64,000 bases of DNA. Origin: Pseudoscleropodium purum (Eukaryota; Streptophyta; Bryopsida; Hypnales; Brachytheciaceae). Shown here piece after piece: positions 1 through 64,000 of this stretch. The notes beneath the pieces were generated by a model that ran no database searches, was not told the DNA's origin, and worked only from the letters and a program-made list of their open reading frames with translations. The translations under genes and the position numbers were made by a program. Where the stretch lies: NCBI GenBank assembly GCA_963969395.1, contig OZ017797.1, forward strand, positions 30,070,001 to 30,134,000, given 5' to 3'. The first letter of the stretch is position 1. Each line of letters opens with the position of its first letter.

Positions 1-317
1 CACAAAGGGAGAATCAACGAGTATAAGAAGTATGAGAGAATGCTGAGCCTTCACTAATGACAAACAATCACTTATAAGCAACGGTAATCACTAACACTCT
101 CTAACTCACTCACAAAGCTTGACTTGACAAAGACGTCAAGTCAAGCACGTGTGCGCCACTATAAGCACACACACATAAAACCCTAACGGATTAAACTCAT
201 CCGTAGGATGAATGAGGTGTGCCGGCCGCACGTCCCACACACACATAGATTAGTAACAACTAACCTATGCTAAAACACTACGATGTGGAGAGGCCCCCGA
301 CGTCACATCCCATGACA
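1..317 (-). repeat. 3' LTR (partial, continues left of the window)
   Basis: This matches 9247-9562 with a few small indels. Homology stops at CATGACA at 317 and at the same motif at 9562. On the minus strand the element would begin TGTCATGGGATG, which fits the usual TG start of an LTR. It contains a perfect 12-bp hairpin (117-128 with 135-146). A G-rich minus-strand tract near 425-435 might be the real polypurine tract, in which case the LTR reaches further right than 317 and the right-hand copy is truncated. Confidence 0.75.
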
Positions 318-739
318 GTTGTCGTATAAAGAAAGATCGATAACCACAACAGATCGAGAGTCTCAACCAACATCAAACAAACGAAAAACATAGTCAAACA
401 CAACTATGCTAAGTATACCCTCGAATGCCCCCCCTAGCGGATAAAGAGCCCCTCTAATTCGCTAGGACCAAACAACACAATATAGACTATCGCCACGGTG
501 ATGTTGCTTCAACAACTATACGCATCCAGTTAAAAGATAATCCATTGCCGAATCAATAAGCGCATGGAGAAGTAACAAAGAGAGGGTAGGCCAGGTGCAA
601 TGTGAGCTCCATCTTTAATCGCCTTAGGCAACTTTGTTGCCAATCCCTTGGTCAATCTTCACGTTGCCTATGTCTGAAACAAAACCAAGAATTCTAACTA
701 GATGGCAACGCACCACACCAGTGAAAGTGCATGAGAAAG
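318..739 (-). other. Retrotransposon 3' untranslated region
   Basis: No coding sequence is visible between the integrase stop at 740 and the LTR. A short inverted repeat (CCTAGCG/CGCTAGG) surrounds 433-466 next to a run of seven C. I see nothing else here. Confidence 0.5.
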
Positions 740-1987
740 TCAAGCCAGTTCACTACGTGAAACATGGTTAGAAGACCTTCTACAACAAGGGCAAGTCCAA
801 TCCCCGAATGGTAGAGTAGAAAGAGGCAGCGTCAAGCAAGCTATATGCCATCCACGTTGGCAATGATTGCACAATAACATGGTAGCATTGCCCTTCTTCT
901 CACTACACACAAAACATGAAAGGCCCTCTGGCACAACAACCAATTCAGGATGAACGGAGCCATCAATGGGTAAATGGCAAGGAGCACAATTTTTAGAGTG
1001 CTCCCAACACTCCTGGCCATCCATGCCTTCCAACAATAAGATACCACTGGGCAACACATTCTTCACGCGAAGAATGGTCTGTCCAACCTTGACGTCCAAC
1101 GTCGTGGGTGCTTCACGCTGCAAATAAACGTAATCCCCCGTAGAAAAATGTTTCAAGTGAGGTCGGTAGGCGCCGCTACGAATGCGAGCGTACCATAGCG
1201 TGTCGCGATGCTGAGCAATGGATAAATTCTCCATGGCCATCGGCATGGCCCGCTTGAAGAACTCTGCTCGGTCACGCAAACACTGGATCCACACCTCTGG
1301 ATCATCCAAATCCACAACAGGAGCCAACTTCTCTTGTACAGAACAGGGTAGAATGGGCTCCCATCCGTATAACAACTGATACGGATTGAAAGCAGCCAGT
1401 GAAGCCTGTCGACTAAACTGATACGCCATGGCGATCCATGGTATCATCAGATTCCAATCATGGTGGCCACCTTGGAGTAATCTATACTTCCATAGGCCTT
1501 GTTTCACGGTCTGAACCACACGCTCCGCCAAACTGTCCGCTTCCGAATGATCCCGAGAAGTAGTACGATGGTCAATCAAAGCCTTGGTACACAAAGCTTC
1601 AAAAGCCCTAAGGAACTCTCGCCCTTGATCAGTCAAAACCTCAACTGGGGCTCCAAAATGAGCCAACACTCGGTCGAGGAATGCCATGGCCGCCAACTTT
1701 GAAGAGTTCTGTGGAAGAGCCACAAGCTCAATCCACTTGCTGAAATGCTTCACCATCACCAAGACATACTTGGCTCCACGTGGAGTCACGACAAGTGGAC
1801 CAACAAAGTCCAAGGACCAACGATAGCCCAATCCCATAATGGGCAAAGGTCGCAACTGCGGTGATAAAGTGTTGAAGCTGGATCGCACCCGATCACACAC
1901 CTTACACCGTGAAACATAAGTGGCAACCTGCTGATACATGCCGGTCCACCAATACTGGCTGCGCAACTTCAAATGAGTCCGTCGCAC
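740..1987 (-). pseudogene. Retrotransposon integrase with C-terminal PHD finger
   Basis: This open stretch of 415 codons continues the pol frame after a TAG stop at 2009-2011. An incomplete zinc-binding N-terminus (CKVC at residues 28-31) is followed by the integrase core. The catalytic residues are present as D60 (LDFVGP), D120 (LTDQGREF) and E155 (SLAERVVQTVK), with 34 residues between the second Asp and the Glu. A GDYVYLQRE segment near residue 285 fits the SH3-like C-terminal domain. Residues about 359-404 form a complete C4HC3 PHD finger: CFVC, CNHC, H-x2-C, then WTCPCC. PHD fingers read histone H3 tails, so this replaces the chromodomain seen on many plant gypsy integrases (function inferred). 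The part itself has no break, but it cannot be expressed as part of an intact polyprotein. Confidence 0.9.
785..918 (-). other. PHD finger domain of the integrase
   Basis: Eight metal ligands are in the right spacing: C-x2-C, C-x2-C, x4-H, x2-C, then C-x2-C after a conserved Trp two residues before the last pair. An acidic/small-residue loop separates ligands 2 and 3. The alternative of a RING finger is less likely because of the H-x2-C placement and the Trp. Confidence 0.85.
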
Positions 1988-2008
1988 ACCAAAAGGACCA
2001 AGGTCTTC

Positions 2009-3808
2009 CTATACTTGCCGTACCAATGAAGCCCTCTGATTTGGCTTGCGAACTATGCGCCTAGTCCCATCCGGCCACACCCAAAATAGAAAGCCGTTCT
2101 CCCAACAAAACCTTGTTATTCGGTGTCCAACTCGATCGCGCTCCATAGCCGAAAGAGCAGGTGGAAGCATCCCATGTTGTAGCTTGTGCAAGACTAGAAT
2201 GTCTTCCCACACATTGCTAACAACTTGGGTCTTGTCTGGTTCCTCATCTGTTGTCAAGTCAAACAACGTCGATGCGGAGCCAGACATCAAGGTGAGATAA
2301 GCTGCTGCATGCCACCCCGGAACCGACTCCCTATCACAATTCCCATGCCACCTAGCACTAGTCACATCCTCTTCCGAAGGACTTGGATTGCGAGAAAGAC
2401 CATCTGCATCCAAGTTGGTGATGCCGGCCCGATATACAACCTCAAAATCATACTCTTGAAGCAACAAAGCCCACCTGGCAAGCTTGCCAGTGAGCTTGTC
2501 AGACTCCATGAGCCACTTCAAAGGTTGGTAGTCGGTCACCAATGTAAAACGTTGCCCATACAAGTATGGCCTGAAATGAGCTATGGCCCAAACCACTGCC
2601 AAAGCCTCCCCCTCATAGGATGAATAGTTGGACTCCGCATTGTTGTTGCTCCTAGAAGCAAAAGCAACAACATACTCTCGTCCTTCCTCATCCTTCTGAG
2701 TCAATATTGCATCCAATCCCACCGCACTCCAGTCTGTGTGCAATTGAAAGGGCCGTGTTGCATCCGGACGCTGCAATACAGGAGCTGAACTGAGCTTCAG
2801 CTTCAAGGTAGCAAATGCATGCTCCTGCTCGCATCCCCAAGTCCATTGTTGATCCTTTCCTCTGAGAATAGTCAACGGTTTAGCAATCAAGCTAAAGTTC
2901 TTGACAAATCGGCGATAGTAATTTGCCAAGCCAAGAAAAGTTCGAAGCCGTGACACGTCGGTTGGGGCAGGAATCTTCTGCAATGCATCCACCTTGGCCT
3001 GCTGTACGCCAAGATCCCCTGGAATAATCATGTGTCCCAAATATGGCAACCGGTTGTGGAAGAACTTGCACTTGCCATGGTGCAAACGCAATCCCCATTG
3101 CCGTAATCTCTCAAATACCTCCTGAAGATGCCTCACATGCTCTTATGGGTTACTACTAAAAATGATAACATCATCGATGTAGCATCGAGCAAACAGTAAA
3201 CCGGTCAACACCCGGTCCATCACCCTCTGAAACTCAGCGAGTGCGTTCTTGAGGTCAAATGGGAGAAACTTCCAATGGTAGAGTTGATCTCTCCCATCCA
3301 GATCAACTCCTCAGAATACAGTCTTCACTCGGTTATCCACCATCAATGGTAACTGATGATAACCAGACCGCAAATCTAGAGTACTAAATACTCTAGTATG
3401 GCCCACCGCATCAAATAACTCCTCTGGCGTGGGCATGGGATACCGGTCTGACTTGGTCTTGCGGTTGACTGGTCTATAATCGCCACACATCCGTTTCTCC
3501 ATCCAGTTGCCAAAGATATCCTTCTTTGATGGCATAACTGTGGCACAAGTATATTCACCGTTAGAGAGCTCAATCAAGTTGGCGGCCAACAACTCCTAAC
3601 AATGAGTCTACACGCCAACTTTCTCTGAAAGACTGAGCTTGTACGGGCGTTGGAAGATCGGGTGGTCGTCCTTCAACTCAATGTGAATGGGTTTGTCTTT
3701 ATAGCCCTCCAAATCATGGAGACTAAAGGCAAAACAGCTATGATACGAATGTATGAACGCTTGCACCTTTTGTGCCTCGGCACTAGTAAGATGTGGCCCT
3801 AACTCCAA
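2009..3808 (-). pseudogene. Retrotransposon reverse transcriptase and RNase H
   Basis: One frame is interrupted by stops at 3608-3610 (TAG), 3596-3598 (TAG), 3311-3313 (TGA), 3143-3145 (TAA) and 2009-2011 (TAG); a TGA at 3812-3814 lies just upstream. The RT palm is visible from the KRMCGDYRPVN segment to the YIDD active-site box at 3170-3181, followed by LPYLGH. RNase H follows (about 2780-2370), with Asp in HTDWS, Glu in YEGEALAVVWA and Asp in TDYQPLKWL. The end leads into the integrase without a frameshift. Every stop can be explained by one transition from Gln (CAG/CAA) or Trp (TGG). RT copies RNA into DNA and RNase H removes the RNA strand; both would act in the element's cytoplasmic particle. 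Confidence 0.93.
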
Positions 3809-3883
3809 AGGTCAATCATCAAACTCCGTGGTCTCCTTCTCCACTGTAGAAGACTCACTGTGTACCAGCACGGCCGATGATTG

Positions 3884-5232
3884 CTACTTAGTAGCAGAGA
3901 GGGCATTCATACCCCCAACCTTCTCACTCACGGGATCCATATAAAATCCCATATCGTGATGATAAAACCGGGAAAAGATATCCCCAGCATTCTCTCTACC
4001 AAAATCCTCGGCCAAGGCTACAAAGACACGCTGAGCACGAAGCTCCTCATCTACGTGCCTCTCCAAACGAAAAAGCAACTCTGCTTCCTCGCTCTTTGTG
4101 AGATGTGGCACCGCTGCCCCTTGACCATCAGAGTCTTTCCCCAACACGTGTGGCTGGTCACGCGAACGGCCCTGAAAGGCAAAACAGAGGCCACAAACCC
4201 AAGCAAGAGTGTTGAGGTCAATAGCTTGACCCAACAAATAACGACGTTGGCCCTCAGAGAGATCTGGTGCCGCAGTGGTGCTTGTCAAAAAGCCCATGGC
4301 CCGCTCCCTCTCATTGGCAGAAGGCTCCTCGTAAGTTTGGGAAGTAAAGTCCCAAACCATATCCGGACCGCGTATCCTAAAGGCTAAAGACCCAGGGTAG
4401 CACATCAATGTGGGAAATGCCCCCCATGTGAAACCAACACAGTTCACCACAGCCAAAGGTGGCTCATCATCCTTGGTAACCTCTATGGAAACATGATGGT
4501 CATCCAAGATGTCATCCACGTCATGCCGCACGGGTCGCTGCACTTGTGCAAGTGCAGAGGTGAGCATTGCCGATGATGCCAAGTTGGTCCAAATCCAACG
4601 TGGCCAATGGATGTAAGAGCCCAATGCCGCGGCATCAACATACGTGGGGGGACCAAGAAGGTGATGGATGTATGCCCCATCCTCACACACCTTCGTCCGT
4701 GTATCCCCCAATGGAGGTACATTCTCAAAAAAGTACCCTGGTGGCATCGATTGGTGGGTAATCCACCACTGGATGAGCCTAAGCAAATCCACAAAGAGCC
4801 TCGACCATGGATCATCCAAGCTACGTCCACGGTCGGGGCTCTGGCAATCACCAAGTCCACATGACCCAATCGGCGAAGATCATCTTCACTAATCAAAGTC
4901 ACATCACGTGGCAATTTACCAAAACATCCTCGAATCACAGAAGGTGGTAACTACTCTGGATACAACACCAAAAGACATTGGATGTGATGGTGAGCGGCAC
5001 GATTGGCCGCAAAGCCACTATCCACATGAATGTACCATTGTACTTTGAGCCCGACTTCTAACACCGCCGCTAGCCCTGTACCAATGCCGGCGAAGAGCTC
5101 CACAAGGGTAATACCTTCATTTGGTGGACGCCACTGAATAGTGCAAGCCAACAACGGGGTAGAAGAATACTCTGAGTAATGCGAAGCATCCAAAGCATCC
5201 ACAATCTCCCGACTGCGGCGAGTGAGCTCCAA
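3884..5232 (-). pseudogene. Retrotransposon-encoded C5 DNA methyltransferase, DNMT3-like, inactivated
   Basis: This lies between protease and RT. The SAM-binding motif I reads LVELFAGIGTG at about 5074-5106, followed by a conserved YIHVD and, near 4860, GHVDLVIA leading into the catalytic loop. Motif VI (FFENVPPLG) is at about 4708-4736, then a YVDAAALGSYIHWPRWIWTNL-type segment resembling DNMT3 (Asp-Ala pair followed by R-x-W-x-N-L). The C-terminal motif around 4250-4310 has ERERAMGF and QRRYLLGQAID, matching motifs IX-X. The order fits DNMT3-type enzymes, not DNMT1 or CMT (no BAH or chromodomain seen). The copy is dead: TAG at 4951-4953, a frame change near 4830-4850 that destroys the Pro-Cys catalytic motif IV, and TAG at 3884-3886. 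The enzyme class transfers methyl from SAM to C5 of cytosine. Confidence 0.85.
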
Positions 5233-5298
5233 TTGAGTCCCCCAAGGTGGAACTAGATCCTTGCAATGATGTGGAGGGAGCTGTGGTGGTACGTGCTC

Positions 5299-5859
5299 CT
5301 ATGATTCGGCTACCCCTGACATAAAAGCATATGTCTCCTCTAGAAGCGTAGAACTACATGGCAAATCAGATGCCAAAGGGCTGCACCCAAACATAGCATC
5401 CGCCGTAGGAGTCACTATGTTAGATGCAAAGACAACGGGGATGAGCTCCTTGCTGCCATCACCGACAGACCACCCAGGCCTAATCCAAGCCTCCTCTGTC
5501 CAGTTATCCACCCCAAAGCTGAGTGCATAAAGTGTTTGCTAACCCACCAAAATGTCGTAGTTGGTGGCACTAGTCACAACGCACTGAAGAGAGACATGTG
5601 AAAACAATGGACCAGATCCCACGCCAAACATCAACTGTAATGGATGTCGGGTGTACCCCATGGCCTTCTCCGTTCCCCCAACCGATGTGACAATTGTGAA
5701 TGGGCAAGGCTCGAGGTCTAAAGCACCTAGACCCAAATCTTGGGCTAGCTGTTTGCCAATCATCACTGGCTGAGCCCCGGAATCCAACATAACACGTAGG
5801 GGGGGTAGCTCGAGTGGGGTTGCCATCCGTACGGCCAACCACCATGACTCCGTCGTCAT
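5299..5859 (-). pseudogene. Retrotransposon aspartic protease and linker
   Basis: The active-site motif MLDSGAQ lies at about 5770-5790, followed by hydrophobic strands (ATNYDILVG) as in retropepsins. It is in a different frame from gag; the change occurs near 5830, where the gag frame runs on for about 80 codons of meaningless sequence. TAG stops interrupt it at 5539-5541 and 5299-5301, both explained by CAG to TAG. The linker between protease and methyltransferase (about 5530-5240) has no domain I recognise. Confidence 0.8.
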
Positions 5860-7906
5860 TCACCAAACGTATCACCCCTGGACACATACTACATCGCTCC
5901 CGTGCCGACCGGGCTGCAACATCAAACAAATAAGCCACTCCAGAGATCAAGGACTGATCCTTGGATGACTGCTCCATAGGTGTGGAAGTGGCATTGGCCT
6001 CAAACACAGAAATAGCCTCCGCCGCCAACTTGGCCCGCATTCCCACCAAATCCTCCTCAATGGATGGAGCCATCATTGCCTGTGACACCTCCAACGACGG
6101 AATGGGCACCTTGCCTTCCAACATACTACCCGCCAAGTGGAATACACCGGATGGTTGAAGATCCGGTGTGAGAAAGTCCATGCTAGCAAACACCGGCAAC
6201 TGCAACACCTTATACGCCAAGGTGTATGCAGTATCTCCACGACTAGAAGAAACCGGTGGGACCAGATTCGATGTGGGAGTGGCGGTAGAAGAAGCCGCAT
6301 CTGCGATGCTGAACGAAAGAGGTAGCCGGGACTGACCAATGTGGTCCGGCAAACCCACATGGCGTGAACGATTACTACTACCCGGCACAATGGAAGAGGG
6401 TGCCACTGCCTGTGCAATGGTCTGAGCACGAGTGGCAACCGCTGCCACCATCTCCCCTGAAGCACTATACAAGTAGTGATCTAGGGCTAAAGATGAGCCC
6501 TGACCCCTCATCGCAGGCTGTGTGTCTGCCACTTGCCCCAAAGAAGCCATCGCGCTCATCAACTTCTTTAGCTCCGCCAATTCAGCTTGAAGTGATTTCA
6601 CAGCCTCTGATCCGCCACCTGAAGATGTTGGACGCTTCTCAGGATGAAGAATGAAGCAATTCTCATCATTGTGGCCGAGCTTGCCACAATGAGAGCATGT
6701 CACAAGCTTCTTCCCCTTGCCCCTAGTCTTCTCCACAAGTTTGGCCGCCTCGGTCTTGGTCTTCCCCGCCCTTGCCCCCTTCTTCTTGGGACAATTGGGA
6801 TCCCCTTTGGTGTGACCGGCCTCTCCACAAGCCCAGCAGTACATAACCTTTTCAGGTTGTGCCTCTGCCAAACTACCTGTAGCTGTAGCAAGCTTCTTGG
6901 GCTTGGGAGCCTCTAAAAGCGATGTGACCAAGTCTGTGGCCTCGCTCACGCCCAATGCCTGGTCAAGCGCTTCGACCTCGGCGAACGCCTGAGCCAAGGT
7001 CGCGTTGCCGCCGTATTGGAAGAGGCGGTGCGGGCTGATCAACTCAACCATCCACTTGTCTAGCTTGGAGATAAAAATCTTCACAAGCTGACGTTCCGTG
7101 AACACATCACCAGCCTCCGTTGCCAACCGTGACAATCGAGTATACATAATGCGTGGGGTATCCTCCTTTTCACGGCGGAAATCCTGGATGCGGCGCATCT
7201 GATCACGCCGAAAACCCCCATACTCCATCTCCAAATGCGCCATAAATTGCGCTAGAGGATTAAAGCGAGGCGGAGGACTGATTGCCTTTAGTGCCGCCCG
7301 TATGGCTTGAGCCAAACGTGACATGGCCCCCAAGCCGGATCCTTCACCCACCAGAGCAATGCCCTTCCGCCTAGGATCTCCACTAGAGGAACCCTCCTCA
7401 TCCTTAGGCGGATCGTCAAAAGAAGGAGCTCGGGCAACCGCAACCTCTTTGAGTGCAGTCACCAACTCCACACGATCGCGCTAATAGTCCTCAACTGGGT
7501 GCAATTCCTCTACGTGCGATGCAATCCACCTCCCGTATGTTTGAAGCGCCTCTAGCTCCAAATGCTGTAGCAACAATTCAAACGCGTACCAGTCGTTGAA
7601 CGACGGTGTCCGCTGGCGCTTCTCCTTCATCCATGTCTGGAATCGGAGTTGCCAATCGGGCAAGGAGATACCCCCAGCCTGTCCCGAGAACTTGTCTTGC
7701 ACAACATGACGAAAATCATCCTCCATGTCACCAAATGTGCCCACACTCCAAACTTGAAGCCTACGATTGGTATCCAATGCCGAAACAGGCTCAAAAGCCT
7801 CGTCGGTATCTGACCCTGGCCCAAAGTTTGCGGCAGAAACACTTTCTAGGTGGTCTAGTGAGGGGGAGCGGTAATACTGACTCCTGGTACTCACCATAAA
7901 CAACAA
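5840..7906 (-). pseudogene. Retrotransposon gag with two CCHC zinc knuckles
   Basis: The start is at 7906 and an in-frame TAG lies at 7481-7483, after which the frame stays open. A helical gag core with RFNPLAQFMAHLEMEYGGF and DKWMVELISPH spans about 7270-6950. Two knuckles follow: CWACGEAGH...NC at about 6790-6842 and CSHCGKLGHNDENC at about 6655-6700. The second has the exact C-x2-C-x4-H-x4-C spacing; the first has two extra residues before the last Cys. A Ser/Pro/Ala-rich tail leads to the protease. Gag forms the particle and the knuckles bind the RNA genome. Confidence 0.88.
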
Positions 7907-9246
7907 CCACCAAGGAAACTATCTACGGGTACTATCTTAAAGGTAAGGGTACGGACGGGCAACCTGCACTTGCAAAATCACCAAGCTATGTGAATCACCG
8001 GTCATCACCTCCGGCTACCACAGGTCCAACCACAACCCCCCACATAAAAAGGTCTTGCCGGCCATTAACCCGACTTCACCCCTACAGTATCCTATCACAA
8101 TCTGAGACAACAAGAAATGGGGCCACTGGAAAACACCGGCAACAAGCCCGCAACACGGGGGAGGTACCGCACAAGAATCCAGAAATCAAAACTGGATCCT
8201 CTCCCCCAACAACATAAAAGCAGAATTGACAAAAGAATTAGAGCCACTGGCACGTGTCTGCAGTGGATAATCCCAAGTCACAATATCTACAAAGCAAGAG
8301 AAACATCAAAGATGTTCCCCAAATGTCTAAAACTAAGGAGGAGATGGAATCCTACGGTCGCGGTGTTCACAAATACTAATCCCCCATTACTTAACAAAAC
8401 AATGGGTGATAACACGATAAAATGTCAATCCAACACTAGAATTGGATAAATGATGAGATATTCAAACTATGGGCACAAATTTCACTCACAAGCGAGTAAA
8501 ATTGCCCTCACAAACTACCTCCAAAGTTTGACACTAAATTTTTTTAATTTTTATTTTTTTTAATTTTTAAAAGGCACATAAAAATGTGATTTTTCAAAGT
8601 TTTGAAAACTAAATTTTTTTTCCCCATTAGGCTTCCAATCCCCCCACGAACTCAAATCTGCAAACAGAATTTGAAAATAACAAAAATTGCAAAAGTTAGA
8701 TTTTCCAAGTTTTTGGTCCAAGGATGATCTGAAATTTTCCAAAACTTGACAGAATTAGGTACTACGGCACGGTTTAGGGTACCTGACGCATTTAAAACCC
8801 TATCGGAATTGGACTTCCTCCAGTGTGAACACGGCTAAAATGAAACCGGTTCAGAAAATAACTTGAACCACTTACAGTGTGAACGCGCTATCGGATGGAT
8901 GAAATCTGCCCAATGGATGAAAACTATACGCAGTGGATGAAACTGTCCCAGTGAATGAAAAATCGCAAAACTGCTGAAACTGCTGAAACTGCTGAAACTG
9001 CTGAAACTCCAGAACTTCTTGCTCCACAACTTCCAATCTTCACAACTTCTCCAAAAATCGTCCGATTTGGGCGCCGTCGGTGGCGTTGGCTCCGTCTCCA
9101 CGCGCTCTATAACAAAATCTAAACTACCCACAATTTTTTTTAAATCACTCAATGTCAAATTTGAGAACTATTGCAAGAAACGTGGGAGGGTCTTTGTCAA
9201 GTGAGTATGTTGCAAATCAAAAGAGTAGTCAAGCGGCTCGCAGTCC
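7907..9246 (-). other. Retrotransposon leader and unresolved inner part of the 5' LTR
   Basis: There is no coding sequence here. The stretch holds the primer binding site and probably the inner part of the LTR, but only 317 bp of the other LTR is in view so the boundary cannot be set. At 8969-9006 the 9-bp unit CTGCTGAAA is repeated about four times. The 8530-8760 part is A/T-rich. Confidence 0.5.
8969..9006. repeat. Short tandem repeat, 9-bp unit CTGCTGAAA
   Basis: About four near-perfect copies lie in a row inside the retrotransposon leader. Translated on the minus strand they give Ser-Ser-Phe repeats, but there is no reason to think they are translated. Confidence 0.85.
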
Positions 9247-9562
9247 ACAAAGGGAGAATCAACGAGTGTAAGAAGTATGAGAGAATGCTGAGCCTTCACT
9301 AATGACAAACAATCACTTACAAGCAATGGTAATCATTAACACTCTCTAACTCACTCACAAAGCTTGACTTGACAAAGACGTCAAGTCAAGCACGTGTGCG
9401 CCACTATATGCACACACATAAAACCCTAACGGATTAAACTCATCCATAGGATGAATGAGGTGTGCCGGCCGCACGTCCCACACACACACATAAATTAGCA
9501 ACAACTAACCTACGCTAAAACACTACGATGTAGAGAGGCCCCCGACGCCACATCCCATGACA
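9247..9562 (-). repeat. 5' LTR, outer part
   Basis: This direct repeat of 1-317 includes the same 12-bp hairpin arms at 9362-9373 and 9380-9391. The differences between copies are almost all transitions. The flank beyond 9562 begins with an A run; the matching target duplication, if any, lies outside the window. Confidence 0.8.
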
Positions 9563-12500
9563 AAAAAGCAATGCGCATCCAATATTTTTTATTTATTTGA
9601 AAATTCTTCTAATCAAGTTCAATAAATGATTTGTAAAATAAAGCAATGTTTTTTTCCTCATCGCTCAGTCATAAAATGAAAGTCTTCATAGCTTTCATCT
9701 CATTAGTCCAAATTCAAATTTAGTATAAATAGAAGTCAATCCAATCCAATAATTTTTTTATTTTTATTTTTAAGAACATATATTCTTAGTTACCCTCTTT
9801 GACTTTGAAATAACACGAGTCACGAGTCCTTATAATTTTGGCAAAATTTATCAAAATAACATAAAACAAAGCTTGCCCAAGTTTTCTAAAAGTCCAAAGT
9901 TAAGTCTTTGCACTTCAAAGGATAATTCTTCACTACCTCAATCATATTTTGGAATTTTGCAAATTTTTGCTTATATCTTTTTACAAATATATTAATTTAA
10001 TTACTCCAATTTCATTAAATTGGTCATACTAAAAGTTCATATTGAAAGGTCATCTTTAAAAGATTCAAGATTTTGTGGAGATAAATGTGAAAGTGTATAT
10101 ACAAACCTTGGCTTGAAACATTGTATTCATCACCTAAAATATGGATGTTGAACCTTTTAGGGATTAATCTATTCATTGTACTTGATGATAAATTTTGGTA
10201 CGTACAAGGAAAATGAATATCACATTAAAGGGAATAAATGTCACATCGAAAGGAAAGAATGACACACTTCAAGAATATAGAATATCTTACAAAATTTCTT
10301 TTGGATGAATGTGCTTCAAGTGTATGTACTTCATACAAAGCAAAGGTCACTATTTCCACCCACCCAACAATGTTAGCCTATGAGCATTTATGCAAAAACA
10401 CGATCTTACAAGCCTTAAATCTAGTTGTAGGTATGTACCTACAACCATTTGAAGGTGTCTATAACATATGTACCTATAACATGGAAAGAGTTTATAATAT
10501 AGGTACCTATAACATGGGCACTTGTAACCATAGAATGCATATGTACTATATATATACACACATAGAGAGAGAGAGAGAGAGAATGCTAGCACTCTCCCCA
10601 CCTCCACCCCCCAATATATGCATAGCCCTTTCTATTAAAATGAAACAAATTTATTCTATTCTCTAACTCTTTCATGTATAATGATTTTTCAGTAATTCCA
10701 TAAAATGGGGGTGTGGGGGTACAATATTGTTATTGCATTAATATTCTTGACTTGGATGTCAATATCTAAAAAAAATTGACATTGGATTTGGAACTTCCCT
10801 CCATTGTTGATGCCCTCCTGAAGTCATTGTATTCAAGAAATTGCATCATTTTCTTGTGTTCTAAAAGTATAATATTTTCTAAATAATGCTTTCTAATATC
10901 ACAAAAATCATGACTTCTTTTATATCATGTACTTTAAAAATTGCAAACTACTACATTTACAAGATTGAATTGTATGACATGGATTGGTTTTTTCTTCTAG
11001 AGATTATCAAAATTATATATAATATTCCAAGCAAATAAGTGAACACTAAGTTTCATTTAACCCCTAAAGTCCGAAGGCCATTTTTCCTATTAAAAAACAC
11101 TCAAAATTGCCATTTTTTGCTGCATTCATCCAAGAAACAAAAAAAAATCATTCAAAAAAAATCTAACTATAGGAACTTGTACTTCACTTGTCTCAACTCA
11201 TGTGATAAAAATTTCATGAAGTTTGACCGTATAGATTGGAAGATATTAGCATTCAAAGTTGAAAAAGAAAGATTTTTTGAACACTAGTTTGCAATTTCAG
11301 ATGACTTTGACCACCAATTGTGGAATGTTTTTGCACTACAAACTTTGAATTAAATTTTTTTTATGTTGAAGAACTGAGTTGAAAGTCTAGGAAATTAAAA
11401 AAAAACAAAAACACTTGATTTTCATTCTTTAAAAAAATGCTAAGTAGAAGTAGGTCCAAGATTGGAAAAAAAACTAAATTGTTAATAACTCCAAGATGGG
11501 ATTGAAAGACCATAATCCCAATGGTGAGATTGTTTGAGCAAGCAAACACAACATTCTCAAAAAAAATTTGTTGAAAATTGTGAAAATTGCATTTAGAAAT
11601 AAATCCTACAAGTTATTTTTTCAAAAAGATGCTAAAATTGCCCAAAAAACAAGATTGTCCTTAACTTTTTCATAATTAGTCCAAATAGAACAAATTAAAG
11701 TTTGACAAGTAGACAAAAAGATAACATTTTAGAGGGAAGAAAATTCAGAATTTATTTTAATTTCTTGCAATTTTTTTTATACTACCTGCCAAGTTCAATT
11801 TTAGGCTTTCTATGGTACAACTTTTGCTCCCAAGCACCAATTGAAATAAAAATTATATTCCCTTGTAGATAATCATTTTTTCTATCTTAGATGAAAGTTC
11901 CAAAACAATTCACCAAAATTTGAGGTCATAGGAACCTGTCCAAAATTTGATTTGTCCCCTAAGGGGACAATGGGACTTTAGGAATTAATAATTCATTCTA
12001 TCTTCCATTTTTAGTTATAAGATGGATTAGAAAAAACTTCAATATCTTAAAAATAATAATCCTAAATTTTGTTATATTTTATTGCATTCAACTAGTATGA
12101 GAACATGTGGAACAATTTCTAAATCTCTAAATGAGTAAATTGCAAGATATTTATGTTTAAAGTAAACTAAACATTTTATTTGTAATTTACCATATATGGT
12201 GGACCATTAGACTTTGGATCTTTTTAACTTGAATAATTGGATTTTGAATTTTAAAACTTGAATAATTGGATTGAGGTCAAAGTTGAGATTCTAAAAAACA
12301 TATTTATTCTCTTAAATTGAATTTTCATTTTTTCAGGAAATTGTTGAATAGAAGTAGATACAAGATGGAAAGGAAAATTTACTTTAATGACCAAATAACA
12401 TTTTTTGACAACATGGCATTTTTGGTCATCCATTTGTGATGGAATTTTCTTTTCTATTTTCACACTACACCTAGTTTAGAAGTAGCTTCTAGGTGCAACA

Positions 12501-13560
12501 ATTTTCATAACTTTGACTATATGATTAAAAAGATATTGTATATAGTGTAGTTTCTATTATTTCTTGGGCAACCTCAATAGATTAAAAAAATCAGTTTTTT
12601 AAAGAAGAAAAATTTGAACTTAATTTTCCAGAATTATATATATAAAGAAAGCTTTGAATCATTCTATTTTGATTAATGAGATGAAAATTATAAGGAGCTT
12701 TAGCCGTTTGTGGGTAGTTATGAAATCTCTATTTTAAAATAAACTTTGAAGTCTTTTGCTGATTATACTCAATTTCTAATATTTTTGAAATAAAATAAAA
12801 TCATTGGATGTAGATTGTTTATTACAACATTACAACCATTGGGATAGAAAAATTTTCAATTTCATAATTAAATTCTTAGAAGTTTAGTATTTAAAATCAT
12901 ACTCTACTTCTTTCTACTTACTATTTTTTCAAGCATGAATATGAAATATTTTTTTGTTGAAATTTTTTATATGTATTCCCAACCTATTTCTTCAAAATAC
13001 TATAAAGAGTCGCAAGTTGTAGGATCCACTCATTTTTGTGTAAATTTTTTGAAAGATGAAACCTAACTATTTAGGAAGAGTTGAAAATCCTTCTTTTGAA
13101 ATGAGTTCAAGCATAATTTTCATCTTATTAATCAAAATTAGTAAGGTTTCTTATGTTGAAAATTCAAGAGAGAAATATACTCTAGTAAGTTAACTAAAGG
13201 ATTTTGTAGTTGGATTTGTTAATGAATAAATGTAGATGAAGATTTTAGCCTTGCTTTAGGTTTGAGTATTATGAAGTAGTTTTGCACTTAAAAACATCTA
13301 AATTGCTTTAGGAGTTAAGTTGGACATGTTTCTAGGGTTTGTTTTTGGATTCTATTTGATATCAAACTCAATATTGAGACATCAAAAGCCTTAAAATTCC
13401 TAAGTCTTTTAAGGTTAAACATACTATACTCAATGGTCAAGATTGTCAATTTAAAAGAAAATAGATGCTGAAATTTTTGGGTTTTTTTGTCCAAAAATGT
13501 ATGGGAAGAAAGAATCTTGCAAGATATATCTATTTTAAAGCATCTACCAAACCACTTTTC
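9563..13560. other. AT-rich intergenic DNA with dispersed repeat
   Basis: There are no credible genes: only short open stretches without domain-like composition. A GA microsatellite lies at 10566-10582. A dispersed repeat occupies about 11045-11985 (separate entry). The remainder is AT-rich and shows no structure I can name. Confidence 0.6.
11045..11985 (+). repeat. Dispersed repeat family, about 0.95 kb, copy 1
   Basis: This sequence recurs inverted at about 34855-35780, from the AACCCCTAAAGTCC end to the segment reading GGTCATAGGAACCTGTCC, with many small differences. Its first 350 bp or so recurs in the same orientation at about 23275-23660. No inverted termini or coding sequence are seen. 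It could be an LTR or other non-coding part of a larger element. Confidence 0.75.
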
Positions 13561-14440
13561 CCAAGTTTCACTAATTATTCCATAGGAAATTTCGACCCCC
13601 CCATCACCTTGTACGGTAACGCTTCAAAATAATGCACAATTGAATCTCAATTCAACAAGCTTTACTGTACACGCTTGATTTCGTGAAGTCTGTACTCTGC
13701 AGTGTACAAGTTGCGAGTCCTTCCCATTCCAGGGTACTGAATGTGTACATTTCCACTTGCAAATATACACATCCAAAACATTTGCACAACACATCTTCGC
13801 CATATTATTTTGTCTAAAAGACTGAAGTGCTTAGTCTTGATGTGCATTGGTCCTAGAGTCACATCGAGTTGAGACCTCAATTTCTGGCGTGCTTTATTTG
13901 TGACAAACTTCCCTGTTTCCCTCAATTTGTACGTAAATCCTGTGAAATTGCATACAGAAAAATTCCACGGGAACAGCCATGACTATTTTACCCAATTCTT
14001 CAATCTCGTATTGAGATATTTTGATCAGGTCCATGCCGCAAACGGAGCCAGTTCCTCAACTGAGCATATGCCAAACCTCTGGCAAGTAGCTTTCCACATA
14101 ACACTAAATAACAAGCATTCGATTCCTTCTCCAAAATACAGCAAAAACTCGCTCACTCAAATTCAATAAAAAAATACACCACCGTCGTCTCCTCCCCCAA
14201 ATGAACCTCAAAAGCATCGATTTCGTTCAACGAAATAGAATCATTATCAAAAATGTCTGAATACCTTGTTTGTACAGAATAGCTACACCCCATTGGGAGT
14301 TCAGCGTGCTAAAGTTGAGACTACATCAAAGCGGAATGACTGTAATACAAAGCATGTGCCAAACCTAGACGCTGACTGACTAAAGATGACATGTATGCTG
14401 CTACGATATCAAACCTGACTACTGTAGGTGTTACAAGGAG
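13561..14440. other. Region downstream of MOT1
   Basis: This probably contains the MOT1 3' UTR, since MOT1 is on the minus strand and ends at 14441. It is less AT-rich than the DNA to its left. Short open stretches on both strands look like chance. Confidence 0.4.
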
Positions 14441-16711
14441 CTATGGAGTTTGGGAAAGGGAGTCGTAACCAGGAGGGGCTCGCCTGTTCCTTGTAGCGTG
14501 ACGAGACGCTCGCCTCCAGAGCCTGACCCAGAAATCCACATCTCGAATATACAGGAGCGTGGCAAGAGCAAGCCCACATCCAAATCCAAGCGCCGAACTC
14601 GAATTCGTTAATGAAATTACCGTGACCGTTAGCATCACAAACGCATCAGAGCGGGACGTTTGGTCCCTGCAAGCCATTGCTAGTTCAAGGCCCGAAAAGA
14701 AGAGCAGTACACCAAGTAGTCCAATCGGATACAGGGCTAAGAGTTTCACAAGAGATGAGCCAAGAACAAGAGCCAGAAGCATCTTCACGGTTCCGAGAAA
14801 TACCACTGCAGTTCCAGTTTTTGCACCAAACCTGTACTGGCCAGCCAAACCTCCCGCACCGTGACAAACGGGCATGGCGCCCCACCAACAGCCCACCAAG
14901 TTCATCAGACCCACGCTCACCTTCAGGAACCAAACACACAGCCATAAGATTCCTAACCAAGCTGAGGGTAACTGTAGTAAAGTGAAATAGCTGAGACATG
15001 GATAGCATATTGATGGCACCATTCTTGCAATCTATTACCCGTCAGTTGTAATTTATGGTGTACACATCCCGCGCCAGAAAAAAGAGTTTCACAACCGCTA
15101 ACCAATACGCCATTCTATGCTTGTTAACAAAGCACTTGTAGCTGGTGATTGCAATTAATCAAATGAGAAATTTTTGTATAAGCAAAATTTAGAACAGCTT
15201 GAATTGCAGATAGTCCAACGCATGCAAACAAAGATCAACACGAACAAAACCTAGGAAGGGCTCAGTACCGAGACTTTGAAAGGTGAAACATCCTTGCTTG
15301 GAAACAAGTCGTTGGAGAGCTTGCACACGGCAATGACAGAGTTCAGAATGGAAAGTGGAATCTGAGGAATGGCTGCCCTCATAAACCCAATCTGCCAATC
15401 CGACTTCGTGATGGTGAGAAATCGAGGTATCGATGGTCCAAATCGAAGGTTCCAAATGGCATTCGGGTCTCGAGCGATAGCCAAGATGACGCCAAGGCTG
15501 AACACCAGTAAAGCAGTTGGTATACCGACTGATCTGCCCTCCCTACTCCTCCTCTCCCTTCTTGCTGTAGACTCTTCTTCCATTTCTTCCAGAAGCCCTA
15601 CGCTCTCAGTCCCACATTCGTGACCTCCCCCACTGCCTCCAGCACCTGAAGCAATTACTATAAAGCATAATGCAGAAAGGGCCAACAGCAGCCCGTCAAG
15701 CCCCAGCCAAGGCCGGTCACCCGTGGCTTTACTCTTTGTCAAATCCTGCTCCTTCAAAATGTATTTCACAGCTGTTATGCCAAATGCTATGCCCTGTGAT
15801 AGCTGCACACCTCGAACCACGGGGAGAGGCACAAACCGGTTCACCACAGACATAAGCCCCGTGATCCCAAGAATAGCAAGGATAAGGGCTGTGGACAACC
15901 CTGCCGCCATTATTTGGCTCACTGTAAGAGGATCCCCTTCTGTGATTGCAACTGCAGCGATCGACTTCATCGGTTGCACTGGCATGGGCACGCCGAAGAG
16001 AAGACCTAATCACATACATTTCAGTGGCACCATTAGTCTCTGCACTACGATTGAGGCAGAGGATGCTAACCTAATCCCGACTCCTATCGACTAACCCTGA
16101 TACCAACAGCAACTCACTTCTTACCATACACTTGCTTGGCCTCCAATTAGCAAGTTGAGTGCAAGCATGACTTGGCTAAATGTCTACTGATCGTCGAATG
16201 GAAATGCAGCTGTCTACTGTCCCTTCAATAGTGATCTACCACCTCCCACATTGAAATTCAAACATAGTGATAAAATTTCATCTCAACGGAGTTTGTCTCT
16301 TCTAGTACCCAAAGTCCACTCTCCAGTGATCGCTAGAGAGAAATCCCAATGAAAGCACACTAGAATATATGTTGAAATGCTTAAAGAGACACAAATATCC
16401 TCTACCTCATGATCGAAACTTTTCCAAATTGCAACCACCCGGTCCTGATCAGCATGATAACAGACCTAAAAATTTGCTGACGAACACACAAAACAGATGT
16501 AATGAAGTTTGCATGCACCTGTGATGACGTTGTACGCGCCCGTGAAGAGCAAAGTCGTGCCAAGGTCGATCCCATTGACGAGAACTAACGCCAGCACAAT
16601 GGGCAAGAACGTGCCCAGGTCACCCACGGAGCCGCTCAATTCTTCCCATATGTTTCTATACCCTAAATTTCGCTTCAGGCGTCCCCACTGACTGACTTCA
16701 GTCTCCGCCAT
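14441..16711 (-). CDS. MOT1: Molybdate transporter MOT1 (three exons, 469 aa)
   Basis: This is a plant molybdate:anion transporter of the MOT1 (formerly SULTR5) family, a multi-pass membrane protein importing molybdate for molybdenum-cofactor enzymes. Exons on the minus strand are 16711-16519, 16005-15269 and 14920-14441. Introns start GT and end AG and the joins keep frame (1410 nt, 470 codons with the TAG stop). Diagnostic motifs are SGSVGDLGTFLPI with GAYNVITG in exon 1, FGVPMPVQPMKSIAAVAI and the RGVQLSQG segment in exon 2, and, across the exon 2/3 join, VSVGLMNLVGCWWGAMPVCHGAGGLAGQYRFG in pieces. A Ser/Glu/Arg-rich cytosolic loop lies mid-protein. The length matches the family. I cannot tell whether it targets the plasma membrane, vacuole or mitochondria. 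Confidence 0.95.
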
Positions 16712-17360
16712 AGCTAAAAGAAATATCCGTCGTCCCTCTACTAATCCAACTTCCGACTTCCACGATGTCCGATCCTTATCGATTCGCCATGGCCATGAAA
16801 CTCAATTCAATTCAATGCAATTTAATGCCTCCCACCACACGCTACCTTGAAATGGCGCAAATCGAAAGAAGACGCTTCAAATGTGGAAAATGGAGGATCA
16901 AGTACGGGGAATCAAATGAGGAGAGGCAAAAGGGAGGGATCCGAGTGAGCAACAGAATCAACGACACAGACTGTGAAAAAAGATAAAATACTCTCTTGTT
17001 TGGTCGCAATGAGATCTCAAAGCTCCTGCTGCAGCTCCTGATGTAAGAATTCGATTTCTGCAGCAGATTTGCGATCTGAAATTAGGTTCAAAGTTGTGGG
17101 TCTGCTTCAGTAGTGAGGAAAAGTCGTCGTCAGCAGCTTGGTGCTTGCTTGCTTTCCCTTCCATCACGTCTCTTCCGTTGATACTTTGCAAGATAGCGGC
17201 GCACGGCACCTGCACCTTCACGCTTTGATATATTCTCTGAATGCCCTTTCTCTGCCCCCAGTGGCATCAACCACTTTTTGAAACTTGGTCGACAATTATG
17301 ACACGTGGATATGTTATGACTTTCTAGTCCACGTGGATGCTTTTGCCTTAACCATGACAT
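16712..17360 (-). promoter_or_regulatory. MOT1 upstream region
   Basis: The mixed-composition DNA immediately before the MOT1 start codon probably holds the 5' UTR and promoter. Open stretches inside it have no homology I recognise. No core promoter element can be assigned with confidence. Confidence 0.4.
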
Positions 17361-19697
17361 GATTCAAGTAGGTTGATTATTACCAAGAAAAGCAAAAGAG
17401 GCAAAATCATTGTTGTCTATCAATGGTTAAAATGTCAAGAAAAAAATTGTGGATTATAAAAAGTGTCCAATGAATCACTTTTAGAAAGATTTTAGAAAAG
17501 TATACAATGTCCCTCTTCATTTGTTTATTTTTTGTTGATTGCCTCAATGGCCTTCCATGGTTAAAGTTTAGATCAATTGGTTCCATAACATTATTAACTA
17601 GTGCTAAGGGGTTTCCTTTTGTTCCCTCCAAAGCCGGACCCTAGCATTGGTGAACTTGAATAACATCACAACAAGTTGACATTTAAATGGGCATTGTAGC
17701 TCAACCAATTTCAACTATGCAACCCAACTCCCTAAGGCCAATTACATGTAGTTGCTTTAAACTAAGTACGTGTCTCCAACATCCTAGGCATCTAGAGGGG
17801 GATTACCCCTCCTTTGACAGAGAAGGAATCCCTCTGTTAGCAATGTTATGTCTTTCACAAATTGAATAGGATATGATAGAACCACTCATTGTTGACCACT
17901 TTAATGATTCTACACATGTTTTAGAGCAATTTAAGGTAATGTAAATTTTCTACCATGTAGGAAGATAGAAATCATAGGGATTGCAATTTTTTAGGTAATT
18001 TTATATCTTGAATTGAAATTACTACAAATTTTGGAAGCCAATAGCTAGTCCAAACCTATAGCCAATATGTAAAGTCTTCTAATTTTAATAATTCAAGAAC
18101 TACTTTCCACTCACTACTTTGGGACATGTGCCATGACTCAATTAGTCTTAATTTTGATAAGGAAAAAAACTTTCAATGCTTTGGTTGAAAATTTATTCTA
18201 ATCTTGGATGGGAATGGATCCTTAGTAGGCAATGGGTAGTTCTACCATAGAAGGTTTTGTAGTGTTTGTCTATAAACTATGCTTGCACAATGGTATTGAG
18301 TTGTTTCTATATGGAATGAGCATCAAGTATAATCTAACATAATACATGTACAAAATGTTCCATTGCATATATTTTGCATAATTATAATACATATGTTATT
18401 TGATGGTATATCTCTCAAAATCTCATATAATAATGTGAAAATTATACAATTTCTTTAGAATTTTCATATAATGACAACATTATTAAATAATTTCACATAA
18501 AACAAGTAAAAAGCAGTTAGTTTGCAGTTTGCACTCCTTGTGATACAATGAACATAGAATAGAAATAATTAGGTGTAATTACTGCATATTTACAAGTCCA
18601 TGTATAAACATTCAAAGTCAGTGAGCAACATGAAGACATGATAATTAGTTATAAATATTTAGAGGAGAAGATTGCAGATGTAAGAGTAAACAAGTGAATC
18701 CAACATCCAAGTGATGCAAATCACGAAAAGGTATTTGTACGTGGTATCAAAACATTTTCCTCGCAAGAAGTCAAATTCAATGCAAATTTTACAAACTCAA
18801 ATTCAATTTCAAGAAAGTGTAATTGTGTGTTTCCACCACATGGCTAAATTCCCAAAACTAACCCTGCTATGCGTTCAATTCACAACAAAGAGCCTGTCTA
18901 AACTATAAGTCAGAGCAAACATTTCACACGAAAGCTTCAAGGCAGGTTCTCAGGATTTAATGCGGACAGGAAAGCATTAATCTAACGCGACAAAAAGACC
19001 CAATACTTCAAATGTTTCTGCATATATTTCTCAAAAAACAATCTCAAATTCGACACAGAAATCGAATCGTTAAGAAGTTAATAGCGAAAGATCATACCAG
19101 GATGCAACCCATCCAAGTTGAAACCAAATCAGCTTCAAAAACCCAACACCTAAGCTAAAATGCCCCAAACACGTACATGACACAAGCAAGGAACTCCATG
19201 TGACCTCTCGAAATGTCCAAACGAGCAAAGACCTAAAAATTCACAAATGCGCAGTCAATTTTCTGGTTCCTCCATGCCGCAGCTAAATCAAGCCATCTGC
19301 GAGTAAACTTTAATGAAAAAGCCATAGTTAAGACAAAAATAGAAGCATGCTAAACACCCGTTACACAACGGAAAGAGAAATTGCACACCCTTCAAAGTAA
19401 AACAATCCAAAGTATCATAACACAGATCCAGCTGCACATACAACATGAGCGAGAACGGCTTGCCTGACAAGCAAGTTTTATAAAAATCCGTGCGACTTGG
19501 TCCCGCTCATTTTCACAAATCGAACATGAACAAATTATGTGAGACGAAAAATCTGACTGCGGCATCCATGTTGTGTACTTGTCCATTGTTCCCATGGAGT
19601 ACAGCACAATAGGCGAATCACGACACTACAACCATTTCCTGTTTCAAAAATCGGCTACAGACTCTCCGCCGCTGCCATATGGCAAGTCAAGGCAAAA
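17361..19697. other. Intergenic DNA, including part of a TIR-element family
   Basis: There is no credible gene. About 17990-18200 resembles the inner part of the TA-flanked element family described at 56413-56822. The 18.9-19.7 kb part is less AT-rich and may hold the 3' UTR of the ATP synthase e gene. Confidence 0.5.
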
Positions 19698-19754
19698 CTA
19701 CATGCCCTTGAGGTACGCATCCATAACCTCCTGACTCTCCCAAGAGTCCATGAC

Positions 19755-20163
19755 CTAGTGCTTCACCGGATTCGGGGCTTTTGCCTGTACAAAACGCACG
19801 CACTCATAAACATCCGATCTGGAATGGATTCCGTAACTGCCGACCGCATAACCAAAAATCAATACATCAAAACTCAAGCACAGACCCCCTAACCCTAACC
19901 CTTGAAAGTGAGGGGAAGAGCAATGGAAAGAAATGCACCTTGAGATAGGCGAGTTTCATGCTGCCGTAGACAACTCCAACGGAAACAGCAGATATCCTGG
20001 CCACCTGCGCAGAAAGATCAAAAGGAGGTTAATAACGGGGAAGAGAGAGAGGCAAGCAGTAAAGAAAGAAGAATGAGGTTGCTAAGAGTTCACAAAGGTT
20101 GCTAGGTTTCAGAAGACTGACAAGGGCCAAGGTACTAGTGCCAGAATAAGGACCCCCGGCCAT
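19755..20163 (-). CDS. Mitochondrial ATP synthase subunit e, plant type (three exons, 45 aa)
   Basis: Exons on the minus strand are 20163-20122, 20004-19939 and 19784-19755, with GT-AG introns and all joins on codon boundaries. The protein starts MAGGPYSGTSTLAL and continues VARISAVSVGVVYGSMKL before a Lys-rich end (AKAPNPVKH). This matches the short plant e-subunit proteins of about 50 residues: one membrane helix carrying a GxxxG-like face (GVVYGS) and a basic tail. Subunit e sits in the inner mitochondrial membrane and helps ATP synthase dimerise. The frame stays open for 18 more codons past the TAG, up to a second TAG at 19698-19700 (see findings). It is head-to-head with IMP3. Confidence 0.85.
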
Positions 20164-21797
20164 TGCTGCCAAATTGCGAGGAGGGCTGCGGAGGGGCAGA
20201 GCGGAAGCGCAGCAACGACGATGACGACAGCAACGAAACAAGTTTCCGAGGCAAACGATGGCCTCGCTTGAAACGCTCAAGAGCTCAAAGAGCCCTGCTG
20301 GAGCTCATTTTAACGAATGAAATATTTCGTGGATGTATCGTTCCTCGTTCATCCATTAGTAACTGGTGGTCCGTTTAGGATTCTCCTTGTTTAGGGTCCA
20401 CTATCTGTCGAAGACCACTACAGGAAAAATTTTAAGTCTCACCGCTTCGCTTCTCGCCACACCCTGCCTGCCGTTTGCCCCTTCGACCCGCGTTAGAGAG
20501 TAGTAACCGGGCTGCACTACTCTTGATGCCGTTGTCATTCCTCTATAGAATCTATTGTTTTACTTTCTTCATCGAAAACCATTAGAATTCCTGCTCATTT
20601 TCTAAAATCTAGAAGACTTGAGACTTAGGGTTTGGAGTTTTGTAGCCATCGAGCATGCCGGATTGAAAGAGGTGCGGCTAATAACACAAGTGGATTCGCG
20701 TTCGAGAGCTTCGTAATTTGCTCTGGTAAATTTCATTCTCCATTCACAATCTCCTCTGGATACAACATGTGATTTGTGATTCTCAATACTTTTGGTTTGA
20801 GAAAATGAGATCCTGACCTAATTTTTAAAAATTATGGTCACTTGCAAACAGTGGTAGCTGTAGCAAGCGAGGTAGTCGGACAAGCAGAGAAGTACTCTGA
20901 AGGTGCTCAACCAGCGATTTCAAGCACTCTAGAGATGATTGTGTCCTCAGATCGAAGGATTGAATCGTAAGGGGATTCAAGGGTAAGTTCTCCATAGCCA
21001 TCGCCGCAGCAGAATGTGTGACTTGGCCACGAACACTTCATTTGAGACGTTTAGCGCCAATTTAGGATTTTCCGTGGCTTGTAGATGAGGGCAGATGCTG
21101 ACACATTCAGTAACAAAAAGACTCAGATTGAAACTACAAATTGTTCCCGGAGGATATGTTAGGGTATTGTTGTCTCGGTGAGAGATGGAGCCGACGAGCA
21201 GAATCTGCTGAGCACTGTGCAAAGTAACTACAATGATATATCTGAGTCGAAGACTGTAAGCTTACTGAGATCAAGATTTATGAGTTAAATCAGGACTTGC
21301 TAAAAGACACCTAATACTATAATCAATGTTTGGTGCCACTCTTGATTTTAGGGTTAGGTAGAGCCTCCTAACATGGCACCTATAGTAAGCAGCTGCTCTG
21401 CAATAGGGATGCATATTCTGGGTTCAAGATACTCTTCGCAATTTATAGATTTTCTCTGAGAGCGTTTGGGAAGTATTTCCTATCTTTTGTGCTTGCTTGT
21501 TTATCACGAGGATTTGTTCAACAAATTTGGTCATCATTGAAATAAATCATGATAGGGTGTTTGAGTGGCTTTACACAAGGACGTGAGCAAACTACGAACT
21601 GGTATTGAGGTTTAACCCTGAACCTATTTTTCACAAATGTGCTTGTTGCTGTCTGCATGCAGGCCGTTTGGATTATTTTAAGCTTTCCTATGGGCTGGTT
21701 TGCTTCGTGTGGACCTCTCTCAAGTTTTTTGGACCTGGTGCTCGAACTTTGATCTTGGTCGTTTTGTCGCTTCATCAGATTCTTGACGGTTTCCACG
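20164..21797. promoter_or_regulatory. Shared upstream region of ATP synthase e and IMP3, duplicated elsewhere
   Basis: This 1.6-kb divergent intergenic region is likely to serve both genes. On the plus strand a GT at about 20727 and an AG at 21779-21780 could bound a 5' UTR intron of IMP3 (inference). About 20440-20860 recurs directly at 57940-58860. About 20760-21290 recurs inverted at 60943-61530. Open stretches such as the minus-strand one at 20977-21222 are conserved only partly between copies and I do not call them genes. Confidence 0.6.
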
Positions 21798-22346
21798 ATG
21801 AGGAAGCTCAAGTATCATGAGCAAAAGTTGCTGAAGAAGGTGAATTTCTTGGAATGGAAGAAGGAGCGCGGGGAGCATGAGCTCCGTGTGATGCGGCGCT
21901 ACCACATCACGGGGCGCGAGGACTACCAGGACTACAACAAGATTTGTGGCATGGTGACCAAGTTGGTGACCATGCTGAAGAAGATGCACCCGCAGGACCC
22001 GACCCGCATGGAGATGACGGAGGCGCTTCTGGAGAAGCTGTATAGCATGGGTGTGATTCCGTCCAAGAAGAGTTTGACCCTCTGCAACAAGCTGTCGGTG
22101 TCGACTCTGTGCCGTCGTCGCCTCGCAGTCGTCATGCTCCGGCTGAACATGGCGGAGAACATGCGGGAAGCCGTGACGTTCGTGGAGCAAGGCCATATTC
22201 GCGTCGGCCCCGACACCATCACTGAGCCTGCGTTTTTGGTCACTCGGAACATGGAGGATTTCGTGACTTGGGTGGATTCGTCGAAAATCAAGCGGAAGGT
22301 GTTGCAGTATAACGACCGCCTGGACGATTACGATCTCCTCAACTGA
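21798..22346 (+). CDS. IMP3: U3 small nucleolar ribonucleoprotein IMP3 (182 aa)
   Basis: This is a complete single-exon coding sequence. It starts MRKLKYHEQKLLKKVNFLEW, the family's typical N-terminus, followed by VMRRYHITGREDYQDYNKICG. An S4 RNA-binding domain spans about residues 108-154 (RRLAVVMLRLNMAE, EQGHIRVGPDTITEPAFLVT). It ends DYDLLN, close to the length of yeast and human IMP3. With IMP4 and MPP10 it holds U3 snoRNA on the pre-18S rRNA in the nucleolus. The start is fixed by the conserved MRKLKYHE. Its codons are clearly GC-richer than the surrounding DNA. Confidence 0.97.
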   Translation: MRKLKYHEQKLLKKVNFLEWKKERGEHELRVMRRYHITGREDYQDYNKICGMVTKLVTMLKKMHPQDPTRMEMTEALLEKLYSMGVIPSKKSLTLCNKLSVSTLCRRRLAVVMLRLNMAENMREAVTFVEQGHIRVGPDTITEPAFLVTRNMEDFVTWVDSSKIKRKVLQYNDRLDDYDLLN

Positions 22347-25300
22347 TGGAATGGAATGACTCTTTAGCTTTTCCTCAGGATGGAATGAGAATCCGAGAGT
22401 ATACAGTAAGGATTACCGTTGCAGAGAATCTCCACGCTTGGGCTGAAGTGCAGCCTCTCTCATTGTGAAAGCCTGAAAGATATAGTAGAGTGATTTATTC
22501 CTACCTTATATTCTTATAAGGATATTTGGCCATGAAAATTGACTTCATCAATCTAAAAAGTTTAGGCAACGTTGGAATTTTGCATGGTTATCAGTCTCAG
22601 AAACATCAAATGAAAAAGTAAATTTATATATTAAGATATGAAAGCAACGAAGAGTTCCATCACATCTATATCTGAGCTTTGAAATGAACCTTGAAAATTA
22701 CCTAAATATAGCCCTTGAAAATTGGCCCCTAAGCATGACTCTTATTTATCAATGTACTGGGAAAAAATCTGAAAGGGCAAAATTCTTTGGAAGAGAAACA
22801 ATTTGCCAACTTTTCACATAGAAGTGTGATTAATTGGTAATGGAAAAAATAATGAACAATGTTGGCATGTATTTAGAAAGGAGTTTTTTGATTGAGACTT
22901 TGGCAAAATTTGGTAATTGACTTTGACCTACAATATGGTACAATATGGTAGAAAGTCAACATCATTTGACAATGTTGTAAATAGTACTAAATGTAGGAAT
23001 TTAATTCCAAATTTGGGTCATTGTACATCATAGGGAAATTATGGTCAAGAACTTAAATATTGATGCATTTGTAATTGTATTGAAAATAAGGTAATCTTAC
23101 TCCTTTACTTATTTTTTCATACTCTTATAGAAGACAATAGTGATTGTTTGATTGTTGATATCAATGAAGGCAATTTTGACTTTGGTCATTGTTTAAAAAA
23201 CCTTTACCAACTTCCATGTGCAAGCATTATCTATGTTGGGGCCCATCAATTTGGACACAAATATACAAAAATAACAAACCATTTAACCCCTAAAGTCCCA
23301 AGGCCATTTTTCTATCAAAAAACATTCAAAACTGCCATTTTTGTTGCGTTCACCTAAGAAAACAAAAAAATGTTGTTTTTAGAATCTAACAGATGATTCT
23401 TGTGCTTCACTTGTCTTAGCTCATGTGGTAAAAATTTCATGAAGTTTGACTGTATAGATTGGAATATATTAGCATTCAAAGTTGAAAAAAAAAATTCTTT
23501 TGAACATTGGCTAGCAATTTCAGATGACTTTGACCACCATTTGTGGAATTTTTTTGCACTACAGAGTTTGAATTAAAAAATTTATATGTTAAAAAATTGA
23601 GTTGAAAGTCTAAGAAAAAAATTCTAAAACAACACTTGATTTTCATTCTTTAAAAAATTTAAAAAATTTATTTTTTTTGTTACATTTATCCTCAATTGGA
23701 TAGTCTATTAGAGAGCTAGCAAAACATGATTCCTTTCTATATATACCTAATTGTGAACCCTTTCTAAAATCAAATTGTACAAGTTATGGCTTAAAATGTA
23801 TTGTCTTTTTTATGTTAGGGTACATTTACTTCAAGATATACCTATTTTCAACACTTTGAAGATTTTTAGTTATTTATATGTTGTCCAAAAAATACAAAAG
23901 AAGGAAATTTAGAATATCTTACCCAATGGTTAGGGTGAACAAAAATTATTTCTGGAAATGCATGGTAGAATTTTTGGAAATTTTTAGTACAATAAAACAA
24001 CTTTTTTATGGAAAATAAAAATCTCTATATTATTAAGCATCTCCCAAATTATATTTTTCGAACTTTAAATAGTGATTTGGCAAAGACTACCCATTCCAAC
24101 CAACAAATAGGGTTCAAACAAAATCCAACAAAAAAATTAGGTAAGTCGAGAATAGACACAAAGTTCAATTGTTGAAGGCCACTTCACACTAGATCACCTC
24201 TCTTTTATTAGCCATAAAATTTAAAGAATTTTGGATCAAAATTTTTAATTATCTTGGACTTTTGAAAAATTAAAGTGAAGAAAATTCATATCAAATGCAA
24301 AATATTCTAGCTTCAGAAACAAGAGCCAAGAAGCCATCATTACACAAGTAAAAAAAACTCCTTTTTCTTTATTTGATTTTAATCATCTTGTTGAATAGAA
24401 AAGTCCATCATAGATTAATGAGTGAACTTCTACCACCACCTACCTTACTACAAAGACATTTGAAAAATTCTTTAAAAGTTCAGATGAAAAATCAAAATTT
24501 ATAGTTCATTTGTATTGCACACCCTTAAGCCCATTTGAAAAACTTTTGAGAAACATTTGAAAACACTTTGTGGGCTGGATTTAGTGTCTTGGTTAGCTTG
24601 CTTCAATGCACTGTCTTAAGAAGGGAAGAAGGATAACTCTACTCTAAAAAAAACCTTCGTGAATGGAGCATTTGAAACATTGGGAATATTGCACTGTCAA
24701 GTTTTCTTTGGTCTCTACTGGGTGGAGCAGTTATGATTCATTTGTACCCCCCAAAAAAAAAAAATTAATTAATTCTTTGGTGAGAGAATTCATTGTTACC
24801 CAATCATGTTGTGTTCAATGTGAGCTCTTACCTGCTCCAATAAATAATGACTTGCACTCTTGGCTGAACATTCTTGGTTTGAGCATATAATTTAAAATAA
24901 CATGTTCTAAGTTCAGCAATATAACATTCTTTAGCTACTGCGAGGATTCACATACCCTTCTCTGCTATACATTTACTATAGATGGACTGAACCCCAATGA
25001 AGCTCAAAAGATTTCATTAGACATTCACTTTAATAGGAAGTAAGTTATGCATGCTTGGTGCATAGTGAGGGGCATGTCTACTTTTTTTTTGTCTTCCATG
25101 GATGTTGATGCTTGCTTAAGAATGTAATTCTTATTTGCAAATGTTGCAATGCAGTTGCTCAATAATAAATGTTGGAAGGTTGTTTGGTCTAATTCCAGAT
25201 GGACGGAGAATATGCATATCATGGTCTCTTCTAAGGTAGGAGGCTCAAAAAAGCGACACTTTAAGGGCTGATCTGCCTTTTTCATAGGTTTGCATGAACA

Positions 25301-25704
25301 CAAATATTTTTAGCTCAATTTTTCAGAGAAAGAAAAATGGATGCTGAACATAACACAAGTGGTTTTCATATTTTTTGAAGCATTTTTGAATTAGTTATGA
25401 ATTTTCAAAGATTTCTGTAGTAGATACCTATTTGTTACCATAGATCTCTCAAAAGCTGTCCCCTTGCAACTTCTAAAGCAATTTGAAGAAATAATTGACT
25501 CTTGGAATTAAATAAATAAATTTTTCTTTGATTCATTCAGTAGCAACAATGGTCCATTTAAAGATCACCTCCTATCCATTTTACAACCAACAATATGGGT
25601 TGGTTACATTGGTCGCAAGGAAAGGGTCGCAATTACAGCCTCCTATCTTAATTCACCATTATCTAGAGAAAAACGGGGTCTCAAGAGGGTTGTTTGACTC
25701 TGAC

Positions 25705-25949
25705 CAGTAGTGCAAATACCAGAGAAAGAACAATTTTTTTTTAAATGTAAAAAAATAAATCAAAGCACAATTTGTTATCATGTCACCTATTTAAGGTACC
25801 ATATCAGATAGTGATTTTTAATTTATAGACATACATACAAACATTGTCATCATGTCACCTAAAGGTACCATATCAGATTGTGAATTTTAATTTATAGACA
25901 TACATACAAACATTGTTAATTATTTTTTTTTCCTGTATTTGCACTGCTG
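25705..25949. mobile_element. Putative small TIR element containing an internal tandem duplication
   Basis: The ends match as inverted repeats of about 15 bp (CAGTAGTGCAAATAC at the left, CAGCAGTGCAAATAC when the right end is reversed). The inside carries two adjacent copies of a unit of about 73 bp that starts TCATGTCACCT and ends CATACAAACATTGT. I see no clear target duplication, so the exact ends are uncertain. Confidence 0.55.
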
Positions 25950-26324
25950 ACCGAAGTGAAATGGCCATTTGAGAACCCATTTTTTCTCACACCATGAAAC
26001 AAAAATGGGGTGACAACTGAGGTGACACCGTGTCTGTACAATGTACTGTTTCTTTTCAATAAAAGATCATCTGAGCATAGTCGTGGAGCTAGCCCAGCTT
26101 TGTTGATCTATTAATAATTTGGTGTCGATTTACTTGAACTGATTTCTTGTTTCAAAGTGTGATTTAAGAAATGAAAGATGCGTGCAATCATGTCACATTA
26201 GAAGATTTTTGAGGCCTCCAAATGTTTGTGAGTTATCATAGCTTGCGAATGTAGGAAACAGGTTTGACGCAGTGGTCTGACATGGTTGAGACTCTGCCAC
26301 GTCATTGACCAATTTTTAAAAATA

Positions 26325-26420
26325 ATAATTATATATATATATTTTTTATTTTTTATTTTTTATTTTTTTTATTTTTTTTTATTTTTTATTTTTTATTTTT
26401 TTAATTTAATTTTTTTAAAT
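26325..26420. repeat. Low-complexity T/A tract
   Basis: A short TA dinucleotide run leads into repeated ATTTTTT units. It encodes nothing; the open frame through it is an artefact of composition. Confidence 0.9.
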
Positions 26421-26555
26421 TTATTATATGAAAAAGAAAATTCTGATAGTAGACCATTCCCCTCACTACGAGGAACAATTGTGGAGGAATAAGCCCGAAA
26501 TAAGCTTCTGGACCCTCCCAAAACTCTTCTAATGTTTGCTGGTAATACATGGATG

Positions 26556-26858
26556 GCAAATTTTGTTAAGATGGTGGTATTCCATTAATTTGGCACTTTC
26601 AATAGTTTAGATCGCACACTGATCCATTTTTTCTGTACTAGAATTTATACTAGTAGTAGATTTTTGAAATCTACAGGTCTCCTAAATATTTAAAATCTAC
26701 ATCATTCGTAGATTTTCCAGACTGCTCAGTCAAATATCTATGTTTGTCTTAGATTTTTGATATCTAAAAGTGACTTAGATGTTAGCAATGTACACTTGTC
26801 TTAGATGTGAAGGTGTGAAAATGGCATATGAAATACTGCCATTCTAACGAAATTCGCC
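26556..26858. mobile_element. Putative TIR element, same end family as 29550-29706
   Basis: The left end GGCAAATTTTGTTAAGATGG pairs with the inverted right end GGCGAATTTCGTTAGAATGG. The shared core GTTA-A-ATGGTGGTATT also ends the element at 29550-29706. The inside has several copies of a TAGATTTTNGAAATCTA-like palindrome. There is no coding capacity. Confidence 0.5.
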
Positions 26859-27408
26859 ATATGGTGGGAAACATGGAATTATTGGTTGATCTTGAGCGTG
26901 CTTTGCTTTCATTTCGAAGCACCTTATTAAGCTTCGATCAGGGCGTATTCACATATGTGGGTGGAGATTTAATGAACCCCACTATTAGTGAAGCTTAGTT
27001 ACCTCATCTCCACAACGCATCGACGGGCCCAAGCCGCAACTTCTTGACAATAAGATCCAAGCATACAAAACGTTTTCCAATTACAGTAGGTTTTTATTTG
27101 CATTCGCTTCAAACTTCGATTCCATGATTACACTGCAACTCGTAGGTCCATAACTGGATGGAGTTGCATCTATAACAATAAAGGTCAACAAAGTAAAGCC
27201 TGAAGGGAATTGTTACTACAAACAGATTCAAGCATTATATAGTTGCTGATCGACATACAAAGAAAGATTCAGGCTGGAAAGATTGCGCTAGTTAAGTTTC
27301 ATTTTCAGAACATCAGAATTCATAAACAGTTAGAAATCCATTGCTAAATTAATATGTCGCAACTTTCAGAAGTGCCAAGAACTGCAAAGGCGTTATATAA
27401 GATCGATT

Positions 27409-29233
27409 CTATATTGTCTTACTACGTGAGAATTGAGGCACCGGGCTGGCTGTAGACACGTTTGAAGCTGGTTGGGGAGACGCCGGTTGCGCATGAGTTC
27501 TAGAGTCAAAGAATGCACGCAATTTCCACGCACTGGGCAGCAGGCATCTGAAGCTTAAGATAACACGAACAGAACGAACTGCCACAACAGCACTCACACC
27601 AGCACTCCAGATGCACGCCACCACAATAGCAGCCACCACGATTCCCCCTAAGCTGTCCATACCTTGCCCCTCGTCATCATCCACACCAATCAAGTACATT
27701 CCCATGAGCACCAGCACTCCGAATTGCCCGAATATGCGCTGGTACCGCCAGTCTTCTGATAACCCAATCGCAGCCCCAGCAGCAGCAGGAGTAGTGTTCA
27801 TCGGGAGAGACGGAAAGCGTCGTGTCAGGAAATGTGCGCACTGGTGAAGGAACGAGGAGATCATGGAGAAGAGGGTTAAATAGGTGTAAGTCACAGCTAT
27901 GTTGTACAAGAGCATGGAGCGCCATCGGAAGAAGTCGCTGTGGCCGACGCCTTCCATCAAGGCGAACCCGATGACGACGAGAAGGAGGAGGTGGATCCAG
28001 TCGCAGATGCAATCGATCCATGGCGTCTCTAATTTCCAGGTGTGGAGAGAATGACAAATTTTACTCCAGAATGTAGGTGTTGAAGCGCTGGGAATCTGTG
28101 TGCTCATCCGAAGGAGTGCTGTGAACCCTATCACTGCAACTTGCAGGATGGCCAAGGCGGCCACCCCATAGCCCAGTCCTCTCGCCAAAACATTTCGTTT
28201 GAGCCTGCAAACCATAACCAAAATTAGCTAGAACTTCGTTACGAAGCATGCATGCGACAATATTCTCGCTTTCTCTCAAGGGAGTTCGAATGTCGAGTTT
28301 ACCATGGAGGAAACGAAACGGAGTTTGCAATATTGATCGAACCATTACGTACCACCTGCCTCAGTGGGAAACTCCGTTTTATCACCGTGGTGGTAAACTC
28401 CTCTATCTCCTACCCATGTGTGTCAAATTTGAGCTTTTTCCCAGTATTTTTCAATAATACTCGAGAGGTTGAAGCTCAAGAACGTATAGAAGCTCGGTGT
28501 TGAAAAAGAGTAGAGAAGCTTGCAACATAACTAGTTAGTGTAAACGCAGTACGTACACAAAAGTTTAGACTCAGAAATATTTGACCGTTCGGTCTTGTCC
28601 GTAACAAGGAATAAGAGCACCGGTACCACACCTTATCATTGAATCTGGTCTTCGACTTCATGATTGAGAACAAGAATTCAACCAGTTTCTAGAGGAATAT
28701 ATATATGTACTATCCATGACCGGATATTTAAAAGCTGGAGTCCCAAACCTGTAGGTGTACAGACGTTGTAAGTCGCTGTATTCGCAACGGAGGTCGCAGG
28801 TGATTCGCCTGATGTCGACTTGCCAAAACCGCCAGTGCTGAAAGTATGGCGTGAAGTGTTCGTCCACCAGGCCAACATCGAAGTAAGGGCGTGTGACCAG
28901 GATTCCCTCGCCTTCCGTGTAAAAAAACTCCTTGAGTTTGCGTGTGTGATTCAACGCGTCCTCACAGTAGTACTCAAATTTGACGTAACTCAGATTTTCA
29001 GGCCAAAGGGCAAACATTGGAGGCGTAACTTCGCTTCGGAAATCAGTAGCTGGGTATCTGGATGCAATCCATACTTGAGGCTCTTGCGACAAAGTAGGAC
29101 CAGGCGGCTCCTCTGGACCTGGTGGAGGATACTCAGTGTAGGGCGTTTGTGCGGCACTCGGACGAGGTGTGTCTAAAAGCCAGGCCATCAGCAAGACAGT
29201 CAGCATCGGAAGGGTTGATCTCGTAGACATCAT
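27409..29233 (-). CDS. Secreted/multi-pass membrane protein of unknown function (two exons, 426 aa)
   Basis: Exons on the minus strand are 29233-28749 and 28204-27409, joined through a split Arg codon with GT-AG intron ends (1281 nt). Residues 1-28 form a signal peptide (LPMLTVLLMAWLL then small residues at PSAAQ). Residues 30-160 are a Pro-rich then aromatic, Cys-containing extracellular part. About five hydrophobic helices follow near residues 173-193, 231-249, 258-280, 326-342 and 352-374. Helix 2-3 has a LMEGVGHSDFFRWRSMLLYN loop. The tail is basic and Ser/Pro-rich. I do not recognise the family. The two-exon structure, consistent frame and coherent topology support a real gene; function is unknown. 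Confidence 0.75.
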
Positions 29234-30480
29234 GTCACAGCTAGCGTGGATTCATATAATCCAGAATTCAGATCGACACCAATGCTCAACTGCGAGTTCA
29301 ACAATTTTGGAACATTAGAAGGAAAGCTGAACCGTCAAGTGGCCGTTCAAGAGTGCCGTGAATTCCGATAGTGGAACACGACAGCTCCTACCACGTATCC
29401 CGCCAAGTGGTTTGAGAGTCCGACTACATCAGTTTGAGAGTCAATGAATGAATCTTTGAGATTAATTTCTATCGCTGAGTGATCGTCTTGCGTTCTTGCA
29501 TTCTGTGAATGCGCTCCACGTCAACTCCGCATCAAGTCTACATTGCGCTAAACTTTCATTAAAATTGGTGGTATTCCACAAACTTAGCACTCTCATGATT
29601 AATTAGAATCGTGAGAATCTATATTACTGAATCTACACTTTAGACCCTGAAGAAGGAAATTAATGAAAAAATGATGTATAGAAAACCACCATTTTAACGA
29701 AGTTTCCCATGAAGGGAAGCAGCCCAATGGAGGGCCCAATTTTCTTCAACTTGACGAAGTAGCTCGTTGCAATGTACGATAGGTCTTTGAACAAGTCGGC
29801 AGCGGGAATTGATTTTGTTACTCTTTCAGTATAGATAGATCCAAAGCTCTGGTCTCACAAGGACTCTTGCTGCGGAAGGAAAATTGATGGGCAGACTGAA
29901 GGTGAGCCTCTTCATTTTGTTTCAATGAAATAAACCACAACCAAACCATGTGAATACTTGTGACGATCTTCCAATCTATTCTTGCCTAAAGTATCTATCT
30001 TTAAGTGAGCCTAAGTAGGATTTTGGATTCACCTATTCTCAGCACTTAAAAAAATTCAGGGTTTATTCATATTGTATCCAAAAAATACATACAAAGAGGG
30101 TTTGGTTTTATTTCGTTTCACCCTCAAGGACGTTGAGCTGGATCATTGACTTTCAAGATTATAGTAGAAATGAAGAATCATGTACCTTTTGGTTCATAAA
30201 TCCGATTGTTTTTAGCCAAGTACCTTGCTCACAAGACTCATGACTCTTGAATTATCCATTGATGGATAAACACATGTAAAGGACGCCATGGACACTAACT
30301 AAGTGTCTAATGCATGATTTCACCTGCGACTCTAGGACGGATAGAAACTAGTTTTCATCCAATATTCTTTTGGAAGTTACTTGAGTTCATTTTTTGTGAA
30401 TAGTTTTGCAAATTCCCTTGTTGTGGTATTATTGAATTTTCTAAAGAAGAAGATGCTTAATCTACAAATCACCTTGATAG
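29234..30480. other. Intergenic DNA with one small TIR element
   Basis: This is the likely promoter of the membrane protein gene (29234-29540), then a small TIR element (29550-29706), then AT-rich sequence without visible genes. Confidence 0.5.
29550..29706. mobile_element. Putative miniature TIR element, about 157 bp
   Basis: The left end AAACTTTCATTAAAATTGGT pairs with the inverted right end AAACTTCGTTAAAATGGTGG, allowing one-base gaps. The same core ends the 26556-26858 element, so this is a repeated family. There is no coding sequence. Confidence 0.5.
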
Positions 30481-30574
30481 ACAATGTATTTGGGCCATTT
30501 TTTGCTATTTATTCATGATGTGAATTTAGCCATAAAAATTATATTTTTTTGGATTTGAGTTGAACTAAGGAAAT

Positions 30575-31159
30575 CCCGGGGAGATCACTTAGTATATCTA
30601 TAACATACTACGTGCGTTAACATGATTTTTTGGACCCCTATATACTTTTTGATAAACTATAATTTCAACCTACAATTTTGAGCTTAGTTTAACAATGATT
30701 GTAGATTTCCATTACCTAAAATTCCCAACTCAAATAACTTATGAAATGATTTGTAGAGGAGGTTGAAAAATGAACTGAAATGGCATGTTTTTCAACTCAA
30801 ATATTTATAGAGAATACATTTAGATGACCATTGCATCATTATTTAAGGATAATTAACTTTCAATAGAGAGTTATTTTTAACAATTTTTTGTTCATTTTTT
30901 AGACAATTTTTTCTTATATAAAATAGGGGTGTGAAAGTTATTTTCAGCTCTACAATGTATCTTTTTTCTTCAAAAATTTGTAACTAATTATAATTAACAA
31001 AAAAAAAATACTAATAATTCAAAATATAAACTTTCAAAGTAGAGGAATCTCTTCATATTTTTTTCTTTTCTTTTTATTTAAATTTTAGGACATAAAATAG
31101 GGGGTCAAAAATCTTAATGCACATAGTTTCTAATGGACACTCTAAGTGATCTCCCTAGG
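30575..31159. mobile_element. hAT-like non-autonomous element, 585 bp, 8-bp target duplication
   Basis: A perfect 8-bp direct repeat AAGGAAAT flanks it (30567-30574 and 31160-31167). Unit B keeps a single AAGGAAAT at the same place (47367-47374), so this is a true insertion. The ends are inverted repeats sharing GGGAGATCACTTAG with two mismatches outside that core. There is no coding sequence. The 8-bp duplication is typical of hAT elements, but no transposase in the window has matching ends. Confidence 0.8.
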
Positions 31160-31510
31160 AAGGAAATGAGGTTTATCAAGTGTAGTTTCTACTCCAATTA
31201 GAAATTTTGAAAAATTCATAAAATTTCAATATTTTACACCAATATGAACTTTGGGCCTATAACTATGGTTTGTTGATTTTCTAATTAGTTTAGAGTGACA
31301 TGGTAACTTTGGTTTATATCATGTTATGCACTATAATATACATGTATGGTAAAAATATGAGTTTTATTTATATATATAGAGAGAGATAGATAGAAATTCA
31401 CAATAATTTCAAAATTTTCCTAAATGTTTTGAAATTTTGTGACTTGCAATTGAGAACTTGAGGTATCAAGTCATCTTTGAAAAATGAATATAAAATTTTT
31501 CATTCATGTC

Positions 31511-32090
31511 TACAGTGAATGCACCAATAACTGATCAAATAAGCAATTCTAGACATGATCAAGAGTAGACCAAGGCGGAGCAAATATTTTTGGAGGTACC
31601 CCAATAGAAATGATAGGCATTGCAAAAACTTTGGTAATTTCATCACTTGGACTAAATTTACTACAAATTTTGAAATGCAAAAGTACTTTAGACCCATAGC
31701 CAATGTCTATAGGAGTTGATCCATTTCTAATGACACACACACCACATTTCCAACCTAGAGGCTACTCTCTTTTTGTAAAGTTGTGGCATAGTTCCCGAAG
31801 TAGAAAAATTTTGAAAATTTACATCCTTACAAATTCTACAAAATTTTACAAATTCTATTTCTACATACAAGAAAAATTCCATTGTCTAGATGCACTCACC
31901 CCACATACCCATAATTGCTTAAATTGGTAAAAATGGGTCAATTGCCCTAGACTATTCCCATTCAGATCATTCAAGAACTACTTTTTCACTCACTATTTTG
32001 GGACATGTGTCATGAACTTATTAATCCAAACCTTGAAAAGAAGAAAAAAAACAGTCCAAGCTTTGGTTGAAAATCTGATCTAGCGTTCAG
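31511..32090 (+). repeat. Copy of the TA-flanked TIR-element family (partial)
   Basis: The left end (AATGCACCAATAACTGATCA) and the inside (the TTTGGGACATGTGTCAT segment near 31990) match 47739-48249 and 56413-56822. The right end is not clear; a 157-bp foldback element follows. Confidence 0.6.
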
Positions 32091-32103
32091 TTGGTTTGAT
32101 ATA

Positions 32104-32260
32104 AGGTAACTCTGCCTATGACAGTCCAAATGGGAGCCAGCCCATCACAGGCATAAAATTTCTAGTGATACACATTTCAAGAACTAGAATGTACACCATT
32201 AGTACAATTTTGCCTGTGATGGGCTAGCTCCCACTTGGACTGTCATAGGCAGAGTTACCT
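32104..32260. mobile_element. Stowaway-like foldback MITE, 157 bp
   Basis: The two arms are near-perfect inverted repeats of about 50 bp, starting AGGTAACTCTGCCTATGACA. A TA dinucleotide flanks both sides (32102-32103 and 32261-32262). Only about 60 bp separate the arms. TA target duplications suggest mobilisation by a Tc1/mariner-type transposase (inference). Confidence 0.8.
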
Positions 32261-32330
32261 TAACTACACCCTGCAGGTTAGACATGGGTCTCCAATCGGG
32301 ACAGAATGGATGGTCCTACCTTAGTTGCCA

Positions 32331-34414
32331 AATGGCAATGTGATGGACACCAAGGCATTGAAAGCAGTGGCCCGTCCTTCCGTGGGGTTAACCTGAGCTG
32401 TGACCACATATCATAAATATTGAGCAAGGAGAGACCCTCAGTGTACCCAAGTGCACAAAGGTTGTGCAAATAAAATGTGAGGAAGGCCAACCTGGGCAAA
32501 AGACTTATGAGTCCTGGGAATGGAAAGGCTGTCAAATGCACCAGATTTTCAATAAAACAAATTTTCAAATGCACCAAATTTTCAATGCACCAGAGGTACA
32601 GACAGTCTTCAGTTGCCGGAACAGGGACAAACCACCATATACTTGAATTATTATACGGTAGCGTGCTCTAAAGGCAACCGTGTTTGAAATGAGCCCCCTC
32701 GCCTATTTAAGAATGATTAACATATTGCTTGCAAGAACTCAATTACCGTCAATGATGAGTTGGGTAGGCTTAAATGGTAGCTTTTGAATTGTAGACTACC
32801 TTATCGTTGAAAACATGGGCAAGTTGGTACCTCTGACAAGGCCACAACAAGCCAGTGATGTAGTCCAAGCCCACCAATCAAAGTTTGGCAGGGTTGTTTT
32901 ATTATTTCTATCCATAATAAGGAGTGATATAGCAATGGTGTGAATGGTCACAAATCTAGCTAAATTTCACAAAAAATTGAATCCAAAAACTATCCAGCTA
33001 CATGTCTATTGAAATTGAGAGGCTAAAATGACATCATTTTTGCCACTTTTCACATTTGCATTGATGTTAGCAAGACAAGGTACAAAAGGCTTGGTAGATG
33101 GGGAAGCAAGTCAATCCCCATCCATGAGGGCATTGACTAGTTTACTTAGATTTCAACATGGATGGTGGATTTGAGGTTGAATTGGCTTGATCCATGTACT
33201 AGCTTAGCCATCGTCTTGGATTTCATACCTTGGAGCAATGCATCTTCTCTCTCCTTCACTACCTTGTTGCATTGCCTTCATTCCCTTTTGTTTCCCTAAA
33301 TCTTGGAACAAGGTAGGGGGTTCTAAAATAGTTCAAGCTTTCTTCAATGTACCAATTGTATTTGTCAATGTACCAGCAATGAGCATATCAAGGGATGAAC
33401 GCTTTTAGTATCACATATGATTTCAAAATTCCAAACTAAATTCTCAAAAGTCAAAAAAATATGAAACAACTTGGGTTCAATGCTACTTCCATTTTTTCTT
33501 TCAAATGAAATTGAGAAAATTTTAGAGGAATTGCAACTTCTTTGATACTAAGGTTTTTGACATGGGTAAATGTCAACCCCAAAATGAAAATGATGGTGCT
33601 TTTTCTTCACAAATCATTTATCATGGTAGCCTTCTTGTTTATATGAAAATTTTTAAATATAGTCAGACTATTACAATAGAATTCGTGTACCTAGTGCATA
33701 TCCCTCAAGTATGCATAAAGTAGGTGGGCCCAATTTCAAGAAAATACTCTTAAAAGTAATGTAGTTAGAGTTGACAATCATTAGAGAGTCAAGTGGACAT
33801 TAATACTAACACCTCTCTAAATGCAAACAACTCTCTATAGTTAGTGCATATTGGAGTCAACCCATTTTTGACCAATGTCCCATTCTAGCAATGTAGTTTG
33901 TTATATTTCCGTGCAAAAGAGATGAGTAGTGATTAATTATGGCATGGTTCCGAGCATAGTTGTGTCACATTATGATTAGCTAACAAGATTCTCAATATTG
34001 CAACCACCCCTTGGTGGATTTTGCAATCGGAGAAAGAGGAAGATTTATATCACAAGATTGGAAGCGAGCCCATCTTCAACTAAAAAAATTCATAATAATA
34101 ATTTTTTGAGAAAAAAAAATCTGAGAAATTGTGGAAACCTTTTGAATTCTATTTCTGCAGATGGGAATATTTCTCTACTAAAGCATCCCACCCTGCATAT
34201 ATGTGTAATTCCTTCACTGGTCAGAAATGGATTGCCTCTCAGCACAAATTCTACTGTATAGAGTTAAAAATTTGGATTGCCAGCTGCATTTCAGAAAAAA
34301 TTCACCTACTCCAACACGTTAGTATATATTTGGACTACTTTTAGAAATTGAATTTGAGAATGCTTTAATTTTCAAAATGGCTCAAAAGATCAACAGACAA
34401 ATGAAAGGGAAACA
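32331..34414. repeat. Duplicated non-coding block, unit A copy
   Basis: This matches 48717-50820. From 32331 to 33400 the copies differ at some tens of positions including small indels. From 33401 to 34414 (1014 bp) I find no difference from 49807-50820. There is no coding sequence. Confidence 0.9.
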
Positions 34415-34479
34415 CAGGATTTTTTACCTTGGGAAAAATGTTAAATTTTTTTATTTTAATTTTCATAGAAAAATTGTTC

Positions 34480-34852
34480 TCTTTTCAACCTGAGGCTAGA
34501 ACTAAAGCTTGGAATGTATTTTTTTGTCCTTTTCAAGGTTGGAACTAATGAAGTTATGACAAGTGTCTCAAAGTAGGCAAGTAGTCAGCAAGAAAGTATG
34601 AAGTAGTGAGTGGAAGGGTAATTCTTGAATGATTGGAATTGAAAGACTTTAGACATTGGCTATTGTTCAAGTTAGGGGACTTTTTGGCTCCTGAAATTCA
34701 TAGTTTTTCCAATTTTAGGAATAAAATTCTGAAATTTTTCTATCCCCATATTTCCTATCTTCCTACGTGCCAAAAAATTCCACCACCTCATACTTGCACA
34801 TGATTTGCTCCAAAACTCCTTAAATGATCAACTATTGGTGCTTCAACCTTAA
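34480..34852 (-). repeat. Inverted copy of the TA-flanked TIR-element family
   Basis: Read on the minus strand it begins AAGGTTGAAGCACCAATAGT and continues through the same landmarks (TTAAGGAGTTTTGGAGC, then the TGGAACTAATGAAG region reversed) as the other copies. It lies in the 34415-35790 insertion that unit B lacks. Confidence 0.6.
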
Positions 34853-34854
34853 CC

Positions 34855-35780
34855 CCTAAATTCCCATTGTTTCCTCAAGGGACTAATCAAATTTTGGGTA
34901 GGTTCCTATGACCTCAATTTTTGGGAAATTGTTTTGAAACTTTCTTGTAAGATAGAAAAACTGATTACCTATGTGGGAATCTAATTTTTATTTCAATTGG
35001 TGTCTAGGAGCTAAAGTTATACCACAAAAAGCCTGAAACTAAACTCGGTGGGTAGCACAAAAAAAATTGCAAAAAAACAAAATAAATTTTAATTTTTTTT
35101 TCCTCTAAAATGTTTCATTTTTGTCTATATGTGAAGCTTTGATTTGTTCTATTTGGACTAATAATGAGAAAGATAAAGACAATCATATTTTTTGGGCAAT
35201 TTCAACATCTTCTAAAAAAAATAACTTTTAGGATTCGTTTTTGAATGCAATTTTCACAATTTTCCACAATTTTTTTTGAGAATGTTGTGTTTGCTTGCTA
35301 AAACAATTTCACCATTAGAATTATTGTCTTTCAATCCCATCTTGGAGTTTTTAATGATTTAGTTTTTTTTCCAATCTTAGACCTACTTCTACTTAGCATT
35401 TTTTTAGAGAATGAAAATCAAGTATTTTCTTTTTGAATTTTTTTTTCTAGACTTTCTATTCAATTCTTCAACATAAAAAAATTTGAATTCAAAATTTGTA
35501 GTGCAAAAAAATTCCACAATTTGCGTTCAAAGTCATTTGAAATTGCAGGCCAATGTTCAAAAAAGCTTCCTTTTCAACTTTGAATGCTAATATCTTCCAA
35601 TCTATACGGTCAAACTTCATGAAATTTTTACCACATGAGCTAAGACAAGTGAAGTACAAGATCCTACGGTTAGATTCTAAAAAAATGATTCTTTTTGTTT
35701 TCTTGGATGAATGCAGCAAGAATGGCAGTTTTGAGTGGTTTTTGACAGAAAAACGGCCTTGGGAATTTAGGGGTTAATAT
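34855..35780 (-). repeat. Dispersed repeat family, about 0.95 kb, copy 3 (inverted)
   Basis: This is the reverse complement of 11045-11985 along its whole length with scattered differences. It is absent from the matching place in unit B. There are no inverted ends and no coding sequence. Confidence 0.75.
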
Positions 35781-35876
35781 GGTACATAAACTTATCAATG
35801 GTAGAAATTATTGAGAATAGGCTTCCATACTCATTATGCATGGTGGTAAGGTAGAAGTATCTATTTGTAGTAATTC

Positions 35877-36296
35877 AAGGTACTAGAAGTACTAGTAGTC
35901 GATCATTTAAGCAATTTCAGAGCAAAATATGCGTTTGTATGAGGAGGTGGAAATTTTTACCATATAAGAAGATAAAAATGTAGGGATTGCAAAAAATTTA
36001 GAATTTTATTCCTAAAATTGAAAATCATTGTGAATTTTGGGAGCCAAAAAGTGCACTTCACCAAGAGTCAATGTCTAGAATCTTCCAATTTTGATAATTT
36101 AAGAACTACTTTCCCACCCACTATTTCCTACTTTTTTGCTCGCTACTTTGGAGCATATGTCATAACCTTATTAGTTTTAAAGTTGAAAAGGACCCAAAAA
36201 ACAAACATTCCAAGGTTGATTTCTAATCTCAAGTTAGAAATAGTTCACCCTATAGGTTGGGTACTAGGTATAGTTGACAACTAGTACTTCTACCTT
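35877..36296 (+). mobile_element. TIR element of the TA-flanked family, about 420 bp
   Basis: The left end AAGGTACTAGAAGTACTAGT pairs with the inverted right end AAGGTAGAAGTACTAGTTGT. The inside shares the same landmarks as 56413-56822. There is no coding sequence. Confidence 0.6.
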
Positions 36297-36299
36297 AAG

Positions 36300-38192
36300 T
36301 ATTTTAGTCTACAAAAATATAGGATATGGGAAATTAGTTGGAAAATTAAGGTCAATGTGTGCAAACATAAAGATGAAGAAGAATGTAGAAAAAAATTCCA
36401 AAAATGTATACATATTTATTCAATATAAATGTAGTTTTTTCATCCGGGCCCATTCTAGTTTCATAGATTCACCTATTATAGTTAGCTTTATCACATCTCC
36501 CTAAGCCAAGAGAAAAAAATAGATGAAAAGAGGAGATGGTACAAATAGAGAATCTTTTTCAATGAATAATGCATTCAATTGTTGTCCACAATAGATCAAC
36601 TTATAAAGCCATTACATAGAGACTAGTTGTTTGGAATAGGTATTTCTACTAGTGTGTCACCACCATGGCATGGCCTATTGGAAAACAATGATATTGTGCT
36701 CTGTCTTCCTCTTGAGTACTTCAACTCCTTGGCTTCTTAACATGAGCCAATCATGTAAATCATTGACTCTATAACTCCTTGTAATGGCCCCAACTATAGC
36801 TCTGATGCTTGTGCTACAATCAAACACCTCGAACCTAGAATTTTTACCTTGCATTCTCTAACAAAGTTCCAACTTACAACGCTTCAACCATTAGAAATCC
36901 AATTAGCTCAACAAAAAAACAATCAAAACTACGCTAATACCGAACTCAAGGTTCAAAACTTGGCCTTGCCTACATCAAACTAGGGTACTTTCAACTTTGG
37001 ACAAAATTTGGTGCTCATAGTACTTGGAAAATTGCATCAAGTACCACAAGAAGGGCTATTTTAGCTCTTGGTCTTGGTCCTTGGAGCCTTGGCTAGGTAT
37101 AGGAAGTAAGGTGGAGAAGCTCCAAATTTGTGGAAATAAATCTTCTATGATTTGAAAGTCTTAACCTTAATGAGTCAACCTTGTGTTCATGCCATTGGTT
37201 CAAGGATTAGTACACTATACAAAATAGTGAAATTATTTTGCCTTAACAATGGAATTGCCTTACCCTAAAAAAATTAGTGTACAAGCCATAAAGTCATCAA
37301 AATAATATTTCTACAGATAATTCCATTTTTACATTTGGAGGCTCATGTGCCCAATTACAACCATACCTAATTCAAAACTATAGATAATGCACATTCTTGT
37401 ATAATAAATTGTAAATATTCATATAGTGTCAAATGTTGAGAAATTAGTGAGGACAATTTAATTTCACTACTTTGTGTAGTGACTAAGATGTGGGTCACAT
37501 AACCAAATCTCTTTGTCACAGCTTGTACAATATAACATTGTTAATGTCGAAGGCATGTGACTATCTTGAAAAGAAGAAAACTATAGTTCTTAGAGTATCT
37601 AAGCCATTAAAGTTATTTTGACTAATTCCTAGTTGATGAAATTCTAGAAGAGGTAAAAAGAAGAGAGAAAAGAGAAGGCAAGATGATTAAGTGAGTGAAA
37701 GAATCTACTATGAAATCAATTTTTTGAGGATTTCGTTAAAGAAACCAGCCTCCCCCCTTTTACTTCTCCCAACTAAGTTCACTTTTTTTTTAAATTTTGG
37801 AGGTGACCAATAGATGTTAAGTTAGAGTTGGCTCTTATCACGTCTCTTAACTCCTCACTACTTCTGTCAACTTGAAGGAAGAACCATGCCATATATCCAA
37901 GAAAGAATGTCATGAATTGAAGTAGATTCCATGGAATTGACGAAGAATCTTCCCTAACCCTAGAACTTGAATTGTTGGGGGGTCGTCTTGCTACTGCATT
38001 AACTTAGTTTTCCTGCACATAAGGTTAATTTCACGATACAAGAAGAGACAGAGCTCAATCTAGCTGCAGCTCTCAAGTACTATTCTAGCTTGTCCTTCCA
38101 TCAATTAGCGACTATAGATTGTCCATCCATTCTAACTTTGTTTCTCTTCTTCTCAACTTCTAGCTTTTGCTGCATGCACGAGTGACCTAGAC
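36300..38192. other. Non-coding duplicated DNA upstream of the lectin gene
   Basis: No genes are seen. The 36785-37700 part matches 53910-55640 after removal of two insertions in the latter. The 38090-38192 part matches 56322-56412 and probably holds the promoter and 5' UTR of the lectin receptor kinase. Confidence 0.6.
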
Positions 38193-38357
38193 ATGTTGAT
38201 TGCAATAACGTCTTGGAACGCGACATGGACTCGATTTGTGCCTTTGGTGATCCTCGCGGTGCTTGTTTTGTGTCGTGCCGTTGTTGACGGTCGAAACACC
38301 TCTTTCTCCTTCCCCTCACTAGGGGACTTGGATTTGTTACAAACTGAAGGTGGAATT

Positions 38358-38365
38358 GTAGAATC
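38358..38365. repeat. Left 8-bp target site duplication of the hAT element
   Basis: GTAGAATC here is repeated exactly at 42208-42215. The unit B lectin copy has it once (56994-57001). Confidence 0.95.
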
Positions 38366-38875
38366 CATGGTTGTCATAGTGGATGGACGTCCGGTTGGCC
38401 CGTCCGATACAGTCAACACATAGTTGACTTTCTGATAACGGAAAAATAGGCCACGTGGATGCCATGTGGATTAAGGAACATGCTGGGCGTGGATGAGATC
38501 GTCAGGGCATGGACGAGGTGACGTGTCATTTCACAAAATTGCACAAGTTACAAAATTAAAGCCATCCGGACCGTCCGTCTGTCCGGTCCAATGACCCTAA
38601 CTCGCCCGTTATGACCTGTGTTGGTCGGGTATCATAATTTAGAGATACCAGTCGGTTCCAAGTAATAGAGAGTCTTTAGAATCCAAGAGAGGGCGGGTGC
38701 ATGGTATTTGAAAATCGTATTTTTTAAAATCATTAACAATATCAATCTAAATTTTTCCAGTGCTTAATAGCAAAATATCAATAGCGCAATATCACCACAA
38801 CTAATACCAGGGCAATATGCACACGGGTATGGTATTAAAAATCACTCATACAAAAATCACTCAAAAATCACCCAT

Positions 38876-38952
38876 ACACCAAACAAAAAACTCATACACC
38901 AAACAAAAAACTCTTACACCAAACAAAAAACTCTTACACCAAACAAAAAACT
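38876..38952. repeat. Tandem repeat, 20-bp unit, inside hAT
   Basis: About four copies of CTCTTACACCAAACAAAAAA with one or two substitutions, between the transposase stop and the left end. Confidence 0.9.
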
Positions 38953-39310
38953 CGCAGGGCATCTATCTGTGACTACACTGTTGAACAGAATTGACACAAT
39001 ACAGACAATACAAGACAGAATTATGATCAATATTTGCAATGAGAATACAAACATGAGTTTTGTTTGAGATTGTCAAGCAATTTCACACCAGCACATCATT
39101 GATGGTTTAGGTTGAGCTTTACAAGCATCCTTGAAAATATCCTTCCTGGAAACAGGCTTAACAAAACAAAGATACTGCCACCATCACATGTACCATGAGA
39201 AGCCACTAAAAATGTTGAGCAGGAAGAAAATAAGCGAGAACCGGGCACTAAAGGCTTGCAGCACCATGACTGTCCTAGGCAGACCAGCAACAGCAACAGC
39301 GGCAGTACTT

Positions 39311-41665
39311 CTACTCCTCACCATCGAAATCTTCGGCAGCTTCAAAAAAACCAGCATCTTCAAGCTCATCTTCGGTAGCATCAAGTAAATCAGTCTCCTT
39401 CCTGTAGAACTCCTGTACGTCCTTTGCAACAACCTCACACTCATGACGCGCATCATCAGGCCAATTTTTGAAGATCATGATCAAAGAGTCTAAGTTGTCC
39501 AGGCCAAGGCGGCACCGACGCAGGCCTGTAAGCACGCCAGCAATACTGAAGATGCGCTCAGTTTCAGTTTGCGATCCCGGAATTGCCAGAATCTGGCGGG
39601 CCAAGAAGGCCACAGATGGAAAACGGCTTCCATTCTCCTTCCACCATGTCAAGGGTTTCTCTGCCTCTTCAGGAACCACAGTCAAGCGTTGGAAAAGGGA
39701 CAGTTCAGCAGTAAGGATGCCCTCGCAAGCTTCCTCAGTCGATGCTGCATCACCGAACAGTACGTTGGATGACCTCGGAGCAGGAGCAGGGGCTGGAATT
39801 CCGCCAGGGTTCAGGAATTTGTGTACCTTGATCAAAAAAGGAATCAGCACCGCCGTGTCATAGCTCTGCACAATCTCCTTTGCCTTCGCGACGCCGATGT
39901 ACTCAGTGATGCACTCCAAGCCCTTGAAGCGTGGGTCTAACATCAAAGCCAACATGTTGTGAGCCTTGGACTCGTTGAACACATCAGCAAAGGCAAGAAA
40001 AGGCTTCAGAACTCCAATAGCCTCGCGAGCCATCCTCATCTTGAGCATCTCAATCTCGGACTCGAAGTCACCAACTCGGAGAGCAGGAACAACCAACGCT
40101 CGCTGATCATGGACATCTTGTAACTCCACCAAGACACGAAACGCCGCAGCAAGGGCATCAGAGAGGAGCCAGTATCCACGAGTCTGGTTTAGAATGCACT
40201 GCTTCACAATGGCATTCAGAGTCCCGGTAACAGTCCTCGCTACTGCCCACGTGAGGCCACTCGGAACACGTTCCTGCAATTTCAGGGACTGCCGCCTGTA
40301 GCAGATGTTGATGGCGTCCGCATACTCCAACGTCTCCTGGAATAACACCACCTTCGAAGCAAAACGAGTCTTCACAGGGGTTTTGAGTTTCCGACTAGGC
40401 AGTCCAGCCTCAATGCACGCCTTGTTCCATTCACTGCGACCTACGCCAGACTTCTTGGTCCATGTGATACACGACTGCAGCGATTTCTGAGCAGTCTTCA
40501 AGGAGCCCTTCTTCATACCCACACACACCTTGTCCTCGGTGGTTGCGTATTGGCAGACCTTCGACATGATGTGTCTGAAACAAGCTCCACTGTAGGATTT
40601 GGTAAGGTCGAGAACTGCACAAGACACTGTTGTCTGCAGAGCACGCTGGAGTGTGGCCAAATTGGCACCTTCATCTTTCACACAAGCGATTACCTTATCC
40701 TGCAACTGAAACTGATCGAGTAGAGGCTTCACGATCTCAGCCAACGCAGCACCAGATGTATCTTGCGCTTCGAAGAGGCCCACTGTAACGTGCCGAGGCA
40801 CCCAACCCTCGTCGATGAAATTAACAACCACAGCAAAGGTATCCCAACCGCACCTTGACATCCACAAATCGAAAGTGATGGTAGCTGTCGCACAACTCGC
40901 AATTGCAGGCAACACATACCTCTCCATTGTCTTCGCAAACATTGCGGGAATGTGCTCATTCACGAGCTGCCTCCGACTTGGGCACACCACCCGTGGATCC
41001 AGGCGCATGACAAAACGGCGGAACCATGAACTCTCAACGGTGCTCAAAGCTTCGTAACCCTTGGCAATAAACAGGACCACATCTTCAATGAACCGCAACT
41101 GCTGCACATCGTTCTTGTTGTAGGGTTTGTTGTTACCGAAAAATGACGTGATATCAGACGGTGGCACCACCTTCCTTCTCTTCGACTTCTGCCTGGAACT
41201 CTCTACCTCTGCTGTCTGCCGCTTATACCTCTCCAAGTCGCTCGGATGCTCATTCGTCAAATGTTTCTTCATACTTGTGATTCCATGGTTAGGGTTATAC
41301 TGCACGTAGCCCTTTCGTGAACGAGTGCTGCTGCGGGAGTTGCTGGACTCTGCCTGTCCAGGGTGACACACTGTGCACTTCATCGTCTGGGTCGCCTTCA
41401 CGTCGACGCCATTCTCCGAGTCTCTTAGGCGAAAGAATGCCCACACCGCGGAGTTGCGATGATAAGGGACCCAAAACCTTGCATTCGCCATGAGCCCACC
41501 GTAGCGTACTTCCCACGCCGCCTCATCTTCGGCAGCAACAGTCTCCTCAATCGGTCGCAGAATGTCCCCGTGCCTCTCTTCTGCAGCTTCCTCGCACTCA
41601 ACGTCAACAGAATCTTCCTGCAACAAACCTGTGTCCTCATGACTAGGCTGGTAATCGGACGACAT
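39311..41665 (-). CDS. hAT transposase (784 aa)
   Basis: This is one uninterrupted frame from ATG to TAG. The N-terminus is acidic. Residues about 60-140 form a BED zinc finger: aromatic WAFF, C97-x2-C100, H135-x4-H140. Catalytic Asp candidates are D266 (TITFDLWMS) and D331 (VIACVKDEGANLATL), followed by a CFRHIMSKVC segment matching the C-x2-H region. The C-terminal dimerisation domain (about 670-735) has WWKENGSRFPSVAFLARQIL, the GSQTETERIFSIAG signature and LIMIFKNWP. It binds the element's ends and catalyses cut-and-paste transposition. Length is normal for the family. No stops or frameshifts, so the protein may be functional. Confidence 0.95.
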   Translation of the reverse strand: MSSDYQPSHEDTGLLQEDSVDVECEEAAEERHGDILRPIEETVAAEDEAAWEVRYGGLMANARFWVPYHRNSAVWAFFRLRDSENGVDVKATQTMKCTVCHPGQAESSNSRSSTRSRKGYVQYNPNHGITSMKKHLTNEHPSDLERYKRQTAEVESSRQKSKRRKVVPPSDITSFFGNNKPYNKNDVQQLRFIEDVVLFIAKGYEALSTVESSWFRRFVMRLDPRVVCPSRRQLVNEHIPAMFAKTMERYVLPAIASCATATITFDLWMSRCGWDTFAVVVNFIDEGWVPRHVTVGLFEAQDTSGAALAEIVKPLLDQFQLQDKVIACVKDEGANLATLQRALQTTVSCAVLDLTKSYSGACFRHIMSKVCQYATTEDKVCVGMKKGSLKTAQKSLQSCITWTKKSGVGRSEWNKACIEAGLPSRKLKTPVKTRFASKVVLFQETLEYADAINICYRRQSLKLQERVPSGLTWAVARTVTGTLNAIVKQCILNQTRGYWLLSDALAAAFRVLVELQDVHDQRALVVPALRVGDFESEIEMLKMRMAREAIGVLKPFLAFADVFNESKAHNMLALMLDPRFKGLECITEYIGVAKAKEIVQSYDTAVLIPFLIKVHKFLNPGGIPAPAPAPRSSNVLFGDAASTEEACEGILTAELSLFQRLTVVPEEAEKPLTWWKENGSRFPSVAFLARQILAIPGSQTETERIFSIAGVLTGLRRCRLGLDNLDSLIMIFKNWPDDARHECEVVAKDVQEFYRKETDLLDATEDELEDAGFFEAAEDFDGEE

Positions 41666-42207
41666 ACTGATGCTTCAGAACTGAAACCCTAGACTACAGC
41701 AAACTCTCAAACAAACATGCAGGCAAGTAGGGCGAGCGCATGGTATTTGAAATTGTCACACAGATAATCAGAAGCTGCAATGAGAAACACCAAAACAATT
41801 ATCGCTAACAAAATTGCAATTGATCATCGTACCTGAGCCTAAACCGTCAATAACACCACGCATTCAAAGCACAGCAAGGGCAGCCCCCACTCCGCCCCTC
41901 ACAATAACACTCACGATCTCAGCCAATGCCGCTCACAATTACACTCACTCTAGCAAACCCTACCTTGTACATCGTACCCTCACAAACTGAAATCCAAATC
42001 TCAATACCAATGAAGCCCGCACGAAAGCACCGCAGTCGGGTACACAATGCAGTATCTCGGAGACGCAGTGAGGGGCAACATGCATAAACCCTGCTTTCAC
42101 GCCCATGCACGTAAGCCTGTATCGGTTCCGTGAGACCCTGTTGATATTTACTATTGATACCCGGCTAAACCCCCTATACCCGACCAACACTGGTTATGAC
42201 AACCATG

Positions 42208-42215
42208 GTAGAATC
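42208..42215. repeat. Right 8-bp target site duplication of the hAT element
   Basis: GTAGAATC, identical to 38358-38365, after which the lectin reading frame resumes. Confidence 0.95.
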
Positions 42216-42744
42216 TGGGGACTCCAAATACGATCCTTCTGCTTCCTCGTACACTCTAAACTCTGCAGCATACAATCTCGGATGCATTCCAGAAATATTA
42301 GATACCGAAACATGCGGAAGGATTCTGTATGCAGACGCAGTGCGGATGATGGACACTGCGTCCTCTCGAGTAGCCTCGTTCAACACTGCCTTCACTTTCA
42401 CGTTTCTTCAAGACAATGCCACGTTTTGTGGCTCTGGAATCGCCTTCACATTCACAGCCAGTAATTTCTTCGATGACGATGAAGGATGGGGCATGCGCGC
42501 TTTCGAGTACTCTCTCAGTGAGAACGATTCCGAGCCCGTGTTTGCAGTGAAGTTCCACAGCTACCTCAGTGTTGTCGATGACACTGTCCCCGATCCTAGC
42601 AACAGCAACATCGGAGTTGTCAGCACCGACAAACAAGGCTAGACGAGTGTAACGCAACACAATCTTTGTGATAACAATGTAACTCACTGCAACATTTTCT
42701 GCAATCCAAATGATCCGGTTTCATTTTCACCATGGATTGATTAC

Positions 42745-43301
42745 CACTAGTGCAGAACACAGGTTTTAATGACATTTGGATGTCATTTCAGCCACCCGCA
42801 AAGGTGGTTGAAATGACATCCAAATGTCATTTAAAATGTCATTTTTTTGATGTCATTTCAACATACTTATAGTGTACATTTTAGTTCTTCAAAATCTATC
42901 AAATAAGTAGATTTTTTTTTCAAAATCTTCAAAAAATGTAGACTTCACTTCCGAAAATCTTCAAAAGATGTATATTCTACTTTTCAAAATCCCCTAAAAT
43001 TATAGATTTTAGTTTGCTAAATCTTTAAAAATGTAGATTCTACTTTCTAATAATCTATTTTGTTTAGACATATATACCTTTCATCACTTCCATATTTTTT
43101 AAAAGTAATTTACATGTTCATAGATAGCCTACTCGAGTTATTTATTTCTATTACTTGTCTTCTCCATGACAATTGAAACAAACATATTGGGATCAATAAT
43201 TCTTCTAAAATCTACCAAATTTTCAGTAGCATGGTTGAAATGACATTTTTTTGAGAAATGTCATTTCAACATGTCATTTCAACCACCCTTCTGCACTAGT
43301 G
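42745..43301. mobile_element. Non-autonomous CACTA (En/Spm) element, 557 bp
   Basis: The ends are inverted repeats CACTAGTGCAGAA. The 3-bp target duplication TAC lies at 42742-42744 and 43302-43304. Both features are diagnostic of CACTA elements. Sub-terminal repeats of GTCATTTCAACCACC occur at both ends, and 42767-42835 folds as a hairpin with arms of about 28 bp. There is no transposase. It splits the lectin gene at a Tyr codon that the target duplication reproduces. Confidence 0.93.
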
Positions 43302-43980
43302 TACGATAGCACAACAGGGAGCCTCGAAGTACGATTTAAAGCATGGCAGATTACGACACAGATGGAACTATCACTACTCGCAGTAACAAACCAGCAGACG
43401 CGGTGATCAGAGTTTCCAACCTTCGATCGACTAGATGAGGTTCTAACCCAGGAAGATCGATATGTACAGATCGATATGCGCAGCGGTGTTGGCAGCTTTT
43501 GTCATGGGAGTTTGCTTCTTATTTTGCATCAGTAGAAGCAGCAGCAAGTTTTCCACTGATGAGCTCCACCAGTCACCTTCGATTTCAACGAATACTCCGC
43601 GTGTTTTCAAATTCAGTGAGCTTCGTCGGATCACCGTACCAAGAATTTCAGTGACTGTGAGCTTCTTTCAGGTGGTTATACCTTTGGAGATGTTTTCGAA
43701 CGGACCCTGCCGGGGAACTCGGGGACTTTGGTTGCAGTGAAACGTGTGAAGGGGAGCGAGGGAGACCTCCATGGCGAAGAAGCAAGCGGTGAAGGAAATT
43801 TTTGGAGAAGATTCACAACTTTGATTTGCTGCAACTGCGAGGGTGGTGTCAAGGAAACGAGGGCGTCTTGCTTGTTTATGACTAATAATAATTCATGTGT
43901 TCACAGTACCTTGCTCAAAGAGCGACTGAAAAATTTGTCCATGGACAGTTATCATATGTTAGTACGGAGTATATAGTACT

Positions 43981-46900
43981 ACAGTAGTTGCTATTTGTAT
44001 GGCTCTTCTTTTCTACAGTAGAACTTCTAATAAGTGTACGAGAGGGCTCAAAAACCACTGGAGCATGAAGAACCACTCCAACAGAAGTGCCCAAAACAGT
44101 GCACATGGATGTAGAAATGGAAGTGACTTTTTGTGGTGAGAAATTGTCATCCCATGTGTGTGGTTTTAGGCTATTGAGCAAACAACATGGGTCACTACCA
44201 CTATCATGTGTGATTTTTGCTCTTAATAAAGACATGGATTGGGTGAGGATTGCAAAATGGCTTTGAAATGTCAAAAAATAGTAAGAAAAGTTGCAAAAAA
44301 CACATCTCATGATGAACCTCCTTCTACTAAAACGATTCTTAGTTACTTGTAAAATTTTTGATTGATATGAGATTTTAGTCACACAAACTAGACTAGAATG
44401 CGCAACTTTTCCAAAACATTTATTGGAAACAAACATTGTAACTATGAAGAAGAAACAAGCCACCATAGTTCACTAAAATTCAAAAATGTTGGTATTTGAA
44501 CTTCAAATTGCTCCCAAACATTCAAAATAACTTGAATTGACATGAAAATTTTACCACAATAACTAGACTTCAAGGTGAACATAATACAACAAATTTTAAT
44601 TAAAATGAACATTGGATGAAGGAAATACAAGCCCCCAAAGTTGCAACCATCAAATGCAATTTGGTGGACTCAAATTGAACTTTTGAACTTTGATGGCTTA
44701 CAAAAAATCAATACTTCTTGGATTGATCTGAAAATTTACCATATAAACTATTTCGAAGAAAAAGCACAAAATTTCCAACAAGTTTTATTGACTTTGGACA
44801 TCGGATGCAAAAGTTACAAAACTTTGAATTGAACTTGAAATTATGAGAGGACATTTTTGGTCCCCTAGGGCATTCAAGTTTGCAATAAATTTTGATTTAC
44901 TAATAATGGGGAGTGAATTGAATGGAAATGTATGATAGATCATTCTTAGATTGATTGGCTCCATTCAAAGGCATGTTTTGATTCATCATAGTTGTATCTA
45001 TGAGCATTAATAGGAACTTAGGCACCTCTAATTTGGAAAATCCTATTTTACTCATTCCAAGTTAGAATATTAAAATTAGAATTTCCACTGTTGTGTTCTT
45101 CATTGTTTTTCTCACAAAAATGTGAAAAGTCTTTGGATCCAACCATTTCTACACAAGGGTCTTCCTTCAAAGCTTATATGGACTCTTTCTAAGCCTTTCA
45201 ATGTAAATAGTAGGACTAGGAGCTAGGACTAGTTTGTAACATTACATTAGAAAAGTTATTAAAATAAGGAAGGGTCATTTGCATTCATGATGTTTGTATG
45301 GGGCTTAGGCTAAGACCAACAATCAATATTACTTAAAAGGCATGTATTGGTTTTGACAAAGACTATGACATGGGCTTTGGTTTCTAAGTCCAAGTTTGCA
45401 AATCCTATCTATAGTGCTATAGGGTCTAATACATTTACAAATTATCTATTGTGCAATTCAAAGAATTTTGCATAATAAAAAATAGAATTGGCATTTGATG
45501 TCTTGCATAATTAACATTCAATTCTTATGCAATCACAATCAAGCATACTAAGTAGATTTAAGTTTCAAAAAAACAAAATTTTATTTTTGATAATTTTTTC
45601 ATTTCATTTTTATGTTTTTACATCATAAGTCATTGAAAATATTGGTAGTGAATTTTAAAAATTCAATTGTAGACATATTAAGAAAACATCCATCCATATA
45701 TTTGTTTTTGAGCAATTATATCTAGAAAAATTCCACAATTCACTCTTTAGAGATTTCAATGTTAGAATGACAATGTCCCAAGTTTAGAAAAAAGATATAT
45801 TTTTATTGTAATCAAATTTTGGCGAGGTAATTGTAGCATCATGCTCAAAGGTACAAAAATTAGTTACACTATAACTATATGGTTCAAATAGAAAAATCTA
45901 GTTAAATTATATAGATATCTATTCTACAAAGTTTGGTAATACAACAACTCACATTGAACTATTCCTAGAGGGAATTGCAAAACTTATCAAGAGATGCTTG
46001 TGGAATGCTTTTTTTGAAACTAAAATTTAGTGTTGCTTGATTGGGATTGCATAAAATTGAGCATTAATTATGCAAGACAAAAATTTCAATGGCACAATAG
46101 GTAGTTTGTAAATGTATTAAATCCCATTGTACAATTGCATTTACATTACATAATGTTGTTAGGATTTGGTTGGAGTTGGGATGTGGAATCTAATAGAGCC
46201 TCATAGCTACGTCATTCTTGTTACTTTAGCGAGTGTTGTTTATTAAGGTAACTACAATTAAAATTGCATGAATAAGCTTTGTGGCATAACCAATATATAT
46301 ACTATAGAAAATGAACAACAATTTCTTTACATTGGTAAAGGACTATGAATCAAAATATAAGTAGTTCTTTAATTTTTGGATACATTGAAAATTAGTTACA
46401 AATTTTCAAAGATGCAAAGTATAGGGTGCTAAAAGTGTTATGTAGATGATGCCAAAATGCATTTGATGCACATGAAGAAATGGCACTAGTAGAATCAAAA
46501 CATGTCATAGAAAAAGAAGTTAAGAACATCTAAAAGTGTACCTAAAATCAACCACTTGTAAGGTTGCTACTTCCAAAGTATTACAAATAGAGCTACACAA
46601 TGCTCAAAATTGTACCCAACTCCACCTTACACTTATTCTTGAAATGTGCACCATTTTGGGTATCCTTCTTATTCATTTTTCCTTCCAAAATAGAGGTCGA
46701 TTTTGAGGAGTGGTCTATTTCAGGAATGTAGTTATTGTAGAAGTTCTACTATACTACAATGCCACGTTTTGTAAATTATATGATACCACACTTAAAGAAC
46801 CTGTAATTCTATTGAATGCATTATCAATGTATAATCAAGTCCATATGCACTCCGACGGATTAATGCTTTATTAGAGCATGTCCACCCCTACTCACTACAC

Positions 46901-47280
46901 ATGACCAAGGTGGGTTTGGCACTACCCAGGAGGAAAAATATGCCCCACCGAGATGCTAGGCATTGTTACCAAAGCACTGGGTGCTCCATTTTTTGCCTGA
47001 GGTACTTGAGATTGGAGTGCACTATGAGATTCTAACCCAATCCCATGATTGACTGATTTTAGTGAGCATTGGATGATGGCACAATTCAACTTTATGCTCC
47101 TCCAAAATGGAGTTGCACACCACAATGAGGCTGTTGCTCTAGTTAGTTGCAACATAAAATTATTTTTTAATTTAAAAAACTCAAGCGTCATCATTGCGGG
47201 CATGGTGAATTAGATTTTCTATTAATGGTAGAGGAGCGTGGAGTGGCTGTACCCATATCTTGATGGGGGAGTTTGGAGTG
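43981..47280. other. AT-rich non-coding DNA
   Basis: No credible gene. About 44350-44840 contains three degenerate units of 170-190 bp. About 46870-47280 may be another transposon remnant. The rest shows no structure I can name. Confidence 0.5.
44350..44840. repeat. Degenerate tandem repeat, unit about 170-190 bp, three units
   Basis: Units begin at about 44361, 44534 and 44722 with a shared motif resembling ATTGATATGAAAATTTTACC followed by AAACTAGAC. Identity is low, so the call is tentative. Confidence 0.45.
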
Positions 47281-47738
47281 ACAGTGTATTTTGGCCGTTT
47301 CTTGCTATTTATTCTTGATGTGAATTTTAGCCATAAAAATGATATTTTTTTAATTTGAATTGATCTAAGGAAATGAAGCTTTTTAAGTGTAGTTTCTTCA
47401 CCAATTAATATTTGTAAAATTTGTAAATTTCAATATTTTAGAGCATTATGAACTTTGGGTCTACAACCATGGTTTGCTGATTTTCTAATCAATTTAGAGT
47501 GACATGATAACTTTGGGTTATATCATATTGTACACTATAATATACATTTATGGTGAAAATTTCAGATTTTTTGACTACATTTTGTCCATGAGATGAATTT
47601 TCTTCATTTAAAAAAAAATTCATAATAATTTCAAATTTTTCCTAAATTTTTTTTAATTTCATGACTTGCATTTGAGAACTTCAGAAATTTCTTCATCTCC
47701 GGTAAATAAACATAAAATTTTTCATTCATATCTATCTT

Positions 47739-48249
47739 AAAAGTAAATGCACCAATAGTCCATCATTTAAGCAATTTTGGAGCAGATCATATAGTACAAT
47801 ATGAAGTAGTAGAAAAATTTCCCATGTAAAAAGATAGGAATTATAGAGATAGAAATTTTTTCAAAATTTCATTTCAAAAATTGAAATTATTGTAAATTTT
47901 GGGATTCATAAAGTACAATTCACTAGTAGCCAATGTCTAGAGTTTTCCAATTCCGATCACAATTGAATTATTTTCTTACTCACTACTTCTTGCTTTCTTG
48001 CCTGAGTACTACTTTGGGACATGTGTCATAACATTATTAGTCCCAACATAGAAAAGGACCAAAAAACACATTCCAAGCTTCAGTTCTAGCCTAAGGTTGG
48101 AACTAGATTACCCTACATGTTGAGTAGTGAGCAAGGTTGACAATACAAGATACAAAATCTAGTCCATGAAGTGGGTTGAGCAAGATAATTTTGGAGTTCA
48201 CTGGGGTATAATAGCAATGTGATGATTGACAACCAGTGCTTCTACCTTA
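47739..48249 (+). mobile_element. TIR element of the TA-flanked family, about 510 bp
   Basis: The left end reads AAGTAAATGCACCAATAGTC and the right end ACCAGTGCTTCTACCTTA, a diverged inverted pair. The inside matches the other copies, including the GCAATTTTGGAGC and TTTGGGACATGTGTCAT landmarks. There is no coding sequence. Confidence 0.6.
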
Positions 48250-48716
48250 GTTGCGAACTGGTAAGGTATGAGGTTGTAAAACAATGCAAGCATTAAGAAT
48301 GGACCCTATAAATGGTTGTGAAATGGACATGAGATGGTTCTAAAATTGACCAGTATAGTCATTGAATGAATGAAGGAAAAAAAACATTATTAATTGCAAG
48401 AGCCAATCATTCTCTTCATTTTCCCCATTTTTATTTAGAATTGCAAGTGAACCATTTATGAAAGACCTAGGGTCACCAATAGGGACCTATGACTCAACTT
48501 GTTTGAAAATTCATAAGTAATTCAAAAATCTTTGGAAAAATACGAAACCACTTGGGTTAGATTCCTCATCAATTTCCCTTAGTCTGAAAAATGAGCTAAA
48601 AATATTCCCGTCCAAAAAAATACATGAAAAAGGCGGACCAGCCCTTAGATGCACCACTTCTGAGCCTCCTACCTCAGCGTGATGGTTGACAACTGGTGCT
48701 TCTACCTTAGATGCCA

Positions 48717-50820
48717 AATGGCAATGTGATGGACACCAAGGCATTGAAAGCAGTGGCCCATCCTTCCGCAGGGTTTAACCTGAGCTGTGACCACATATCA
48801 TAAATATTGAGCAAGGAGAGACCCTCAGTGTACCCAAGTGCACAAAGGTTGCGCAAATAAAAAAAATGTGAGGAGGGCCAACCTCGGCAAAAGACTCATG
48901 AGTCCTGGGAATGGAAAGGCTGTCAAATGCACCAGATTTTCAATAAAACAAATTTTCAAAAGCACCAAATTTTCAATAAAACAAATTTTCAATGCACCAG
49001 AGGTACAGACAGTCTTCAGTTGCCGGAACAGGGACGAACCACCATATACTTGAATTATTATACGGTAGCGTGCTCTAAGCGCAACCGTGTTTGAAATGAG
49101 CCCCCTCGCCTATTTAACAAAGATTAACATATTGCTTGAAATATCTCAATTACCGTCAATGATGAGTTGGGTAGGCTTAAATGGTAGCTTTTGAATTGTA
49201 GACTACCTTATTGTTGAAAACACGGGCAAGTTGGTACCTCCGACAAGGCCACAACACGCCATTGATGTAGTCCAAGCCCACCAATCAAAGTTTGGCAAGG
49301 TTGTTTATTATCTCTATCCATAATAAGGAGTGATATAGCAATGGTGTGAATGGTCACAAATCTAGCTAAATTTCACAAAAAATTGAATCCAAAAACTATC
49401 CAGCTACATGTCTATTGAAATTGAGAGGCTAAAATGACATCATTTTTGCCACTTTTCACATTTGCATTGATGTTAGCAAGACGAGGTACGAAGGGCTTGA
49501 CAGATGGGGAAGCAAGTCAATCCCCATTCATGAGGGCATTGACTAGTTCACTTGGATTTCAACACGGGTGGTGGATTTGAGGTTGGATTGGCTTGATCCA
49601 TGTACTAACTTAGCCATTGTCTTGGATTTCATACCTTGGAGCAATGCATCTTCTCTCTCCTTCACTACCTTGTTGCATTGCTTTCATTCCCTTTTGTTTC
49701 CCTAGATCCTGGAACAAGGTAGGGGGTTCTAAAATAGTTCAAGCTTTCTTCAATGTACCAATTGTATTTGTCAATGTACCAGCAATGAACATATCAAGGG
49801 ATGAATGCTTTTAGTATCACATATGATTTCAAAATTCCAAACTAAATTCTCAAAAGTCAAAAAAATATGAAACAACTTGGGTTCAATGCTACTTCCATTT
49901 TTTCTTTCAAATGAAATTGAGAAAATTTTAGAGGAATTGCAACTTCTTTGATACTAAGGTTTTTGACATGGGTAAATGTCAACCCCAAAATGAAAATGAT
50001 GGTGCTTTTTCTTCACAAATCATTTATCATGGTAGCCTTCTTGTTTATATGAAAATTTTTAAATATAGTCAGACTATTACAATAGAATTCGTGTACCTAG
50101 TGCATATCCCTCAAGTATGCATAAAGTAGGTGGGCCCAATTTCAAGAAAATACTCTTAAAAGTAATGTAGTTAGAGTTGACAATCATTAGAGAGTCAAGT
50201 GGACATTAATACTAACACCTCTCTAAATGCAAACAACTCTCTATAGTTAGTGCATATTGGAGTCAACCCATTTTTGACCAATGTCCCATTCTAGCAATGT
50301 AGTTTGTTATATTTCCGTGCAAAAGAGATGAGTAGTGATTAATTATGGCATGGTTCCGAGCATAGTTGTGTCACATTATGATTAGCTAACAAGATTCTCA
50401 ATATTGCAACCACCCCTTGGTGGATTTTGCAATCGGAGAAAGAGGAAGATTTATATCACAAGATTGGAAGCGAGCCCATCTTCAACTAAAAAAATTCATA
50501 ATAATAATTTTTTGAGAAAAAAAAATCTGAGAAATTGTGGAAACCTTTTGAATTCTATTTCTGCAGATGGGAATATTTCTCTACTAAAGCATCCCACCCT
50601 GCATATATGTGTAATTCCTTCACTGGTCAGAAATGGATTGCCTCTCAGCACAAATTCTACTGTATAGAGTTAAAAATTTGGATTGCCAGCTGCATTTCAG
50701 AAAAAATTCACCTACTCCAACACGTTAGTATATATTTGGACTACTTTTAGAAATTGAATTTGAGAATGCTTTAATTTTCAAAATGGCTCAAAAGATCAAC
50801 AGACAAATGAAAGGGAAACA
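48717..50820. repeat. Duplicated non-coding block, unit B copy
   Basis: Partner of 32331-34414. The right-hand 1014 bp (49807-50820) shows no difference from unit A; the left-hand part differs often. Homology stops sharply at 50820. Confidence 0.9.
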
Positions 50821-51169
50821 AGCTTTACAGATTACAGACTATAGTTTTACGAAGGGAACCCGGGTTAAATGAATGCAAAAAATGATAATTGGTACCGACG
50901 GCGCAGTAAGTTACAGTTAATAGTTGATCTGAACACGCAAGATACTTCACTCTGTACGGTCAGGTCCAGTTCATTTACGAATTCTTGATAGCGGCACTTT
51001 GTAGTTGAAAGTTCAGGAGCTTTGAGAGGTCGTAGCATACTGAATACTAACTCAAATCTGAAACCACAAATTGCGTTGGATTACTAGTGAAGAGTAGTTT
51101 ATAATTTAAACAAGTATTTACATGCACAATCCGTCATCATAGAACATTGTGATGTTTTTTACAAACTAT

Positions 51170-52180
51170 TTATCATTTAGTGCTTCCCTCCCTTGTTGAA
51201 ATGACAGCTTGCATCCGTTAGGGCATGTTGGCAATTGGATTTTGTATTTGCTCCAAATGAACTTCATTCCACACGGCTTAAATGATTGCAACCATTTCCT
51301 GCTTGTTGTTCATTTTTTTGTGGTGTCGAAGCAAATCTTTCATTAGTTTCCACAAGTTCTCGATGGGATTTAAGTCAGGTGAATTGGGAGGTCAACATAA
51401 CTTTTCCATTCCGGAAGCTTGCCTCCAAAGCTGAGGAAGTTTGCCGCAATGCACGGGTGTACCATCCTCCAGAAGAATAAGTTCAGATGGTGCATCTTAT
51501 ATAAAATAGAAAGCAGATAAAGTAGCATCGTAAACATTTTTGATAAAATCAACAACAGTCCGTTCACCTTGAGGTAGGAAAAAGAGAGGACTTTTGTCAA
51601 ACCTTGTGAATGCCCCACACCATCACATAAGTTCTTCTTGATTTGAATGTTAGTGCAAGACAATGTGCTTCATACTTTTCGTGGGTTTTTCTCCAAACGT
51701 GAATCCGCCAAGATTCTTTGCCTAGTTCAAACGAAGATTCATTTGTCTAGATTATTTTTTTCCAATTGTCAACAATCCAATGCTTATATTTGCAAGCAAT
51801 GCTAGTCTTTGTGTTCTATAAGCTATACTAAGGTAAGGTTTTCTAATGGCTATAAGATTTCCAAATCCCAAGATACGAATATGTTTATGTATAGTGTTGC
51901 AATGGGCATGGAATGTTTCAGCAAGGGTAGCTAATGTGAGTTGGTGGTCTCCATGGATTAGACAACCTAAATCTCTCTGTGTGCGATCAGTGAGCTTGGA
52001 AGGCCGAGGTTTAGGTTTTTGGATAGTCACGCATCTAGGAACTCTCCATTTTGTTAAGACAGTAGACATCGTGGAGCGAGGCATTCCCATCAATTTAGCA
52101 ATGTGGTTCGATTTCATCCCCCCCTCTCGCATGCCAACAATCAAAGTTTGTTCTTGATCGCTCAAAGTCTTGGTTTGCAT
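51170..52180 (-). pseudogene. Tc1-like transposase relic
   Basis: The first 142 codons (52180-51752) are open. The helix-turn-helix part reads SDQEQTLIVGMREGGMKSN and IAKLMGMPRSTMSTVL, then a second HTH with LTDRTQRDLGCLI. After a stop the catalytic DDE domain continues in broken frames, and its end shows the family signature SPDLNPIENLWKLMK near 51330-51390. Numerous stops and shifts make it inactive. I could not find convincing inverted ends, so the borders of the original element within 50821-53560 are unknown. Confidence 0.85.
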
Positions 52181-52199
52181 TATAATCTAGTGAAAAAGG

Positions 52200-53560
52200 A
52201 GAAGAAATTCAGAAGCATAGACTTAGAATTAGTTGTAAACAAAGGAATGGAAATGAAAAAAAAAAAACCCATGAAAAAACTCACTAAATGGAATGAACTT
52301 TTGTGCCTTGGATTGAAGGTGGAATAAAGCTCCACGTTGGTGGCAATGACGAAATAGACAAGGCTGTGCTGTGTTGTGAAAGATGGACAGATGGAAGTAG
52401 TGGCTGGAGTTGGAACAAGGATCGCTTGTCAAGCTAAATGGATTAAACCACAAGGGTTGTTGCTCCCGTTGTGGGATCCTGAGTTGGTTCAAGTATAAGG
52501 CCCCCCCAACTAAATCAAAATAGAACTAAACGAAATTAGATGGTGAATGGTAATGGGCCGTGGTGTGCCACAAAACACAAAATTGCAAATGCAAGGGAGT
52601 GGGGATCACAATCTAAGGGTCTGGGCCACAGACAGAGTAAAGCAAAGATAGGGATCGCAAGGAGAAAATATTTCATGCGCACAATTGCAGCTATAGTGGT
52701 GTAGTGAAGCGAAGGAGTGAACAGGGGGGCCGATGTTGTTTCAAGGAGTTATGAATTAAGCATTCATAATTTGAAAATGGGGTGGTGAAATGCGACAGGA
52801 GGAATTGCAATAAGAATAGGACTAGGTTGTGCATAAGCCTACAAAAATTTGCGTGGGGAAATGTACTGTAGCGGTTGGAATGAATGCGAGATGGAAGCAA
52901 AATATCCATAGTGTTCGGGAAGGGGAGGTCCCAAATTCGTAAATGAACTAGACCTGACATTAGGAAAAATCTAAGCCCTATGGAGGGCCATTAAGAAATC
53001 TTTTTTCAGCACCCCGCACTGCAATTACAAGAAAATAAAATAATAATAATAATAATTTTTAAATATAGAAAAAACATGAAAACCTGACGTGGCATTCACG
53101 TGGCACAAGTATTGCCACATCAGTGGGTTTCATTAAAAAATAAAAAACTAAGGAATTTCCTCTCTAATCACACCAAGGTAGTTGCAGGCAGTTCTAAATT
53201 AGCAGACCTCCCAAGGCTTGAAATTTTTTGTAATACTGTACAGATTAGAGGTACTCAAAACTAGTAGTCCATCATATATTTTCTATTGTTTTATGCAAGA
53301 TGTGGTGATGAATTCACTTAACCCTTAAATGTTGACACAAATGTTTGGCGTCTGATGGATGATAAGGAATTCTTCTAGTTCGAAGGATAGACGTTGAACT
53401 ATTCATTTGTGGAATCTTGTTGTGAAAAGGGGAGGTCTTCTACAATAGTTTGACTTCCAATGAGTACTTTTGCAATATTTTAAGCTAATGATTCACACAA
53501 TAATGAAAAGGGGTGATTTTCAATGTCACCCCTTTGTCCTTTAAGGATTAGTCAATACAA
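52200..53560. other. Non-coding part of the unit B insertion
   Basis: No credible genes. An AAT microsatellite lies near 53038-53058, next to GACGTGGCATTCACGTGGCA. This is probably transposon-derived, since unit A has nothing equivalent. Confidence 0.4.
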
Positions 53561-54111
53561 CTCCATTGTAACATGATACGCAAGCCTATCGGTGGTAGAA
53601 ACTGTTGAAAATTGAATAGGCTTCAATATTCATTTATTATGCTGGGTGGTAAGTTAGAAATATGTATTAATTTTGTGATAACTTAAAGTAGAAGTACAAG
53701 TAGTTGATCATTTAATCCATAAACCGGATACCGTGGGCATTTTCTAGTTGATGAATGATAAAGAATCTTAATGTGCAAGATAGAGGTGCAGCTATTCATC
53801 TTCCAAATTTTGTGTGAAAAGGGAAGGTCTTCTATAGTAGCTTGACTACCAATAAATGCTTCTTCATTTTTTTAACCCATCATGTATTGTTGACTTCATG
53901 CCTCTTTATTACAGCCCCAAGTATAGCACTGATGCTTGTGCTAGGATTGAACACCTCCAACCTAGAATTTAAAACCTTGCATCCTCTAAATAAGGTTTCA
54001 ACAATGCTCCAACCATCATATATGAATCCAATCAGCTCAACAAAACAACAATCAAAACTACGCTAATACCAGGCTAACTCGAAACTTCCTTGCACGCACC
54101 AAGCTAGGGTA

Positions 54112-54609
54112 CTGATAACAGTAAATCTGAATTGACCAGAGACACCATGCAGGAATTAATCAGAAATTTAATGCATTATTCATGAATGATTTACGCAGTA
54201 TTTTCCTCATGTATTCGGCTCTCCCCTCTACAGGATCTCTCCTATTTCCTTTACACCCTCCTTCTCTACCGTGAGGCCAGTGTTTAACTGTCAACTAGAA
54301 AAGAAAACCTAATTACAACAGTAAACACCCAACTGGATGGATGAGAATAATTGTTAATTATTGCCATTATCGAAATTATTCAACTCGGTACACTAATGAT
54401 GATAAATAGTGTTACCCATACTAATTGTCTTAGAAATGCTATAAGTTTTTACTCTTCATAAATATTTTTACACAGTGCATAAATCCTAGTATCATTCTAA
54501 GTGGGAAAACTCTACACACATAGTTGGTAAAAATACTCATCAAGAGTAAAAACTTATGGCTTTTCATAATAAATTAGTGTAGGCAACACTATTTATCATC
54601 ATTAGTGTA
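54112..54609. mobile_element. Insertion in unit B ending in a foldback with 80-bp arms
   Basis: Unit A reads straight through this point (near 36995). Here about 500 bp interrupt it between two copies of GTAC. The right part, 54391-54607, folds on itself: CACTAATGATGATAAATAGT starts both arms, which match over about 80 bp, and TA flanks both sides (54389-54390, 54608-54609). The left part (54112-54388) has no homology in the window. It may be two nested insertions. Confidence 0.65.
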
Positions 54610-54777
54610 CTTTGGAGAAAATTTGGTGCTCCTGGTGTTTGGGAAAATGCATTAAATACCACAATGGGGCTATTTTGGCTCTTGGTCTTGGTACTTGGAA
54701 CCTTGGCTAGGTCTAGAAAGTAGAGTGGGGAAGCTCTAAAACCGTGGAAATAAATCTTCAATGATCTAAAAGTCTAA

Positions 54778-55042
54778 ACCCCTCAACATCCAAGGGGCCC
54801 AAAATGCGCCCCTGTGAACCCATTTTTTGGACTGCATTTGCTGTAGATCAAACATTATAGACTTTCAATTCATGTGGTGGATTTCCAAAAAAAAGTGATC
54901 ACAAGGTTCCCAAAAGAGTGTACTTTGAATTTCAACGGTGAATTGTTGAATAATGAGCTTGATTTTCCATTACACTTTGGATTCTGAAAGTTGATACTTG
55001 AAAATAGGCTATGTGGAGAAATAACCAAGGGCGTTGAGGGGT
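54778..55042. mobile_element. Harbinger/Tourist-like MITE, 265 bp
   Basis: The ends are inverted repeats ACCCCTCAAC, with partial matching for a few more bases. The 3-bp duplication TAA lies at 54775-54777 and 55043-55045. Unit A shows the uninterrupted site near 37170. There is no coding sequence. A 3-bp TAA/TTA duplication is usual for PIF/Harbinger elements. Confidence 0.85.
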
Positions 55043-56263
55043 TAACCTTAACATTTGAGTCAACCTTGTATTCATGCCATCGGTTCAAGGGGCAATACAC
55101 TATACAAAATAGTGAAATTATGTTGAAATTCTACAAGCCATAAAGTCATCAAAATAATATTTTTGTAGATATTTCCATTTTTACACTTGGAGGCTCATGT
55201 GTCCCAATTACAAAAATACCTAATTCAAAACTATAGTGCACATTCTTGTATAGTAATTGTAAATATTCATGTAGTGTCAAATGTTGAGAAATTAGTGAAG
55301 ACAATTTAATTTCACTACTTTGTGTAGTAACCAAGATGTGGATTACATAATCAAATCTCTTTGTCATAGAGCTCTCGTACAATATAACATTGTTAAATGT
55401 AAAGGGCATGTGGTCTTTAAAGGTCCAAGAATATTGTCTCAGAAGGAAGGGAACTATAATTCTTAGAATGAGCCATTGAGGTTATATTATCCAATTCCTA
55501 GTTGTTGAAACTCTATAAGAGGTAAGAAGCAGAGAAAAAAGAAAAGGCAAGATGATTAAGTGAGAGAAAGGGAATATTATGAAATCAATTTTTTTTAAAG
55601 AATTTCATTAATAAAACTAGCCCCACACTTCTCCTAACTAAGTTCACTTTATTTTATTACACAAAACATAATTATTATGAATTTTTTAATGGAAGATTCT
55701 CTTTAACCTAGAATGGTAATATAGACCTTTCTATTTGTGGCTATAGGCTAATTGAAAAATCAACCAAGGGTTGGTTGCAATATTGAGAGCCTTGAAACCA
55801 ATCCTAATGTGTCACAACTACTTTGGAATGTGTGCTACATTTTCATAGAAAAAGAGTAGCCTATAAAAGAGCCGACCCATTTCCAACTATTGAAGCAATT
55901 ATGGACATGTGGAGTGCAAATTTTGTGAGTGTAGAAATTTTCCCTAATGTAGAAATAGAGTTTGGAAGGATTTTGCAATTTTCCAGAATTGTTAAACTCA
56001 AAATATAATTATCATAAATTTTTTAGCTAAATTGTATTGTACGACCTACACTAATCATATAGACTTTTCTATTTCCAACCATGGGTTGGTTGTAGAATCA
56101 ACCAAGGGTTGGTTGCAATATTGAGAGCCTAACAACCAAATGATAATGTGCTACAACTACTTTGAGAACTGCACCAGAATTTCATAGAAAGAATTTAGTC
56201 TATAGGTTGGAAATAGATGTGAGTGTGATCAGAAATGGGTTGGCTCCTATAGATTGGAAATGT

Positions 56264-56288
56264 GGGGGTGGGGGTGGGGGTGGGGGGG
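56264..56288 (+). other. G-quadruplex-forming tract
   Basis: Four G runs of 5, 5, 5 and 7 bases are separated by single T. This fits the strongest class of quadruplex motif. It lies about 540 bp upstream of the truncated lectin copy. Confidence 0.85.
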
Positions 56289-56412
56289 AGATTAATTAGG
56301 CTCCAATATTGTACTTGTCCCTCTATCAATTAGCTATTGTAGATTGTCCAACCATTCCAGCTTTGTTTTTCTTCTTCTCAATCTAGCCTTTGCTCCATGT
56401 ACGGGCGACCTA

Positions 56413-56822
56413 AGGTGGAGGCACCAATAACTGATCATTCAAGCAATTTGGGAGCACATTCTGTGTAGTATGAATTGGTGGATATTTTTCTTATGTAGGA
56501 AGATAAGAAATATGGGGATTGCTAAATTCTCAGATTTATATTCAGAAATTTGAAATTACAGTGCATTTCGGGAGGCAAAAGAACTCTTGACCCATAAGCA
56601 ATGTCTAGAGTCTTCCAATTCTGATCATACAAGACAATACATTCTTACTCACCTACTTCAGGTAATGTGGCATGACCTTAATAGTTCCGACCTTGGAAAG
56701 GACAGAAAAATCAAATTTCAAGCTTGAGAACTGGCTAAGGTTGAAAATAGCACACCCTCTTGGTTGGGTACTGGGCGTGGTTGGTTATTGGTGCCTCCAC
56801 CTTCAAGGTACCACTAAGTTAT
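56413..56822 (+). mobile_element. TIR element of the TA-flanked family, 410 bp, insertion proven by unit A
   Basis: The left end has AGGTGGAGGCACCAATAAC and the exact inverse lies at about 56784-56803. TA flanks both sides (56411-56412 and 56823-56824). At the matching place in unit A (near 38190) the sequence reads GACCTAGACATG without interruption. Related copies lie at 17990, 31511, 34480, 35877 and 47739. There is no coding sequence. Confidence 0.75.
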
Positions 56823-56827
56823 TAGAC

Positions 56828-57327
56828 ATGCTGTTTGCAATAACGTCCTGGAACGCGACATGGACTCGATCTGTGCCTATGGTGGTCCTGGCGGTGCTTC
56901 TTTTGTGTCTATGCCATTGTCGACGGTCGAAACACCTCTTTCTCCTTCCCCTCACTAGGGGACCTGGATTTGTTACAAACTGAAGGTGGAATTGTAGAAT
57001 CTGGGGACTCCGAATACGATCCTTCTGCTTCCTCGTACACTCTAAACTCTGCAGCGTACAATCTCGGATGCAATCCAGAAATATTAGATACCGAAACATG
57101 CGGAAGGATTCTGTATGCAGACGCAGTGCGGATGATGGATACTGCGTCCTCTCGAGTAGCCTCGTTCAACACTGCCTTCACTTTCACGTTTCTTCAAGAC
57201 AATGCCACGTTTTGTGGCTCTGGAATCGCCTTCACATTCACAGCCAGTAATTTCTTCGATGTCGGTGAAGGATGGGGCATGCGCGCTTTCGAGTACTCTC
57301 TCAGTGAGAACGATTCCGAGTCCGTGC
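56828..57327 (+). pseudogene. Truncated L-type lectin receptor kinase copy (unit B)
   Basis: This is homologous to the unit A lectin gene from its start codon to the segment before the FAVKFHSY strand. A one-base insertion near 56910 shifts the frame in the signal-peptide region, and homology ends at about 57327, so most of the lectin domain, the membrane helix and the kinase are missing. The lectin part from 56970 reads SGDSEYDPSASSYTLNSAAY and onward, almost identical to unit A. Its value is that it preserves the empty hAT target site (56994-57001). Confidence 0.9.
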
Positions 57328-57939
57328 TAGCTGCAAGTCCACCATTATCTTGCACAGTTCCACCATGATCTTCTTATTCGAATATGAATGTGAGATTTTT
57401 TCAGGTTTCGACAACATGCACGTAAATTTTCTCATTGCTTGATTTCTGTATGTGCCACGGGGAAAACTTCGCAGCAAACAAGGAAGCATTAACAACGAAG
57501 GCAAACAACAGAGGCAGACGTACAGCCTTCAAAATCACCATTTTCGTACAGAGTTTTCGATCACTTAGCAATGAAAGACAGTATGGCAGACAAAAGTTAG
57601 CCCTGTTGATACACTGAATTTTTCAACTTTGTTGCACGTTGTACTTCACCGAAGAGAATAAAAATTTATGCACAAATTCACCATTTTCGTGCAAATTCAT
57701 GGGGCGGTTTCTACTACTGCACCTCTATTTCGCAAAAGTAGCCTCTGACAGACTCACTTAATTATAGCGTCGTCGCAGTTTACGGTATACAGTAGTTACG
57801 TATGCTGGGATCGCTGCTCAAGAGACTCAAGACAGTCCGGAATCCGGAATAACCTTTTTTTTTATTGTTGGTGGCGGGAACGTTCCAAGGGAACGGAGGC
57901 ACAGGGTTTAGAGAGTGTCAGAGGGGCAATGAGGGGATC
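57328..57939. other. Junction DNA right of unit B
   Basis: No gene seen. It lies between the broken lectin copy and the copy of the IMP3 upstream region. Confidence 0.4.
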
Positions 57940-58870
57940 TGCCATCTTTCGCCCCCTGCCGTTTTCACCTTCGATTTGCGTTAGACGGTACTGGTAGTGC
58001 AGAAATGCGTGCACTTTGTAATTGAAGCTGCCGCATTTCGGTTTTCTGCATCCCAAGAATTTATTTCTCGTTTACTCTCGTCCTTCTCTCAGGCGATCCT
58101 CGCCGCACTGCACTACTCTTGTTGCCGTTGTCATTCCTCTGTACAATCTCTTCTTTTAGTTTCTTCTTCGAAAACCATTAGAATTCCTGCTCATTTTCTA
58201 AGATCCCAAAGACTTGAGGCTAACTTAGGGTTCGGAGTTTTGTAGCGATCCAGCACGTAGGATTGAAAGAGGTGGAGCTATTGACATAGTTGGATTCGTG
58301 TTGGATGCTTCGCTCTTGCTGCTAGTGTCATTCCTCTGTGGAGCCTTTTTCTTTCGTTCATGAAAATCATTGGAATTCCTGCTCATTCTCTAAGATCCAA
58401 AAGACTTGGGCCTCACTTAGGGTTCGGAGTTTTGTAGCGATCCAGCACGCAGGATTGAAAGAGGTGGAGCTATTGACACAGTTAAATTCGTGTTGGATGC
58501 TTCGCTCTTGCTGCTAGTGTCATTCCTCTGTGGAGCCTTTTTCTTTAGTTCATTGAAAAGCATTGGAATTCCTGCTCATTCTCTAAGATCCAAAAGACTT
58601 GGGTCTCACTTAGGGTTTGGAGTTTTGTAGCGATCGAGCATGCAGGATTGAAAGAGGTGCGGCTACTGACACAAGCGGATTCGCGTTCGAGAGCTTTGTA
58701 GTTTGTGCAGGTGAATTTCGTTCTCGAATCTCATTCTCCACTGGACCCAACATGTGATTTGTGATTCTCAATACTTGTGGTCTGAGAAAGTGAGCTCCTG
58801 ACCTCATTTTTAGAAGTTACGGTCCCTTGCAAACAGTTGTAGCTGTAGCAGACGAGCCAGTCGGACAAGC
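57940..58870 (+). repeat. Direct copy of the IMP3 upstream region, with tandem triplication
   Basis: This matches about 20440-20900, including GGAGTTTTGTAGC, GGATTGAAAGAGGTG and the segment ending GTCGGACAAGCAGAG. In this copy a unit of 193-196 bp occurs three times (about 58113-58690; landmark GTCATTCCTCTG at 58130, 58326 and 58519), whereas it occurs once beside IMP3. Homology stops at about 58875. Confidence 0.85.
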
Positions 58871-58886
58871 AGAGATGTTAAGTCTT

Positions 58887-58913
58887 CTACTTCTATTTGC
58901 TGGGAACAGTATT
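58887..58913. repeat. 27-bp inverted repeat, left arm
   Basis: The 27 bases here (starting CTACTTCTATTTGC) match exactly, in inverse orientation, at 60741-60767. The pair encloses the small gene at 59188-59881. Confidence 0.9.
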
Positions 58914-58920
58914 GCTAACA

Positions 58921-59048
58921 AGGGGTGTCACACCTTCTGCATGGAGAAGGGCTCCTATTGACTCCTCTTTTCTATTTTCACTCTTTTCACTTCGCACCTT
59001 CTCATTCTTTATAGACGTTTCATACTCGGAGAAGGTGTGACAACCCCT
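58921..59048. other. Hairpin with 18-bp arms
   Basis: AGGGGTGTCACACCTTCT pairs with the inverse of the right arm ending at 59048, with a single bulged base. The loop is about 90 bp and pyrimidine-rich. It could be a small foldback transposon or a transcribed hairpin; the sequence does not decide. Confidence 0.6.
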
Positions 59049-59187
59049 AATATGGTGACCAATCAAGTGGTGGCACAAGACAACGTTTTTTTATTTTATT
59101 CTTTCCCTGCTTAGGGTTCCAAACGTTGTGACACTTCCCTTTCATCTCCTTCTCCATCCATCGGAAGTCCCATTCTCTCTGTCGACT

Positions 59188-59881
59188 ATGGAGCGCGCTC
59201 AAGAGCTCCACAATCTCCCGTCATCGGTGAAGGAACAGCAGCAACAAGCCACTGTTGTCGTCGAGGAGGATCGCGGACCTCGTCCACACCGATGTAACGA
59301 CCGCCTGGAAGATTTTGTTCAGGTTTCATACAGCTTCCGATTTTGCATTCTGCTTGTGTTTAAGCAAGCGCCTCTTAAATCTTCGGAATTTTTCTTCTTT
59401 GGGTAACTCTTGCGTAATTTAAGTTGACTTCGATACCCAGAACTATCTATATACCATTGTGCATTGTTGCGCTCGTCCGACGTTCAGCTTCTATTCATAC
59501 CAATATTGCAGAATTGTCTTGCTTCAGAGCGATTGATGATGCATTGGATAATTGGTCTTTTCCTTGCATGCTTGCATGTAGGGGCTGATGGAAAATCTGT
59601 GTATGAATTTCTGTCTCTTCCAGGCTTTATTTGAAGGAGATCCAAGAAAGAATCTGCCTGGTCCAGCAAAATTATTTTGGAGGTGCTACAAATCAAAACC
59701 AGGGTATAGCTCTTGAGACACAGAGTTCTATTTTTGACACTTCTTCCTAGTAATTCAGTCATTGGAAGATCTTGCCTCTGAACTATGTTGATGTTTGTCC
59801 ATCAGGGAAGAACCAAAGGATCCGTTTTTCTACCTGGAGGAGGACGCGAATGGGAAGCTTGTTCCTAAAGGCCGAAGATAG
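59188..59881 (+). CDS. Small protein of unknown function (three exons, 96 aa)
   Basis: Exons are 59188-59322, 59624-59703 and 59806-59881, with GT-AG introns and consistent phase (291 nt). The start MERAQELHNLPSSVKEQQQQ leads to an acidic stretch. The second exon has ALFEGDPRKNLPGPAKLFW and the third EEPKDPFFYLEEDANGKLVP, ending in basic GRR. The stop is followed at once by two more in-frame stops. A CCAAT sequence lies at about 59063. A different frame stays open from 59875 to about 60030, so a frameshift that removed further exons cannot be excluded. I do not recognise the family. Confidence 0.55.
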
Positions 59882-60740
59882 TAATGAGGATATTGCAAGT
59901 TATCTGTCATTTCAGATTTCCATGCCGTCTGTCCGTGCCTCGTATGATAGCAGCTTCTTGAAGGTACACTGGAAGATTGCTCTTGATTTCGACCTGTTTA
60001 TTGAATTTGGGACAGGTGTGGTAGTCTGGTAGAGGATCTGCCATGGAGACCCGGCGTTCAGCTGGGCCCTGAAGGTGACGAAGTCCTATCCGAGGTATAG
60101 AGAGTGCTAGCGTTGTAGATCGACGCTAAAGTTATAGATCAACGCTAGATGAATGCTAGTGTTAACCCTACAGGGTACTTTCGTTGATCAATTTTCATTG
60201 AACCTACGCAGGACTGCCTGCACGATCTGTTGGCAGTTCTAGCCTTATCACATATCCTGCTCACTCCATAGGTTTTTTTGTGATTTCTGAGGATTTTCAA
60301 AGAGTGCCTTGAAGCCGGGATTTGGTGCTTTCATCTGCGGTTGTCTTCAATGTATAGTATGTTTGGTGTCCTCGTCCTTTTCAGTACAAACTAGCCATGG
60401 AATTTTCAAACCATGCTTAGATTCTAGAGTCCATCCATCAAGGACGAAGATCTCAATCTGTTCTGATCACAAGTGCTTGTATGTGATGCAGGTTATTAAA
60501 TCCACATTTACAAGCTCCAATTTGAGATGTTCCTATTGGATAAGCAATTGAGGGTCTTGGAATCCAAGTCTATGATTCAATTTGTGTACAAAGGAAATAG
60601 GAACTGAGCGTCCATTTCCGTTTGATTTCATCTTGACAGACCAAGTTTAGCACTCAATTACCATTCCCAATGCCCACTAAGCTCATGGAAGGTTCAGAAA
60701 TTCAGCATTGATAATGTTTTTCTTTTCAGTGGCAATATAT
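59882..60740 (+). other. Possible further exons or decayed gene remains
   Basis: Short stretches look coding but do not join into one frame. 59873-59967 gives EDSNEDIASYLSFQISMPSV and 60016-60092 gives CGSLVEDLPWRPGVQLGPEG between AG and GT. 60500-60575 gives LQFEMFLLDKQLRVLESKSM. They might be remains of a larger gene of which 59188-59881 is the start. Confidence 0.3.
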
Positions 60741-60767
60741 AATACTGTTCCCAGCAAATAGAAGTAG
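60741..60767. repeat. 27-bp inverted repeat, right arm
   Basis: Exact inverse of 58887-58913. Confidence 0.9.
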
Positions 60768-60942
60768 AGGATCTGCTCTTGCAAGTTCTTGAATGAGCTG
60801 TGCAGAGAGACTTAAGGTATGTGAAGTGAATCATCCAGTGGGTATCCTCGAGACTAAACGTGAGCCAAGTTACCGAAACTCAAGCAGGCCCATACCAAAT
60901 TTCAAGTATCATACTGCTGGTTTACAAGATCTGTTTAGAAAA

Positions 60943-61530
60943 TTCATCAATCTCGATCTCAGTAAGGTCTTCGACTCAGATATATCATTGTCCATACTAA
61001 GCGCAGTGCTCAGCAGATTCTGCTCGTCGGCTCCATCTCTCAGCAAGATCGACAACAACACCCTCATGTATCCTCTGGGAACAATTTGTATTTTCAATCT
61101 GAGTCTATTTGTTACTGAAAAATGTGTCATCATCGATCTGTCCTCATCTACAAGCCACGGAAAATCCTGAACTGTTGGCGCTTAACTTAAACGGCTCTCA
61201 AATGATTCAGAAGTGTTCGCGGCCAAGGATGCACAGATTTTGTTGCGGCCATGGCTATGGAGAAACTCACCCTTGAATTGAATCCCCTGACGATTCAATC
61301 GTCGGATCTGAGTGAGGACACAATCTTCTCAAGAGTGCTTGAAATCGCTGACTGAGCATCTTCAGTGTACTTAAATTCTCGATCTGCTTGTCCGCCTGCC
61401 TCGTTCTGCAACAGCTACTGACAACTGTTTGTGAGAGACCATAATTTTTAAAAATTTGGTCAGTATCTCACTTTCTTGAACCAAAAGTGATTGAGAATCA
61501 CGAATTACATGTTGTAAAGAACTTAGTTGT
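60943..61530 (-). repeat. Inverted copy of part of the IMP3 upstream region
   Basis: The reverse complement of this stretch matches about 20760-21290, with small indels and many substitutions. On the plus strand one frame stays open from 60793 to 61170, and a second from 61249 (MAMEKLTLELNPLTIQSSDL) to 61354. The second is only partly kept open in the IMP3-side copy. I do not call either a gene. Confidence 0.8.
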
Positions 61531-62158
61531 GTCTTGTGGCTGGGCCAGTAAGAATATTATTGTTGGAAAAACCTTCTCCCAATAACTTCAACTCCTAAGA
61601 AGATATGCAAGGTGAACATATGCCAAAACCATCAAAAACAAGCAATTCAGCATAGGTGGAGGTACCTTTTTCTAGAAAGAAATATTTTTGTAATATTAGC
61701 AATTGGAAATCATGAATTAAAAATAAATTAAAAAAGGAGAATTTTTGGATAAGACATTACTATAAATTTTAAAAGTTGAAATTCCCTAGTAAACTAAACC
61801 CCATTACATAGCTTGATCCTAATATGAAAAAATTCAATTTTTTTAATGAACTTGTTATTTAGCTACTATGATATTAGTTCTTCCTTTCATAAGGACCAAG
61901 GATTTTTTTTTAAAATTTTTTTTTGAGGAAGAACTAAGATGGCAATCATTTGATGAAGCACTATATTTTGACATTCATCTTCTATAGAACAAAAAAACAC
62001 TTTTCAATTATATTCTTGCATTATTTTCAACCAAATTTGTCAACTTCATCCATATTTAAAATAGAAATGAGAATTTTCTTACAAAAAAAACTACACTTAG
62101 CTACTAATAAGTAAAAACAATTGGTGCAATCTGGTCACACGGTACAAAGTAAAAAAGG
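61531..62158. other. AT-rich intergenic DNA
   Basis: Nothing recognisable is seen here. Confidence 0.5.
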
Positions 62159-62579
62159 TTGATACGGCCAGAGCTGAACTTCCATTGGTCTTACTCACAG
62201 GGACCTGTCGGAAGCGCGGTGGATCCATTTGGTGATAAGACAATTGGCTTGCTGCCATCCATTCAAGCGCCCGCCGTGCGCGCTCTCAGTCCTGGCTCTT
62301 CTGTGCCTCACTCATCATTCGCAGATGCGCTGCTTTTGCGTATCGCAGAATCTGAGAATTGGGTCACATTTGCCCATTTGCCCATCTGCCCATCTGCCAT
62401 CGCCATTGCGACTTTTCCAAAGCTTTCCTCCATCTCCCGTCTCGGGGTACTAACAGCTTCCGGTGAGTGTTCGGTTTTCTTCTGCTGGCCTGCCCTATCG
62501 TCAGATTGCACCTGGATCGGAACCTGGAGATTTGCGATGTGGTTAGCTTTGGAATCAGTTCCAGTGTGTGATACTCTGT

Positions 62580-62690
62580 GAAATCCGTGAAAATTTGTAA
62601 TAACTTGTGATAAATTTGTGACAATTTATGATAATGTTGTGATGATTTGTGAGAATTTGTGACAATGTTGTGATAATTCGTATGATTTGT
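62580..62690. repeat. Degenerate short tandem repeat
   Basis: Repeated units resembling ATTTGTGACAATTTGTGATA, each about 20 bp, with many substitutions. Confidence 0.7.
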
Positions 62691-63210
62691 GGTGCCTGGA
62701 TCCCGTGATTGGAATCGTTGCCGTGTTTTGGCTGGATTTTGAAGGCGCTTTTGCTGGCGATTGTCATTTTTGGAGGAAATGATGTGTAGCAGTGTTGGCG
62801 GTGAATTTCGCAAGACGGGGAACTCGAGGTCCGCCATTGCTGGTGGTAGCTCTTGAGCTGGCTGCCCATGCCTCCGACAGCGCACGGGCACATTGCTGTC
62901 GTCGGACCTGCGTGGGTAGGCGCTGTGGTGTCGGTCGCCATCCTCTTCCTTCCTCTCGCCGTTCCCCACATTGCCAAATCCACGCGCCACTTGCTGGTGC
63001 GCATTCCATTTCACACAACCCCTCCCCTCCCCATCACTGTGCAATTCCGCTATTTCTTCAGTCGTATGCGTTTTTGGAGCTTCTGTTACCCCTCACGATT
63101 GTGCTGCCCTGTTTGTTTGCTTGCAGAAGCCACGCAAATGCCCGCTCTGCCTCGGTGTGGGAAACAATGTACGCACTCTTGTTTTCGCACTTCGTAGAGT
63201 CCCGAGTCCG

Positions 63211-63368
63211 ATGGCATTACGGTGACTCGCTTCGTGAATTTGCCATTGTTTTCTGAAGGGATTGTTAGGGTAAAGCTTCCTTGAGTCAGATGGCATGTCG
63301 GTCACTCGCTTCGTGCATTTGCCATTGTTTTCTGAAGGGATTCTTAGGGTATAGCTTTTTTTGAGCTG
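63211..63368. repeat. 79-bp tandem duplication
   Basis: ATGGCAT at 63211 recurs at 63290, and both copies run through GACTCGCTTCGTG or CACTCGCTTCGTG, then TTTGCCATTGTTTTCTGAAG and TTAGGGTA. They differ at a few positions. Confidence 0.85.
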
Positions 63369-64000
63369 AATTCAGCCTTCATTCGGACCCCTAACTGTGA
63401 TTGTGGGCGTGTGGCAGCTCTGTTGCCACTGTAAGGGGCGTGGGAAACAAGGTGAGGGTGCCACAAACTCAATGACAACCTCTTTGGGTGAACACAAATG
63501 TTTTAGTGAGTGAGGGTTTTCGATTGTTGAAAGTGCGTTTGGGTCTACACATTCCTGGGAATTTTTTGCTGTGCACGCGTGGGGTTGAATGTTTAGGCGC
63601 GCTGTGCAGGCGGTGTCTTCACAGGTTCACCCTTACGTAGGTGTGCGGTGTGCGGCGGACGAGGTCGTCAATTGTGTTCTCCCTGTGCAGCCTCTGGACT
63701 CTCCAACCACTGGCTGTACCAGATCTCTTCTGCGGATCGAGGTGCGTGTGTGAAGAGAGTGTTTCTGATATGACATAGTCAGGGTTAGGCTGCTTCGTTT
63801 GTCATGTGTACCCAAGCTCTGCGCACTCCAATTCAACGAGCTTGACAATCAGTCAATATATATCATTGCAATGGGAAACACACTGAAATGATTGAACAGG
63901 ATTACGCAGGATGGAGGTGTGAGTGATTTGCTCAAAGCGTTTGAATGACCGTGAATGCGTAGCCTCGTTACGAATAGTGATGGTATTCCAGAAGACGATT

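Follow-up and report, generated by a model that had tools for sequence, protein, structure and literature searches.

A moss retrotransposon copy from a bryophyte group whose DNA methyltransferase is apparently made together with the particle protein

We analyzed a 64,000-nucleotide stretch of the genome of the moss Pseudoscleropodium purum (contig OZ017797.1, positions 30,070,001 to 30,134,000; referred to here as the window). Positions 1-9562 are occupied by a retrotransposon on the minus strand, the strand of all element features below, with its domains in the order gag, protease, methyltransferase (MTase), reverse transcriptase (RT), RNase H, DDE integrase, and PHD finger. The 5' end is a repeat (A1; 9203..9562) that starts with TGTC and is 94.8% identical to a second repeat (A2) over 362 columns. 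The gag region (6070..7906, borders approximate) is carried by two open reading frames (ORFs; 7906-7481 and 7471-5570) and is 82% and 84% identical to the gag pieces of a related metagenomic contig (L001), and it contains two zinc-knuckle-like motifs recognized by eye (~6843-6656; Pfam match below the cut-off). The aspartic protease (5485..5875; PF13650, E 2.9e-5), with LDSGAQP at 5787-5767 and a frame change inside the domain, is followed by a C5-cytosine MTase domain (3887..5133, upper border approximate) that lies in two frames and has lost motif IV. The gag-protease-MTase frame ends at UAG CAAUCA (3878..3886), a stop codon in a type I readthrough context, and the RT lies behind it in the same frame.

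The RT (2882..3748; 91% identity to L001) has CYIDDV at 3184-3167 and in-frame stops, and PF00078 matched its C-terminal end below the cut-off. The RNase H (2363..2752; PF17917, E 2.3e-37) precedes a DDE integrase of the rve type (1313..2002; PF00665, E 4.4e-15; PF17921) in which the D, D, and E motifs are all present. The C-terminal part of the integrase frame is a PHD finger (770..925; PF00628, E 4.5e-7), whose best matches in the PDB (best 60 of 88) are PHD fingers of chromatin proteins (e.g., KMT2D, CHD4, DPF3, and KDM5). In the Pfam scan, the 415-aa integrase ORF had this PHD finger and no chromodomain, and eight window pieces yielded the rve integrase and no recombinase family. A polypurine tract, CTAGGGGGGG (428..437, by eye), stands immediately before repeat B1 (320..424). 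Repeat A2 (1..317) continues to -42 past the start of the window and is followed at -44 to -148 by B2, to which B1 is 94.3% identical over 105 bp.

A sequence-only reading of this DNA had described MTase motifs between protease and RT, and every motif that it quoted is present on the minus strand in the interval from 5875-5485 to 3748-2882 (VELFAGIGTG [motif I], FFENVPPLG, ANERERAMGF, and QRRYLLGQAID). The copy is nevertheless dead, because a 22-nt gap (4815..4850, site approximate) deletes the catalytic motif IV, which is GWPCQGHS in relatives, and causes a frameshift, and because the MTase and RT contain in-frame stops. The gap was read by eye against L001, where the stretch comprises 48 nt coding GWPCQGHSRAGSGRGL, compared with 26 nt in the window; besides the split into two frames, the MTase domain contains one more in-frame stop. 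Regarding PF00145, which had been proposed as a check, the window's own broken MTase pieces did not match at E 0.1, singly or joined with X, and the joined pieces gave a weak DNMT3 match in the PDB (E 0.013); all 10 relatives scanned matched the family, eight with scores over the curated cut-off. With X inserted at the breaks, the read-through window MTase had 21 protein matches, with E values down to 6e-246 and identities up to 79%, and its resemblance to these proteins is thus not due to chance.

Relatives of the read-through MTase were obtained by sequence search (21), alignment search (129, of which 120 were listed), and long-protein search (21), and a set of 136 proteins was used for pattern counts. 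They include proteins from the liverwort Marchantia polymorpha (P0025, P0034, P0039, and P0043), from Closterium (P0019 to P0021), from an entry labeled Mesvir1 (P0134; presumably Mesostigma viride), and from metagenomes; among the relatives listed with an organism name, none came from Klebsormidium nitens. A knuckle-like pattern and motif IV occurred together in 11 of the 136 proteins, 10 of which were 1159-1437 aa long. The MTase domain has moved within the group, since it lies between RNase H and integrase in P0133 (1771 aa; MTase at ~596-963) and ahead of the integrase in P0130 (1181 aa; ~203-566), both of which also have a PHD finger, compared with the protease-RT position elsewhere.

The host genome (313,191,705 bases; 52 contigs), whose LEAFY gene has the residues characteristic of mosses and so marks a land-plant host, was queried with relative P0003. 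At least 105 MTase matches were found on 11 contigs (90 places when merged within 10 kb), a lower bound because 101 of 184 candidates were scored. Twenty-two matches span all 413 residues, identities range from 91% (short pieces) to 38%, and the matches split into separate subfamilies. In-frame stops were present in the MTase of 26 of the 30 loci with the best-scoring matches, and the four without stops include the frame-shifted window copy. In 29 host loci of ~4 kb each (L010 to L039, leaving out L037, which is the window copy itself), the RT was downstream of the MTase in every case and the protease was upstream in 26, not being found in L021, L029, and L036. The full order from gag to PHD finger was present in five of eight hand-picked 10-kb stretches (L043, L045, L046, L048, and L050); one or more element parts were absent from the stretches of L044, L047, and L049. 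Counted over the 46 stretches that bear the junction stop described below, the whole order in one stretch was seen in seven (the same five, the window, and L001 in a circularly permuted form).

These counts bear on the possibility that an ordinary LTR retrotransposon lies beside a host MTase gene or a chimeric pseudogene. Such a chance neighborhood is suggested only by the single-window view; many copies, spread over 11 contigs, have the MTase between protease and RT, relatives such as P0126 and P0128 have protease and MTase in single proteins (Pfam), and the B1-A2-B2 repeats have target duplications outside them, which makes this explanation hardly conceivable. A host gene or a chance insertion as the source of the MTase was ruled out by the genome copies. 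The earlier claims that the MTase is part of the element and that several copies share the gag-protease-MTase-RT order are thus borne out, and we conclude that the window contains a decayed copy of a bryophyte retrotransposon group with several subfamilies and streptophyte-algal relatives.

Two relatives carry bacterial labels. The L001 contig, binned as a Synechococcales metagenome-assembled genome (MAG), has identical 127-bp ends (1-127 and 9159-9285), reflecting either a collapsed assembly repeat or a circular form. An origin of L001 as cyanobacterial DNA was rejected, since its element and that of the window are 85% identical; the bin seems to be contaminated with eukaryotic DNA. P0005, an element MTase, bears the database label DNA cytosine methyltransferase and is assigned to a Candidatus Obscuribacterales MAG, which probably reflects the same type of contamination. 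Among viral contigs, five stretches matched a search pattern, none of which encodes a relative.

The MTase had also been placed inside the pol polyprotein, a position that required revision: the MTase frame of the window copy ends at a TAG (3886-3884), so the arrangement is not simply that of an MTase within one pol frame, and a UAG in readthrough context parts it from the RT. The junction was compared in 47 stretches, as against ~90 places in all: the window, L001, the 29 loci, and 16 hand-picked stretches, namely the eight of 10 kb and eight short ones spanning the junction (L052 to L059). A stop codon followed by CARYYA was present in 46 of the 47 (44 UAG; UAA in L046 and L054) and was not found in L033. 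The six nucleotides behind the stop were CAAUCA (30 stretches), CAACCA (8), CAAUUA (7), or CAACUA (1), contexts that within one subfamily are common by descent. As a control, 38 decay stops were examined in the MTase frames of 21 copies, and CARYYA stood behind only one of them. In 44 of the 46 stretches, the junction stop and the RT share one frame. The stop was out of the MTase frame through decay in L031, L032, and L049 (the MTase frame could not be followed in the short stretches L052 to L059), and 1 or 2 extra stops occurred between junction and RT in 10 stretches. L001 has both frames open: the first is split over the contig ends, and the second continues in register behind the UAG.

UAG-CARYYA is the type I leaky stop of tobamoviruses (PMC2754532, PMC3542737). 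The moss element group has the same stop codon, the same six positions after it, and an in-frame ORF behind, here in a retrotransposon and between MTase and RT. Re-initiation, splicing, or a subgenomic RNA could also bypass the stop in place of readthrough. The UAA codons of L046 and L054 and the stops out of the RT frame in L028 and L047 would fit such a bypass; against it stand the shared frame in the other 44 stretches, the maintenance of CARYYA, as four variants, across subfamilies, the low control count, and the published statement that CARYYA can stimulate readthrough at UAA as well (PMC3542737). We therefore consider these bypasses very unlikely and favor readthrough. Because the UAG with CARYYA separates it from the RT, the MTase would in this group be the C-terminal part of a terminating gag-protease-MTase product, and it is apparently made together with the particle protein.

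Selection was assessed by comparing L001 with 21 host copies, dropping for each domain the copies with less than 70% ungapped identity. The median dN/dS was 0.099 for the MTase (n = 21; range, 0.07-0.39), 0.074 for the protease (n = 19; 0.05-0.21), and 0.092 for the RT (n = 15; 0.05-0.25), in pairs that are not independent because L001 is common to all. The dN/dS of the MTase is as low as that of the RT. The comparison with the divergent L043 yielded 0.185 for the protease; for MTase and RT, dS had reached saturation. A single change separates 18 of the 38 decay stops from the L001 codon, and 16 of these 18 changes are C-to-T or G-to-A. Methylated DNA would be expected to show such changes, but they do not constitute a test of methylation.

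We then considered what kind of MTase the element encodes. A structure model of relative P0001 (mean pLDDT, 63) had 174 PDB matches and 11 viral ones with E ≤0.001. The 50 PDB matches listed were without exception DNMT3A, DNMT3B, or DNMT3C (best E, 5.3e-15), and the best viral match was a Caudovirales phage MTase model with a nearly equal value (1.2e-14). A sequence profile likewise placed DNMT3A/B/C first in the PDB (E 1.4e-21), followed by 4onj (from 4.7e-11), which we take to be a DRM-type enzyme, and HaeIII (4.8e-9). The element enzymes share with DNMT3 the predicted fold and the segment ENV...DA...H R.R..W.N; they differ from DNMT3A and DNMT3B in motif IV, which is PCQ in the element relatives and PCN in those enzymes. 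Motif IV was WPCQ in 32 of 39 sequences, altered in three (L030, L047, and L048), and not found in four (L034, L036, L039, and the window). An inactive MTase resembling DNMT3L, with motif IV missing throughout the family, was ruled out because the Cys is retained in most of the relatives examined.

In a tree of 28 rows, the retrotransposon MTases formed one clade of 18 (98/99) that includes the Closterium and Mesvir1 sequences. A clade next to charophyte elements had been named as a sign of support; the algal sequences lie within the clade, in a comparison whose sequences did not include Klebsormidium. Human DNMT3A, the sole DNMT3 in the tree, grouped with phage enzymes on a long branch. In tests of groups named after the tree had been seen, a clade of the family with this one human DNMT3A (p-AU 0.414) and a clade of the family with P0135 (p-AU 0.52) were not rejected, and a clade of the family with phages but without DNMT3A, P0135, and a Burkholderiales row was weakly rejected (p-AU 0.036).

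On these data, descent of the MTase from a C5-MTase of phage, bacterial, or viral type instead of a eukaryotic DNMT3 is possible but somewhat unlikely. The PCQ of motif IV, the match to PHROG 116 (E 2.5e-22), the phage records found by tblastn (best E 2e-12 among the 20 of 296 matches listed), and the Caudovirales model argue for such a descent, but it is opposed by the rank of DNMT3A/B/C over HaeIII in the profile search, by the DNMT3 identity of all PDB fold matches listed, and by the post hoc p-AU of 0.036. Thus, of the earlier label "DNMT3-like", the part that refers to the fold stands, and the part that would imply ancestry is qualified by a nearly equal phage model, by the PCQ, and by a clade with DNMT3A that is neither shown nor rejected (p-AU 0.41): the predicted fold is near that of DNMT3, and the tree does not settle descent.

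A different concern is whether the enzyme acts on DNA. SymbioLINE-Dnmt is reported to have methylated no DNA in yeast, with a role on RNA suggested instead (PMC5890265), and the moss MTase might similarly act on RNA or be a non-catalytic component, either of the particle or for DNA binding. We regard this as quite unlikely, given that PCQ and the ENV of motif VI are kept across divergent subfamilies (with the exception of Closterium P0019 to P0021, which have ECQ and EHL) and that, among solved structures, the predicted fold is nearest to DNA MTases.

The repeats depart from those of the plain LTR element that had been proposed for this locus. The window copy has the plan A-coding-B-A-B (A1, B1, A2, and B2), and plain LTRs at both ends were ruled out, with A1 at one end and B1-A2-B2 at the other. 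Among the six 3' regions first examined (window included), B1-A2-B2 was also present in L044, L046, and L050 and was not found in L043 and L045. In six further 3' ends, B2 followed A2 in L010, L014, L019, and L023; L024 had an A repeat followed by internal sequence and no B2, and no repeat was found in L018. A1 was read, besides the window, in L050 (as L060) and L046 (as L061). In both subfamilies seen, the polypurine tract directly precedes B1 and ACTTGA follows A1. The sequence behind A1 in the window (~9200), ACTTGACAAAG, lacks the TGG start of the usual tRNA primer site and matched no tRNA.

The elements end in TGTC...GACA, except for TATC in L014 and AACA in L023. Exact 4-bp target duplications were read by eye in five of the six copies with both ends read, i.e., GTTT (L050), ACCA (L046), ACAT (L023), AGGC (L014), and TAAC (L019), and the window flanks (TTTT/TTCT) retain three of four letters of such a duplication; L010, L018, L024, and L044 offered one usable end each. 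The border between A2 and B2 corresponds to the polypurine-tract border plus the end of A1, from which we infer that a joined BA-coding-BA molecule may have been opened at its inner B|A site. DIRS-like repeats combined with integrase-type target duplications would imply an unusual integration route.

Retrotransposon-encoded DNMTs are described in PMC5890265 (de Mendoza et al. 2018) from dinoflagellates and Klebsormidium, with purifying selection and with de novo CG methylation by retrotransposon DNMTs; a 2025 survey gives the same retrotransposon DNMTs for streptophytes and dinoflagellates (PMC12344493). The closest published counterpart is KnitGypsy-Dnmt3 of Klebsormidium nitens, which combines DIRS-like repeats with Gypsy domains (PMC5890265). 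Both elements have an intronless, Dnmt3-like MTase in the coding region beside Gypsy-type RT, RNase H, and rve integrase, and they have in common DIRS-type repeats, purifying selection on the MTase, and the presence of several copies. A-coding-B-A-B with Gypsy domains is complete in the window, L050, and L046, and B1-A2-B2 alone was seen in L044. The two differ in that the MTase of KnitGypsy-Dnmt3 is in the Pol ORF (PMC5890265), whereas here it closes the gag-protease frame before UAG-CARYYA; MTase and RT in one Pol frame, absent from the window family because of the intervening stop, are present in P0019, P0020, and P0049. We do not claim membership in KnitGypsy-Dnmt3, because the Pol ORF feature is absent and the two were compared by published description only. 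The term "PHD" is absent from the main text of PMC5890265, whereas the moss element has a PHD finger, and the accessible part of that paper makes no mention of readthrough or target duplication for KnitGypsy-Dnmt3.

The dinoflagellate element SymbioDIRS-Dnmt3 shares the retrotransposon MTase and the A-coding-B-A-B plan but has a tyrosine recombinase (PMC5890265), in contrast to the DDE integrase and 4-bp target duplications found here. Compared with the DIRS order in general, the moss element has an rve integrase and no tyrosine recombinase. With canonical Ty3/gypsy LTR elements it shares the DDE integrase and a short target duplication but not the same LTR at both ends, and it differs from chromoviruses in having a PHD finger and no chromodomain behind the integrase. 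We found no publication that describes retrotransposons with an MTase from mosses or liverworts, which is weak evidence of absence given that most subscription literature was outside the search. Four features are, as far as this search shows, new: the presence in a moss and a liverwort, the location of the MTase on the Gag side of a conserved leaky stop, the PHD finger, and target duplications that lie outside split repeats.

Taken together, the findings suggest the following life cycle. Most ribosomes would stop at the UAG, so that the MTase would be synthesized within the Gag polyprotein and be present in many copies per particle, and RT and integrase would be made by readthrough in the CARYYA context. 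By analogy with the published algal and dinoflagellate case, the MTase packaged with Gag likely methylates the cDNA of the element itself, in the particle or in the nucleus; this methylation would probably disguise or protect the cDNA, either ahead of integration or during it. Through the PHD finger, the integrase may be directed to a histone state. Reverse transcription between the primer site behind A1 and the polypurine tract would give BA-coding-BA. Judged on repeat anatomy alone, the ends of this product may join into a circle, which the integrase could open at the internal GACA-NN-TGTC, yielding A-coding-B-A-B. We assign a probability of about 0.7 to this overall explanation, i.e., a bryophyte group with a Gag-packed MTase, UAG readthrough, cDNA methylation, PHD targeting, and the circle route. 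A more far-reaching version would treat the group as a separate kind of retrotransposon: LTR-like (with B+A as the LTR), circularized, and opened by the DDE integrase at the GACA-NN-TGTC palindrome, with an MTase made at Gag level through a leaky UAG and methylating the cDNA, PHD-guided, and kept as a lineage from streptophyte algae to mosses and liverworts. We put it forward tentatively, as unlikely in its entirety.

The results suggest that the algal strategy of MTase-carrying retrotransposons also exists in land plants. If true, a phenomenon described from algae and dinoflagellates would extend to land plants, to a moss and to Marchantia, a laboratory model, and the question of why a transposon should methylate DNA would thus become testable. 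From the conserved leaky stop, one would expect the MTase in the same stoichiometry as Gag.

Other open frames were recognized by eye elsewhere in the window. A 784-aa frame resembles a hAT-type transposase (39311-41665, minus strand), two ORFs resemble a molybdate or sulfate transporter (14441-15991, minus strand), and one frame resembles an IMP3-like protein (21783-22346, plus strand). Two very similar lectin-like open frames on the plus strand (42196-42642 and 56970-57368), ~14.8 kb apart, probably represent a duplication.
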